From an uncultured Bacilli bacterium (GTDB lineage: Bacteria > Bacillota_I > Bacilli_A > RF39 > UBA660): DNA of 46,351 nt. The notes under the pieces were generated by a model that saw only the letters and a list, made by a program, of their open reading frames with translations, was not told where the DNA came from and ran no database searches. Both the position numbers and the translations under genes were made by a program. The stretch is from positions 1 to 46,351 of the forward strand of contig CALVRW010000008.1 in NCBI GenBank assembly GCA_944358795.1, written 5' to 3'. Shown here one piece after another: positions 1 through 46,351 of this stretch (position 1 is its first letter; each line of letters opens with the position of its first letter).

Positions 1-53
1 TTACTTGGACTTTTTAAAAATATTTTTAAATGTCTATATACAAGAGTTTTCAT
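1..53 (-). CDS. ABC transporter permease, N-terminal fragment (runs off window)
   Basis: On the minus strand an ATG at 53-51 opens a frame that stays open to base 1 and reads MKTLVYRHLKIFLKSPS, a basic amphipathic start typical of ABC-2-type permeases just before their first membrane segment. The ATG lies inside the 3' end of the ATPase gene, so the two overlap by 20 bases and are probably translationally coupled. Only 17 codons are visible, so the family rests on position and N-terminal style; this is an inference. Confidence 0.6.
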   Translation of the reverse strand, partial: MKTLVYRHLKIFLKSPS

Positions 54-888
54 TCTGTACTAATTTTAAGAATATTTCTTCTAAATTACTATTTTTTAAA
101 GAAAAAGTATTTATTTTATTAAAGTCCAATTTATTTAAATAACTTATTGCAGTACTAACTGAATTTATTTCTTTTTTTAAAGTATTATTTTGTAAATCTA
201 TTTCTAAATGTTTATTACTATACTTAGTAATTAAATCTTTATATGTTCCATTAAAAACTATTTTAGCTTTATTTAAGATACATAGGTTAGTAGCTAATGA
301 TGCTTCATCGATATAGTGTGAAGAATAAAATATTGTTAAATTCTTTTCTTTATTTAATTTTAAAAGATAATCCCATACTTTTTTTCGTGCTTCAATATCT
401 AATGCTGTAGTTGGTTCATCCATGATAATAATTTCTGGATTCATGAGTAATGCTCTTGCTATCATAGCAATTCTTTTTTGCCCACCAGAACAATGTTTAT
501 ATTTCTTATCTAAGTATGACTCCATTCCCAATTCTTTTGCTAAGTACATGATTCTTTGATGTAATTGTTTTCTTTTGATCTGATATAATCTTCCTCTTAA
601 TACTAAATTTTCATAAATCGTTAGTTCTTCATCTAAAGTATTTTCTTGAAATACCACACCAATTTTATCTTTTAGAATTGGTTTACCATTCATTTGTACT
701 TTTCCAGAAGTAGGAAGTAATATCTGCATAATAATATGAAGTAGGGTACTTTTACCAGCTCCATTTAATCCAAGAATTGCGAAAATACTTCCTTTTGGAA
801 TCGTAAAGGAGATATCTTTTAATACTGGTTGGTGGTGAAAGTCTTTTTTCACATGTTGAATAGTTAAAATTGGTTCGATAAGAATCAC
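34..888 (-). CDS. ABC transporter ATP-binding protein
   Basis: This 284-residue protein is a single ABC ATPase that would power a two-subunit exporter together with the permease that starts inside its 3' end. Visible motifs in order: Walker A GLNGAGKST, Q-loop VFQE, signature CSGGQKR (Cys replaces the usual Leu), Walker B IIIMDEPTTALD, and switch histidine in YSSHYIDEA. A C-terminal tail of about 70 residues follows, as in drug or lantibiotic exporters of the NatA/YtrB/DrrA type. The only canonical start is GTG at 888-886, and it overlaps its own ribosome-binding sequence (ACGAGGTGATTC on the coding strand). The true initiation codon could therefore be a few codons downstream. The substrate cannot be told. 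Confidence 0.9.
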   Translation of the reverse strand: MILIEPILTIQHVKKDFHHQPVLKDISFTIPKGSIFAILGLNGAGKSTLLHIIMQILLPTSGKVQMNGKPILKDKIGVVFQENTLDEELTIYENLVLRGRLYQIKRKQLHQRIMYLAKELGMESYLDKKYKHCSGGQKRIAMIARALLMNPEIIIMDEPTTALDIEARKKVWDYLLKLNKEKNLTIFYSSHYIDEASLATNLCILNKAKIVFNGTYKDLITKYSNKHLEIDLQNNTLKKEINSVSTAISYLNKLDFNKINTFSLKNSNLEEIFLKLVQNENSCI

Positions 889-954
889 CTCGTTACAATA
901 TATTCTAATGTTAGGACAATATGTTGTTATTTACTTAAGAGAAGATCTATATCA

Positions 955-983
955 TTTTCAAATGCAATGAAATGCGATATAAT
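955..983 (+). promoter_or_regulatory. Promoter of the APH-like kinase gene
   Basis: TTTTCA at 955-960, a 17-base spacer and a perfect TATAAT at 978-983 stand 44 bases upstream of the ATG at 1027. It faces away from the divergent ABC transporter gene. Confidence 0.6.
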
Positions 984-1026
984 GAAACCGAGAATAGAAT
1001 GATAGAGGAAAACGAGAGGAGGAAGT

Positions 1027-2100
1027 ATGATGATAGAAAAAACAGTGTTTGAAAAGAATGAAGAAATTATGGATTATGTAAAAAAGGTTTATGGCTTAGA
1101 AATCCATACAGTTAGAAAAATCGATAGAGGGAGTGCGAATCTATATTCTCTAAATAATGATGAATATGTTTTAAAAGAATTTCAATCAAAATATTCTAAA
1201 ACTGAAATTGACAAAGAAATCGCAGTTATCAATCATTTACGAAAATTTGATATTAAAGTGCCAGAATATGTAAAAACGTTAGATGGAAAGTATGATGACG
1301 TATATAAGGAGAGAATCATCATAATACAATATTTTATTAAGGGATACACACTAAATAATAACGAAGGAACTTATGAGCAGACAATAGAATGTGCGGAATA
1401 CTATGGAAAAATCGTAGATGCATTAAAATCTTTACCAATCAGATTACCTGATGCGGATTTATCTAGTTGGTACAAAAAAGAAAATTTTGATCTAAGTATC
1501 AAAAAACATGAAGAATTACTTTCTATGTTAAACGATCAAGATCCAATTGATGAGAAAATAAAAAACGATTTGTTGGAGAAAATTGCAATGATAAAAGTGA
1601 TTCATTCAAATACTAATTTTGATGAAATGAAAAACTTATCCGTCTTAAATACTCATGGTGACTTTAACGTTCAACAATTTATATATCAAGATGGTAAAAT
1701 TAATTCTGTAATTGATTTTGTATCAGCATGTAAAATGCCAATTGTGTGGGAGATAATACGTTCTTATAGTTATATTGATCAAGATGCGAAGAATGGAGAA
1801 TTTAATCTAGATACATTCGTTGATTATGTTAAGACAATAAATCAATTTGTGAAGTTAAATCAATATGATTTAAACTATATGGCTCATTTATATCTGATTC
1901 AAATTTTAAATAGTACTTATGGATATAAGCAGTATCTATATAGGCGTGAAAATACGGAACTATTACAATTTGCTTATTTGAGAACCAATATTTGTCGGTA
2001 CTTATTCCAAAATGCCTCGCTGATTTCCAGAAGATTGATAGAAGAATTAGAAAAGAAAGAAGATAAATCTTTCATAAAATTTCCAAAAAACAAAAAATAA
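1027..2100 (+). CDS. APH/CotS-type phosphotransferase family protein
   Basis: This 357-residue soluble protein has the aminoglycoside-phosphotransferase/choline-kinase fold. The N-lobe contains YVLKEF (Lys of the ATP site), the catalytic loop reads HGDF at residues 210-213, and the metal-binding Asp is D230 in VIDFVSA. In the usual HGDxxxxN pattern an Asn sits five residues after the catalytic Asp; here that position is Gln217, although Asn214 is close by. Start: GAGGAAG then ATGATG at 1027/1030. The gene stands alone between a promoter and a terminator. Families with this fold phosphorylate antibiotics, choline, sugars or spore-coat partners, and the sequence does not say which. Confidence 0.8.
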   Translation: MMIEKTVFEKNEEIMDYVKKVYGLEIHTVRKIDRGSANLYSLNNDEYVLKEFQSKYSKTEIDKEIAVINHLRKFDIKVPEYVKTLDGKYDDVYKERIIIIQYFIKGYTLNNNEGTYEQTIECAEYYGKIVDALKSLPIRLPDADLSSWYKKENFDLSIKKHEELLSMLNDQDPIDEKIKNDLLEKIAMIKVIHSNTNFDEMKNLSVLNTHGDFNVQQFIYQDGKINSVIDFVSACKMPIVWEIIRSYSYIDQDAKNGEFNLDTFVDYVKTINQFVKLNQYDLNYMAHLYLIQILNSTYGYKQYLYRRENTELLQFAYLRTNICRYLFQNASLISRRLIEELEKKEDKSFIKFPKNKK

Positions 2101-2213
2101 CTATGTTGAACAAAGTAGTGAATTATATTATAATCAAATTAGTAATATTTAATAAAAAGAAGTTTAAAACCAGTTAAGTATGCTAAAAAGTTAGAGATTG
2201 AAAATATAACTTG

Positions 2214-2239
2214 AACTTGCTATAGATGCGAGTTTTTTT
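2214..2239 (+). terminator. Terminator after the APH-like gene
   Basis: AACTTGC (2214-2220) pairs with GCGAGTT (2228-2234) through one G-U pair across a 7-base loop, followed by T7. Confidence 0.65.
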
Positions 2240-2262
2240 CTATTTTAAACATAAAATGTTAT

Positions 2263-2317
2263 TTTTCGTACATTTTGTACGAAAATGCCATTAAAATATG
2301 TATTTTTTGTACGAAAA
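2263..2317. promoter_or_regulatory. Palindromic operator-like site plus half site upstream of the AAA-ATPase
   Basis: TTTTCGTACA (2263-2272) and TGTACGAAAA (2276-2285) form a perfect 10-bp inverted repeat with a 3-base spacer. The right half TGTACGAAAA recurs exactly at 2308-2317, 30 bases before the ATG at 2348. The same TTGTACG core appears once more at 5141-5147, just before the PBP gene. A dimeric regulator binding site is the simplest reading; no regulator gene is adjacent. Confidence 0.55.
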
Positions 2318-2347
2318 GTGCTAGAATGTATATAGAGGTGAATTGCT

Positions 2348-3643
2348 ATGTATAGAAAAATAGAAGAAGAATTAAAAAAGTGGAAAAATGATTATAAGAT
2401 GCCACTGATGTTAGTTGGTGCTAGACAAACAGGAAAAACTTATATCTTAGAGGAATTTTGTAAAAATAATTTTAATAACTATATTTATATTAACTTAGAT
2501 AAAGAGGAAAATATAGCCGAAATATTTGAAGAAACAATTAATCCAGATACAATAATAGAAAAAATTGAAATTATTAAAAATATCGTTATTAATCCTGATA
2601 ATACAATAATATTTTTAGATGAAATACAAGTAAGTGAAAGGGCTATTACATCTTTAAAATATTTTTGTGAAAGTGAGAAACCCTATAAAATAGTTTGTGC
2701 GGGGTCTCTTCTAGGAGTTAAAATTAATAGATTTAAATCATCATTTCCTGTCGGAAAAGTAACAATTAAATATCTATATCCAATGGACTTTGAAGAGTAT
2801 TTAATGGCTTTAGGTGAAGATAAATTAATAAATGAAATTGTAACACATTATGAATCTAATGAAGCCCTAATGAATCCAATTCATGAAAAAGCACTAGATT
2901 TATATAAAAAGTATTTAGTATTAGGTGGAATGCCTGCAATGATTAATAATTTCATTGATAACGAATGTAATATATCTCATGTTAATTTTGAACTTCAAGA
3001 ACAAATTATTACTTCATACTTAGCAGATATGAACAAATACACTGAAAATAGTGAGGGAATTAAAAATAATCAGATATATAATTCTATCCCTAAAGAACTT
3101 GCTAGAGTTAATAATACGTTTAAATATAGTATAGTTGATAAAGATGCAAGAAGAATTAGATATGAAAGTAGTATGGAGTGGCTCTTAGCTAGTAATATGA
3201 TATTAAAATGTGATTTAGTTGAAAAAAATGAATCACCATTAAAGGCATTTGTTAATTCAGATAAATTTAAATTATACTTAAGTGATGTAGGATTACTGAG
3301 ATCACTATCTAATTTAGAATATAGTGAAATTCTTCTAGATAAAAATGAGATGTTTAAAGGTGTACTTACAGAAAATTTTATAGCGTGTGAATTATATACG
3401 AAATCTAAAGAATTATATTATTATAATTTTGATAGATATGAAATAGATTTCTTAATTAAAATAGATGGAGATATTATTCCAGTAGAAGTTAAAAGCGGTA
3501 GAAGAACGAATAGTAAGAGTTTAAATGAATATATTAAAAAATATGATCCTAGGTATAGTGTTAGAATATCTTCTAAAAACTTTGGATATGAAAATAATAT
3601 AAAATCAGTACCACTATATGCTGTATTTTGTATAAACAAATAA
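2348..3643 (+). CDS. AAA-family ATPase with C-terminal DUF4143 nuclease-like domain
   Basis: At 431 residues this is a typical full-length member of the ATPase/DUF4143 family, which is widespread and has no agreed function. The N-terminal AAA domain shows Walker A GARQTGKT (residues about 24-31) and Walker B TIIFLDEIQ (about 90-98). The C-terminal part carries the DUF4143 signature ending in YEIDFLI followed by IPVEVKSG, the spacing of a PD-(D/E)xK-like fold. Ribosome binding site GAGGTG precedes the ATG. Base composition is clearly more AT-rich than the flanking wall genes, with heavy ATA use for Ile, suggesting transfer. It starts a three-gene run of accessory genes behind the palindromic site at 2263-2317. 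Confidence 0.85.
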   Translation: MYRKIEEELKKWKNDYKMPLMLVGARQTGKTYILEEFCKNNFNNYIYINLDKEENIAEIFEETINPDTIIEKIEIIKNIVINPDNTIIFLDEIQVSERAITSLKYFCESEKPYKIVCAGSLLGVKINRFKSSFPVGKVTIKYLYPMDFEEYLMALGEDKLINEIVTHYESNEALMNPIHEKALDLYKKYLVLGGMPAMINNFIDNECNISHVNFELQEQIITSYLADMNKYTENSEGIKNNQIYNSIPKELARVNNTFKYSIVDKDARRIRYESSMEWLLASNMILKCDLVEKNESPLKAFVNSDKFKLYLSDVGLLRSLSNLEYSEILLDKNEMFKGVLTENFIACELYTKSKELYYYNFDRYEIDFLIKIDGDIIPVEVKSGRRTNSKSLNEYIKKYDPRYSVRISSKNFGYENNIKSVPLYAVFCINK

Positions 3644-3663
3644 AATGATTAGGGTGTGATTTT

Positions 3664-4158
3664 ATGATATATTTTATTTCTGATACCCATTTTTATCATA
3701 GTAATATTATGAAATACTGTAATAGGCCGTTTAAAGATATTAATGAAATGAATGAAACTATAATTCATAATTGGAATAAGGTTGTAACTAACGATGATAC
3801 CATATATCATTTAGGAGACTTTTGTTTATCTAACGATGATGAAATGAAAAATATTTTTAATAGGTTAAATGGAAATAAAATATTGATTCGTGGTAATTAT
3901 GATAGAAAATCAGTTAAATTTTATGAAGATATAGGGTTTAAAGTTTTGAAATGTGCACCTATTATTTTAGATGACTATCAATTAATGTTATCTCATGTAC
4001 CATTACCAGATTCTAAGATACTAGATGGTTATATTAATTTGCATGGACATATTCATAATAAGAAAATCAGTGATAATTATCCTAAAAATTATAGTGAGAA
4101 TAAACACATCAATCTAAGTGTTGATGTTACTAACTATAAACTTGTAAGTTTAGATTAA
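3664..4158 (+). CDS. Calcineurin-like metallophosphoesterase, phage-type
   Basis: This 164-residue protein is a compact single-domain metallophosphoesterase. Metal-site motifs are readable: SDTHF (D7, H9), GDF (D52), GNYD (N78-D80), SHVP (H111) and GHIH (H129, H131). The third motif is normally GNHD, whose His assists catalysis; here it is Tyr79, one base change away (CAT to TAT). The protein may therefore be slow or inactive, although the metal ligands remain. The gene lies 20 bases after the AAA-ATPase and shares its AT-rich, ATA-rich codon use. Its substrate is unknown; relatives occur in phages and mobile regions. Confidence 0.85.
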   Translation: MIYFISDTHFYHSNIMKYCNRPFKDINEMNETIIHNWNKVVTNDDTIYHLGDFCLSNDDEMKNIFNRLNGNKILIRGNYDRKSVKFYEDIGFKVLKCAPIILDDYQLMLSHVPLPDSKILDGYINLHGHIHNKKISDNYPKNYSENKHINLSVDVTNYKLVSLD

Positions 4159-4184
4159 ATTAATGAAATGAGGAGTAAGATAGT

Positions 4185-4913
4185 ATGTTAAAAGTAGAAT
4201 TAACTGAAAATTATGCAGGAGTTACAATATATGGAGATTATAATGATTTAGATTATTTATATGACGCAATATATCAATTTATAAAAGAGGAAGCAAATAG
4301 TTTAGGAGAATATATGATGCAAAATCATATATACGGATTTTTATATGAAGTTAGACATGCATATCAAGGAGATAGAGATGTAATTCTAGTTGATAATAAT
4401 TTACAAGATAGTAAGAGACAGTGGCATGGAATAAAAAAGAAAGATGTAACTGAACATAATATGTATTTTAGTTTCAATTATTTATTACCAGATATATTTT
4501 TAGATATGATGATAATTAGAGATTTTATGGGGAATGTTGATAAAAAAGTAAATGATTTATATAACCCATATATAAATATGGTAAATTATTTTTATTCATT
4601 AGTATTACATTCATTAGAAGAATTTCTTACAAAAATAAAATTTAATAAAATAAAAAAAGGATTATTAGAATCAGTAGTAATAGAAAGTATGTTTATTCCA
4701 CAATGGTTTGAAATTATATCTGTTGACTATGCTAAAATGACAAAAAAACAAAGAGAAAAAGAATTTATGCATATTATGGATGCAATATATAATTATAGAG
4801 ATTATGAAGATTATTTAAAAATGAAAATAGATATGGAAAAATTATGTAAAGAAAAACATTGTTCATTAGATGATTTACATTATGAAAATTATCCAGAAGA
4901 GATTGAGTGGTAA
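4185..4913 (+). CDS. Uncharacterised 242-residue protein of the accessory block
   Basis: The reading frame is clear (AGGAGTAAG ribosome binding site, ATG at 4185), but I cannot name the family. The first 60 residues (VTIYGDYNDLDYLYDAIY, then YGFLYEVRHAYQGDRD) resemble uncharacterised proteins I recall from lactobacilli and clostridia; this is memory only. There is no signal peptide or clear membrane segment. The C-terminus is rich in Lys, Glu and Tyr. A shift into the +1 frame just before the stop would add a SEC-C-like zinc motif (see 4909-4971), so the present end may be a recent truncation. It is third in the AAA-ATPase/phosphoesterase run. Confidence 0.7.
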   Translation: MLKVELTENYAGVTIYGDYNDLDYLYDAIYQFIKEEANSLGEYMMQNHIYGFLYEVRHAYQGDRDVILVDNNLQDSKRQWHGIKKKDVTEHNMYFSFNYLLPDIFLDMMIIRDFMGNVDKKVNDLYNPYINMVNYFYSLVLHSLEEFLTKIKFNKIKKGLLESVVIESMFIPQWFEIISVDYAKMTKKQREKEFMHIMDAIYNYRDYEDYLKMKIDMEKLCKEKHCSLDDLHYENYPEEIEW

Positions 4914-4971
4914 TAGGAAGATAGGTAGGAATCAACTTTGTCCATGTGGATAGGCGAAAAGATAATAATCA
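4909..4971 (+). pseudogene. Decayed SEC-C zinc-binding tail
   Basis: In the +1 frame overlapping the end of the preceding gene, the codons read GNRKIGRNQLCPCG then TAG. SEC-C motifs run GRNDPCPCGSGKKYKKCC. After the TAG the same frame continues GCG AAA AGA TAA TAA, each codon one or two bases from Ser-Gly-Lys-Lys-Tyr-Lys. This looks like a SEC-C tail lost through a frameshift and point mutations. Confidence 0.55.
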
Positions 4972-5093
4972 ATTTGATGAATGAAAAACGTAATTCAATA
5001 TATGCATATGTTGAACTTGTAGATAACTATGAAATGGTTGGGAATTTAAGTAAATCCAAATATTATTACGATGGAAGATTAGATTATAAATGA
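4944..5093 (+). CDS. Possible small protein (49 codons), doubtful
   Basis: An open frame from ATG 4944 (or ATG 4977, 38 codons) ends with NYEMVGNLSKSKYYYDGRLDYK. Its composition looks coding and a good terminator follows at 5101-5134, but no ribosome binding site precedes either ATG. Its start overlaps the decayed SEC-C tail in another frame. It may be the end of a lost gene rather than an expressed peptide. Confidence 0.25.
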   Translation: MWIGEKIIINLMNEKRNSIYAYVELVDNYEMVGNLSKSKYYYDGRLDYK

Positions 5094-5100
5094 ACGATAT

Positions 5101-5134
5101 AAAAAAATGACAAGACTGATATTGTCATTTTTTT
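5101..5134 (+). terminator. Terminator closing the accessory block
   Basis: A7TGACAA pairs perfectly with TTGTCAT7 around an 8-base loop (5114-5121). It separates the accessory block from the wall cluster. Confidence 0.85.
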
Positions 5135-5173
5135 ATATGCTTGTACGTAAACTAGTTTAGAGGTGAGTCTTTC

Positions 5174-7078
5174 ATGTTTTTTAAACCCATTCATTTTCGT
5201 ATTAAAATTGTTCTACTAATTATGTTACTGTTGTTTTTACTCATTATTGGAAAAGTATTTTATATTCAAGTGATTGATTATAAAAAATTGAATCGATACG
5301 CATCGGGATTATGGAGTAGAAATTTACCAATTGAAGCGAATAGGGGAAAAATATTTGATCGAAATGGTGTCGTACTAGCAGATAATTTAACGACTTCCTC
5401 CCTTGTATTTATTCCCAATCAAATTAAAGAAAAGGAAAAGACAGCTAGAGAAATTAGTGAAATTTTAAATGTTGATTATGAAAAAATATACGCTCATGTA
5501 ACGAAGAAAGCATCAATTGAACGTGTTCATCCAGAGGGAAGAAGACTTTCCTATGATGTCGCTGACAAAATTGCCGCATTAAAATTACCAGGTGTCTATC
5601 TTGTAAAAGAATCAAAGAGAAATTATCCAAACGATAAATATTTGTCTCATACCCTTGGATATGTTGGAATTGATAATCAAGGATTATCAGGATTAGAACT
5701 CATGTATGATGATTATCTAACAGGAGAATATGGAGCCATTAAGTATTTTAGTGATGCGAAAGGAAATAAGTTACAATTAAATGAAGTCTATGAAAAACCA
5801 CAAGATGGTGTTAATATGACACTTACGATTAATTATGATATTCAAGCATCATTAGAACGAGAATTAGATAATGCGGTTTTAAAATATCACCCAGATCAAG
5901 CATTAGGAATTGTGATGGATCCAGATACAGGAGAAATATTAGCCATGTCAGCACGTCCAAATTTTTCACCAAGTCATTACCAAGAATATAGTAAAGAAGA
6001 AATCAATCGAAATTTACCAATTTGGATGACGTATGAACCAGGGTCTACGTTTAAAATTATTACGCTTGCTACGGCACTAGAAGAAAACTTAATTGATTTA
6101 GAAAAAGATAAATATACTGATACAGGTTCTATTCGAGTTGAAAATGCCCGTATTAAATGTTGGAAACATGGAGGACATGGAGAACAGACCTTTTTACAAG
6201 TAGTAGAAAACTCTTGTAACCCAGGGTTTGTTGTAATGGGTCAAAAGATTGGAAAGGAAACGTTATTTAAATATATTCGTAATTTTGGCTTTGGTCAAAA
6301 AACAGGTGTTGATCTAAATGGAGAAGCGAGTGGTATCTTGTTTCCGCTTGATAAAGTAGGACCAGTAGAACTAGCGACAACGGCTTTTGGTCAAGGGGTA
6401 TCTGTAACACCAATTCAACAAATAACAGCTGTTTCCGCAGCAATTAATGGTGGAACATTATATCAACCATATATCGTAAAAAGTTTAAATGAACCAGAGA
6501 CAAATGGAGTGATAAAAGAGACAAAACCAAAGGTAAAAAGAAAAGTAATTAGTGAAAGTACAAGTGAAAAAGTAAGATATGCCTTAGAAAGTGTTGTAGC
6601 GAATGGAAGTGGTAGACCAGCTTATATTGATGGTTACCGTGTAGGAGGAAAAACTGGTACTGCCCAAAAAGTAAAAGATGGTAGATATATGGTAGGAAAC
6701 TATATTACTTCCTTTATTGGTTTTTTACCAGCAGATGATCCAGAAGTTGTTGTTTATATTGCAGTCGATAATGCCAAAGGAATTACCCAATATGGAGGAA
6801 CCGTTGCTGCTCCAATTGCAAAAACAGTATTACAAGATTCTATTACGGCTTTAAATATCAAAAAAAGAAGTGGTGGAAAAGATAAAAAGTATAATTATGG
6901 AGATAAAAAATATGTGAAGATTCCCAATGTAGTTGGAAAAACATCGAGTGATGCAGTGAAAGAATTAAAAGATTTTAAAGTGGAATTTAGTGGTAGTGGA
7001 AAGAAAGTAATTTATCAGTCACCAAAAGCAGGCGAAAAAGTTTATGAAGGAGAAGTAGTAAGGTTAATGCTAGAATAG
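5174..7078 (+). CDS. spoVD: Penicillin-binding transpeptidase with PASTA domain (FtsI/SpoVD type)
   Basis: This 634-residue class B PBP cross-links peptidoglycan outside the membrane. An N-terminal TM helix spans residues about 11-33, followed by a PBP dimerisation domain (RGKIFDRNG onward, about 58-220) and a transpeptidase domain. The transpeptidase has active-site S291-TFK294, SCN at 347-349 and KTG at 493-495. One PASTA domain (about 578-634) ends the protein, which fits SpoVD or Gram-positive FtsI. Start: GAGGTGAGTC then ATG at 5174. It heads a run with mraY and a SEDS gene (10-base gaps), the usual PBP-SEDS pairing. The upstream mraW/ftsL and downstream murD/murG of a classic dcw cluster are absent. 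Whether it serves septation or sporulation is undecided, so the symbol is tentative. Confidence 0.9.
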   Translation: MFFKPIHFRIKIVLLIMLLLFLLIIGKVFYIQVIDYKKLNRYASGLWSRNLPIEANRGKIFDRNGVVLADNLTTSSLVFIPNQIKEKEKTAREISEILNVDYEKIYAHVTKKASIERVHPEGRRLSYDVADKIAALKLPGVYLVKESKRNYPNDKYLSHTLGYVGIDNQGLSGLELMYDDYLTGEYGAIKYFSDAKGNKLQLNEVYEKPQDGVNMTLTINYDIQASLERELDNAVLKYHPDQALGIVMDPDTGEILAMSARPNFSPSHYQEYSKEEINRNLPIWMTYEPGSTFKIITLATALEENLIDLEKDKYTDTGSIRVENARIKCWKHGGHGEQTFLQVVENSCNPGFVVMGQKIGKETLFKYIRNFGFGQKTGVDLNGEASGILFPLDKVGPVELATTAFGQGVSVTPIQQITAVSAAINGGTLYQPYIVKSLNEPETNGVIKETKPKVKRKVISESTSEKVRYALESVVANGSGRPAYIDGYRVGGKTGTAQKVKDGRYMVGNYITSFIGFLPADDPEVVVYIAVDNAKGITQYGGTVAAPIAKTVLQDSITALNIKKRSGGKDKKYNYGDKKYVKIPNVVGKTSSDAVKELKDFKVEFSGSGKKVIYQSPKAGEKVYEGEVVRLMLE

Positions 7079-7088
7079 GAGGAATGTT

Positions 7089-8081
7089 ATGCTTATTATG
7101 ACAAAGGCAATTTTAGCAATGATGATTGGCTTTATTTTATCTGTCATTGCTGGCGTAGTATTAATTCCTATTTTAAAAAAATTTAAAATAAATCAAAGTT
7201 TGAGTGTCTATTTAAGAGATGCCCATAAGAAAAAAAGTCATACACCAACGATGGGTGGATTAATTTTTATTCTTCCAACATTATTTACTGTTACAATTTT
7301 TATTTTAACGGATCGAATGCAGATGTCATATAGTCTTGCCATCGTATTACTCGCTTTTTTAGGATATGCACTCATTGGGTTTATTGATGATTATCTGATT
7401 ATTTTAAGACACAATAATAAAGGATTAACGGAAGGGCAAAAGTTATTATTACAACTTGTGATTGCGGTTATCTTTTTCTATTTATTTATGAAAGCCGAAA
7501 ATGAACCATTGATTTGGATTCATACCTTCAATATTAGATGGAATATCGGATTCTTCTATGGTTTATTTATTCTATTTTTATTACTTGCTAGTAGTAATGC
7601 TGTAAATTTAACGGATGGTTTAGATGGTCTTGCTGGTGGATTATCTGTAATTGCATTCCTCACATTTGGAATCATTAGTTTTTGTACTGGTTGGTTAGAA
7701 GGTTATCAAGAGATTGGATTATTCTGTTTCATTTTGATTGGTTGTTTACTGGGATTTTTAGTATTTAATACGAGTCCAGCAAAAGTATTTATGGGAGATA
7801 CCGGTTCTTTATCATTAGGAGCAACATTAGGTACAATTGCTATTTTAACACGACATGAATTATTACTTGTTGTGATTGGTATTGTATTTGTAATGGAAAC
7901 GATGAGTTGTATTATTCAAAGATATTATTATAAACTAACGCATAAACGTATTTTTCCAATGGCACCAATTCATCATGCGTTTGAAAAATGGGGTTGGAGA
8001 GAACAAGATATTGTAAAATTATTTTGGATTATCGGACTATTGGGGGCAATGGTTGCGCTGGCATTTGGAGTATGGCTTTAA
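7089..8081 (+). CDS. mraY: Phospho-N-acetylmuramoyl-pentapeptide transferase
   Basis: MraY transfers phospho-MurNAc-pentapeptide from UDP to undecaprenyl phosphate, making lipid I at the inner face of the membrane. The 330-residue polytopic protein shows the family signatures: SHTPTMGG near residue 55, the Asp pair in GFIDDY near 98, NAVNLTDGLDGLAGG, FMGDTGSLSLG and the PIHHAFEKWGW loop. GGAGG at 7077-7082 fits the ATG at 7089; a second ATG at 7098 is a less likely start. It is 10 bases after the PBP gene and 10 bases before the SEDS gene. Confidence 0.96.
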   Translation: MLIMTKAILAMMIGFILSVIAGVVLIPILKKFKINQSLSVYLRDAHKKKSHTPTMGGLIFILPTLFTVTIFILTDRMQMSYSLAIVLLAFLGYALIGFIDDYLIILRHNNKGLTEGQKLLLQLVIAVIFFYLFMKAENEPLIWIHTFNIRWNIGFFYGLFILFLLLASSNAVNLTDGLDGLAGGLSVIAFLTFGIISFCTGWLEGYQEIGLFCFILIGCLLGFLVFNTSPAKVFMGDTGSLSLGATLGTIAILTRHELLLVVIGIVFVMETMSCIIQRYYYKLTHKRIFPMAPIHHAFEKWGWREQDIVKLFWIIGLLGAMVALAFGVWL

Positions 8082-8091
8082 GGAGTGAAGC

Positions 8092-9174
8092 ATGAAAAAA
8101 ATTGATTATAAATTATTACTTGCAGTCATTACGATTTCCATATTTGGTATTGTCATGATTTATTCTGCTTCTTATGTTTGGGCAGAATATAAGTTTCATA
8201 ATCCTTATAAATTTGTTATCAATCAAGGTGTATTTTTTATCGTAGGATTAGTTGCAATGTATGTGATTAGTAAAATTGATTATCATATTTATTTGAAACG
8301 TTGTAATCAAATTTTTCTAATTTGTTTCATTCTCCTTATTTTAGTATTAATTCCTGGAATTGGAACAGTAAGAAATGGAAGTCGTAGTTGGTTTGGAATT
8401 GGTTCTTTTGGAATCCAACCAAGTGAATTTATGAAACTGGCACTAATTATTTTTACGTCTAAGTATATGGTAAAGCATGAAAAAGAAATGAAGTTGATAA
8501 AAAAAGGAGTTTTACCGATTTTAGGAATCACGTTACTTGTTTTTGGTCTTATTATGTTACAACCTGATTTTGGAACAGGTGTCATTCTTGTCATGAGTAT
8601 TATGGGGTTAATTTTTATTGGTGGTACCCCAATGAAATTTTTTATTCGAATGGGACTCGTTGGAATCGTTGGTATTGTCATTCTAATTATGATGGCTCCA
8701 TATCGATTAGAACGTATTTTATCTTTCTTAAATCCTTGGCAAGATCCATTAGGTAGTGGTTTTCAAATTATTCAATCATTATATGCGATTGGACCAGGAG
8801 GTTTATTTGGATATGGTTTTTTAAATTCTAGACAAAAACATTTTTATTTACCAGAACCACAAACTGATTTTATTTTCTCTATTATTAGTGAAGAATTTGG
8901 ATTTTTAGGTATTTTAATTGTCGCATCTTTATTTATTACTATCTTGTATCGTTGTTTTAAAATTTCTAAAAATAGTAAAGATTTATTTGCTAAATATGTA
9001 TCATTTGGCATTGCTTTTCAAATAGGTTTTCAAGCAATTTTAAATTTGATGGTAGTAACAGGGTTAATCCCAGTTACAGGAGTTACACTTCCATTTTTAA
9101 GTTATGGAGGATCTAGTTTGCTAATCACACTCGCATCGATTGGAATTATTTTAAATATTAGTAGACAGAAATAG
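8092..9174 (+). CDS. ftsW: SEDS-family peptidoglycan polymerase (FtsW/SpoVE/RodA)
   Basis: This 360-residue protein has about ten membrane segments and the SEDS hallmarks: PSEFMKLAL, LQPDFGTG (catalytic Asp loop), a PEPQTDFIFSIISEEFG extracellular loop, and PVTGVTLPFLSYGGSSL. SEDS proteins polymerise lipid II glycan strands together with a cognate class B PBP, here very likely the protein encoded two genes upstream. FtsW and SpoVE cannot be separated by sequence alone; pairing with a PASTA PBP leaves SpoVE possible. A second, diverged copy of its last 14 codons lies at 10506-10547. Confidence 0.93.
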   Translation: MKKIDYKLLLAVITISIFGIVMIYSASYVWAEYKFHNPYKFVINQGVFFIVGLVAMYVISKIDYHIYLKRCNQIFLICFILLILVLIPGIGTVRNGSRSWFGIGSFGIQPSEFMKLALIIFTSKYMVKHEKEMKLIKKGVLPILGITLLVFGLIMLQPDFGTGVILVMSIMGLIFIGGTPMKFFIRMGLVGIVGIVILIMMAPYRLERILSFLNPWQDPLGSGFQIIQSLYAIGPGGLFGYGFLNSRQKHFYLPEPQTDFIFSIISEEFGFLGILIVASLFITILYRCFKISKNSKDLFAKYVSFGIAFQIGFQAILNLMVVTGLIPVTGVTLPFLSYGGSSLLITLASIGIILNISRQK

Positions 9175-9175
9175 G

Positions 9176-9199
9176 AAGAGGAGAAACCCCTCTTTTTTT
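9176..9199 (+). terminator. Terminator of the PBP-mraY-SEDS operon
   Basis: AAGAGG (9176-9181) and CCTCTT (9189-9194) enclose a 7-base loop and run into T7. Confidence 0.75.
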
Positions 9200-9203
9200 G
9201 TTG

Positions 9204-9243
9204 AAAGAAAACGATAGGGCATCATGATATCGTTTCTTTTTAA
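9204..9243 (+). terminator. Second terminator-like hairpin
   Basis: AAAGAAAACGATA and TATCGTTTCTTT pair with one bulged A across an 11-base loop, ending in T5. Probably a back-up terminator, or the terminator of a lost gene. Confidence 0.5.
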
Positions 9244-9346
9244 AATATAGTATAATATTATTAATCGATAAATAATGATTTTGTGTTATGGAACTAAGAA
9301 ATGTATTTATGTTTCATTTTGAAATAAAGTGAGAAGGTGAGAAAGT

Positions 9347-10411
9347 ATGAAACAATACTTAAAAAAAATGAAAGAGAATATACTTGTATGTGATTTTCTA
9401 TTTATAGGGATTAGTTTGCTTCTTAATTATATTTTATATCTGATGAATATAAGATTTAGGCAATGGATGATTATAACCATGATTCTCATTGCTGTGATTG
9501 GTTTTGTAGTTGGAATACTTCAACAAATATATGGGTCAACTAAAAATAAAAGTAAGGCAATCATTATTTCTGTATTAAGTGTCATCTTCATCATCATAAT
9601 CATTTTAATTTGTATGCCTTTCATTACTTTCTTTTTAATTTTTAGTTATCATCCTGAACATACTGTAATGCTAGATGGTAAAAAATATGTAGCAGTTGTA
9701 AGGTCATTTCTTCATGCTAATATAAATTATTATGATTACTACGGACCGTTATTAATGGGAACTAAGGTTAGAGTCAATGGTGATTTTGGTGAAGGGGGAT
9801 ATGATCCATTTGTGCAACCAGACTGTATAGAACAAGTAGAATATACATATTATGATGACCATGGAAAAATAGAAGACAAAAAAACAAAAATATTTAAAAA
9901 GGAGGAAGAAGAACCAGTTATTGATAAACCAAAGAAGGAGATTGAACAGTCGGATGAGTTTAATGAAACTAAAAATAATATATTACCAGAAAATGCAGAA
10001 GTATTATATGAAAAGAAGTTTCATAAAACGATAGTAAGATTTTCTAAAGTAGATAATGTGTTAGGTCAAAATATACTGGTACATGTTGTAAAAAGTAAAG
10101 ATGGTGGAGAAACCTTTTATGTTGTATCTGATAATCCAATTCAAGTAAGTAATCAAGCAAAATTTGGGTTTCTTACTGAAACTTTAGGTTTTGCAATCTC
10201 GACCGGTAACATTTCTCTAAATAATGGTAATTCAGGATTATTTATAACAAATGATGGGGATAAAACATTTACGATTGCTAATATTGAATATGAAAATCCA
10301 AATGTTGATTATATTACGATACAAAAAGAACCTTATAGGGAGAACAATCTCTTAAAAATGAAATGTTCTGTTTATCAATTGAGTTCTAGTAGAAATGGTT
10401 ACAAAGATTAA
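9347..10411 (+). CDS. Membrane protein with BNR/Asp-box-like repeats, cut by an in-frame stop
   Basis: The 354 residues start with three or four hydrophobic segments (about 12-33, 40-60, 70-104), then an acidic linker and a C-terminal part with Asp-box-like turns: SKDGGETF and TNDGDKTF. I know no named family for it. After the TAA at 10409-10411 the same frame stays open to 10465 and reads ELTFVSNDNGGHWQLEV, a third Asp-box (S-N-D-N-G-G-H-W). The gene therefore seems cut by a nonsense mutation near its 3' end. Start: GAGAAGGTGAG before ATG 9347. The C-terminal repeats would face outside the cell or be lumenal to a partner; function unknown. Confidence 0.65.
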   Translation: MKQYLKKMKENILVCDFLFIGISLLLNYILYLMNIRFRQWMIITMILIAVIGFVVGILQQIYGSTKNKSKAIIISVLSVIFIIIIILICMPFITFFLIFSYHPEHTVMLDGKKYVAVVRSFLHANINYYDYYGPLLMGTKVRVNGDFGEGGYDPFVQPDCIEQVEYTYYDDHGKIEDKKTKIFKKEEEEPVIDKPKKEIEQSDEFNETKNNILPENAEVLYEKKFHKTIVRFSKVDNVLGQNILVHVVKSKDGGETFYVVSDNPIQVSNQAKFGFLTETLGFAISTGNISLNNGNSGLFITNDGDKTFTIANIEYENPNVDYITIQKEPYRENNLLKMKCSVYQLSSSRNGYKD

Positions 10412-10465
10412 GAGTTAACATTTGTTAGTAATGATAATGGGGGACATTGGCAATTAGAAGTTTAA
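10412..10465 (+). pseudogene. Orphaned in-frame C-terminal tail of the BNR-like protein
   Basis: Seventeen sense codons and a TAA follow the stop of the preceding gene in the same frame. The motif SNDNGGHW matches the Asp-box pattern seen twice upstream, so this is very probably the lost tail rather than chance. Confidence 0.6.
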
Positions 10466-10505
10466 AAACGATTAGGTAATACTTTACATTACTAAAATGA
10501 ACAGT

Positions 10506-10547
10506 GCACCGATTGGAATTATTTTAAATATTAGTCGACAGAAGTGA
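10506..10547 (+). pseudogene. 3' remnant of a second ftsW-like gene
   Basis: Codons here read APIGIILNISRQK then TGA. The true ftsW ends ASIGIILNISRQK then TAG (9133-9174). The 42 bases differ at five positions: one Ser-to-Pro change, two synonymous changes and two in the stop codon. No open frame continues upstream. Confidence 0.7.
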
Positions 10548-10569
10548 TAAGTGAAGTTATGATGGATAC

Positions 10570-10598
10570 TTGATTTTTCTTTGGAATAGCACTATGAT
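10570..10598 (+). promoter_or_regulatory. Promoter of the 168-residue protein gene
   Basis: TTGATT at 10570-10575, a 17-base spacer and TATGAT at 10593-10598; a TATAAT also occurs at 10605-10610. Confidence 0.5.
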
Positions 10599-10627
10599 AT
10601 TCAGTATAATTATTAGGAGGAAAAAAG

Positions 10628-11134
10628 ATGTTAAAAGTATTTCGTTTTGGAAAAAAAGAAAAACAAGTAGTAAAACCAGTAGAAGAAGTATCAGTAGAGG
10701 AAAAACAAGTTTATCCAGAATTGTTAGTAGGAAATCCTAAAACGGCAATTTTATTTTTACAGGCTGGAGTGCATGAAAGTTGTGCAAACTATGATCCATT
10801 CGGATTGTGTACGGTTGTAGATTGCTTACAATGTAAAAATAGTGTGTATAGAATTGCATTTGATAATGATGTATGTATTGAAACGGATGATTTTGATAGC
10901 CGTAAAAGTCAATCAAAAGAATATTTATTAGAATTTGAAGATTGTATTGATCGTGATATCTTTGAATATTTAGTTGATCAAAATAGTAATTATCGAATCA
11001 CTAGAGTGAAAGATAATGTAGTATTAAGATATACAAGGGAAGATTTTTTTAACAGATTCGGGCATTATCCAAAAACCGTTAATGAAAGTAAGAGAAATGA
11101 TGCGAATAGAAGTCGTTTAGTTTTAAAAAAATAA
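10628..11134 (+). CDS. Uncharacterised cysteine-containing protein, 168 residues
   Basis: A strong ribosome binding site (AGGAGGAAAAAAG) precedes ATG 10628. The N-terminus is basic (MLKVFRFGKKEKQ), then a linker rich in Val and Glu. The middle holds closely spaced cysteines (SCANYDPFGLCTVVDCLQC, that is C-x8-C-x4-C-x2-C) that could bind a metal. There is no signal peptide or membrane segment. It has its own promoter and probably its own terminator. I do not recognise the family. Confidence 0.7.
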   Translation: MLKVFRFGKKEKQVVKPVEEVSVEEKQVYPELLVGNPKTAILFLQAGVHESCANYDPFGLCTVVDCLQCKNSVYRIAFDNDVCIETDDFDSRKSQSKEYLLEFEDCIDRDIFEYLVDQNSNYRITRVKDNVVLRYTREDFFNRFGHYPKTVNESKRNDANRSRLVLKK

Positions 11135-11177
11135 ATCGTAAAAGAATTGGAATATGAAAAAATATAAAATCAATGAT

Positions 11178-11200
11178 AAGAGGGAAAGGACTCTTTTTTT
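11178..11200 (+). terminator. Probable terminator
   Basis: AAGAG (11178-11182) and CTCTT (11191-11195) leave an 8-base loop and run into T8. The stem is short. Confidence 0.45.
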
Positions 11201-11282
11201 GTTAAAAAATAAAACTTAATTGTAGAACTATATCGTTCTTTTTGAAAATATGATATAATGGACGAGATAAGTAGGTGGTAAA

Positions 11283-11984
11283 ATGTTAGAAACGTGTTGT
11301 TTATTTTTTCTTTATTATTTAACATATTCAGTATTGGGTTGGATAATGGAAATATTATTTGCACTTTATGAAGAACATAAATTTGTGAATCGTGGATTTT
11401 TAATTGGTCCATATTGTTCGATTTATGGTTGGGGATGTATGTTTCTAATTTTATTTTTAGATTCAAGTAAAGATGATCCGGTTGGATTAATCTTGAAAGC
11501 CATTGTAATTTGTTCTGTTTTGGAATATCTAACAAGTTATATTATGGAAAAGTTATTTCATGCCAGATGGTGGGATTATAGTGATAAAAAGTTCAATTTG
11601 AATGGTCGTATTTGTTTGGAGACAATGATTCCATTTGGAATACTCGCATGCCTTGTTCTTTATGTGATTCAACCAAATTTAGAATACTATTATGGCTTAC
11701 TTCCAAACTATGCCTTAATTTCTATTTCAGCAATTTTATTTACGATATATTTGATAGATAATTTATTATCGTTTAATATCGTATTTCGCATTGCTTCTAA
11801 AATTAACCACTTAGAAATAAAAGATAGTACAGAAGAAATATCAAAATTAGTAAAAGAAAAATTAAAAAAGGCCCCATATTTATATCGAAGATTAATAAAA
11901 GCATTCCCAAATTTTCACGTTGTATTACATCAAGTTGAGAAAAAAGTAAATGAAATTGGGTCGAAAATGAAGAAAAAAGGATGA
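11283..11984 (+). CDS. CmpB-type putative ABC transporter permease, polytopic membrane protein
   Basis: The 233-residue protein matches the putative ABC-transporter permease (CmpB) family common in Firmicutes. Signatures are YSVLGWIMEILF, FVNRGFLIGPYCSIYGWG, EYLTSYIMEKLFHARWWDYS and FNLNGRICLE. About five membrane segments occupy the first 170 residues and a basic cytosolic tail follows. Despite the family label no ATPase gene is adjacent and transport is unproven. A TATAAT at 11254-11259 and GTAGGTGG before the ATG support the start. Confidence 0.85.
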   Translation: MLETCCLFFLYYLTYSVLGWIMEILFALYEEHKFVNRGFLIGPYCSIYGWGCMFLILFLDSSKDDPVGLILKAIVICSVLEYLTSYIMEKLFHARWWDYSDKKFNLNGRICLETMIPFGILACLVLYVIQPNLEYYYGLLPNYALISISAILFTIYLIDNLLSFNIVFRIASKINHLEIKDSTEEISKLVKEKLKKAPYLYRRLIKAFPNFHVVLHQVEKKVNEIGSKMKKKG

Positions 11985-12005
11985 AAAAAGAATCATCTTT
12001 TTTTA
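11974..12005 (+). terminator. Terminator overlapping the stop codon of the CmpB-type gene
   Basis: GATGA (11980-11984, containing the TGA stop) pairs with TCATC (11993-11997), extended by A-T pairs, and continues into T7. Confidence 0.6.
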
Positions 12006-12059
12006 TTATCTTGACAGGAAAATAAAAACGAATTATCATGAATATGGGGAGAGGTAAAA

Positions 12060-13931
12060 ATGAAAGAAACAAAGGAAAAATTAGAACAAATTAAAAAAAT
12101 TAGAAATCAAATTGAACAAATAAAACAAAATGAAATTGGAAAGTTAACTGGGAAACCATCAGTTGACAAACCATGGTTGAAATTTTATAGTGAAGAAGCA
12201 AAAAACAAACCATTGCCAGAGATGACAATTTACGAGTATATGTACGAAGAAAATAAAAATCATTTAGATGATATCGCACTGAATTACTTTGGTAAAAAAA
12301 CAACGTATGATGAATTATTCAAACAAATAGAACAAGCTGCAAAAGCAATGAAACAAATTGGAATTAAAAAGGAAGATGTCGTTACGATTTGTATGCCAAA
12401 TACACCAGAAGTTCCAGTGATGTTTTATGCTTTAAACCGTATTGGTGCAGTGGTGAATTTTGTTCATCCATTATCAAAACAGAAAGATTTTGAACACTAT
12501 TTGGAAGAAGCAAAATCAGATATTTTAATTACCTATACAGGTAGATTAGATGATATAGAACATATCGATAGTAAGAAGTTAGGACGTGTTATTACCGTTT
12601 CACCTTATGATTCATTACCATTTGGTATGCGCCTAACTACAAAAGCGATAGGATTTATTCAGTCTATGACAGGTAAGAAAAAACCACTTACTGAAAAACA
12701 AAAAGCTTATCTAAAATGGCAAGATTTTATCAAAATGGGAAAACATTATCAAGGAGAACTTGATGTTCCTTATGAAAAAGATCGTGTTGCAGTTATGGTT
12801 CATACTGGTGGAACAACTGGTGAACCAAAAGGAGTACTTCTTACCAATGATAACTATAATACTGAGGTAGAACAAATTAGAAAAGCTGCTAAATTTAAAC
12901 GAAAAGAAATTATGTTAGGAATTACCCCACCATTTATTTCATATGTTTCTTGTAATGCTTTACATATGCCATTATCATTAGGATTAGAACTTGTATTATT
13001 ACCAGAATTTATTCCAAGTAAATTCCATGAATATTTAAAGAAATATAAACCACAACAAGTACAAGGTAATCCAGGTTATTGTGAAGCTTTAATGCGTAAT
13101 GAAAAAGTAACAGATGAAATGATTCAACCACTTACATATTTGGTATCAGGTGGAGATAAAATGTATCCTAAAACAGAACAGATGATTAATGACTTTTTAA
13201 AAGCCCATGGTTCTGAGATGAAAGTTACAAAAGGGCTTGGTGCGACAGAATGTACGAGTTGTGTAACTTTTACATTTGAAGAAGCAAATTGTATTGATTC
13301 TGTTGGAATTCCATTAGTTAATACAACAGTAAAAATTGTAAAACCAGGAACAGAAGAAGAGGTTGGATATAACGAAGTAGGGGAATTATGTGTATCTAGT
13401 CCAATTGTTATGAAAGAGTATTATAATAATGAAGAAGAGACAAAAAGAGCACTTCGTGTTCATAAAGATGGAAAACTATATTGTCACATGGGAGATTTAG
13501 TTTCTATGGATTACGATGGAAGATTATTTCATATGGATCGAACAAGACGTATTTATTTAACACAAGATGAAGGAAATGTACCTGCTAAAATATTCCCAAA
13601 TAAAATAGAATCAGTTGTTTTAAAACATCCAGCAGTTCATGCTTGTATTGCAGTTGGAGTTCCACATCCAGATCGTATTCATCTAGCAAAAGCATATATT
13701 GAATTAGAACAAGGATATACTTTTACAGAAGAATTACAAAGAGAATTGAATGATTTATGTATGAATGAACTTCCTGAATATATGTTGCCATATGAATTTG
13801 AACAAACGACAGCATTTCCTCGTACGGCAATCGGTAAAATTGACTATCGTGCATTAGAAGAAGCAAATAAAGACAATTTTTACCAAAAATCAGAAAAAAG
13901 TACGCAAAAAGTATATAAAAAAGAGCAATAA
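12060..13931 (+). CDS. AMP-forming acyl-CoA synthetase/ligase family enzyme
   Basis: This 623-residue class I adenylate-forming enzyme activates a carboxylic acid as acyl-AMP and usually passes it to CoA. Motifs in order: P-loop MVHTGGTTGEPKGV (about residues 245-258), GLGATECTS (A5-like) and GDLVSMDYDG (A7). The C-terminal hinge lies at the DRTRRI region, and the late AIGKIDYRAL segment supplies the catalytic Lys of the swinging domain. An N-terminal coiled, lysine-rich extension of about 35 residues precedes the domain. The substrate cannot be assigned. It is a single-gene unit with its own terminator just ahead of a signalling operon. Confidence 0.9.
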   Translation: MKETKEKLEQIKKIRNQIEQIKQNEIGKLTGKPSVDKPWLKFYSEEAKNKPLPEMTIYEYMYEENKNHLDDIALNYFGKKTTYDELFKQIEQAAKAMKQIGIKKEDVVTICMPNTPEVPVMFYALNRIGAVVNFVHPLSKQKDFEHYLEEAKSDILITYTGRLDDIEHIDSKKLGRVITVSPYDSLPFGMRLTTKAIGFIQSMTGKKKPLTEKQKAYLKWQDFIKMGKHYQGELDVPYEKDRVAVMVHTGGTTGEPKGVLLTNDNYNTEVEQIRKAAKFKRKEIMLGITPPFISYVSCNALHMPLSLGLELVLLPEFIPSKFHEYLKKYKPQQVQGNPGYCEALMRNEKVTDEMIQPLTYLVSGGDKMYPKTEQMINDFLKAHGSEMKVTKGLGATECTSCVTFTFEEANCIDSVGIPLVNTTVKIVKPGTEEEVGYNEVGELCVSSPIVMKEYYNNEEETKRALRVHKDGKLYCHMGDLVSMDYDGRLFHMDRTRRIYLTQDEGNVPAKIFPNKIESVVLKHPAVHACIAVGVPHPDRIHLAKAYIELEQGYTFTEELQRELNDLCMNELPEYMLPYEFEQTTAFPRTAIGKIDYRALEEANKDNFYQKSEKSTQKVYKKEQ

Positions 13932-13949
13932 CTAGTTTATTGTTCTTTT
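13917..13949 (+). terminator. Terminator of the acyl-CoA synthetase gene
   Basis: A long stem made by the last codons (AAAAGAGCAATAA) and TTATTGTTCTTTT with one G-T pair and a CTAGT loop. Confidence 0.75.
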
Positions 13950-13985
13950 ATTTTGTGATATACTTTGATAAGAATAGGTGGGAGT

Positions 13986-15812
13986 ATGAATAGTTTATAT
14001 GTATTATTAACAAGTTTTGTATATTCATCATTATTGTTATGTGTTTATTTTTATAAAAAGAGAATGAATAAAATAGAAAATAAATTATTTGTATCTTTAA
14101 TGATTACAAATTTTATTGGTATTCTATTAGATATAGCATCCATCGTGATTACAGTAGAGCAACATAGTGAACTGTTAAAATTAATTGTAGCGAAGAGTTA
14201 TTTAATTTATCTATTAACTTGGTTAACTTTATTTACAATTTATATTTTTGTTATATCTTATAAACGAGATAATAAAAAAGAAGAGAAAATTCGAAAAGAT
14301 TTATATCGTATAATTACAATTTTCCTTGGAATTGACATGATACTAGCACTCGCCGTAAGTATGATGCCGATTAAATTTTATTACGACGGAACAAACATGT
14401 ATACGTATGGTCCTTGTGTTGAATTAGTATTCCTTGTTTCTTCTCTTTATATTGGTATTTGGATTATTCGATTACTTATGAATTTAAAGAGAATTAGGGA
14501 TAAACGATATCTTCCTGTTTTCGCATTTATTGTTTTAGGTGCTTTTGCAACGATGATTCAAAAAATGTATCCAAGTTTATTATTAGTTACTTCAGTAGAA
14601 ACGTTTGTTACATTTTTGATGTATTTTTCAATTGAAAATCCTGATTTGAAATTAATTCAAGAACTGAGTTTTGCTAGAAGTCAAGCAGAACGAGCAAATG
14701 AAGCAAAAACAGAGTTCTTATCTAACATGTCACATGAGATTCGCACTCCGTTAAATGCGATTATGGGATTTAGTCAACTGTTGTTAGAAGAAGATATTCC
14801 TGCTTCAGCAAAAGAAGAAGCAAAAGATATTTTAATGTCATCTGAAAACCTATTAGAAATTGTAAATGGTATTTTGGATATTTCTAAAATTGAAGCCAAT
14901 AAATTAGAAATTATAAATGTAGAGTATAGTCCAGAAGAGATGCTACATGAACTTGTCGCGCTTAGTAAAGCTCGAATAGGAAGTAAAAAACTAGAGTTTG
15001 AAACAATGTTTGATCCAAAACTACCAGCTGTATTATATGGGGACAGTGTTCGCATTAAACAAATTATTTTAAATTTACTTACCAATTCTATTAAATATAC
15101 AAAGGAAGGAAAAGTAGAATTTCAAGTTCATACTGTAATCAAAGATGATATTTGTAGATTGATTATTTCTGTAAAAGATACAGGAATTGGAATTAAAAAA
15201 GAAAATATTGATAAATTATTTATGAAGTTTGAACGACTTGGTGTAGAAAAAGAAATTACAATTGAAGGAACTGGATTAGGTCTAGCGATTACGAAGAAAT
15301 TAGTAGAACTTATGCATGGACAAATTATTGTTCAAAGTGTTTATGGAGAAGGTTCCAATTTCACAGTAGCAATTGATCAAAAAATTGTAAAAGGAAAAGA
15401 AGCTGTGAAAACAGAAGCATTAGAACATAAGCCTGTTACATTGAACGCTAGTGATAAAAAAGTTCTAGTAGTAGATGATAACAAAATTAACTTGAAAATT
15501 GCCACTAAATTGCTTGAAGGATATCAAGTTCAGGTAGAACAAGTAACGAGTGGTATTGAAACCATTGAAAAAATTAAAAATGGTGAAAAATACGACTTGA
15601 TTCTTCTCGATGATATGATGCCAAAAATGACTGGAGTAGAAACGTTGGTAGAATTACACAAAATAGAAGGATTTCAAATTCCAACTGTTGCACTTACAGC
15701 CAATGCGATTAGTGGAATGAAAGAAAAGTATATTCAAGCAGGGTTTGATGACTATTTATCAAAACCAATTGATCGATCTGAATTAGACAGCATATTACGT
15801 AAATTTTTATAG
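13986..15812 (+). CDS. Seven-TM hybrid sensor histidine kinase with receiver domain
   Basis: AGGTGGGAGT before ATG 13986 fixes this start (608 residues); the TTG 21 bases earlier has no ribosome binding site. Seven hydrophobic segments fill residues 1-220. The kinase core has H250 in [14 protein letters not shown]-box [12 protein letters not shown]1 DTGIGI and G2 GTGLGLAI. The C-terminal receiver (about 487-608) has acidic pair VVDDN, phospho-acceptor D542 in LLDDMMP and the KP pair in YLSKPID. Phosphate should pass from H250 to D542 and then to the HPt of the next gene, 24 bases downstream. The signal is unknown; the seven-TM input hints at a membrane or lipid-borne cue. Confidence 0.9.
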
Positions 15813-15836
15813 AAAGAAATGAGATAGGGTGATAGA

Positions 15837-16607
15837 ATGAAAGATGTAAATTTATTATTATGTAATGGCGTTAATATTTCAAAAAGTTTAGAATTATTTG
15901 GAAATATGGAAACATATGATGAAATGTTAGAAGACTTTTTAAATGAAATCGATGAAAAATTAGAACAGATTAAAGCATTTAAAGAAAAAGCAGATATGGG
16001 AAATTATGCAATTCTAGTGCATTCTTTAAAGAGTGATGCGAAATATTTTGGTTTTGATAAATTAGCTGAACTTGCATATCAACATGAATTAGAAAGTAAA
16101 GCAAATCATATTTATTTTGTTTATGATCATTATGATGAATTGATGGATGAAGCAAAACACATGGTTCGTGTTGCCAAAGAATATGCAGGAAGGGAAGTAC
16201 CAGTTGAATTAGAAAGAGAAAGTGTTAAATCAAATGATGTGATTATTGTAATTGATGATTCTGATATTATTCGTAACTTTGTTCAGAAGATATTCTCAAA
16301 TCGTTTTGAAACAATTATCGCAAATGATGGAGCAGAAGCAATTGGTAAAATTGAATTAAATCAAAATAAAAATATTGTTGCAATTCTCCTTGATTTAAAT
16401 ATGCCTAATGTCAATGGGTTTGCTGTATTAGATTATTTAAAAGGAAAAGAATTATTTAATAAAATTCCAGTCTTTATTATTACTGGAGTTGGAGATGATG
16501 AAATCGTTGCTCAAGCAAGACAATATCCAATTAAAGATGTATTATATAAACCATTTAGTGAAAGAGATGTAAAAGAAGCAATCGAAAAAGCAACACAATT
16601 GTCATAG
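15837..16607 (+). CDS. HPt-receiver phosphorelay protein without an output domain
   Basis: The 256-residue protein joins an N-terminal HPt domain (H62 in LVHSLKSDAKYFGF, about residues 15-115) to a C-terminal receiver (about 130-256). The receiver contains acidic VIDDSD, phospho-acceptor D186 in LLDLNMP, Thr in FIITGVG and Lys-Pro in LYKPF. It follows the hybrid kinase directly, so it can complete an His-Asp-His-Asp relay. No DNA-binding or enzymatic output domain is present here or in the adjacent genes, so the final receiver presumably acts by protein contact. Ribosome binding site GATAGGGTGATAG precedes the ATG. Confidence 0.9.
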   Translation: MKDVNLLLCNGVNISKSLELFGNMETYDEMLEDFLNEIDEKLEQIKAFKEKADMGNYAILVHSLKSDAKYFGFDKLAELAYQHELESKANHIYFVYDHYDELMDEAKHMVRVAKEYAGREVPVELERESVKSNDVIIVIDDSDIIRNFVQKIFSNRFETIIANDGAEAIGKIELNQNKNIVAILLDLNMPNVNGFAVLDYLKGKELFNKIPVFIITGVGDDEIVAQARQYPIKDVLYKPFSERDVKEAIEKATQLS

Positions 16608-16614
16608 AAAAGAC

Positions 16615-16646
16615 AAACTACATAGAAGGAAATATGTAGTTTTTTT
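16615..16646 (+). terminator. Terminator of the phosphorelay operon
   Basis: AAACTACATA and TATGTAGTTT pair perfectly around an 8-base loop and continue into T7. Confidence 0.9.
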
Positions 16647-16682
16647 ATGACTTTTGACATAAATAACGTCTGTTTGTTGTAC

Positions 16683-16711
16683 TTGAGTCAAACAAGTGTT
16701 CATGTTATAAT
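16683..16711 (+). promoter_or_regulatory. dnaE promoter containing a LexA-like box
   Basis: TTGAGT (16683-16688), a 17-base spacer and TATAAT (16706-16711). The spacer holds CAAACAAGTGTTCA (16689-16702), which fits 12 of 14 positions of the Gram-positive LexA box CGAACRNRYGTTYG. A bound repressor there would block RNA polymerase. Confidence 0.65.
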
Positions 16712-16729
16712 GTGATAGGAGGGGATATG

Positions 16730-19663
16730 ATGTATGTACCACTAAATATCAAAACAGAATATTCATTGTTATCTAGTTTAATCAAAGTCGATGATATGAT
16801 TTCTTTTGCAAAACAACATCATATCCAAGCACTAACGATTACGGATGATAATATGTTTGGAGTCATGGAATTTGTTACTGCCTGCACGCAAGCAAATATA
16901 AAACCAATCATTGGTCTTACTATTCAAGTAGATGAGCAAGGACTGATTCTTTATGCAAGAAACAATATTGGATATCATCATTTGATGAAGTTAGCAACTA
17001 GTATGAGTGAAAGAAAGTTGACATTTTCAGACTTAGAAAAACAGATTGATGGACTACTTGTGATTGTGCCTTATGAAAGTATGAATTTATATTCTAAGAT
17101 TACAAAGATAGCTGAGTATGTTTTTAAAGGATATCGAACAAGAGAAGAAAGACTTTCTTATACTGGTAATAACTGTGTTTATATGAATGAAATTCGCTAT
17201 TTTAAAGAAGAAGATGATAAATATTTAACGATTTTATATCAAATTAGAGATGGTAAAACCATTCATGATACGAATATTAAACAAAGTGGGAAACACTGGC
17301 GCTTAGATAGTGATATTTATTCAGAATGGAAAGAAGATTTAGAAAATAACCAAAAAATTGTAGAACTATGTGACGTTCAAATGGATGAAAATGAAATTTT
17401 ATTACCAATTTACGAATGTCCTGATCAATTAGATAGTTATACGTATTTGAAACAATTATGTATTCAAGGGTTAAAAGAAAAATTTGGTGCAACAGTAAAT
17501 GTAAAATATCAAGAACGATTAAAGTATGAACTTGATATTATCCATAAAATGGGATTTTGTAATTACTTTTTAGTAGTATGGGATTTTGTTACGTATGCGA
17601 AAAAAAATGGAATTCTAGTAGGACCAGGACGTGGTTCAGCAGCAGGTTCATTAGTATCATATTTGTTAAATATTACAAGTATTGATCCACTTGAATATGA
17701 TTTATTATTTGAACGTTTTTTAAATCCTGAACGAATTAGTATGCCTGATATTGATATTGACTTTGCTGATCAAAGACGAGATGAAGTAATTCAATATTGT
17801 ATTCAGAAATATGGACAAAAACGTGTAGCTGGTATTATTACGTTTGCTACATTAAAATCAAAACAAGTAATTCGTGATGTTGGTAGAGTATTAGAAATAG
17901 AAATGGAAACAATTGATACTATTACCAAAATGCTAGATGCGAAATTAGATTTAATTACAAATTATAATCAAAATCATGAATTAAAAGAATATTTGAAGAA
18001 TCATCCAAATTTAATGAAATTATATAAGATTGCTTTAAAATTAGAAGGGTTAAAACGACAAACATCAATTCATGCAGCTGGTATTGTAATGTGTCAAAAA
18101 GATTTAGATGAAGTGATTCCATTACATCAAAATAGTGATCATTTCTATGTAACTGGATACTCAATGAATTATTTAGAACCACTTGGATTATTAAAAATGG
18201 ATTTTCTTGCACTTCGTAATTTAAGTTTAATTGACGATGTACTTACAATGCTTCATCAAGATAATATTATGATTTCTTTTGACACGATTCCAAATCATGA
18301 CAAAAAAGCACTTTCTATTTTTGAAACTGTTAATACAGAAGGAATTTTTCAATTTGAATCTAGTGGTATGAAAAATTTCTTGCGTAAATTTAAGCCAAAT
18401 AATTTTGAAGAAGTAGTTGCCGCACTTGCTTTATTTCGACCTGGACCAATGAATAATATTGACACTTATATTAAAAGAAAACGGGGATTAGAACCAGTTA
18501 CTTATTTACATCCATCTCTTGAACCGATCTTAAAATCAACGTATGGGATTATGATATATCAAGAACAAATTATGCAGGTTGCGAGTATTATGGCAGGTTA
18601 TTCTTTAGGAGAAGCTGATATATTAAGAAAAGCAATTAGTAAGAAGAAAGAAGATGTCTTAGTAAAAGAACAAGAAAAGTTTATTCGACAAAGTATTGAA
18701 AAAGGGTATTCAAAAGAAGTAGCTGAAAAAGCATACCAAGATATTTTAAAATTCGCATCCTATGGATTTAATCGTGCTCATTCTGTTGCTTATGCGGTTA
18801 TCGCATATCGTATGGCTTACCTAAAAGCGCATTATCCAAAATATTTTATAAAAGCATTATTATCGATGGCAATTGGCAGTAGTAGTAAAACAAAAGAATA
18901 TATCTATGAAGCAAAATTTAACCATATTGATATTTTAAAACCAGATATTAATCTAAGCGGTAGCAATTATACTATTGAAAATAAAGGAATTCGTTATCCA
19001 CTTCGTAATATTCGCAATGTTGGAGATGCGATTGTACGCGCTATTTTAGAAGAGAGAAAACAAGGTAATTTTACTGATATTTATGATTTTGTGAGTCGAT
19101 TATATGGAAAAGGGGTAAATCGTAAATCATTAGAATCACTTATTGATGCTGGATGTTTTGATCAATTTGGTAATACAAGACGTACTTTAATTGAAAATTT
19201 AGATCTTATTCTTAATTATGGAGAAATTATTAAGGATGTTGGAAAAGATTATGTAGATAAACCAGAACTTACGATTTATCATGAATATAGTAAACATGAA
19301 CTGATGAAAAAAGAATTAGAAGTATTTGGTTTTTATCTTAGTAATCATCCTATTACGGAATATAAATTAAAATATCCTAATGTTGTTTCTCTTAGTGAAT
19401 TAGAACACTATTTTGATCAAAAAATTAATACTATTATTTATGTTGATCGCATGAAATTTATTGAAACAAAGAAAAAAGAAACAATGTGTTTCATAACGGG
19501 AAGTGATGAAATTACAACAGTTGATGTAGTATTATTTCCAAGGGTATATCAAGAATACTCTAATATCGAAGAAGGGAATATCTTACTGGTAAATGCGAAA
19601 GTAGAAAAACGGTTTGATAAATATCAATTAGTAATTAATCGTGTTTCCGTATTAGAACAATAA
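16730..19663 (+). CDS. dnaE: DNA polymerase III alpha subunit, DnaE type (short form)
   Basis: This C-family DNA polymerase of 977 residues is shorter than the usual 1,100 or more. AGGAGGGG at 16717-16724 best suits ATG 16730; ATG 16727 and GTG 16712 are in frame but too close to or inside the binding site. Order: PHP-like domain (1-200), palm with PGRGSAAGS and the catalytic acidic triplet in MPDIDIDF (338-345), SIHAAGIVM, FRPGPMNN, an HhH region and a C-terminal OB fold. The PHP metal motif, normally LHxHSxYS, reads PLNIKTEYS, so its metal site and any proofreading are lost. The upstream LexA-like box suggests damage induction. Firmicutes normally also carry PolC elsewhere; this enzyme is likely the secondary or error-tolerant replicase. 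Confidence 0.95.
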   Translation: MYVPLNIKTEYSLLSSLIKVDDMISFAKQHHIQALTITDDNMFGVMEFVTACTQANIKPIIGLTIQVDEQGLILYARNNIGYHHLMKLATSMSERKLTFSDLEKQIDGLLVIVPYESMNLYSKITKIAEYVFKGYRTREERLSYTGNNCVYMNEIRYFKEEDDKYLTILYQIRDGKTIHDTNIKQSGKHWRLDSDIYSEWKEDLENNQKIVELCDVQMDENEILLPIYECPDQLDSYTYLKQLCIQGLKEKFGATVNVKYQERLKYELDIIHKMGFCNYFLVVWDFVTYAKKNGILVGPGRGSAAGSLVSYLLNITSIDPLEYDLLFERFLNPERISMPDIDIDFADQRRDEVIQYCIQKYGQKRVAGIITFATLKSKQVIRDVGRVLEIEMETIDTITKMLDAKLDLITNYNQNHELKEYLKNHPNLMKLYKIALKLEGLKRQTSIHAAGIVMCQKDLDEVIPLHQNSDHFYVTGYSMNYLEPLGLLKMDFLALRNLSLIDDVLTMLHQDNIMISFDTIPNHDKKALSIFETVNTEGIFQFESSGMKNFLRKFKPNNFEEVVAALALFRPGPMNNIDTYIKRKRGLEPVTYLHPSLEPILKSTYGIMIYQEQIMQVASIMAGYSLGEADILRKAISKKKEDVLVKEQEKFIRQSIEKGYSKEVAEKAYQDILKFASYGFNRAHSVAYAVIAYRMAYLKAHYPKYFIKALLSMAIGSSSKTKEYIYEAKFNHIDILKPDINLSGSNYTIENKGIRYPLRNIRNVGDAIVRAILEERKQGNFTDIYDFVSRLYGKGVNRKSLESLIDAGCFDQFGNTRRTLIENLDLILNYGEIIKDVGKDYVDKPELTIYHEYSKHELMKKELEVFGFYLSNHPITEYKLKYPNVVSLSELEHYFDQKINTIIYVDRMKFIETKKKETMCFITGSDEITTVDVVLFPRVYQEYSNIEEGNILLVNAKVEKRFDKYQLVINRVSVLEQ

Positions 19664-19690
19664 AAACAAAGAAATGAATTCTTTGTTTTT
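19662..19690 (+). terminator. Terminator of dnaE
   Basis: AAAAACAAAGAA and TTCTTTGTTTTT form a 12-bp stem with a 5-base loop, then T-rich sequence. Confidence 0.85.
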
Positions 19691-19695
19691 TTGAC

Positions 19696-19795
19696 AAAAA
19701 AAGAACTGTTCCCCCTGAGAACAGTTCCGAATAAAAGAATAAAAAGGGGTTGGCTAGTGTGATACTAGCTCCAATTCGCTAATCCGAATTGGTGC
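19696..19795 (-). ncRNA. Candidate small RNA 1, about 100 nt, divergent from recG
   Basis: Read on the minus strand from about 19795, the sequence forms three perfect hairpins. CCAATTCG/CGAATTGG lies at 19792-19771. GCTAGT/ACTAGC follows at 19769-19753. The last, GAACTGTTC/GAACAGTTC at 19727-19703, has the 7-base loop TCAGGGG and runs into T7 (19702-19696), a textbook terminator. A linker with CCAACCCC separates the second and third hairpins. A consensus promoter lies in the right place upstream and no ORF is present. I could not match it to a known RNA family. Confidence 0.65.
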
Positions 19796-19800
19796 TTTAT

Positions 19801-19829
19801 ATACTAACTTCAAAAGTCTATTTTGTCAA
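19801..19829 (-). promoter_or_regulatory. Promoter of candidate small RNA 1
   Basis: On the minus strand: perfect TTGACA (19829-19824), a 17-base spacer and TAGTAT (19806-19801), with a predicted start near 19795. The -35 lies within one arm of a 12-bp inverted repeat (19741-19752 and 19827-19838). Confidence 0.65.
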
Positions 19830-19891
19830 CCCCTTTTTTAATAAAAATGAAAAAAGTATTAAAAAAATATCATTACAATCGAAAGGGAACA

Positions 19892-19920
19892 TTGACAAAC
19901 GAACGAGTGTTTGCTAATAT
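19892..19920 (+). promoter_or_regulatory. recG promoter containing a LexA box
   Basis: Perfect TTGACA (19892-19897), 17 bases, TAATAT (19915-19920). The spacer contains CGAACGAGTGTTTG (19900-19913), which matches every position of the Gram-positive LexA consensus CGAACRNRYGTTYG. Confidence 0.75.
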
Positions 19921-19939
19921 TGGAATGTAGGGTGATAAA

Positions 19940-21934
19940 ATGGAATTAACCGAAATAAAAGGGATTGGACCAAAAACTGTTCAATCGTTAGAAAAGATGG
20001 GAATTGAAACAGTAGAAGATTTTACAACTTATTATCCATATCGTTATGAAATTATTCGTCGTAGTGATGAGAGTAAATTGAATCAAAATGATAGGATCAT
20101 GATGGATGGCGTTGTCGAACAAACACCAACGTTATCTTTTTTTGGAAGACGTAAAAATAGTATGCGTTTTTCAATACAAAGTTTGTATAATCGTTTCCAA
20201 GTTGTTATTTATAATCGTGCCTTTTTAAAAAACAAATTAATGGTTGGAACAAAAGTTACTGTGATTGGAAAATATGATAAGATACATCATCGTATTATCG
20301 CAAGCGAATTACGCTTTGGTTTAATTGAAAAAGAAACGATTGAACGAGTATACCATGTGAAAGAAAAAATAACGAATAAAGCTTTAACACAGTATATCGA
20401 TATGGCCTTATCACTCCCTTATCAGGTAGAAGAAGTAATTCCAGATTATCTAAATGAACGTTATCAATTTATCGATAAAAAAAGAAGTATTGAACAAATT
20501 CACCATCCTAATAATCCAGAATTATTAAAGGAAGCACGTAAAAAATTAATTTATGAAGAATTATTTTCCTATATGGTAAAAGTAAGTCATTTAAAACAAA
20601 TGCGAAAAAGACAAAAAGGAATCGAGCGCGTCATTTCTGAATCATCCGTAAAAGAATTCATTCAATTGTTACCATTTTCTTTGACTGAGGATCAAGAACG
20701 TAGTATTTGGGAAATCAAACAAGATTTAGAAGCCGAGTATCAAATGAATCGTTTGTTACAAGGAGATGTTGGAAGCGGAAAGACAGTTGTTGCTTTTATC
20801 GCTTTATATATGAATTATTTAAGTGGATATCAAGGAGCAATGATGGCACCAACAGAAATTTTAGCAAGACAACATTATGAGTCATTGTTAGAACAAATGC
20901 ATGGCAAAAATATAAAAATTGGGTTATTGACAGGAAAAATGAAAGCAAAAGAACGAAGAGCGCTACTCCAGGCATTAGAAGATGGAACAATGGATATTGT
21001 AATTGGAACACATGCATTAATTAGTGAAGATGTTATTTATCATAATTTGGGTCTTGTCATTACCGATGAACAACATCGTTTTGGTGTTCACCAACGAACT
21101 AATTTGATGAATAAAGGAAAAAGTCCAGATATGTTATCAATGAGTGCAACACCTATTCCTAGAACTTATGCATTGACATTATATGGTGATATGGATTTGT
21201 CTAATATAGAAACGATGCCAAGTGGTAGAAAACCAGTAATAACAACAGTAAAAACAGAACAACAGATTCGAGAAATTTTAACGGAAATGTATGAACAATT
21301 AGAGTTAGGGCATCAGATTTATGTTATCGCACCACTCATTGAAGGAGAAGAAGATAATACGAAAAATGACGTTGTAACGTTAAAAGAAAATATGGAGAAA
21401 GCGTTTGGTAAAAAATATCAAATTGCTGCGTTACACGGTAAAATGAAAGCAAGCGAAAAAGAAGAAATTATGAACCAGTTTTCTAAAAATGATGTTCAAA
21501 TTTTAATTAGTACAACGGTAATTGAAGTAGGAGTTGATGTGAAAAATGCAACCATGATTGTCGTGTTTAATGCAGAACAATTTGGACTTGCAACACTACA
21601 TCAATTACGTGGTCGAGTAGGACGTAATCAATTACAATCCTATTGTCTACTCGTTAGTAATCATGAAAAAGAACGATTACAAATTTTGACACGAACAAAT
21701 AATGGATTTGAAATTAGTGAAGAAGATTTCAAAATGCGTGGTAGTGGGGATTTATTTGGTTCAAAGCAAAGTGGAGATATGATTTTTAAGATTGCCGATT
21801 TACGAAAAAACTATAAAACGTTACTATATGCGAAAAAAGATAGTGAAGAATTTTTACGAAAAGTGAAAGAAGAACCTCAAAAATATCAAGGATTATTGAA
21901 TCAAATAATCGAAGGAAAGCGATACGTATCGTAA
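19940..21934 (+). CDS. recG: ATP-dependent DNA helicase RecG
   Basis: RecG remodels stalled forks and branched recombination intermediates. The 664-residue protein has an N-terminal HhH/wedge region (IKGIGPKTVQSLEKMGI, then YYPYRYE) and an OB-like wedge domain to about residue 150. The SF2 motor follows with Walker A GDVGSGKT (about 275-283), D376-E-Q-H379, MSATPIPRTYALT, and motif VI QLRGRVGR. The C-terminal TRG-like segment DFKMRGSGDLFGSKQSG is intact. GGTGATAAA precedes the ATG. The promoter carries a perfect LexA box, unusual for recG, which is mostly reported as constitutive. Confidence 0.97.
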   Translation: MELTEIKGIGPKTVQSLEKMGIETVEDFTTYYPYRYEIIRRSDESKLNQNDRIMMDGVVEQTPTLSFFGRRKNSMRFSIQSLYNRFQVVIYNRAFLKNKLMVGTKVTVIGKYDKIHHRIIASELRFGLIEKETIERVYHVKEKITNKALTQYIDMALSLPYQVEEVIPDYLNERYQFIDKKRSIEQIHHPNNPELLKEARKKLIYEELFSYMVKVSHLKQMRKRQKGIERVISESSVKEFIQLLPFSLTEDQERSIWEIKQDLEAEYQMNRLLQGDVGSGKTVVAFIALYMNYLSGYQGAMMAPTEILARQHYESLLEQMHGKNIKIGLLTGKMKAKERRALLQALEDGTMDIVIGTHALISEDVIYHNLGLVITDEQHRFGVHQRTNLMNKGKSPDMLSMSATPIPRTYALTLYGDMDLSNIETMPSGRKPVITTVKTEQQIREILTEMYEQLELGHQIYVIAPLIEGEEDNTKNDVVTLKENMEKAFGKKYQIAALHGKMKASEKEEIMNQFSKNDVQILISTTVIEVGVDVKNATMIVVFNAEQFGLATLHQLRGRVGRNQLQSYCLLVSNHEKERLQILTRTNNGFEISEEDFKMRGSGDLFGSKQSGDMIFKIADLRKNYKTLLYAKKDSEEFLRKVKEEPQKYQGLLNQIIEGKRYVS

Positions 21935-21945
21935 TCGATACCGAC

Positions 21946-21974
21946 TTGACTTTTTAAAAATTTATCTCTATAAT
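21946..21974 (+). promoter_or_regulatory. Promoter of candidate small RNA 2
   Basis: TTGACT (21946-21951), a 17-base spacer and a perfect TATAAT (21969-21974), directly after the recG stop. Confidence 0.75.
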
Positions 21975-21980
21975 GATAAT

Positions 21981-22083
21981 AGCGTGACAGTGTCACGCGC
22001 GACTAGGACTCTCACTGACTAAGTTGTGAGTTGTCCTAACCAAAACCCCCTGAAGAGTCAGCGAAAGCTGGCTCATTTTATTT
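21981..22083 (+). ncRNA. Candidate small RNA 2, about 100 nt, downstream of recG
   Basis: The predicted transcript starts near 21981 and folds into three stems. GCGTGAC/GTCACGC has a 3-base loop. GGAC-CTCAC/GTGAG-GTCC forms a longer interrupted stem. GAGTCAGC/GCTGGCTC (22055-22074) has a GAAA tetraloop and is followed by ATTTTATTT. Between stems 2 and 3 lies an unpaired linker with the C-rich run ACCCCCTGAA, the type of seed that pairs with Shine-Dalgarno regions. There is no start codon with a binding site. It lacks the GGAAGCAG-type apical loop of SRP RNA and is too short for 6S RNA; family unknown. Confidence 0.7.
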
Positions 22084-22231
22084 AAAATAAAAACAAATTC
22101 AATTGCTATGGTATAATAAATATAGATAAATTCCATTGTTTTAAAATGATGGAGAAATATGCGAATATGAAATATGATTCTAATAATGAGTGATTGAAAA
22201 TAGAGTTTATATATTAATATGTTTATAAAAA
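22084..22231. other. Gap between small RNA 2 and the AlkD-like gene
   Basis: No ORF or clear remnant is visible. A TATAAT with an extended TGG sits at 22112-22117 on the + strand and points at the terminator at 22232, so a further short transcript of about 140 nt is conceivable but unsupported by structure. Confidence 0.3.
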
Positions 22232-22263
22232 AATGATAAGTTCTTATGAACTTATCATTCTTT
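22232..22263. terminator. Bidirectional terminator
   Basis: AATGATAAGTTC and GAACTTATCATT pair perfectly around TTAT, with A-runs on one side and T-runs on the other, so it can stop transcripts from either strand, including the minus-strand AlkD-like gene. Confidence 0.8.
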
Positions 22264-22318
22264 TTTGATATAGACGATATAACAAAAAAGCACGATTATC
22301 ATTGTAAAAAATATTAAA

Positions 22319-23020
22319 TTATTGATTGACATCTTTTCTTTGCATTTTCGCAATTCCTTTTTTTATATAGGCTGTTGCAAGTGGTGTTTTGCAATTTGTT
22401 TCTCCCATATCTACATAGACTTCACCAATATTTTCAGCAATCTCAAGAGCTTCTTTTTGTAAGGGTGTATAAAAAATGCCAACTGTTATGACAAAATTAT
22501 TCATCGCATATCGAACACGATTTGCGCTATTATGAATATTGTGTTCAATGTAAGATAGATATCGTCTTATCTTTTCTATATTAAATTTATCGTTATCTTG
22601 TTCTTTTAAAAGATTGCAATAACAGGTCCAACCAGATGATTGATATAACTCTTTTTTACTATGAATCCATTCATCTGCAATTTCTTGTGCCAGATCCGAT
22701 TTTGCTAATGTCCCAGCAACTGTATAGTCCGATAATCCATGACAATATGCTTTTTCTATCCAGTTTTCAAAATCTTCTTTCGTCATTTGTTTTGAATCGG
22801 CAATCATTCCAGCTAAATACATTGCGTCATAATTTCCTGTTTCATATAATTTCATAGATAATTCATAATCTTTTTTAATTATATTTGCTATCGATTTTAA
22901 ATCGCCAGTTTTTACTCCAAATAAAGGTTCTTTTGCCCCATGTTTGATATAAATTTTTTTAATTTGTTCATTACCTAGATTTTGTAATTCTAGCATAATA
23001 TTTGTAACATCATTTTTCAT
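22319..23020 (-). CDS. AlkD-like DNA alkylation repair protein
   Basis: This 233-residue all-helical protein matches the HEAT-repeat DNA alkylation-repair family (AlkC/AlkD-like glycosylases that remove alkylated purines). Family-like stretches are EPLFGVKTGDLKSIA near the N-terminus, YLAGMIADSKQM, WTCYCNLL, RVRYAMNNFVITVG and a C-terminal MGETNCKTPLATAYI. The family is broad, and this Firmicutes branch is not experimentally defined, so base excision is inferred. It starts at ATG 23020 behind GAAGGAAA and is transcribed toward recG. It adds to a repair-rich neighbourhood with dnaE and recG. Confidence 0.85.
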   Translation of the reverse strand: MKNDVTNIMLELQNLGNEQIKKIYIKHGAKEPLFGVKTGDLKSIANIIKKDYELSMKLYETGNYDAMYLAGMIADSKQMTKEDFENWIEKAYCHGLSDYTVAGTLAKSDLAQEIADEWIHSKKELYQSSGWTCYCNLLKEQDNDKFNIEKIRRYLSYIEHNIHNSANRVRYAMNNFVITVGIFYTPLQKEALEIAENIGEVYVDMGETNCKTPLATAYIKKGIAKMQRKDVNQ

Positions 23021-23255
23021 AAATATTTCCTTCTTTTTTTATTATGTTCTTTTTTTTAATTGTTATAATACTTGATAGAGAAAGTTTGAAATTGTTTTAC
23101 TAAATCGAATTTGAAAGATTACAAATATTATGATAATTGATTAATATATCGTTGATTTTAGATATTCAAAATAGAAACTTTATTATGGGTTTTCTTTTGG
23201 AGTAAATTACTATAAAATATATGAAAAGATGATAACTGAATTTAAGTGAGGGAAT

Positions 23256-24989
23256 ATGTTAAATATGAATCAGAAGTACGTAAGTGATTTTCCTAGTTTA
23301 ATGGAAGAATGGAATTATAAAAAGAATGAACAATTAAAATTAAATCCTTCTAAAATAAAAAAAGGAAGTGATAAAAAGGTATGGTGGAAATGTAAAGAGG
23401 GGCATGAGTGGATTGGAAGAGTTGCAAATAGAACGAAAGTAAAAAGGACAAAATGTCCTGTATGTTCTAATCGAGTAGTTGTAAAAGGAATTAACGATTT
23501 ATCAATAACTAGTCCGGAATTACTGAAAGAGTGGAATTATGAAAAAAATATTGGATTATCACCTTTTGCGTTTTCGAGGGGATCTGGGGTAAAAGTATGG
23601 TGGAAGTGTAAAGAAGGACATGAGTGGGAAGCAACAATTGTTTCAAGAAGTTGTGGTGGAAGAAATAAATTAGGTTCGGGATGTCCAATCTGTTCAAATA
23701 AGGTAATTGTAAAAGGAATTAATGATTTATCAACAACGAACCCAGAATTATTGGAAGAGTGGGATTATGAAAAAAATGTAAATATTTCTCCTTACGAAGT
23801 AAGTAGAGGAAGTCATCGAATCGTATGGTGGAAATGTAAAAAAGGGCATAGTTGGAAAGGGGCGATTTATAGTAGAACTTATGGAAGAGGGTGTGCACGC
23901 TGTTTCGCAGGATTACAAACATCTTTTCCAGAACAAGCAGTATTTTATTATTTGAAAAAAATTTATCATGACGCTATAAACAGGTACCAGTTTCAAGAAA
24001 AATATGAAATTGATATTTTTGTTCCAAGCTTAAAAATAGGAATAGAATATGATGGTAAATTTTATCATAAAAATAGTAAAAAGAAAGAAGAAATTAAAGA
24101 TGGTGTATTTGAACAAAATGATTTAACTGTTTGGAGAATCAAAGAAACGACAGCTTTAGAATTAAACTTTAACGTAAAGGGAAATGTGATATATTATTAT
24201 AGTGAATCTAATTATTCAAAATTAAATGATTTAATAAAATTTATATTGAAAACGATATTTCATAGAAGCATTGATATAAAGATTGATATTCAAGAGGATA
24301 GAATTGAAATTTTAAATAAGTATAAGACATATTTATTAAAAAATAGTTTGAAATCTTTATATCCTAACATTGTTCAACAATGGAATTATGATAAAAACAA
24401 AGGGTTAGATCCGGCATCATTTAGTAGAGGTTCTAATAATAAAGTATGGTGGAAATGCAAGAAAGGACATGAATGGCAAGATACCATTAGACATAGGACT
24501 ATTGAAAATCGGGGGTGTCCTGTTTGTTCTAATCGAAAAGTAATAACTGGAGTCAACGATATATTTACGGTGATGCCTAATTTATCAGACGAATGGAATT
24601 ATAAAAAAAATAAAGAAGTAAATCCATTATTATTAAGTTGTGGAAGCGATAAAAAAGTATGGTGGAAATGCAAAGAAGGTCATGAATGGCAAGCAAGAGT
24701 ATATCAAAGAAAAGAAGGTAGGAATTGTCCAAAATGTTCTAATAAAATTAGGACCATAAACTTAACTGCAACAAAATTAAAGAAGAATGGGTCACTATTA
24801 GATAATTTCCCAGAAATTGCTTGTGAATGGGATTATAATAAAAATACAATTTTACCAACAGAAATTTTATCAGCTAGTAGATATAGGGCTTGGTGGAAAT
24901 GTAAAAAGTGTAATTATGAGTGGCAAGCTTGTGTCTATTCTAGAAAATATGGTTGCGGTTGTCCAAGATGTGCTCATAAAGTAAAATAA
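23256..24989 (+). CDS. Zinc-ribbon (DUF4379) repeat protein with central Vsr-like nuclease domain
   Basis: The 577 residues hold six copies of a probable zinc-ribbon repeat. Each has the form EWNYxKN, then VWWKCKxGHEW, then a CPxCSN pair (WWKC near residues 42, 115, 190, 398, 468, 546). Three copies stand on each side of a central domain (about 220-330). That domain reads FPEQAVFYYL, EIDIFVPSLKIGIEYDGKFYH and TVWRIKE, the E, D, E-x-D/K pattern of Vsr or DUF559-type PD-(D/E)xK endonucleases. A DNA-binding, DNA-cutting role is likely, perhaps in defence, homing or repair; this is inferred from domains only. GTGAGGGAAT precedes the ATG. No methylase or transposase is adjacent. Confidence 0.8.
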   Translation: MLNMNQKYVSDFPSLMEEWNYKKNEQLKLNPSKIKKGSDKKVWWKCKEGHEWIGRVANRTKVKRTKCPVCSNRVVVKGINDLSITSPELLKEWNYEKNIGLSPFAFSRGSGVKVWWKCKEGHEWEATIVSRSCGGRNKLGSGCPICSNKVIVKGINDLSTTNPELLEEWDYEKNVNISPYEVSRGSHRIVWWKCKKGHSWKGAIYSRTYGRGCARCFAGLQTSFPEQAVFYYLKKIYHDAINRYQFQEKYEIDIFVPSLKIGIEYDGKFYHKNSKKKEEIKDGVFEQNDLTVWRIKETTALELNFNVKGNVIYYYSESNYSKLNDLIKFILKTIFHRSIDIKIDIQEDRIEILNKYKTYLLKNSLKSLYPNIVQQWNYDKNKGLDPASFSRGSNNKVWWKCKKGHEWQDTIRHRTIENRGCPVCSNRKVITGVNDIFTVMPNLSDEWNYKKNKEVNPLLLSCGSDKKVWWKCKEGHEWQARVYQRKEGRNCPKCSNKIRTINLTATKLKKNGSLLDNFPEIACEWDYNKNTILPTEILSASRYRAWWKCKKCNYEWQACVYSRKYGCGCPRCAHKVK

Positions 24990-25007
24990 TTATTGATATC
25001 ATTATAC

Positions 25008-25036
25008 TTTGTATTTATGACGGAGTATGCTATAAT
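25008..25036 (+). promoter_or_regulatory. Promoter of the ABC-F leader
   Basis: TATAAT at 25031-25036 has an extended TGC in front and a weak -35 (TTTGTA, 25008-25013). A second TATAAT lies at 25143-25148, after leader ORF 1. Confidence 0.55.
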
Positions 25037-25060
25037 AACAATAGAAAGAAGGAAGATGTA

Positions 25061-25111
25061 ATGGTAATAAATAGTCAATTTAAAATATTTATTAATAAGA
25101 TTATGGATTAG
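25061..25111 (+). CDS. Leader ORF 1 of the ABC-F gene (16 codons)
   Basis: ATG 25061 follows AGAAGGAAG at a suitable distance and encodes MVINSQFKIFINKIMD. It lies between the promoter and an intrinsic terminator ahead of an ABC-F gene, the usual place of a ribosome-stalling leader peptide. Its codons are ordinary, so the role rests on position. Confidence 0.45.
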   Translation: MVINSQFKIFINKIMD

Positions 25112-25150
25112 ATTGGTTATTTTTACGTTTACAATACAATGATATAATGA

Positions 25151-25195
25151 AAAAAAGACACATTCTATGACACCATAATCGAATGCGTCTTTTTT
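25151..25195 (+). terminator. Leader terminator (attenuator) before the ABC-F gene
   Basis: Fifteen-base arms AAAAAAGACACATTC and GAATGCGTCTTTTTT pair with one A-C mismatch across a 15-base loop and end in T6. It stands between leader ORF 1 and leader ORF 2, so reading past it would be needed to express the ABC-F gene from the upstream promoter. Confidence 0.7.
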
Positions 25196-25214
25196 ATATT
25201 TTGGAGGTGAAAAA

Positions 25215-25235
25215 ATGAATACATTAGTAAAATAA
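25215..25235 (+). CDS. Leader ORF 2 of the ABC-F gene (MNTLVK)
   Basis: A strong ribosome binding site (TTGGAGGTGAAAAA) precedes an ATG that encodes only MNTLVK before TAA. Such very short, well-initiated ORFs in front of resistance genes act as drug sensors. The stop is 5 bases from the first arm of the RNA switch at 25240-25275. Confidence 0.6.
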   Translation: MNTLVK

Positions 25236-25239
25236 GTTT

Positions 25240-25275
25240 GGCATAAACTTCGATTATGCCGGAAGGGAGGCATAA
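25240..25275 (+). promoter_or_regulatory. Three-arm RNA switch over the ABC-F ribosome binding site
   Basis: Arm a GGCATAA (25240-25246), arm b TTATGCC (25254-25260) and arm c GGCATAA (25269-25275) are exact: b can pair with a or with c. The b:c hairpin puts the GGGAGG site (25265-25270) partly in its loop and partly in its stem. The a:b hairpin leaves it free. Confidence 0.65.
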
Positions 25276-25276
25276 T

Positions 25277-26791
25277 ATGTTAGAAATAAGAAATTTAAGT
25301 ATAAAAGTGAATCATAAATATATCATAAAAGATTTATCATTGACATTAAATAAAGGTGATAAATTAGCAATTATTGGTGAAGAAGGAAATGGAAAGTCGA
25401 CATTATTTAAAGTCATTCTAGGAATTTGTTCGTTTGCAGAAGTAGAAGGAACTATTAATTTAAAAAGAAATAAAATAGGTTATTTAGAACAAACCATGCA
25501 AGAACAATATTTAAATCAAACTGGATTTGAATATTTATTTCAAAATGAAGAGGATTACTACAATAAAATTAATCTTTTTTATAAATTTATCAATCAATTG
25601 CAATTAAATGATGATTTATTAGATAGAAAAATAAATACTTTATCAGGAGGAGAAAAAGTAAAAATTCGTATTTTAAAATTACTATTAGAAGAAAATGATA
25701 TTTTACTATTAGATGAACCTACCAATGATTTAGATATTGAAACGTTAAGATGGTTAGAAAATTTTATGAATACAATTGATAAACCAATTATGTATGTGTC
25801 TCATGATGAAACATTACTATCTAAGACTGCCAATCAAATATTGCATCTAGAGCAAATTAAACATAAAACAGAATGTAAGCATACTTTATTAAAGATAGAT
25901 TATGATACCTATGTAGAAAGAAGATTGAATGCATTGAAGAAACAAACTCAAGTAGCAAAATCAGAAAAGAGAAAGTTTCAAAAACAACAAGAAAAATTAA
26001 ATCAAGTGATGCAGAAGGTGGAACATCAACAAAATACAATTTCTAGAAGTGATCCTCATGGTGCTAGATTATTAAAAAAGAAAATGCATGCTTTAAAATC
26101 ACAAGAAAGAAAATTAGATAAAACAGAGTTAACAGAAACACCAGACGTAGAAGAAAGTATATATTTCTTTTTTGAAGATGTTGCAATTCCAAAATCAAAG
26201 AACATACTTCATTTAGTGATTCCAGAATTAAAGGTAGGAGAAAAAGTTTTATCTGAAAAAATAGAATTAGAAGTAATTGGGAATACCCATTTATGTATTG
26301 TTGGAAAGAATGGAGTAGGGAAGTCTACATTAATGAAAGAAATTTATAAAAATTTACAAGAAAGAACTGATATAAAAGTAGGCTATATGCCTCAAAATTA
26401 TGAGGATATTTTACATGATGATGAGCAAGTATTAGAATTTATCGCTCCAAGTAACAATAAAGAAGATATTACAAAGGCAAGAAAGTATTTAGGGAATATG
26501 AATATTACAAGGGATGAAATGGAAGGAAAAATAAAAGATTTGAGTAATGGGACAAAAGCAAAACTAATTCTTATAAAATTAGTGTTAGATCAGTGTAATG
26601 TATTAGTATTAGATGAACCAACCAGAAACGTTAGTCCCTTATCCAATCCTGTGATTAGAAAGGTATTAAAAGAATATCAGGGAACCATTATTAGTGTTTC
26701 ACATGATAGAAAATATATAATGGAAGTAATAGATTGTTTATACCAGTTAACTGAAAATGGATTAGAAAAATATAATATAGACACATTATGA
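25277..26791 (+). CDS. ABC-F family protein (ribosome-protection type)
   Basis: The 504-residue protein has two ABC ATPase domains and no membrane segments. Domain 1: Walker A GEEGNGKST, signature LSGGEKVK, Walker B LLLDEPTNDLD. A charged interdomain linker follows (about residues 200-290, rich in Lys, Gln and Glu). Domain 2: Walker A GKNGVGKST, degenerate signature LSNGTKAK, Walker B VLVLDEPTRNVSP. Members of this class dislodge macrolides, lincosamides, pleuromutilins or related drugs from the ribosome. Start ATG 25277 behind GGGAGG is preferred; ATG 25256 upstream has no binding site and lies in the RNA switch. The two leader ORFs and switch strongly suggest antibiotic-responsive control. 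The drug range cannot be predicted. Confidence 0.88.
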   Translation: MLEIRNLSIKVNHKYIIKDLSLTLNKGDKLAIIGEEGNGKSTLFKVILGICSFAEVEGTINLKRNKIGYLEQTMQEQYLNQTGFEYLFQNEEDYYNKINLFYKFINQLQLNDDLLDRKINTLSGGEKVKIRILKLLLEENDILLLDEPTNDLDIETLRWLENFMNTIDKPIMYVSHDETLLSKTANQILHLEQIKHKTECKHTLLKIDYDTYVERRLNALKKQTQVAKSEKRKFQKQQEKLNQVMQKVEHQQNTISRSDPHGARLLKKKMHALKSQERKLDKTELTETPDVEESIYFFFEDVAIPKSKNILHLVIPELKVGEKVLSEKIELEVIGNTHLCIVGKNGVGKSTLMKEIYKNLQERTDIKVGYMPQNYEDILHDDEQVLEFIAPSNNKEDITKARKYLGNMNITRDEMEGKIKDLSNGTKAKLILIKLVLDQCNVLVLDEPTRNVSPLSNPVIRKVLKEYQGTIISVSHDRKYIMEVIDCLYQLTENGLEKYNIDTL

Positions 26792-26816
26792 TTCAAAACT
26801 ATAGTCATAAATATGA

Positions 26817-26846
26817 TTGACAAAAAATTAGAAATTATATTATATT
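26817..26846 (+). promoter_or_regulatory. Promoter of the SUFU-domain gene
   Basis: Perfect TTGACA (26817-26822), 18 bases, TATATT (26841-26846). Confidence 0.6.
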
Positions 26847-26884
26847 TATATTAGCAAATAGAATTAATAGAGAAAGGATTTATT

Positions 26885-27526
26885 ATGGAATTAGTTAATG
26901 ATAAGAAAGTTCAAGAAGAAAAAACGTATGGTTGGGATGTGATAACGGAAGAATGTGAAAGAGTATATCCTAATCAGAAAAATACAAAACATTATGGAAC
27001 ATTGATTAACTGGCAATTTGGAGGTAATGATCCACTTGAAGGAATCAGTATTTATGATGGTGGTGATTACTGGCATTTTGTAACATACGGATTATCAGAA
27101 TTATACGAAAAAGAAACAGATAATCCAGAGATTAGTGGTTATGGGATGGAATTTACTTTGAAACTTAAAAAAGATCAGTATGAAGATGAAGAAGCAGAGT
27201 TAAAATGCATTTGTGGAATTTTACAATCGATTGCTAGAATTACATTTACACAAGGAGAATTATTTAAAGCTTATGAATATTTATATACTGGTCAAACACA
27301 AGGAATGGATGCAAATAGAAAGTCGCATATAACTGGTTTTATAACAATACCAGATTCAGAATTGAAAACTATTGATACTCCAAATGGGAAAGTTAATTTT
27401 GTAGAATTTATTGGTGTTACGAATGAGGAATTATTAGCAATTCAAAAGAAAGAAATAGATGTAAGAACTCTATATAAAAAGTTAGGAAATGATTTAACCG
27501 ATTATAATAGACAATCTGTTATATAA
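26885..27526 (+). CDS. Suppressor-of-fused (SUFU) domain protein
   Basis: The 213 residues match the bacterial SUFU-domain family. Recognisable stretches are YGTLINWQFGGNDPLEGISIY, YWHFVTYGLSELYEKE, YGMEFTLKL and HITGFITIPD. The protein is soluble, without a signal peptide. Bacterial SUFU proteins are often found with toxins or as immunity-like partners, but no toxin gene is adjacent here. The gene has its own promoter and terminator. AGAAAGGATTT precedes ATG 26885. Confidence 0.85.
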   Translation: MELVNDKKVQEEKTYGWDVITEECERVYPNQKNTKHYGTLINWQFGGNDPLEGISIYDGGDYWHFVTYGLSELYEKETDNPEISGYGMEFTLKLKKDQYEDEEAELKCICGILQSIARITFTQGELFKAYEYLYTGQTQGMDANRKSHITGFITIPDSELKTIDTPNGKVNFVEFIGVTNEELLAIQKKEIDVRTLYKKLGNDLTDYNRQSVI

Positions 27527-27540
27527 ATGTTTGATATACA

Positions 27541-27569
27541 AGATATAAGATAGTAGCTTATATCTTTTT
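27541..27569 (+). terminator. Terminator of the SUFU-domain gene
   Basis: AGATATAAG and CTTATATCT pair perfectly across a 7-base loop, followed by T5. Confidence 0.75.
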
Positions 27570-27601
27570 ATGATATAATTTTTTTATGGAGTTGTGATGA
27601 A

Positions 27602-28489
27602 ATGGTATTAAATGTAAGTGGTAGAACTGATATTGTTGCGTTTTATACAGATTGGTTTATAAATCGTTATCGCGATGGATATGTTGATGTTAGAAATCCT
27701 TTTTATGAAAAACAAGTAAGTCGTATTTATTTTCAAAATGTTGATGCCATTGTTTTTTGTACGAAAAATCCACATCCAATCTTACCTTATTTAAACGAAA
27801 TCAAAATACCAATTATTTTTCAAGTTACATTAACACCATATAAACGAGATATTGAACCAGGCGTATCTCCTAAGGGTCAGATTATTGAAGATATCAAAAA
27901 CTTATCCAAGTTAATTGGAAAAGAAAATGTTTGGGTTCGTTATGATCCTATTTTTATAAGTCCAAAGTATTCTATTTCTTATCATGTTCGTGCTTTTCAA
28001 AAATTGTGTCGATTATTAAATGGTTATGTATCCCATATCATTGTTTCTTTTTTAGATGATTATAAAAATGTTAGAAAAAATTTACATGTTTTAAATGTTC
28101 TTCCTTTTCAAGAAATGGATTATCAAATAATTGGGAAATCATTTAGTGAAAGTGCAAGAAAAAATGGTATGACGGTTCAAACTTGTTTTGAACAAAGAAC
28201 TTTAGTAGAGTACGGGTTTCAAAAGGGAGACTGTGTGAGCCATGAATTAATCTATAAATTAACTGGAAAAACCAATTTTAAAACATGGAAAGCAAGAGGA
28301 AAAGGAAACTGTCATTGTATTGAAATGGTAGATATTGGAGCATATAATAGTTGCAGTCATTTATGCAAATATTGTTATGCGAATTATGATGAAAGAAAAG
28401 TAAAATATAATCGAATGAAACATGATCCAAGTTCTAGTTTGTTAATTGGAACATTACAATTTGATGATCAAATTAAAATAAGAAAGTAA
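27602..28489 (+). CDS. DUF1848 family protein with C-terminal cysteine cluster
   Basis: This 295-residue protein is a DUF1848 member. It opens with VSGRTDIVAFYTDWF and has CTKNPHPIL, WVRYDPIFIS and a C-terminal cluster CHCIEMVDIGAYNSC followed by CKYCYANYD. The CxxxCxxC spacing resembles a radical-SAM or other iron-sulfur site, but it sits at the C-terminus, so the usual radical-SAM topology does not apply directly. The reaction is unknown. A TATAAT and a GTGATGA-type binding site lie just upstream. The small gene at 28507 follows by 17 bases. Confidence 0.85.
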   Translation: MVLNVSGRTDIVAFYTDWFINRYRDGYVDVRNPFYEKQVSRIYFQNVDAIVFCTKNPHPILPYLNEIKIPIIFQVTLTPYKRDIEPGVSPKGQIIEDIKNLSKLIGKENVWVRYDPIFISPKYSISYHVRAFQKLCRLLNGYVSHIIVSFLDDYKNVRKNLHVLNVLPFQEMDYQIIGKSFSESARKNGMTVQTCFEQRTLVEYGFQKGDCVSHELIYKLTGKTNFKTWKARGKGNCHCIEMVDIGAYNSCSHLCKYCYANYDERKVKYNRMKHDPSSSLLIGTLQFDDQIKIRK

Positions 28490-28506
28490 AGGAAGGAAAA
28501 CTTAAT

Positions 28507-28767
28507 ATGGATAAAACAATGCGTGAAATAAAAAAAGTAATTAAAAATACCAATGAACATAACGTTGATAAAGTAAATTGGACGAATACATGGAGTAAAA
28601 AGTATCCCGTGTTAAAGCGATATCAAGAAGAAGTAGAGATAGAATATTATCATAATAAAATACAAGAATTATTGACAAAATTAGAACAAGATTATCAGTA
28701 TAATTCATTAGATGCGATGCTTGTGCTAAAAGATATGTTATATCAAACATGGAAAAATAAAGAATAA
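28507..28767 (+). CDS. Uncharacterised 86-residue protein
   Basis: A small, charged, probably helical protein (MDKTMREIKKVIKNTNEHN at the start, WKNKE at the end) that follows the DUF1848 gene by 17 bases with ribosome binding site GGAAGGAAAAC. There are no membrane segments or cysteines. It looks co-transcribed with DUF1848. I do not recognise it. Confidence 0.6.
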   Translation: MDKTMREIKKVIKNTNEHNVDKVNWTNTWSKKYPVLKRYQEEVEIEYYHNKIQELLTKLEQDYQYNSLDAMLVLKDMLYQTWKNKE

Positions 28768-28791
28768 AGTGTCAATGACTTGTTTTTTTGT

Positions 28792-28819
28792 TTGAAAAAA
28801 TAATTTTCTATGGTATAAT
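28792..28819 (+). promoter_or_regulatory. Promoter of the DUF1292 operon
   Basis: TTGAAA (28792-28797), 16 bases, TATAAT (28814-28819) with an extended TGG. Confidence 0.6.
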
Positions 28820-28851
28820 GTGATAGAAGAGAAGAAAAGGGGAGAATAAGT

Positions 28852-29127
28852 GTGGAAAATAACGAAAGAGTAAAAATTAATATCATGTCAAAAGACGGAG
28901 TAGAAAAGGAAGCAACAGTCCTATTATATTTTAGATTAACAGAATTTGAAAAAGATTATGTTGTATATACATATGGAGAAACAGATGCAAATGGACTAGA
29001 AACACTTTATACTTCAACTGTTGTCGATACAGAAGATGGACGTGTGTTTGATAAAATTGAGTCAGATAAAGAATGGAAAAAAATAAAAGAAGTAATGAAA
29101 TCAGTTATTAAAGCAAATAGAAATTAG
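28852..29127 (+). CDS. DUF1292 family protein
   Basis: This 91-residue acidic protein starts at GTG 28852 behind AAGGGGAGAAT. It matches DUF1292: VLLYFRLTEFEKDYVVYTYGE followed by YTSTVVDTEDGRVFDKIESDKEWKKIKEVM, with the family's short beta-rich layout. DUF1292 proteins are common in Firmicutes next to yrzL/yrrK-type genes and have no assigned function. Here the partner downstream (15 bases) is instead a large repeat protein. Confidence 0.85.
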   Translation: MENNERVKINIMSKDGVEKEATVLLYFRLTEFEKDYVVYTYGETDANGLETLYTSTVVDTEDGRVFDKIESDKEWKKIKEVMKSVIKANRN

Positions 29128-29142
29128 TAAGGAGGTTTTACC

Positions 29143-31584
29143 ATGAATCAAGAAGATAGAGAATTAGAACAATTAATTAGTGACTATGGTGAAGTAATGC
29201 AATCGATTGATTATGAGCAAAACATGCAACTTTCAGCACAAAAAAAACAGACTGCTGTTAAACGTATCATTGATAATAAAAAACAAGAGTTACTTTTAAA
29301 AATTAAAGAAGCACAAGAAGTAAATGCAATGATTCTTTCCTCTTTTATCGATGAAAAAAGAGCTAAAGAAGGGGAATTTACAGAAGAAGAACAAATCGTA
29401 TTGAACGAATTGAAAAATGCTGATGCAATTTCTTTTGATGCAGATAAAAATTTTCATCTTATGAAAATTTCAGAAAACAGGGAAGTAACTAGAAAAACAT
29501 ATAACTATGATTCTTTTTCTCCGCGCGTAAAAAAAATCATTAGTTATGCTAGAATTCTCAACAATAGTTCTGAAATTGTTAATCTTAAAAATGCTTTCGT
29601 TAGAGTTGACTCTGAGGAAGCTAAAAACCACGTAAGTAAAGCATTAGATGATTTAGAAAGTAAATTTCGTAAAATTAATAGAAATATTAATCCAGAATTA
29701 TTAGATGATATTATTTACAATATTGATACGTTTAAAGAGAGAATATATGAAAATGGAGTTTCTGTATATGAAGGAAATATCAATGGTAAAACAATAAGGG
29801 TTAGTGATGATGAAGATATTTATGATGCTTTAGACGTTGTTGTTACTGGATATAATATGGATGGAGTTGGTTTTGGTGGAAGTGATCCTGCCGCAATTGA
29901 TTATTCGAAACCAAATGATACAATTCAATTTGAAACAAAGAAAATTGATAGTGACGAGCCAATTAAGGCAGAAGGTGCAAAACCAATTCAAGCACATGAA
30001 AAAGACGTTAAAGATATGCATGCACAAGCCACTAAGACAGTATCTGATAAAGAGTTATTAGAACAAAAAGTGGATGATAAAGAAAAAACAGATGAGAAAG
30101 AAATAATCAAAGTTGAAGGTGCTAATAATCTTGCAGCAACAAAAGCAGGAAAAAATGCTTTAGACCAATCAAATGCTGAAGACTTAAATGAAAAAATCGA
30201 AGATAATAACGTAGAATTTAAACCAGAAGAAACAGTTAAAAAAAGAAAAACTGCATTAGATTATGTAGAAGAAAGAGATAATATTAAAAAAGAAGTAAAA
30301 AGAGAAAAATCAGAAAATGAACGTAATGCACGAAAAAAATATTTACTTGAAAAAGCTAACAGTAGTTTCAATTTTGCACCAATTGCATATTTAACATATA
30401 AAGGAACAACTATAAAAAATTCTATTGGATCTTTTATTAAAGAAAAAAAAGGTATTGCAAAGTCACATTCAGAAGAAAAACTTAAAAAGATGTGGAGACG
30501 TTCTAGTTTAAATCAAAAAATTGGTGAATATCAAGAAAAGAAAAAAAATGATGAACGATTATTAGCTAGTATGGATGATGAAGTTGAAAAAGAAGAAGAA
30601 GCTTCAACGTTAGAAGAAAAAGAAAACAATGCAGAAGAAACAATTACTGAAAAAGTAGAAGAGACTGTTAAAAATGAAGATTCTAAAGAACAAGAAACTG
30701 ATACTAGTGAAACAACGGATGAATCAAGTAAAGATGAAGAAGTAGAAAAAACAGAAGAAAAAACTCCACTTACTGCGGATGCACAAAATACGGTATTTAA
30801 AAATTATATTTTAAATGAAATAGAGAAAAAAGGATTACAAGGTCAAGCATTAGAAGATGAATTGAAAAAAGTAGGGTTAACTATGGATGAATTTACTTCT
30901 TACTGTGCAAATAATCCAAAAAAAGAAGAAACAACGCAACAAAAACAGACAGCACCAATTAGTAGTCATAAATTAGAACAACAAAAAGAACAAGAAAAAG
31001 AATTATCAAAGGAAATTGAAGCGATTGAATTAAATCCAGAAGATATGAAAGATGATAACTTCGATAAGAAAAAAGAAGCATTAAAAGCAATTCGTGATGA
31101 AATCGCTAACCATCCAGCTACGATATTAGAAAATCTTGAAAAAGAACAACAACAATTAGAAAAAGAAATTTCATTAGTTGAATTAAATCCTGAGGATATG
31201 TGGACTCCAGAAATTGATGATAAAAAACAAAGATTAGCAGAAGTAAATGATGAAATAAGCAAGAATCCATATCAAGTTCATGAAACAAATAAACAAGAAT
31301 ATAATGAGTTAAAAAATAGAATTGATGCTGTTGAATTAAATCCGGAAGACAATATGTATCCAGAGTTTGAACAAGATAAACAAAGATTAGCAGAAATAGA
31401 AAATGATTTAAACAACGATTTTATTACAAAAGAACAACAACAATTAAATGAATATCAAATATTAAAAGATAAAGTGGAATCTGTTGAGTATAATCCAGAG
31501 GATAATATGTATCCAGAATATATGCAAGATAAGGCACAATTAGATGCTTTAGAAGCAGAATTCAATATGGGAAAAAGCAGATAA
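29143..31584 (+). CDS. Large charged coiled-coil protein with four 51-residue C-terminal repeats
   Basis: An 813-residue, highly charged protein behind AAGGAGGTTTTACC. The N-terminal 270 residues are helical (DRELEQLISDYGEVMQSIDY). A disordered Lys/Glu/Thr-rich middle (about 270-620) contains a short hydrophobic patch FNFAPIAYLTYKGTTIKNSIG near residue 410. The C-terminus is four tandem repeats of 51 residues. No signal peptide or clear membrane helix is seen. Co-transcribed with the DUF1292 gene. I know no family for the whole protein; a scaffold or cytoskeletal role is a guess from composition only. Confidence 0.75.
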   Translation: MNQEDRELEQLISDYGEVMQSIDYEQNMQLSAQKKQTAVKRIIDNKKQELLLKIKEAQEVNAMILSSFIDEKRAKEGEFTEEEQIVLNELKNADAISFDADKNFHLMKISENREVTRKTYNYDSFSPRVKKIISYARILNNSSEIVNLKNAFVRVDSEEAKNHVSKALDDLESKFRKINRNINPELLDDIIYNIDTFKERIYENGVSVYEGNINGKTIRVSDDEDIYDALDVVVTGYNMDGVGFGGSDPAAIDYSKPNDTIQFETKKIDSDEPIKAEGAKPIQAHEKDVKDMHAQATKTVSDKELLEQKVDDKEKTDEKEIIKVEGANNLAATKAGKNALDQSNAEDLNEKIEDNNVEFKPEETVKKRKTALDYVEERDNIKKEVKREKSENERNARKKYLLEKANSSFNFAPIAYLTYKGTTIKNSIGSFIKEKKGIAKSHSEEKLKKMWRRSSLNQKIGEYQEKKKNDERLLASMDDEVEKEEEASTLEEKENNAEETITEKVEETVKNEDSKEQETDTSETTDESSKDEEVEKTEEKTPLTADAQNTVFKNYILNEIEKKGLQGQALEDELKKVGLTMDEFTSYCANNPKKEETTQQKQTAPISSHKLEQQKEQEKELSKEIEAIELNPEDMKDDNFDKKKEALKAIRDEIANHPATILENLEKEQQQLEKEISLVELNPEDMWTPEIDDKKQRLAEVNDEISKNPYQVHETNKQEYNELKNRIDAVELNPEDNMYPEFEQDKQRLAEIENDLNNDFITKEQQQLNEYQILKDKVESVEYNPEDNMYPEYMQDKAQLDALEAEFNMGKSR
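30973..31584 (+). repeat. Four tandem 153-bp coding repeats
   Basis: The core (V/I)E(L/Y)NPED recurs at 31024, 31177, 31330 and 31483, exactly 153 bp apart. Each 51-residue unit has a helix rich in Glu and Lys, the NPED(M/N) turn, a D-KQRLAE helix and a short N-P linker. Units 3 and 4 are the most alike, both with NPEDNMYPE. Confidence 0.9.
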
Positions 31585-31586
31585 TC

Positions 31587-31615
31587 AAAATAGTGAGAAT
31601 TTCTCACTATTTTTT
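31587..31615 (+). terminator. Terminator of the repeat-protein operon
   Basis: AAAATAGTGAGAA and TTCTCACTATTTT pair almost end to end, followed by T-rich sequence. Confidence 0.85.
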
Positions 31616-31637
31616 GTATATACTTTAATGTCTAATC

Positions 31638-31666
31638 TTGTCATAGAAAACAAAGTAGCGTATAAT
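31638..31666 (+). promoter_or_regulatory. Promoter of the nfeD-stomatin operon
   Basis: TTGTCA (31638-31643), 17 bases, TATAAT (31661-31666). The ATG at 31665 overlaps this -10 and so cannot be the start of the gene. Confidence 0.7.
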
Positions 31667-31685
31667 GATGGTAGGTGATATAATT

Positions 31686-32105
31686 ATGTTTTATGTATGG
31701 TTAGGAATTATTATTTTACTTACAATGGTTGAATTATTAACAATTAATTTGACAACAATTTGGTTTGTCATTAGTGGAATTGTCGCATTACTTTTATCGT
31801 TTGTTACCGATAATTTCTTAATACAATTTGGTGTTTTTGTTATATTAGGCGTTATTTTATTAATTACAACAAGACCATTTTTTGAAAAATTTCTTCAAGT
31901 TCGTAGTGAAAAGACGAATATTGACCGTATTATTGGAATGAGAGGTGAAGTAACAGAAGAAATCAAAAAGAATAAAATGGGTGAAGTAAAAGTAGATGGA
32001 AAAAAATGGACTGCTTATGCATCGCATAAGATAAAAGTAGGATCTACTGTTGAAATATTAAAGATTGACGGTGTGAAACTAGAAGTAAAGGAATGTGAGG
32101 AATAA
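31686..32105 (+). CDS. NfeD-family membrane protein
   Basis: This 139-residue protein has three or four membrane segments in the first 70 residues and then the soluble OB-fold domain typical of NfeD: IGMRGEVTEEI, GEVKVDGKKWTAYA, IKVGSTVEILKIDGVKLEV. It starts at ATG 31686 behind GTAGGTGA. NfeD proteins work with the SPFH protein encoded next (2 bases apart) in membrane microdomain organisation and envelope stress. This is the short form without the N-terminal serine protease. Confidence 0.9.
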   Translation: MFYVWLGIIILLTMVELLTINLTTIWFVISGIVALLLSFVTDNFLIQFGVFVILGVILLITTRPFFEKFLQVRSEKTNIDRIIGMRGEVTEEIKKNKMGEVKVDGKKWTAYASHKIKVGSTVEILKIDGVKLEVKECEE

Positions 32106-32107
32106 GT

Positions 32108-32995
32108 ATGGATCTTTTTATCATTTTATTAATTTTGGTGTTACTGTTAATTATTCCAAATATTAAAGTAGTACCACAAGCAAAAACTTATGTAATTGAA
32201 AGAATCGGGTCATATTATGTGACTTGGAAAAATGGATTACATTTTAAACTTCCGTTTATTGATCGTGTAGCGAACCGTGTTTCACTAAAAGAAATTGTAA
32301 AAGATTTCCCACCACAACCAGTAATTACAAAAGATAATGTTACAATGCAAATTGATACAGTTGTATATTTTCAAATTACGGATGCAAAATTATATACGTA
32401 TGGAGTAGAAAATCCAATTTCAGCAATTGAAACATTAACGGCTACAACGCTTCGTAATATCATTGGAGAGTTAGAACTAGATCAAACCTTAACTTCTCGT
32501 GATATTATTAATTCAAAAATGCGTTCTATTTTAGACGAGGCAACAGATCCTTGGGGAATTAAAGTAAATCGTGTAGAAGTAAAAAATATTTTACCACCAC
32601 GTGATATTCAAGATGCAATGGAAAAACAAATGCGTGCTGAACGTGAAAGAAGAGAAGCAATTCTTCGTGCTGAAGGAGAAAAGAAATCAAGTATTTTAAT
32701 CGCTGAAGGAGAAAAAGAAAGTGCTATTTTAAGAGCAGAAGCACAAAAAGAATCTCAAATTCGTATTGCTGAAGGGGAAGCAGAAGCATTACTTAAAGTA
32801 AAAGAAGCAGAGGCAAAAGGAATTGAACTTTTAAAAAATGCGAAAGCTGATCAAGGAGTATTAACTCTAAAAAGTTTAGAAGCATTAACAGAACTTGCAA
32901 ATGGAAATGCAACGAAAATTATCGTGCCAAATGATTTAAGCAATGTAGCAACACTTGGTACAACAATCAAAGAGATGTTTGACGATAAAAAATAG
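32108..32995 (+). CDS. SPFH/stomatin-like membrane protease subunit homologue
   Basis: The 295-residue protein has an N-terminal hydrophobic anchor (residues 2-20) and an SPFH domain: VIERIGSYYVTWKNGLHFKLPFIDRV, DNVTMQIDTVVYFQITD, LDQTLTSRD, WGIKVNRVEVKNI. A long Ala/Glu coiled coil of flotillin/stomatin style (AEGEKESAILRAEAQKES) follows. It resembles QmcA/YbbK. It forms an operon with NfeD and probably assembles membrane-bound rings; the client is unknown. Confidence 0.92.
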   Translation: MDLFIILLILVLLLIIPNIKVVPQAKTYVIERIGSYYVTWKNGLHFKLPFIDRVANRVSLKEIVKDFPPQPVITKDNVTMQIDTVVYFQITDAKLYTYGVENPISAIETLTATTLRNIIGELELDQTLTSRDIINSKMRSILDEATDPWGIKVNRVEVKNILPPRDIQDAMEKQMRAERERREAILRAEGEKKSSILIAEGEKESAILRAEAQKESQIRIAEGEAEALLKVKEAEAKGIELLKNAKADQGVLTLKSLEALTELANGNATKIIVPNDLSNVATLGTTIKEMFDDKK

Positions 32996-33005
32996 AATTT
33001 TTTGT

Positions 33006-33043
33006 AAAATAAGTGAAAAAGCCATTTGTTTCACTTATTTTTT
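33006..33043 (+). terminator. Terminator of the nfeD-stomatin operon
   Basis: AAAATAAGTGAAA pairs perfectly with TTTCACTTATTTT around a 10-base loop. Confidence 0.85.
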
Positions 33044-33100
33044 ATGGTAGAATCGTTTCAAATGATAGAAAAAATGGTATAATAGTATTGGTGAAATAGT

Positions 33101-33835
33101 ATGTTAAAAAATATAAATGGTTTAAATGTAAATTATGTTTCTTATGGAAAGAAAGGAACGAAAGAATTAGTCTTCTTACATGGATGGGGACAAAATATTC
33201 AAATGATGCGCCCAGTAGGGGATCCATTAGAAAAAGAGTATCATATTACAATTATTGATTTACCAGGTTTTGGAGAAAGTGAAGAGCCAAAATATGTGTG
33301 GACTTTATTTGATTATGTGGAATGCCTACATCAATTATTTGTGGAACTAGGTATTAAAAAACCAGTATTAGTAGGACATTCTTTTGGTGGAAAAATTAGT
33401 TTGTTATATGCGAGTAAGTATGAAGTAGAGAAACTTGTATTACTTGGTAGTCCTTTTAGACCAGGTATTAAGAAATTGTCATTAAAAACAAAGTTCTTAA
33501 AATCCGTAAAAAAACTACCTGGAATGGAAAAATTAGCGGAACAAGCAAAAAAACATATTGGGTCAGTAGATTATCGAAATGCGAGTCCTTTAATGCGAGC
33601 AATTATGGTTGAACATGTCAATTTAGATATTTCAGAAGAAATAAAAACAATTAAAGTTCCAACCATTATTATATGGGGAGATTTAGATCAAGCAGTTCCT
33701 TTATCAGAAGCTTATGTATTAGAACAATATCTTTCAGATGCAGCGGTGATTGTATATGAAGGTTGTACACATTATGCTTATTTAGAAAGATTAGGACAAA
33801 CTGTAAATATTATCAAGAGTTTTATAAAGGAGTGA
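33101..33835 (+). CDS. Alpha/beta-hydrolase fold protein
   Basis: A 244-residue hydrolase with a complete catalytic triad: S94 in VGHSFGG, D196 in WGDLDQAVP and H224 in GCTHYAYLE, plus the oxyanion region LHGWGQN. No lid domain beyond the usual helical insert. An extended -10 (TGGTATAAT, to 33083) lies upstream. Its stop is 4 bases before the MurF-like gene, whose binding site overlaps the stop, so it is coupled to D-Ala-D-Ala metabolism genes. The substrate is unknown; an esterase or amidase acting on a wall precursor is a guess from context. Confidence 0.88.
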   Translation: MLKNINGLNVNYVSYGKKGTKELVFLHGWGQNIQMMRPVGDPLEKEYHITIIDLPGFGESEEPKYVWTLFDYVECLHQLFVELGIKKPVLVGHSFGGKISLLYASKYEVEKLVLLGSPFRPGIKKLSLKTKFLKSVKKLPGMEKLAEQAKKHIGSVDYRNASPLMRAIMVEHVNLDISEEIKTIKVPTIIIWGDLDQAVPLSEAYVLEQYLSDAAVIVYEGCTHYAYLERLGQTVNIIKSFIKE

Positions 33836-33839
33836 AACA

Positions 33840-35435
33840 ATGAAAGAATTATTTATTTTATCTTGTATTCCATTCTTTCTTTATTTAGCAGTAAAGACAA
33901 GAGATGGATTAAATATGTTACAACAAAATTGGTATAATACCGATCAAAGATTTTTAAAATGGATTATTAAAAATCCATATAAAGTATTTGTAAATCCAGA
34001 TATGTGTTTTGTTATTTTAGCAATCACATTAGTAGTACCTGCCCATGTTGCAATGTTGATGTTTGCTATTTTCTATTTATTTATTCTTTACTTATATCTT
34101 CGTGCAAAGAAAAAAGAACAAGTAAAATTGAAATTTAATTTTACAAAACGTGCACGTCGTTTATCAGTAACAATCTTCGTACTTTATTTATTTCCAATTT
34201 TTGTAATGTGGTTGGGATTTACGGAATCATTTCTTGCTTATTACTATGTTATATTAGGAGCATTCGCATATTTTAATTATTTCTTTGTAATGCTTGCTAA
34301 TGTAATTAATGTACCAGTTGAAAAATATGTCTTTTTACATTTTAAACGTATGGCACAAAAGAAACTTGCTAGTATGCCAAATTTAAATGTAATCGGAATT
34401 ACTGGTAGTTTTGGTAAAACAAGTAGTAAACATATTTTAAATGATATTTTAAATGTAAAGTTTAATTCTTTCCCAACTCCAAAAAACTTTAATACAACAT
34501 ATGGGTTAATCTTAACAATTAATAATTATTTAGATAAATTTACGGATACGTTTATTGCCGAAATGGGAGCATTTAAGCAAGGTGAAATTAAAGAACTTTG
34601 TGATTTAGTACATCCAAAATATGGTATCTTAACAAGAATCGGAGAAGCTCATTTAGAAAGTTTCGGTAGCTTAGAAAATACAACAAAAACGAAATTTGAA
34701 TTAATTGAGTCATTACCAAGTGATGGTTGTGGTGTATTAAATTATGATGATGAAAGACAACGAAATTACAAATTAAAGAATAATTGTCATATTTTAACAA
34801 TTGGAATTGATAGTAAAGATGTTGATGTACGTGCTACTAATATTACGATTGGTGCGACTGGATCTACTTTTGAAGTTTTATTTAAGGGAGATGAAAAAGC
34901 ATATACGTTTGAAACAAGATTACTTGGAAAGCATAATATTTACAATATTTTAGCAAGTATTGCTCTTGGTCATTATTTAGGAATTGGAATTGAACAATTA
35001 CAAGTAGCAGTAAAAGGTGTTTCTAGTATTGAACATCGTTTAGAACTGAAAAAAATGGGTAGTCTAAATATTATAGATGATGCTTATAATTCTAATCCAA
35101 GTGGTTGCAAGAGTGCGCTAGAAGTGTTAAAATTAATGCCGGGGAAAAGAATTGTTGTAACACCTGGAATGATTGAACTAGGTAGTAAACAATATGAATG
35201 TAACCAAGAATTTGGTAGACAAATTGCAAGTAGTGCCGATGCGGTAATTCTAGTTGGAAAAGAACAAACAAAACCAATTTATGAAGGATTACAACTAGAA
35301 AAGTATAATGAAAAAAATATTTATGTTATTAATGACGTAAAAGAAGCATTTTCTCTTGCATTATCATTAAAAGAAGAGAAAGAAGTATATGTTCTTTTAG
35401 AAAATGATTTACCAGATACATTTAACGAAAAATAA
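33840..35435 (+). CDS. murF: MurF-like Mur ligase with N-terminal membrane segments
   Basis: The 531 residues start with about 170 residues of membrane helices (for example FVILAITLVVPAHVAMLMF and IFVLYLFPIFVMWLG), then a Mur ligase core. The core shows P-loop GITGSFGKTSSK, NFNTTYGL, the Glu region FIAEMGAFKQGEI, IGEAHLESFGS, LLGKHNIYN, EHRLELKK and DDAYNSNPSG. That pattern is MurF-like, so it likely adds D-Ala-D-Ala to UDP-MurNAc-tripeptide. The D-Ala-D-Ala ligase gene follows by 18 bases. Classic MurF is soluble and about 450 residues, so the membrane anchor is unusual; symbol tentative. Confidence 0.82.
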   Translation: MKELFILSCIPFFLYLAVKTRDGLNMLQQNWYNTDQRFLKWIIKNPYKVFVNPDMCFVILAITLVVPAHVAMLMFAIFYLFILYLYLRAKKKEQVKLKFNFTKRARRLSVTIFVLYLFPIFVMWLGFTESFLAYYYVILGAFAYFNYFFVMLANVINVPVEKYVFLHFKRMAQKKLASMPNLNVIGITGSFGKTSSKHILNDILNVKFNSFPTPKNFNTTYGLILTINNYLDKFTDTFIAEMGAFKQGEIKELCDLVHPKYGILTRIGEAHLESFGSLENTTKTKFELIESLPSDGCGVLNYDDERQRNYKLKNNCHILTIGIDSKDVDVRATNITIGATGSTFEVLFKGDEKAYTFETRLLGKHNIYNILASIALGHYLGIGIEQLQVAVKGVSSIEHRLELKKMGSLNIIDDAYNSNPSGCKSALEVLKLMPGKRIVVTPGMIELGSKQYECNQEFGRQIASSADAVILVGKEQTKPIYEGLQLEKYNEKNIYVINDVKEAFSLALSLKEEKEVYVLLENDLPDTFNEK

Positions 35436-35453
35436 AACTAGGAGGAAGTAAAC

Positions 35454-36656
35454 ATGAAGATTAAAGTAGGAGTTATATTTGGAGGTTCCACTGTTGAACA
35501 TGAAATTAGTATTATTTCAGCTGTTCAAGCAATGGGATATATGGACCAAGATAAATATGAAATTGTCCCAATTTATATCGATAAAAATAAAGATTGGTAT
35601 ACAGGGAAAATGTTAATGGATATTGAAATATATAAAGATTTTAATAATTTAAAACGATATGCAAAACGTGTTGTTTTAGTAAAAAAGAATGGACAATTTT
35701 ATTTACAAACATTGGGATTATGGAAACGAAATATTGTTGAGTTAGATATTGCTTTTCCAATTGTTCATGGAAACAATGCGGAAGATGGAACACTTGCTGG
35801 ATATTTAGATACAGTTGGAATTCCATATGTAGGGAGCCATGTACTAGGAGCAGCAATGGGACAAGATAAAGTTGTTATGAAACAAGTTATGAAAGCATGT
35901 AATTTACCAATTGTTGATTATACTTGGTTTTATGATACAGAATATACACATTTTGAAACAGAGATTAAAAAAGAAATTAAGAAGATTGGTTATCCAGTCA
36001 TTGTAAAACCAGCAACATTAGGAAGTAGTGTTGGAATTGTCTTTGTTAAAACAGAAGAAGAAATTGATGAAGCAATTCGTGAAGCAATTAAATATGATAA
36101 TAAAGTAGTAGTAGAAAAAGCAATTACCAATTTAACAGAAGTAAATTGTAGTGTTCTTGGAAACTATGAATATCAAGAGTTAAGTGCAATCGAAGAAGTA
36201 ATGAGTACCGATGAATTCTTAACTTATCAAGATAAATATCTTGGTAGTGGAGCAAAAAAAGGAGTAAAAGGAGCTGGTGCTAAAGGAATGGTCGCAACAG
36301 ACCGTATTATTCCTGCTCGTATTAGTGAAGACTTACAAAAACAAGTACGAGAAATTTCAAAAGAAACTTTTAAAGCTTTAAACTTAAGTGGATTATGTCG
36401 TATTGATTTCTTAGTAGATCAAAAAGCAAATAAAGTTTATGTCAATGAACCAAATACGATTCCAGGTAGTTTATCATTCTACTTATGGGAACCAATTGGG
36501 AAAAAATATCCAACTTTATTAGATGATATGATTAGTATTGCGATTAAAGACTTTAAAAACAGAAGTAAAAAAGTTCGTTCTTTTGATACTAACGTATTAA
36601 GTAATTTTGGTGGTACAAAAGGAGTAAAAGGTTTAAAAGGAAGTAAAAAATTCTAA
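35454..36656 (+). CDS. ddl: D-alanine--D-alanine ligase
   Basis: An ATP-grasp ligase of 400 residues. Evidence: FGGSTVEHEISIIS at the N-terminus, the ATP-site VKPATLGSSVGI, TEVNCSVLG, GLCRIDFLVD and the metal site NEPNTIPGSL. Length exceeds the usual 350-370 because of an insertion near residue 260 (KYLGSGAKKGVKGAGAKGM) and a basic Gly/Lys tail (GGTKGVKGLKGSKKF). AGGAGGAAGTAAAC precedes the ATG. Supplies D-Ala-D-Ala to the MurF-like ligase upstream. No vanH or vanX neighbours, so a D-Ala-D-Lac role is not supported. Confidence 0.92.
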   Translation: MKIKVGVIFGGSTVEHEISIISAVQAMGYMDQDKYEIVPIYIDKNKDWYTGKMLMDIEIYKDFNNLKRYAKRVVLVKKNGQFYLQTLGLWKRNIVELDIAFPIVHGNNAEDGTLAGYLDTVGIPYVGSHVLGAAMGQDKVVMKQVMKACNLPIVDYTWFYDTEYTHFETEIKKEIKKIGYPVIVKPATLGSSVGIVFVKTEEEIDEAIREAIKYDNKVVVEKAITNLTEVNCSVLGNYEYQELSAIEEVMSTDEFLTYQDKYLGSGAKKGVKGAGAKGMVATDRIIPARISEDLQKQVREISKETFKALNLSGLCRIDFLVDQKANKVYVNEPNTIPGSLSFYLWEPIGKKYPTLLDDMISIAIKDFKNRSKKVRSFDTNVLSNFGGTKGVKGLKGSKKF

Positions 36657-36658
36657 CG

Positions 36659-36697
36659 AAAAATAAGAAAGAGCGTTATTCTTTCTTATTTTTTTTC
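36659..36697. terminator. Bidirectional terminator between ddl and the oxidoreductase
   Basis: AAATAAGAAAGA and TCTTTCTTATTT pair perfectly around a 7-base loop with T-runs at both ends. The stop codon of the minus-strand gene (36678-36676) lies in the loop. Confidence 0.85.
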
Positions 36698-38166
36698 AGT
36701 TTAATAGAGTATACACTAGGTCCCTTTAAAACATTCCCATCGATATCAAATTTACTACCATGACAAGGGCAATCCCAAGTATTATCAATATAATTAAAGA
36801 TTAAATTACATTTCATATGGGGGCAAACATTTTTGACTTTATGTAAATTACCTTGTTCATCTTTATAAATTCCAATTCGAATACCATCTTCATAAGTAAT
36901 TTTTACATTATCTTGATAAAATGGTTGATCTTTGATAAATTTTGCTTTGATAATACTTTTGGTACTTGTATAACCATCGATAAAAAAGTTTTTGATCTTC
37001 TCCATATTAATTTTCCTTGAAGGTGAAACCAATTTCGCATACTTATTTTCTTTCCCTTCAATCAAGTCAGAAAGAATCATTCCTGCTAAAACCCCATTTG
37101 TCATTCCCCATTTATTAAATCCTGTCGCAATCATAAGATTGGGATTTTTATGGTTAATTGGTCCAATTAATGGAAGAGAATCATTTGACATAACATCATG
37201 TGTATACCAAATATAATCTGGAGTTACTTTGAAATCAAGATATAATTTCTGTTGTAATTCTTCCAATCGTTTTTCATAATCAAAGTGATTACTATTTTTA
37301 CTAGATTCTCCAGCATAGAGAAAGTAATTTTTATCGTCATAGTGAAAGCGGAAAGAATCGGTTGGTTTATTACTTGTAATTGCTTGAAAATGATAATTTT
37401 CATTGGTGTTTGTCGTTGTAATAAAGGAGTTTTCAATATGGGTACGAAATGGAATAAAACCAGGATGAATAAAGAATGGATAGTGGGTACAAACAATCAC
37501 TCTTTTAGCTAGAATCGTCCCTTTGTCGGTTGTAACTTGATAATGTTCGCCAATCTTAGTGATGGTTTGTGCTCTTACGTTCTGATAGATCTTCTTTCCT
37601 TGTTCTAAGGATAATTTTGCTAAAGCAGATAAATACTTAAGAGGATGAAATACAGCTTGATTTGAAGTTTTTAAAGCATATTTTACAGGGGTATCTAGAG
37701 GAATTTGTTCTTCTCGTTGATAGGAAAGATTGACTTTTTCATAAAAAGCTTCTTCTTTTTCAAACTCTGGAATTTCTGTTTCATCATTTGTAAAAACATA
37801 AGCATCTACTTCTTCATAGTCACAAGAAATTTGATTGGTTAAAATATGATGCTTTACTTGTTTAATCGCATCTATAGATGCTTCTAAATAAAGTCTAGCA
37901 GTATCAAAATTAAAGATTTTTTCTAATTTGTGATAACATAATTCCTGCATATAACAAAGTTTTCCCGTTGTTCTTGCGGTAGAACCCATTCCAATTTGAT
38001 CTTGATCAATTAAAACAATTGTCTCATTCTTTTTCTTTAATTCATATAAAGTAGAAATACCGGCAATTCCACCACCAATAATTAAAGTGTCAACTTCTAA
38101 ATGTTTGGGAATATCTTCAGTTATAAGTGGTTCTATTGCTTCTTGCCATAACGTTTCTTTTTTCAT
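36676..38166 (-). CDS. FAD-dependent oxidoreductase fused to a Rieske [2Fe-2S] domain
   Basis: A 496-residue fusion. The N-terminus is a DAO-type FAD domain: VDTLIIGGGIAGISTLYEL (dinucleotide-binding) and GMGSTARTTGKL; IATGFNKWGMTNG near residue 345 is the second FAD contact. The C-terminal 90 residues form a Rieske domain with CPH (about 447) and CPCH (about 465), giving the C-x-H and C-x2-H ligands. The layout matches Bacillus YhfW-like proteins. It probably oxidises an amine or similar small molecule; the electron acceptor is unknown. Start ATG 38166 behind TTGGTGATAG. Convergent with ddl. Confidence 0.9.
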   Translation of the reverse strand: MKKETLWQEAIEPLITEDIPKHLEVDTLIIGGGIAGISTLYELKKKNETIVLIDQDQIGMGSTARTTGKLCYMQELCYHKLEKIFNFDTARLYLEASIDAIKQVKHHILTNQISCDYEEVDAYVFTNDETEIPEFEKEEAFYEKVNLSYQREEQIPLDTPVKYALKTSNQAVFHPLKYLSALAKLSLEQGKKIYQNVRAQTITKIGEHYQVTTDKGTILAKRVIVCTHYPFFIHPGFIPFRTHIENSFITTTNTNENYHFQAITSNKPTDSFRFHYDDKNYFLYAGESSKNSNHFDYEKRLEELQQKLYLDFKVTPDYIWYTHDVMSNDSLPLIGPINHKNPNLMIATGFNKWGMTNGVLAGMILSDLIEGKENKYAKLVSPSRKINMEKIKNFFIDGYTSTKSIIKAKFIKDQPFYQDNVKITYEDGIRIGIYKDEQGNLHKVKNVCPHMKCNLIFNYIDNTWDCPCHGSKFDIDGNVLKGPSVYSIKLKKNKKE

Positions 38167-38231
38167 TCTATCACCAATAGTAGTATGTGATAAAATAATA
38201 AAAATATTTCTAAAATAATTGTTTCTATAAT

Positions 38232-38260
38232 TTGACCTTTTTTAATAAAATGTGTATGAT
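38232..38260 (+). promoter_or_regulatory. Promoter of the 189-residue protein gene
   Basis: TTGACC (38232-38237), 17 bases, TATGAT (38255-38260); a TATAAT overlaps at 38260-38265. Confidence 0.55.
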
Positions 38261-38288
38261 ATAATGTATTGAAAGAAAGAGGGAACTT

Positions 38289-38858
38289 ATGGCATATATT
38301 AATCAAAAGAAAAATTTAAAATTATTATTAATTGATCCAAATGGAGAAGTGGCAGTATGTTATGATGGGGATATTAAAGAAGATGAACATTATCATGCTT
38401 TATTACATACCATTAAAACAAAATTTTCTAGAAATAAAAAATTAGTAAAAAAAGCTGAAAAAAGGGAAGGACAAAATGCTGAACTTATTCATTTAATGTT
38501 AGACAATGATTTTGTTGTCATGTATGATACAACAAATTATCATAATTATCGTCCATATCACGATCATACTGGTAGTATCATGTTACCAAAAGCACCAAAA
38601 AAATTATCACGTAACCAACAAATTGAATTATTAAAATTAAGTAAAGAGTTACCAATGAATGAAAGTGGAATTGAATACGATAAAAATAATCACTTACCTT
38701 GTGTTACTTATTCTTTATTACAAGTTGCGTATCGAGATAAAAATAAACGTATCATTGATTTAAAAAATATAAAAAATTTAGTAACAGAATTGGTAGATGA
38801 TAAATTAGAGATGCAAACCGAAGAATCTTTAGAAACAGTTACACACCATACGAAGTAA
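38289..38858 (+). CDS. Uncharacterised 189-residue protein
   Basis: A soluble basic protein with a clear frame and GAAAGAGGGAACTT before the ATG. It is rich in His and Tyr in the middle (TTNYHNYRPYHDHTGSIM), which could bind a metal. No motif that I recognise, no signal peptide. It has its own promoter and terminator. Confidence 0.65.
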   Translation: MAYINQKKNLKLLLIDPNGEVAVCYDGDIKEDEHYHALLHTIKTKFSRNKKLVKKAEKREGQNAELIHLMLDNDFVVMYDTTNYHNYRPYHDHTGSIMLPKAPKKLSRNQQIELLKLSKELPMNESGIEYDKNNHLPCVTYSLLQVAYRDKNKRIIDLKNIKNLVTELVDDKLEMQTEESLETVTHHTK

Positions 38859-38863
38859 TTATA

Positions 38864-38884
38864 AAAACTCAGTTTGAGTTTTTT
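38864..38884 (+). terminator. Terminator of the 189-residue protein gene
   Basis: AAAACTCA and TGAGTTTT pair perfectly around GTT and run into T6. Confidence 0.75.
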
Positions 38885-38945
38885 ACTATTTTTTGAAGTT
38901 AAATTTTATAATGAGAACTATGTTATTTTATTGATAGGTGATACC

Positions 38946-39524
38946 ATGAATTTAGATGTATTAATAAGAGAGTTAAAATATTTAATTGAAGACGAATTAC
39001 ATAAAAATAAGATTGAATCATATCCAGGTATAGAAGAAGAAATAGAAGAGCTTATGCATTTTTTTCTAAGTCAAAGAGTAGAGTATCAATTGATTCCTGA
39101 TATGGTCAATCAAATGTTTATGAATCCACCAGAAGTTATTTTTATTAAAGAAGATGGAAACTATGAAAGAAAAAAACTTACCGCAAATGGATTACATTTA
39201 TCGGCTTTAATGGAATATGGAAAAGATATGTTAGTTCAAAACTATGATGAGGATTTAGAAATGGAATTGATGACTGCGAATCCGGATTGCTTAACGAAGT
39301 ATTTTTATGAACAAAAGATTACAGTGATACGTATATTTCATAATTCTATTGTTGGAAAAAGTTTTGCCGCAACAACACCGATTACAAGTCCAATTGTGGA
39401 AGAAACTTATCAACAATTAGAAGAGCAATTAAAGAAAGAAAAGAATGGAAAAATAGAATTTGGTATCTATGATCTTTATGATTACTCCTATAACTTTACT
39501 GAAGAGAGTAAGAAAATAAAATAA
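38946..39524 (+). CDS. Uncharacterised acidic 192-residue protein
   Basis: TAGGTGAT at 38935-38942 supports ATG 38946; an upstream in-frame ATG at 38874 sits in the preceding terminator and is rejected. The protein is helical and acidic (LIEDELHKNKIESYPGIEEEIEEL as a broken stretch across residues 11-36) with MVNQMFMNPPEVIFI and a Lys-rich end. No membrane segment or known motif. Confidence 0.65.
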   Translation: MNLDVLIRELKYLIEDELHKNKIESYPGIEEEIEELMHFFLSQRVEYQLIPDMVNQMFMNPPEVIFIKEDGNYERKKLTANGLHLSALMEYGKDMLVQNYDEDLEMELMTANPDCLTKYFYEQKITVIRIFHNSIVGKSFAATTPITSPIVEETYQQLEEQLKKEKNGKIEFGIYDLYDYSYNFTEESKKIK

Positions 39525-39540
39525 GAATAATATTCTTTTT
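39523..39540 (+). terminator. Short terminator
   Basis: AAGAATA and TATTCTT form a near-continuous palindrome followed by T6. Confidence 0.5.
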
Positions 39541-39590
39541 TGATTTTAAGTAAAGTGTATAAACTATTTTTTAGAAATTCAAAATAAATT

Positions 39591-39625
39591 AAAAAGTATG
39601 TCGAATCTATGACATACTTTTTTTT
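39591..39625 (+). terminator. Strong terminator with no gene of its own
   Basis: AAAAAGTATGTC and GACATACTTTTT pair perfectly around an 8-base loop, followed by a long T-run. The 50 bases before it hold no ORF, so it may back up the preceding terminator or mark a lost gene. Confidence 0.8.
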
Positions 39626-39628
39626 GTT

Positions 39629-39657
39629 TTGCTACATCGATAAGAAAAAAATATGAT
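39629..39657 (+). promoter_or_regulatory. Promoter of the disrupted small-protein unit
   Basis: TTGCTA (39629-39634), 17 bases, TATGAT (39652-39657); GAGAGGTGAAGG follows just before the ATG at 39686. Confidence 0.5.
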
Positions 39658-39685
39658 AAAGAGATTATAATAGAGAGGTGAAGGT

Positions 39686-39855
39686 ATGTGGGTGTATGTT
39701 GTAATCATTATGATTGTTTTGTGAAACTATAAAAGATGGGATTTAATACATCTAGTTTTGGAGATTTCATGAATCAAACGATGTCATCGGCACAAAGTGT
39801 GATGTCTTCTAGTAGTGGTGGTGGACACCAAGAGGAGTTTCTTGATAATCCCTGA
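39686..39855 (+). pseudogene. Small membrane-protein gene, probably disrupted
   Basis: A good ribosome binding site leads to ATG 39686, but the frame encodes only MWVYVVIIMIVL (hydrophobic) before TGA 39722-39724. A second frame, ATG 39736 to TGA 39855, encodes a 39-residue Ser/Gly-rich peptide (MNQTMSSAQSVMSSSSGG in its middle) but lacks a binding site. Promoter, binding site, hydrophobic start, polar tail and a terminator at 39894 look like one small membrane-anchored protein gene broken by indels. Two real tiny ORFs remain possible. Confidence 0.4.
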
Positions 39856-39893
39856 TAAAATGTATAAAAAAGAAAATCATGAAATGTAAAATG

Positions 39894-39925
39894 AAAACAT
39901 TAGGGAGATTCCTCTCTAACGTTTT
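39894..39925 (+). terminator. Imperfect terminator of the small-protein unit
   Basis: AAAACATTAGGGAGA pairs with TCTCTAACGTTTT with one mismatch and one bulge; T-rich sequence follows shortly after. Confidence 0.45.
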
Positions 39926-39977
39926 ATTGATTTTTTCGAAATAAACTATCACTATATAAATTGCTATCCCATATATG

Positions 39978-40013
39978 CCTTAGTAGGTAGAGCAACTGAC
40001 TCTTAATCAGTGG
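39978..40013 (+). pseudogene. tRNA-Lys fragment (D arm remnant plus intact anticodon arm)
   Basis: Bases 39986-40013 are identical over 28 nt to 40215-40242 of the complete tRNA-Lys(CTT) downstream, covering part of the D arm and the whole anticodon arm. The D loop lacks about five bases, and the T arm and 3' acceptor strand are absent, so it cannot be a normal tRNA. A partly paired CCATATA/TATATAGG closes the flanks. Confidence 0.75.
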
Positions 40014-40197
40014 CTATATAGGACATAAAAAAGAAAATGTAGAACTGACTTAATAAATTTATACACGAAATAAAAAGAGTGTTGATTTTCTTCCAATCAT
40101 TTCATAGGACCTTTTTTGCCTAAAATCAATAAAAATTTAATTTTGTTGTTTCTTTTTTTATTTTTTTGTGCTATACTTAATAAGTAATCGATTTTAT
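40014..40197. other. AT-rich gap between the tRNA fragment and tRNA-Lys
   Basis: No ORF, hairpin terminator or remnant is evident. TATACT at 40172-40177 is a likely -10 for the tRNA-Lys gene, with only a poor -35. Confidence 0.35.
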
Positions 40198-40273
40198 GGG
40201 CTGTTAGCTCAGTTGGTAGAGCAACTGACTCTTAATCAGTGGGTCTAGGGTTCGAGTCCCTAACAGCCCACCA
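40198..40273 (+). tRNA. tRNA-Lys (anticodon CTT)
   Basis: Full cloverleaf: acceptor GGGCTGT/ACAGCCC, anticodon loop CTCTTAA, T loop GTTCGAG, and an encoded CCA (40271-40273). 76 nt. Confidence 0.97.
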
Positions 40274-40306
40274 TGACGATAGAAACTCGAGTATTCGAGA
40301 TAATGT

Positions 40307-40334
40307 AGTGACTAATGAAACAGTCACTTTTTTT
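40307..40334 (+). terminator. Terminator of tRNA-Lys
   Basis: AGTGACT and AGTCACT pair perfectly around an 8-base loop, followed by T7. A second small palindrome, CTCGAGTATTCGAG, precedes it at 40286-40299. Confidence 0.8.
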
Positions 40335-40341
40335 ATTCAAT

Positions 40342-40370
40342 TTGACAAGCAAAGAAAGTTGTGCTATGAT
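40342..40370 (+). promoter_or_regulatory. Promoter of the DUF4097-like gene
   Basis: Perfect TTGACA (40342-40347), 17 bases, TATGAT (40365-40370). Confidence 0.75.
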
Positions 40371-40400
40371 AGGCGAGCATTTTTTGAAAGGGGGATATTT

Positions 40401-41117
40401 ATGCATAATAAGAAAATAATTAATATGGAAACAAAAACAGTTTATGTTGATGTCGATCATACAGATGTAGAAGTAGAATTAGGAAAGGACAAAGAATCAT
40501 TTTTATTGTATCATCCTGATTTAATGGTAGAACAAGAAGATGAAAAGTTATTTGTTCATGAAAGTGATATGGATGAAGACTATGTGACAATTGTTACAAA
40601 TGGTGATAATGATGTTCAGGTATCCAATGGTGATGGACTTGTAATTATGATTCCAAACGAAGGTCAAATTCAATCTGAGGATAGAAAAACAATTATGAGT
40701 AAAGGTCAAATTTTCTCTTTAAATAAGAACAAATTTGATAAAAAACTAAAACAACATGTAAAATTTGTATTAGGACAAGATGCGAAATTTGATTTTGTAA
40801 TCGCAACGAAAAGTGGAAATGTTCAAGTAAATGAACTTGCAAGAACTGATTTAGATATTACAACAGATACAGGAAATATAGATTTAATTGATATTGATTC
40901 TGCTATTACAAAAGTAGATACATCAAGAGGAAATGTTAATGTAACAATATTAGATACTTTAAAAAATTATCGAACTATTTTAAAAACAATTCATGGAAAA
41001 ATCCAACAAGAATCACTTGGAAACACTTATGAAAATGGACCAGTAAAAAAACATGTATTAGATGTATGTTCAAAACATGGTGACATTAATGTAGTATTTC
41101 ATAGCAAACAAAAATAA
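40401..41117 (+). CDS. DUF4097-like beta-helix protein
   Basis: ATG 40401 behind AAAGGGGG is the start (238 residues); the frame is open upstream into tRNA-Lys but has no binding site there. The C-terminal half repeats short beta strands of DUF4097/putative adhesin type: ATKSGNVQV, TTDTGNIDLIDID, DTSRGNVNVTI, KTIHGKIQ, SKHGDINVVF. No signal peptide or membrane segment, so it is probably cytosolic despite the adhesin label. Function unknown. Confidence 0.78.
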   Translation: MHNKKIINMETKTVYVDVDHTDVEVELGKDKESFLLYHPDLMVEQEDEKLFVHESDMDEDYVTIVTNGDNDVQVSNGDGLVIMIPNEGQIQSEDRKTIMSKGQIFSLNKNKFDKKLKQHVKFVLGQDAKFDFVIATKSGNVQVNELARTDLDITTDTGNIDLIDIDSAITKVDTSRGNVNVTILDTLKNYRTILKTIHGKIQQESLGNTYENGPVKKHVLDVCSKHGDINVVFHSKQK

Positions 41118-41139
41118 GGAATCAATCCTTATTTTTTTT
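41111..41139. terminator. Bidirectional terminator
   Basis: AAAATAAGGA and TCCTTATTTT pair perfectly around ATCAA between convergent genes, with T-runs on both strands. Confidence 0.85.
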
Positions 41140-42661
41140 GCCATAAAACATATCGAAAACGTTTTTCTTCGTAAGTTTCATTTTTACGATCAACCTCGCG
41201 ATAATTTTTCTTTAATTCTTCGGGATATTCAAATGATTCATAGCGATCAATTTTAGTTCGTGTAATCACAAAGTCTACCTTTTTTTCTTTTATCAACCTA
41301 TCTTGTTCTTCTTTGATATCAGGAAATACGGTATCAGGAATATTTTGTTTTTGAAAATATTTCGTAGTAGGAATCGTATTGGTAGTAAGATAGATTCCTC
41401 CATCTAAAAAGTGATAATTTAACAAAGTTGGATTCTTTTTTTGATTAATTATTTCAGCGAATTGATATTGTACAAGATCTTCTTTTGTTGTTTTAGGATA
41501 CATCATTGGAGTATTAGAAGATGCATAATAAGAAAATCCTAGACATATTGTTGTCATAATAATAAGTCCTGCATCCCAGTTTTTAGAATAAATAGAGATG
41601 TATTTTTCTTCTATTAATAAAGCAATTCCAATCATTCCAAATAGTAGAAATGGTGTTAAAATAAGAGGATAATAGCGGAAAGAAATTCCACCAAAGAAAA
41701 CACTGAAACAAAGAAAGAAGAAAGTACTACATAAGATCCACTTATGAGTTCGTTTGTTTAAAATGATAGGGGTAAACCATAGATAAATACATCCAAATAC
41801 AAATGGAATCCCAATTCCTAAGTTTGTTGCGAAAAATTTAATTGGTTTCGTTATAACCATAAAAAGACGAAGAATCAATGGAGTAGTAGAAGGGTATAAG
41901 AATAAATTAAAATGAATATAAGCGTCATAAAATGCTTGTAATGCATGATGAGATAGAAAATATAATAACCATGGTATAAATGGAAGAAGCATTCCAAAAA
42001 GGAATACGAAGCAACTAATGATTGCTTTTTTATATTGTTTTACTTTTATCATAAGAAAGAAAAAGGACATCATGAAGGCAAACCAAAATCCTAACATAGA
42101 ATATTTTATGGTAAAGACTAGACCAGCCATGATTCCATTTATAAAAATCATCTGGTAGGATGGAGTAGACTCGTTACTTTTGAAAAACTTTATCATTGAA
42201 TATAAACTGTACATAAGAAAAGGAAGACAAAATTCTTCAGCACTATCTCCATGTGAAAAAGCAGGTAGTGTTAAAATAAGAAAACTAATAATAGGAAGGA
42301 GATAATAAGTAGTTGTTTTCTTTAAATAAAGTGTTAAAAGTTTAAAAGCATAGTATAAAAAGAAAGAAAATGATAATACTTCTATTAAAAAGACCCCCAA
42401 AAAAGAATCATAAGAAATCATTGCTGCAATGGTATGATAAAAGTATAGAAGAGGTCCTTTTTGATCAAATAAATCTAAATAATATACTTTTCCATCTAGC
42501 GCAGCTTTTCCAATTGTAAAAAAACAATTCGCATCTGTCCAAGTATTCATGGGATACAAGAAAGATGACTTTGTACAAATCATAAGAAAGAAAAAAGATA
42601 TAGAAAGGCAAATAAGAAATGTTTTTCCTCTTTCTAAATATATGTGATATATGTGTTTCAT
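41129..42661 (-). CDS. GT-C-type membrane glycosyltransferase (ArnT/PMT-like)
   Basis: A 510-residue polytopic protein with about eleven membrane helices. The first outer loop carries WTDANCFFTIGKAALDGK and YYLDLFDQKGPLLYF, the acidic DxD-like loop of GT39-type enzymes that transfer sugars from polyprenyl phosphate carriers. The C-terminal 90 residues are an outer soluble domain. GGAGG fits ATG 42661; the ATG at 42673 overlaps that binding site. Acceptor unknown (wall polymer, lipid or protein). Confidence 0.78.
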   Translation of the reverse strand: MKHIYHIYLERGKTFLICLSISFFFLMICTKSSFLYPMNTWTDANCFFTIGKAALDGKVYYLDLFDQKGPLLYFYHTIAAMISYDSFLGVFLIEVLSFSFFLYYAFKLLTLYLKKTTTYYLLPIISFLILTLPAFSHGDSAEEFCLPFLMYSLYSMIKFFKSNESTPSYQMIFINGIMAGLVFTIKYSMLGFWFAFMMSFFFLMIKVKQYKKAIISCFVFLFGMLLPFIPWLLYFLSHHALQAFYDAYIHFNLFLYPSTTPLILRLFMVITKPIKFFATNLGIGIPFVFGCIYLWFTPIILNKRTHKWILCSTFFFLCFSVFFGGISFRYYPLILTPFLLFGMIGIALLIEEKYISIYSKNWDAGLIIMTTICLGFSYYASSNTPMMYPKTTKEDLVQYQFAEIINQKKNPTLLNYHFLDGGIYLTTNTIPTTKYFQKQNIPDTVFPDIKEEQDRLIKEKKVDFVITRTKIDRYESFEYPEELKKNYREVDRKNETYEEKRFRYVLWQKK

Positions 42662-42736
42662 AAATACCTCCATTACTTATATATTATAACATGATTGATA
42701 AATTAATCATATTATATCGAATTTTTATAAAATTTG

Positions 42737-42765
42737 TTGACATCGTTTTGATAAATGTGTATATT
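42737..42765 (+). promoter_or_regulatory. Distal promoter of the tRNA cluster
   Basis: Perfect TTGACA (42737-42742), 17 bases, TATATT (42760-42765). About 90 bases of leader without an ORF separate it from the proximal promoter. Confidence 0.55.
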
Positions 42766-42830
42766 ATTAATGGAAGCGACGTAATAAAACTGTTCTTCTG
42801 AAAAAAAATGAAAATTATTAAAAAAAAGAC

Positions 42831-42859
42831 TTGTCAAATGTTAAAAAATAAGTTATACT
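42831..42859 (+). promoter_or_regulatory. Proximal promoter of the tRNA cluster
   Basis: TTGTCA (42831-42836), 17 bases, TATACT (42854-42859), 19 bases before tRNA-Ile. Confidence 0.75.
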
Positions 42860-42878
42860 TGAATAGTGATTTATAAAT

Positions 42879-42955
<77 letters not shown>

Positions 42956-42964
42956 TTTATAAAT

Positions 42965-43041
42965 GCTTCTTTAGCTCAGTTGGTTAGAGCATCTGACTGT
43001 TAATCAGAGGGTCGAAGGTTCGAGTCCTTTAAGAAGCGCCA
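42965..43041 (+). tRNA. tRNA-Asn (anticodon GTT)
   Basis: Acceptor GCTTCTT/AAGAAGC, anticodon loop CTGTTAA, discriminator G, encoded CCA; 77 nt. Confidence 0.97.
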
Positions 43042-43048
43042 TTATTTT

Positions 43049-43125
43049 GGTCCGTTGGTGAAGCGGCTTAACACACTGCCCTTTCACGGCAGCACTCATG
43101 GGTTCGAATCCCATACGGATCACCA
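43049..43125 (+). tRNA. tRNA-Glu (anticodon TTC)
   Basis: Acceptor GGTCCGT/ACGGATC with one G-U pair, anticodon loop CTTTCAC, discriminator A, encoded CCA; 77 nt. Confidence 0.95.
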
Positions 43126-43137
43126 TTTGAAAATTAG

Positions 43138-43159
43138 AACTACCTTTGGTAGTTTTTTT
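43138..43159 (+). terminator. Terminator of the tRNA cluster
   Basis: AACTACC and GGTAGTT pair perfectly around TTT and run into T7. Confidence 0.85.
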
Positions 43160-43174
43160 GTCATATAAATACAA

Positions 43175-43203
43175 TTGACTTATAATGGAATATTTATTAC
43201 AAT
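43175..43203 (+). promoter_or_regulatory. Promoter of the RNase Y gene
   Basis: TTGACT (43175-43180), 17 bases, TACAAT (43198-43203); predicted start near 43210. Confidence 0.65.
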
Positions 43204-43210
43204 AATATTA

Positions 43211-43227
43211 GATAGACACTGTCTATC
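43211..43227 (+). promoter_or_regulatory. 5'-terminal hairpin of the RNase Y mRNA
   Basis: GATAGAC and GTCTATC pair perfectly around ACT exactly where the transcript should begin. No T-run follows, so it is not a terminator. Confidence 0.55.
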
Positions 43228-43249
43228 AGTTAGAAAATGGAGGTAACAA

Positions 43250-44806
43250 ATGACATCACAAGTATTACTTTCCATTTTACTAGTCCTTGTAGGGCTTTTT
43301 GTTGGAATGATTATTTCATTTATATTTAATTACTTAAGAGGTTCTCTAGCAAAGAAATCAGCGGAACAAATTATCGAAAAAGCAAATAAAGAAGCAGATA
43401 AATTAAAACGTGATCATTTATTAGAGGCCAAAGAAGAAGCATATAAATTAAAAAAAGAAACAGATAATGAAATCAAAGAGAAAAAAAGTGAGATAAAAGA
43501 TGCAGAAGAACGTCTTCTTGTTCGTGAAGGAAACATTGATAGACGTGATTTAGCGCTTCAAAATCGTGAACAATTACTCGATGAAAAAGAATTATCTATT
43601 ACAAAGAGACAAAAAGAAATTCAAGATGAATTAGTGGAAGTGGAAAACTTAAAACAAGAACAAATGAAAGAACTAGAACATATTGCGAGATTTAGTAAAA
43701 ATGAAGCAAGAGAACTCGTATTAAAGAAAGTAGAAGAGATGATGAGTTTAGAGATTGCTAGTTTAATTAAAGAACGTGAAACAGAAGCAAAATTAGAAGT
43801 AGATAAAAAATCAAAAGCATTATTACTTAGTACGATGCAGAAATATGCTGCAGATGTAGCTAATGAACAAACTGTTACAGTAGTAGCGCTTCCAAATGAT
43901 GAGATGAAAGGAAGAATCATTGGTAGAGAAGGAAGAAATATTCGAACAATTGAAGCAGTAACTGGAGTAGATTTAATTATTGATGATACTCCAGAAGCAA
44001 TTGTCTTGTCTAGTTTTGATCCATTACGAAGAGAAATTGCACGTGTAACGATTGAAACATTAATTAAAGACGGACGAATTCATCCATCACGTATTGAAGA
44101 ATTATATGATAAAGTTAGTAAGGAAATGAATGCGAAAATATTAGAATATGGAAATAATGCTTTATTCGAATTAGGAATTACAAAGATGGATTCTGAGTTA
44201 GTAACATTAATTGGAAAGTTACATTTCCGTACTAGTTTTGGACAAAACGCTTTACAACATTCACTTGAAGTTGCCCATTTGGCAGGAATTATGGCAAGTG
44301 AAATGGGAGAAAATGTTAATTTAGCAAAACGTGCTGGATTATTACATGATATCGGAAAAGCAATCGACCATGAAATCGAAGGAAGCCATGTTGAAATTGG
44401 TGCCGATATCGCTCGTAAATATAAAGAAAATGAAGTTGTAATTAATGCGATTGAATCACACCATGGAGATAAAGAAGCAACTAGTATGATTTCTTCTATG
44501 GTAGCAGTTGCAGATGCATTAAGTGCTTCTCGACCAGGAGCAAGAAATGATTCGTTAGAAAACTATGTAAAACGTTTACAAGAATTAGAAGCACTTGCCA
44601 AAGATGTCGATGGAGTAGAGAAAACATTTGCTGTACAAGCAGGTAGAGAATTGCGTGTTATTGTAAAACCAGAAGAAGTATCAGATTTAGAAAGTTATAA
44701 AATTGCTCGCGATATTAAAACAAAAATTGAAGAAAATTTACAATATCCAGGTACAATTAAAGTAACAGTCATTAGAGAAACAAGAGCAATTGAAGAAGCA
44801 AAATAG
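43250..44806 (+). CDS. rny: Ribonuclease Y
   Basis: A membrane-anchored endoribonuclease that starts mRNA decay. The 518 residues show an N-terminal TM helix (about 5-28), a long Lys/Glu coiled coil (30-200), a KH domain ([15 protein letters not shown] near 224) and an HD domain with [10 protein letters not shown] and [11 protein letters not shown] (metal His-Asp near 366). Conserved GDKEATS and [10 protein letters not shown] follow, as does the C-terminal domain ending in [12 protein letters not shown]. Length and order are those of the family. GGAGGTAACAA precedes the ATG. The upstream 5' hairpin may tune its own mRNA stability. Confidence 0.97.
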
Positions 44807-44826
44807 AAATGGTCTAGCCATTTCTT
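44805..44826 (+). terminator. Weak terminator after RNase Y
   Basis: AGAAATGG and CCATTTCT pair around TCTAG, followed by an interrupted T-run, so some read-through into the next gene is plausible. Confidence 0.5.
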
Positions 44827-44847
44827 TTCTTAAGAGGAGATGAGTTT

Positions 44848-46005
44848 ATGAAACAAACAGAAGTAGAGAGTTTTACATTAAGTAAAATAAAAAGAAAAGA
44901 ACCAAATCCAAATATTATGAAAAAAAATAAAAAACAGAAGAAAGGATTTTTAGCTAAGAAATTTGGTATTCTAATTCAAGGAACCCTTGTTGGGGGATTA
45001 AAAATTAATCGTAGTCAATATCAAAGACTAGCTTCTGGAACTTATATTTTGGAAAGTAAAAAAGAAGAACGATTAACAGAATTATTAAAATCTAAAGATT
45101 ATGGTTTCATTACTTTAAAAAAAGAAAGAAAAGAAAATCCTATGGTATCGACACTAGAGATTGAAAAAACAGATATGAAAGTAATGCCAAATGCAGTATC
45201 AGTAAAACACTATGATACAAAACAACAAGTAGATGGTAGTGCTTACCGTGTATTTGAAAAGGGAATGAGTACAACAATTAAACCAGGTGTTTATATTAGT
45301 GAAAAAGATTTAAAAAAAGCAGTTCGAACAAAAGTAGAATTTCATTTACCAAAGCTTGCTATTATAAAGAATAAAGTAAAAAAAGAACAATGTTCTAACT
45401 TGGATGAATTAAATATAAATACACAAGAAAAAAGAAAATTTCACCATATTAAAAAACTTTGTTTTGCATCTTCTTTTGCCGCTTTACTAGCAATGAGTGG
45501 TACATTTGCTCTTTCTAATAGTGAGGAACAACCAAGTCAAGTAAGAGTAGTAGAAGTGACAAAACAAAAAGAAGACCATTCAACAACAAAGTCAAAATCA
45601 CATGAAGCAAGTGATGATATATCTGTAACAACATTAGAAGAACCAATTCAAATAGGAAGTGCGATTACATTAAAAGAAGGAAGTGCTTATTACAAAGAAG
45701 CAAGTATGGAAAGCGGAGAAACATTTGTTTACAATGATTATGTAAACGAAACAGATTATAATGAAATTACTGCTGTTGCGATTGTAGATGAAAATAATCA
45801 AATACGATTTGTTTCTTATGAAAAAGGATTTGAAATTCGCCAAGCAGTAGAATATGCAACTGAACATGGTATTATGAATTATCAAATTATGTTTCATCTA
45901 GGACCAATTGATCAAGAAGTAATGGATGGTGCAAATCCATATCGTTTAGGTTGGACGAATATTTTAAATATGGGTGATGCAACAAGTAAAGTGTATACAA
46001 AATAA
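44848..46005 (+). CDS. Uncharacterised single-pass membrane protein
   Basis: A 385-residue protein behind AGAGGAGATGAGTT. The first 200 residues are basic and probably cytosolic (KKNKKQKKGFLAKKFG). A single TM segment lies near residues 204-225 (CFASSFAALLAMSGTFAL), followed by a Ser/Thr/Lys-rich stalk and an outer acidic domain (VYNDYVNETDYNEITAVAIVD). Topology resembles RsgI or other anti-sigma-like proteins in outline only; no family is recognised. Confidence 0.65.
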   Translation: MKQTEVESFTLSKIKRKEPNPNIMKKNKKQKKGFLAKKFGILIQGTLVGGLKINRSQYQRLASGTYILESKKEERLTELLKSKDYGFITLKKERKENPMVSTLEIEKTDMKVMPNAVSVKHYDTKQQVDGSAYRVFEKGMSTTIKPGVYISEKDLKKAVRTKVEFHLPKLAIIKNKVKKEQCSNLDELNINTQEKRKFHHIKKLCFASSFAALLAMSGTFALSNSEEQPSQVRVVEVTKQKEDHSTTKSKSHEASDDISVTTLEEPIQIGSAITLKEGSAYYKEASMESGETFVYNDYVNETDYNEITAVAIVDENNQIRFVSYEKGFEIRQAVEYATEHGIMNYQIMFHLGPIDQEVMDGANPYRLGWTNILNMGDATSKVYTK

Positions 46006-46031
46006 TTGTTGCAGAAAGTAAATTATATGTG

Positions 46032-46037
46032 TTATAA
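46032..46037 (+). promoter_or_regulatory. Isolated -10 element before the IS insertion
   Basis: TATAAT in TGTGTTATAATC points at the IS element with no gene between, suggesting a transcription unit interrupted by the insertion. No convincing -35. Confidence 0.3.
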
Positions 46038-46138
46038 TCAAATTGTAAAGTTCCACTGATAGAATTAAGAAGAAAATTTATATCATAAAAGTGGAATTTA
46101 ACCAAACAAAAAACTGGATGTCTCTTTCATTGGGTATT

Positions 46139-46351
46139 TGTCAATAATTTAGACACTTTTTATAGGGGGTATTGTTAATTTTTTAATGATTTTTCAAAAT
46201 TATTAGGGGAAACATACCCTAAAGAAGAGTGTACTCTTCTTGGATTATAAAAACCCTCTATATAGTCATAAATTTCCCTATATGCATCTTCAAACGTATA
46301 AAGTTTAGTCTGGTATAATCGTTCTCGTTTGAGTAGTGAATGAAAAGATTC
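46139..46351 (-). mobile_element. IS3-family insertion sequence, 3' end (runs off window)
   Basis: The element edge is set at TGTCAATAATTTAGACACTT, which begins with TG as IS3-family terminal repeats do. The transposase frame fills the rest and continues beyond the window. The other end and any target duplication are not visible. Confidence 0.75.
46175..46351 (-). CDS. IS3-family transposase (OrfB), C-terminal part
   Basis: On the minus strand the frame reads ESFHSLLKRERLYQTKLYTF, then AYREIYDYIEGFYNPRRVHS and SLGYVSPNNFEKSLKN before TAA. The FHSxLK, YNxxRxHSSLGYxSPxxFE pattern is the end of the rve/DDE integrase domain of IS3-family (IS150/IS3 group) OrfB. The catalytic Glu would lie just beyond the window edge. 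It is oriented away from the window. Confidence 0.9.
   Translation of the reverse strand, partial: ESFHSLLKRERLYQTKLYTFEDAYREIYDYIEGFYNPRRVHSSLGYVSPNNFEKSLKN

Follow-up and report, generated by a model that had tools for sequence, protein, structure and literature searches.

The leader of an intrinsic ABC-F gene in an uncultured Bacilli bacterium can be read as a two-stage attenuator in which each stage has its own upstream ORF (uORF) and both stages would be opened by drugs that arrest ribosomes at start codons; we put the probability of this reading at roughly 60%. The gene lies on the forward strand of the window, i.e., the whole stretch of 46,351 nucleotides that was analyzed, and its leader (25008–25279) is made up of a promoter, uORF1, an intrinsic terminator, uORF2, three short arms (a, b and c) and a Shine-Dalgarno (SD) sequence overlapping arm c. 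An earlier note on this DNA had singled out this leader and proposed its control by a ribosome on the short uORF2: all the elements that it named are present, the fold of 25150–25300 stands out from shuffled sequences (z -3.7, with 0/200 shuffles as stable), and the block of uORF2 and arms recurs in 60 leaders, whose conservation and covariation support such control well.

The ABC-F gene and its surroundings

The gene (25277–26791, + strand) codes for a ribosomal-protection-type ABC-F protein of 504 amino acids with the tandem ABC_tran domains of such proteins, scoring 393.3 bits against the NCBIfam model NF000355 (cut-off 380). All the named NCBIfam subfamily models (Vga, Msr, Lsa, CplR, Sal and OptrA) score far below their cut-offs on it, the CplR model, for instance, reaching 216 vs 780. 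Judged by its sequence, drug resistance is the putative role of the protein. The source genome is small (1.17 Mb) and AT-rich, and its relatives are MAGs labelled Bacilli, Tenericutes or Erysipelotrichaceae. The product of the gene upstream (23256–24989) has DUF4379 treble-clef zinc fingers in six stretches and weakly matches the nuclease-like MTES_1575, and that of the gene downstream (26885–27526) has a SUFU (suppressor of fused) domain.

The leader begins with a promoter, P1 (25009–25036, + strand), comprising TTGTAT, a 16-nt spacer and the extended -10 element TGCTATAAT (25028–25036). P1 falls below threshold in a scan with the consensus, and its call rests on the recurrence of the extended -10, as TG-N-TATAAT or TATAGT, 5' of uORF1 in the related leaders L009, L010 and L025. 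A second promoter with the -10-like TATAAT at 25143 was considered and discarded, as this word is not kept in L009/L010. At the other end, the SD of the ABC-F gene (GGAAGGGAGG, 25261–25270, + strand) includes GGGAGG (25265–25270). An in-frame ATG inside arm b (25256–25276) would add MPEGRHN to the protein; since this ATG is out of frame in L009, it is probably not the ABC-F start.

A uORF and three arms conserved in a family of uncultured Bacilli

The lower stage (stage 2) starts with uORF2, which is preceded by the SD GGAGGTG, codes for MNTLVK, the six codons pointed out in the earlier note, and ends in TAA (25203–25235 with its SD, + strand). Its counterparts in the 60 distinct leaders, almost all from one family, are 3–9 codons long, and 54/60 have the exact SD GAGGTG. 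Across these relatives uORF2 is mostly of the MR[I/M] type known from cplR, with arginine at position 2 in 30/40 and isoleucine as the third residue in 17/40; the window's own uORF2 begins with MNT, and in genome G162 (L116/L160) it consists of MRI and a stop, which is the exact cplR peptide, with the arms moved nearer to match and an a:b stem of 9 bp. The block reads, in order, GAGGTG, the 3–9 codon ORF and GGCATAA ACTTTGA TTATGCC; then comes a variable spacer that includes the SD, and a second GGCATAA closes the block at the start codon.

The ABC-F orthologues with this block are found at 52–78% identity. Searches with a covariance model recovered the block once per genome in 51/385 genomes of the order; in the class the sole match outside the family was G652, and in the phylum the window's own genome was the sole match. 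The ORF 3' of the block is an ABC-F orthologue in 29/29 loci checked by tblastn, that of L159 being a remnant, and none of the order, class or phylum searches placed the block before another gene. In L159 (G339, 98–178) the leader runs directly into the last ~70 ABC-F residues, by an internal deletion or an assembly join. Clostridial relatives at 43–49% identity showed no three-arm element; some of them have short uORFs, mostly about 190–300 nt upstream. The divergent orthologues L165 and L166 (G020, G174) keep the SD and an MRI uORF with the arms absent; L166 has CTTCTAT among its uORF codons, and direct pairing of this word with ATAGAAG at the SD would be a possible, simpler design. Carriage by a mobile element was rejected: viral contigs lack the pattern of the arms with the S1 helix (see below), and plasmids yielded no close ABC-F.

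Two exclusive pairings of the arms

Arm a (GGCAUAA, 25240–25246, the 5' strand of helix S2), arm b (UUAUGCC, 25254–25260) and arm c (GGCAUAA, 25269–25275), all on the + strand, recur together with the SD in the 60 leaders; arm c overlaps the SD and ends 1 nt before the start codon. The earlier note had arm b pairing with either side, and this holds up in the comparison: the a:b (ON) and b:c (OFF) helices are mutually exclusive, one of them occludes the SD, and both are conserved. The b:c helix has 99.0% of its cells paired, with two-sided change. Both pairings are retained where C-G has become U-A in all three arms (GGGUAUAAA/UUUAUACCC/GGUAUAU in L158 and L161), and L153 has GACAUAA/UUAUGUC with a G.U pair to arm c. 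Arm b hardly varies because it must match both a and c. A minus-strand terminator-like match over a:b was set aside, since both flanking genes are encoded on the + strand, which itself has no T run there.

The two hairpins are nearly equal in energy, with about -6.4 kcal/mol for a:b and -6.1 to -8.5 kcal/mol for b:c. When only nested pairs are folded, b:c is preferred in the majority of leaders, with P(a:b) being 0.01 in the window's leader and having a median of 0.18 over 59 leaders; therefore, the predicted ON state hinges on the energy of S1 and the pseudoknot and on the order of folding. Some of the SD stays unpaired in the b:c loop, so that closure may be partial.

A pseudoknot reinforcing the ON form

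The earlier note had a:b as a plain hairpin; the pairing is real, but the note missed a further helix, S1, by which, according to the covariation, the usual ON form becomes a pseudoknot. Its 5' strand AAGU (25234–25237, + strand), found next to or overlapping the uORF2 stop across leaders (overlapping it in the window), pairs with ACUU in the a-b loop (25247–25250, + strand). With a:b as the second stem, an L1 of 1–2 nt, an L2 of 0 nt and an L3 of usually 3–4 nt, the dimensions are those of the canonical layout of an H-type pseudoknot, of which the a:b hairpin thus appears usually to be a part. Together, a:b and S1 have 96.1% of cells paired, vs 20–39% in slid controls, and 7 two-sided changes, with 0/500 shuffles as high, a comparison that ignores relatedness. 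S1 is kept by paired change as UAGU:GCUA in L112 and AAGU:GCUU in L156. Moreover, AAGU persists whichever of the three frames it occupies with respect to uORF2 (37, 8 and 3 leaders), which argues for selection on the RNA and not on the peptide.

Leaders that have lost S1 have a reinforced a:b stem, of 8–9 bp or with a tetraloop (Fisher p 7e-7, again ignoring relatedness; L031 and the longer arms of L158/L161 judged by eye). Kinship was addressed by a quick tree, in which at least four S1-less cases (L024, L026, L031 and L104) nest separately among S1 leaders, the inner branches of this tree being weakly supported.

Spacing and the proposed polarity of stage 2

Counted from the A of the uORF2 AUG, arm a starts 17–29 nt downstream (17–26 nt in 60 leaders, 29 nt in L158/L161), and the end of the uORF2 stop falls anywhere from 7 nt within arm a to 6 nt short of it (60 leaders). 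Toeprints and footprints place the front edge of a ribosome at a start codon at +16 to +18 (PMC9226507, PMC12121999); with arm a at 17 or beyond, a ribosome frozen at the start would therefore miss it and a terminating one would touch it. This geometry fits the repression by leader translation that the earlier note proposed and suggests a polarity in which finished translation of uORF2 closes the SD and arrest at its start codon opens it. We favor, at somewhat better than even odds, a ribosome-reset pseudoknot switch that is ON by default, is turned OFF by each completed round of uORF2 translation and is protected in its ON form by start arrest. At first, arm a would capture b, the hairpin would be closed into the H-type pseudoknot by AAGU:ACUU and the ABC-F SD would be free. 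Without drug, a ribosome reaching the uORF2 stop would unfold the pseudoknot and sit on arm a, whereupon b would pair with c and close the SD. With drug, a ribosome frozen at the uORF2 start would end 5' of the pseudoknot, so that b would stay with a and the gene would be translated. The physiological signal is more likely to be arrest at the uORF start codon than the loss of initiation put forward in the earlier note. If this switch operates as proposed, uORF2 is a repressor whose deletion would give constitutive expression, drugs acting later in elongation could not induce, and the RNA would report where ribosomes stop on the mRNA.

This prediction is the opposite of the published outcome for cplR and vmlR, in which removal of the uORF start abolishes induction (PMC10201436, PMC9226507), and those knock-outs speak for the classical polarity, which we regard as possible though rather unlikely for stage 2. 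Here the resting RNA would be in the b:c form whatever uORF2 does, a ribosome arrested within uORF2 would free arm a to capture b, e.g., by masking a partner of a that lies upstream or by keeping a close by, and the uORF would be needed for induction, as it is in cplR, vmlR and ermC. The preference of nested folding for b:c in the window's leader also fits such a polarity, as do the words TTATG or TTATGC in the uORF2 of L015, L018, L032 and L137, which could pair with arm a and might be a fourth arm in some lineages. However, these words are scattered, and a conserved fourth arm embedded in the uORF was accordingly rejected: the 60 leaders have neither a conserved partner of a in the uORF2/SD region nor a conserved fourth arm of the ermC kind. 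Further, the a:b pairing persists and is strengthened by S1, by extra stem length or by a tetraloop, as though its task were to outlast b:c without help, and the stop codon is held beside arm a, which the classical model does not require.

A predicted transcription attenuator in the upper stage

The upper stage (stage 1) precedes this switch in the window and has the parts of a vmlR-type attenuator: a uORF overlapping an anti-antiterminator (AAT), a competing antiterminator and an intrinsic terminator. On account of these it is predicted to be a transcription attenuator of that design. The 16-codon ORF and the terminator had been recognized in the earlier note, which overlooked the AAT and the antiterminator. 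The ORF, uORF1, with the SD AGGAAG and the stop TAG, reads MVINSQFKIFINKIMD (25050–25111, ORF 25061–25111, + strand), and akin peptides are found in L009 and L010 (MVINNQFKNFIYKIMD), L112 (MLINNTFKQFNINMF) and L025 (MRNNNQQNKKEIFHYVLD). The terminator (25150–25195, + strand) consists of the stem GACACATTC...GAATGCGTC and a T run (25157–25195); terminators of related sequence lie 41–46 nt 5' of arm a in six leaders (the window's, L009, L010, L025, L094 and L112).

The 5' strand of the AAT (25064–25079, + strand) lies within codons 2–7 of uORF1 and pairs with 25109–25126, just 3' of the uORF1 stop, in a predicted duplex of -12.6 kcal/mol (shuffle p 0.004), the core of the 3' strand being ATTGGTTATTT (25112–25122, + strand). 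The TTATTT in this core matches the NusG pause motif TTNTTT, as a motif match only, and is lost in L010 and L025. The AAT pairing is present in the window's leader, L009, L010 and L025 and was not found in L094 or L112, i.e., in 4/6 terminator-bearing leaders. The antiterminator is formed by the end and stop of uORF1 (GATTATGG followed by TAGA, 25099–25112, + strand), among the most conserved columns of alignment A3, and by the terminator apex TCTAT...CCATAATC (25164–25180, + strand). It is the MFE in 6/6 terminator-bearing leaders, each pre-terminator RNA being folded independently; they share a helix of AUUAUG..UUAGA on UCUAU..CAUAAU, whose columns are among the best conserved and which L094 holds via two G.U pairs (CGUGAU). 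Against shuffles, the antiterminator fold has a z of -3.5 in the window and near 0 in L009/L010, so that its predicted status is supported by the agreement among leaders, the individual folds not all being exceptional. The fold of 25043–25196 reaches z -3.6 vs shuffles, and the whole stage 1 RNA of the window is bistable, with the antiterminator as the MFE and the AAT with the terminator as the centroid.

In the absence of drug, ribosomes would traverse uORF1, the AAT would form behind them and RNA polymerase would halt at 25190–25195. With drug, a ribosome arrested at the uORF1 start would cover the AAT strand, letting the uORF1 end pair with the terminator apex and transcription go on. Alternatively, the upper terminator might only end transcription of the upstream gene, leaving regulation to stage 2. 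Such a role, which we think improbable, agrees with the lack of uORF1 and the attenuator in most relatives, several of which have an ordinary terminator at that place; it is countered by the promoter and related uORF that stand between the upstream gene and the terminator in the window, L009, L010 and L025, and by the identical antiterminator predicted in 6/6 leaders. Stage 1 is rare (3/385 genomes of the order) and separable from stage 2. An additional match in G231, between unrelated genes, was dismissed as a chance terminator. L094 (G151) has lost arms a, b and c, of which AAACTTTGAT is the remnant, but still has uORF1 and the terminator as well as an MRI uORF. As the word AUUAUG/CAUAAU is common to both stages, cross-pairing between the layers is possible; CATAATCGAA in the terminator (25174–25183) is perfectly complementary over 10 bp to 25249–25258 with arm b, at full length only in the window.

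Minor alternatives and comparison with known leaders

Compact H-type pseudoknots upstream of an SD are the layout of small riboswitches, and stage 2 might likewise bind a ligand or protein, with uORF2 merely loading ribosomes or protecting the mRNA; this is most improbable, in that L1 and L3 vary, repeated loss of S1 has left the switch in place, the uORF is conserved together with its strong SD and the spacing, and Rfam yields nothing for the leader at the gathering score and nothing credible at lower scores. Equally faint is the chance that ribosomes ending uORF2, a short uORF with a good SD near the main start, reinitiate 41 nt further on, at the start of the ABC-F gene, with the hairpins as tuners, for the ABC-F gene has its own SD, and the invariant arm c, the triple covariation and the start-codon-sized spacing would be left unexplained.

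Among the closest known counterparts of the two-stage attenuator are other leaders of ABC-F genes. The vmlR leader of Bacillus subtilis, 219 nt long as against about 234 nt from the inferred start in the window, has a very short uORF sensing arrested initiation, an AAT, an antiterminator, a terminator and an extra SD-sequestering hairpin (PMC9226507). Unlike it, the window has a separate uORF for each stage, a uORF1 of 16 codons whose end is the antiterminator strand, and a three-arm, usually pseudoknotted, switch in stage 2. The cplR leader of Clostridioides difficile shares the MR[I/M] start of most uORF2 peptides in the relatives, the combination of transcriptional and translational attenuation, and the sequestered SD (PMC10201436). 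However, its single far-upstream uORF controls a terminator that sequesters the SD, whereas the MR(I)-type uORF of the block is about 60 nt 5' of the gene, the terminator (25157–25195) is upstream of uORF2, the ABC-F SD is paired by b:c with no T run, and arm a is a dedicated competitor. Lincosamides and pleuromutilins arrest ribosomes at starts and induce vmlR and cplR via their short uORFs (PMC9226507, PMC10201436). Both stages of the window's leader would sense start arrest, and therefore both should respond to initiation-stalling drugs: pleuromutilins, lincosamides and streptogramin A, which trap initiating ribosomes, would open both.

Attenuation of the ermC type similarly has a leader peptide, alternative hairpins and an SD exposed on induction (PMC10219788), but the window has three arms and not four, the SD is predicted to be closed, and not opened, by a ribosome near the end of the uORF, and a macrolide-type tunnel stall would probably need a longer uORF. 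The idea of a reversed ermC logic put forward at the outset is thus apt for the geometry of the lower layer; the outcome, induction by drug, is the usual one, and the upper layer follows the logic of vmlR. The dual attenuators of mefA/msrD also place two leader peptides, one a hexapeptide (MYLIFM), in one ABC-F operon; in contrast, both are transcriptional and precede different genes, and erythromycin causes stalling at the stop of the hexapeptide (PMC10314930). The toiL-topAI leader of Escherichia coli, which is not of an ABC-F gene, likewise has a uORF sensing start-codon arrest and an SD-occluding structure, but there the stalled ribosome breaks the repressive hairpin directly and the second layer is Rho-dependent (PMC12121999).

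Implications

Several pieces of this leader are already known, namely a start-arrest-sensing uORF, control by AAT, antiterminator and terminator, SD sequestration and MR(I) uORFs. The novelty lies in the assignment of a separate uORF to each of the two stages of a single ABC-F leader and in a conserved translational switch that has three arms, is usually pseudoknotted and appears by its spacing to gauge the progress of the ribosome; our literature search found no paper describing a two-uORF, two-stage ABC-F leader with a three-arm switch. The inducible ABC-F leaders known so far place one uORF over coupled attenuators, whereas the window has two uORFs which, by way of two separable RNA modules, would sense one and the same stress, most relatives having stage 2 only and L094 having stage 1 with the arms lost. 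In stage 2, a pseudoknot and its distance from the start codon would tell start-codon arrest from completed translation. The leader also offers a handle for finding intrinsic resistance that is inducible in a large gut-type lineage of uncultured bacteria.
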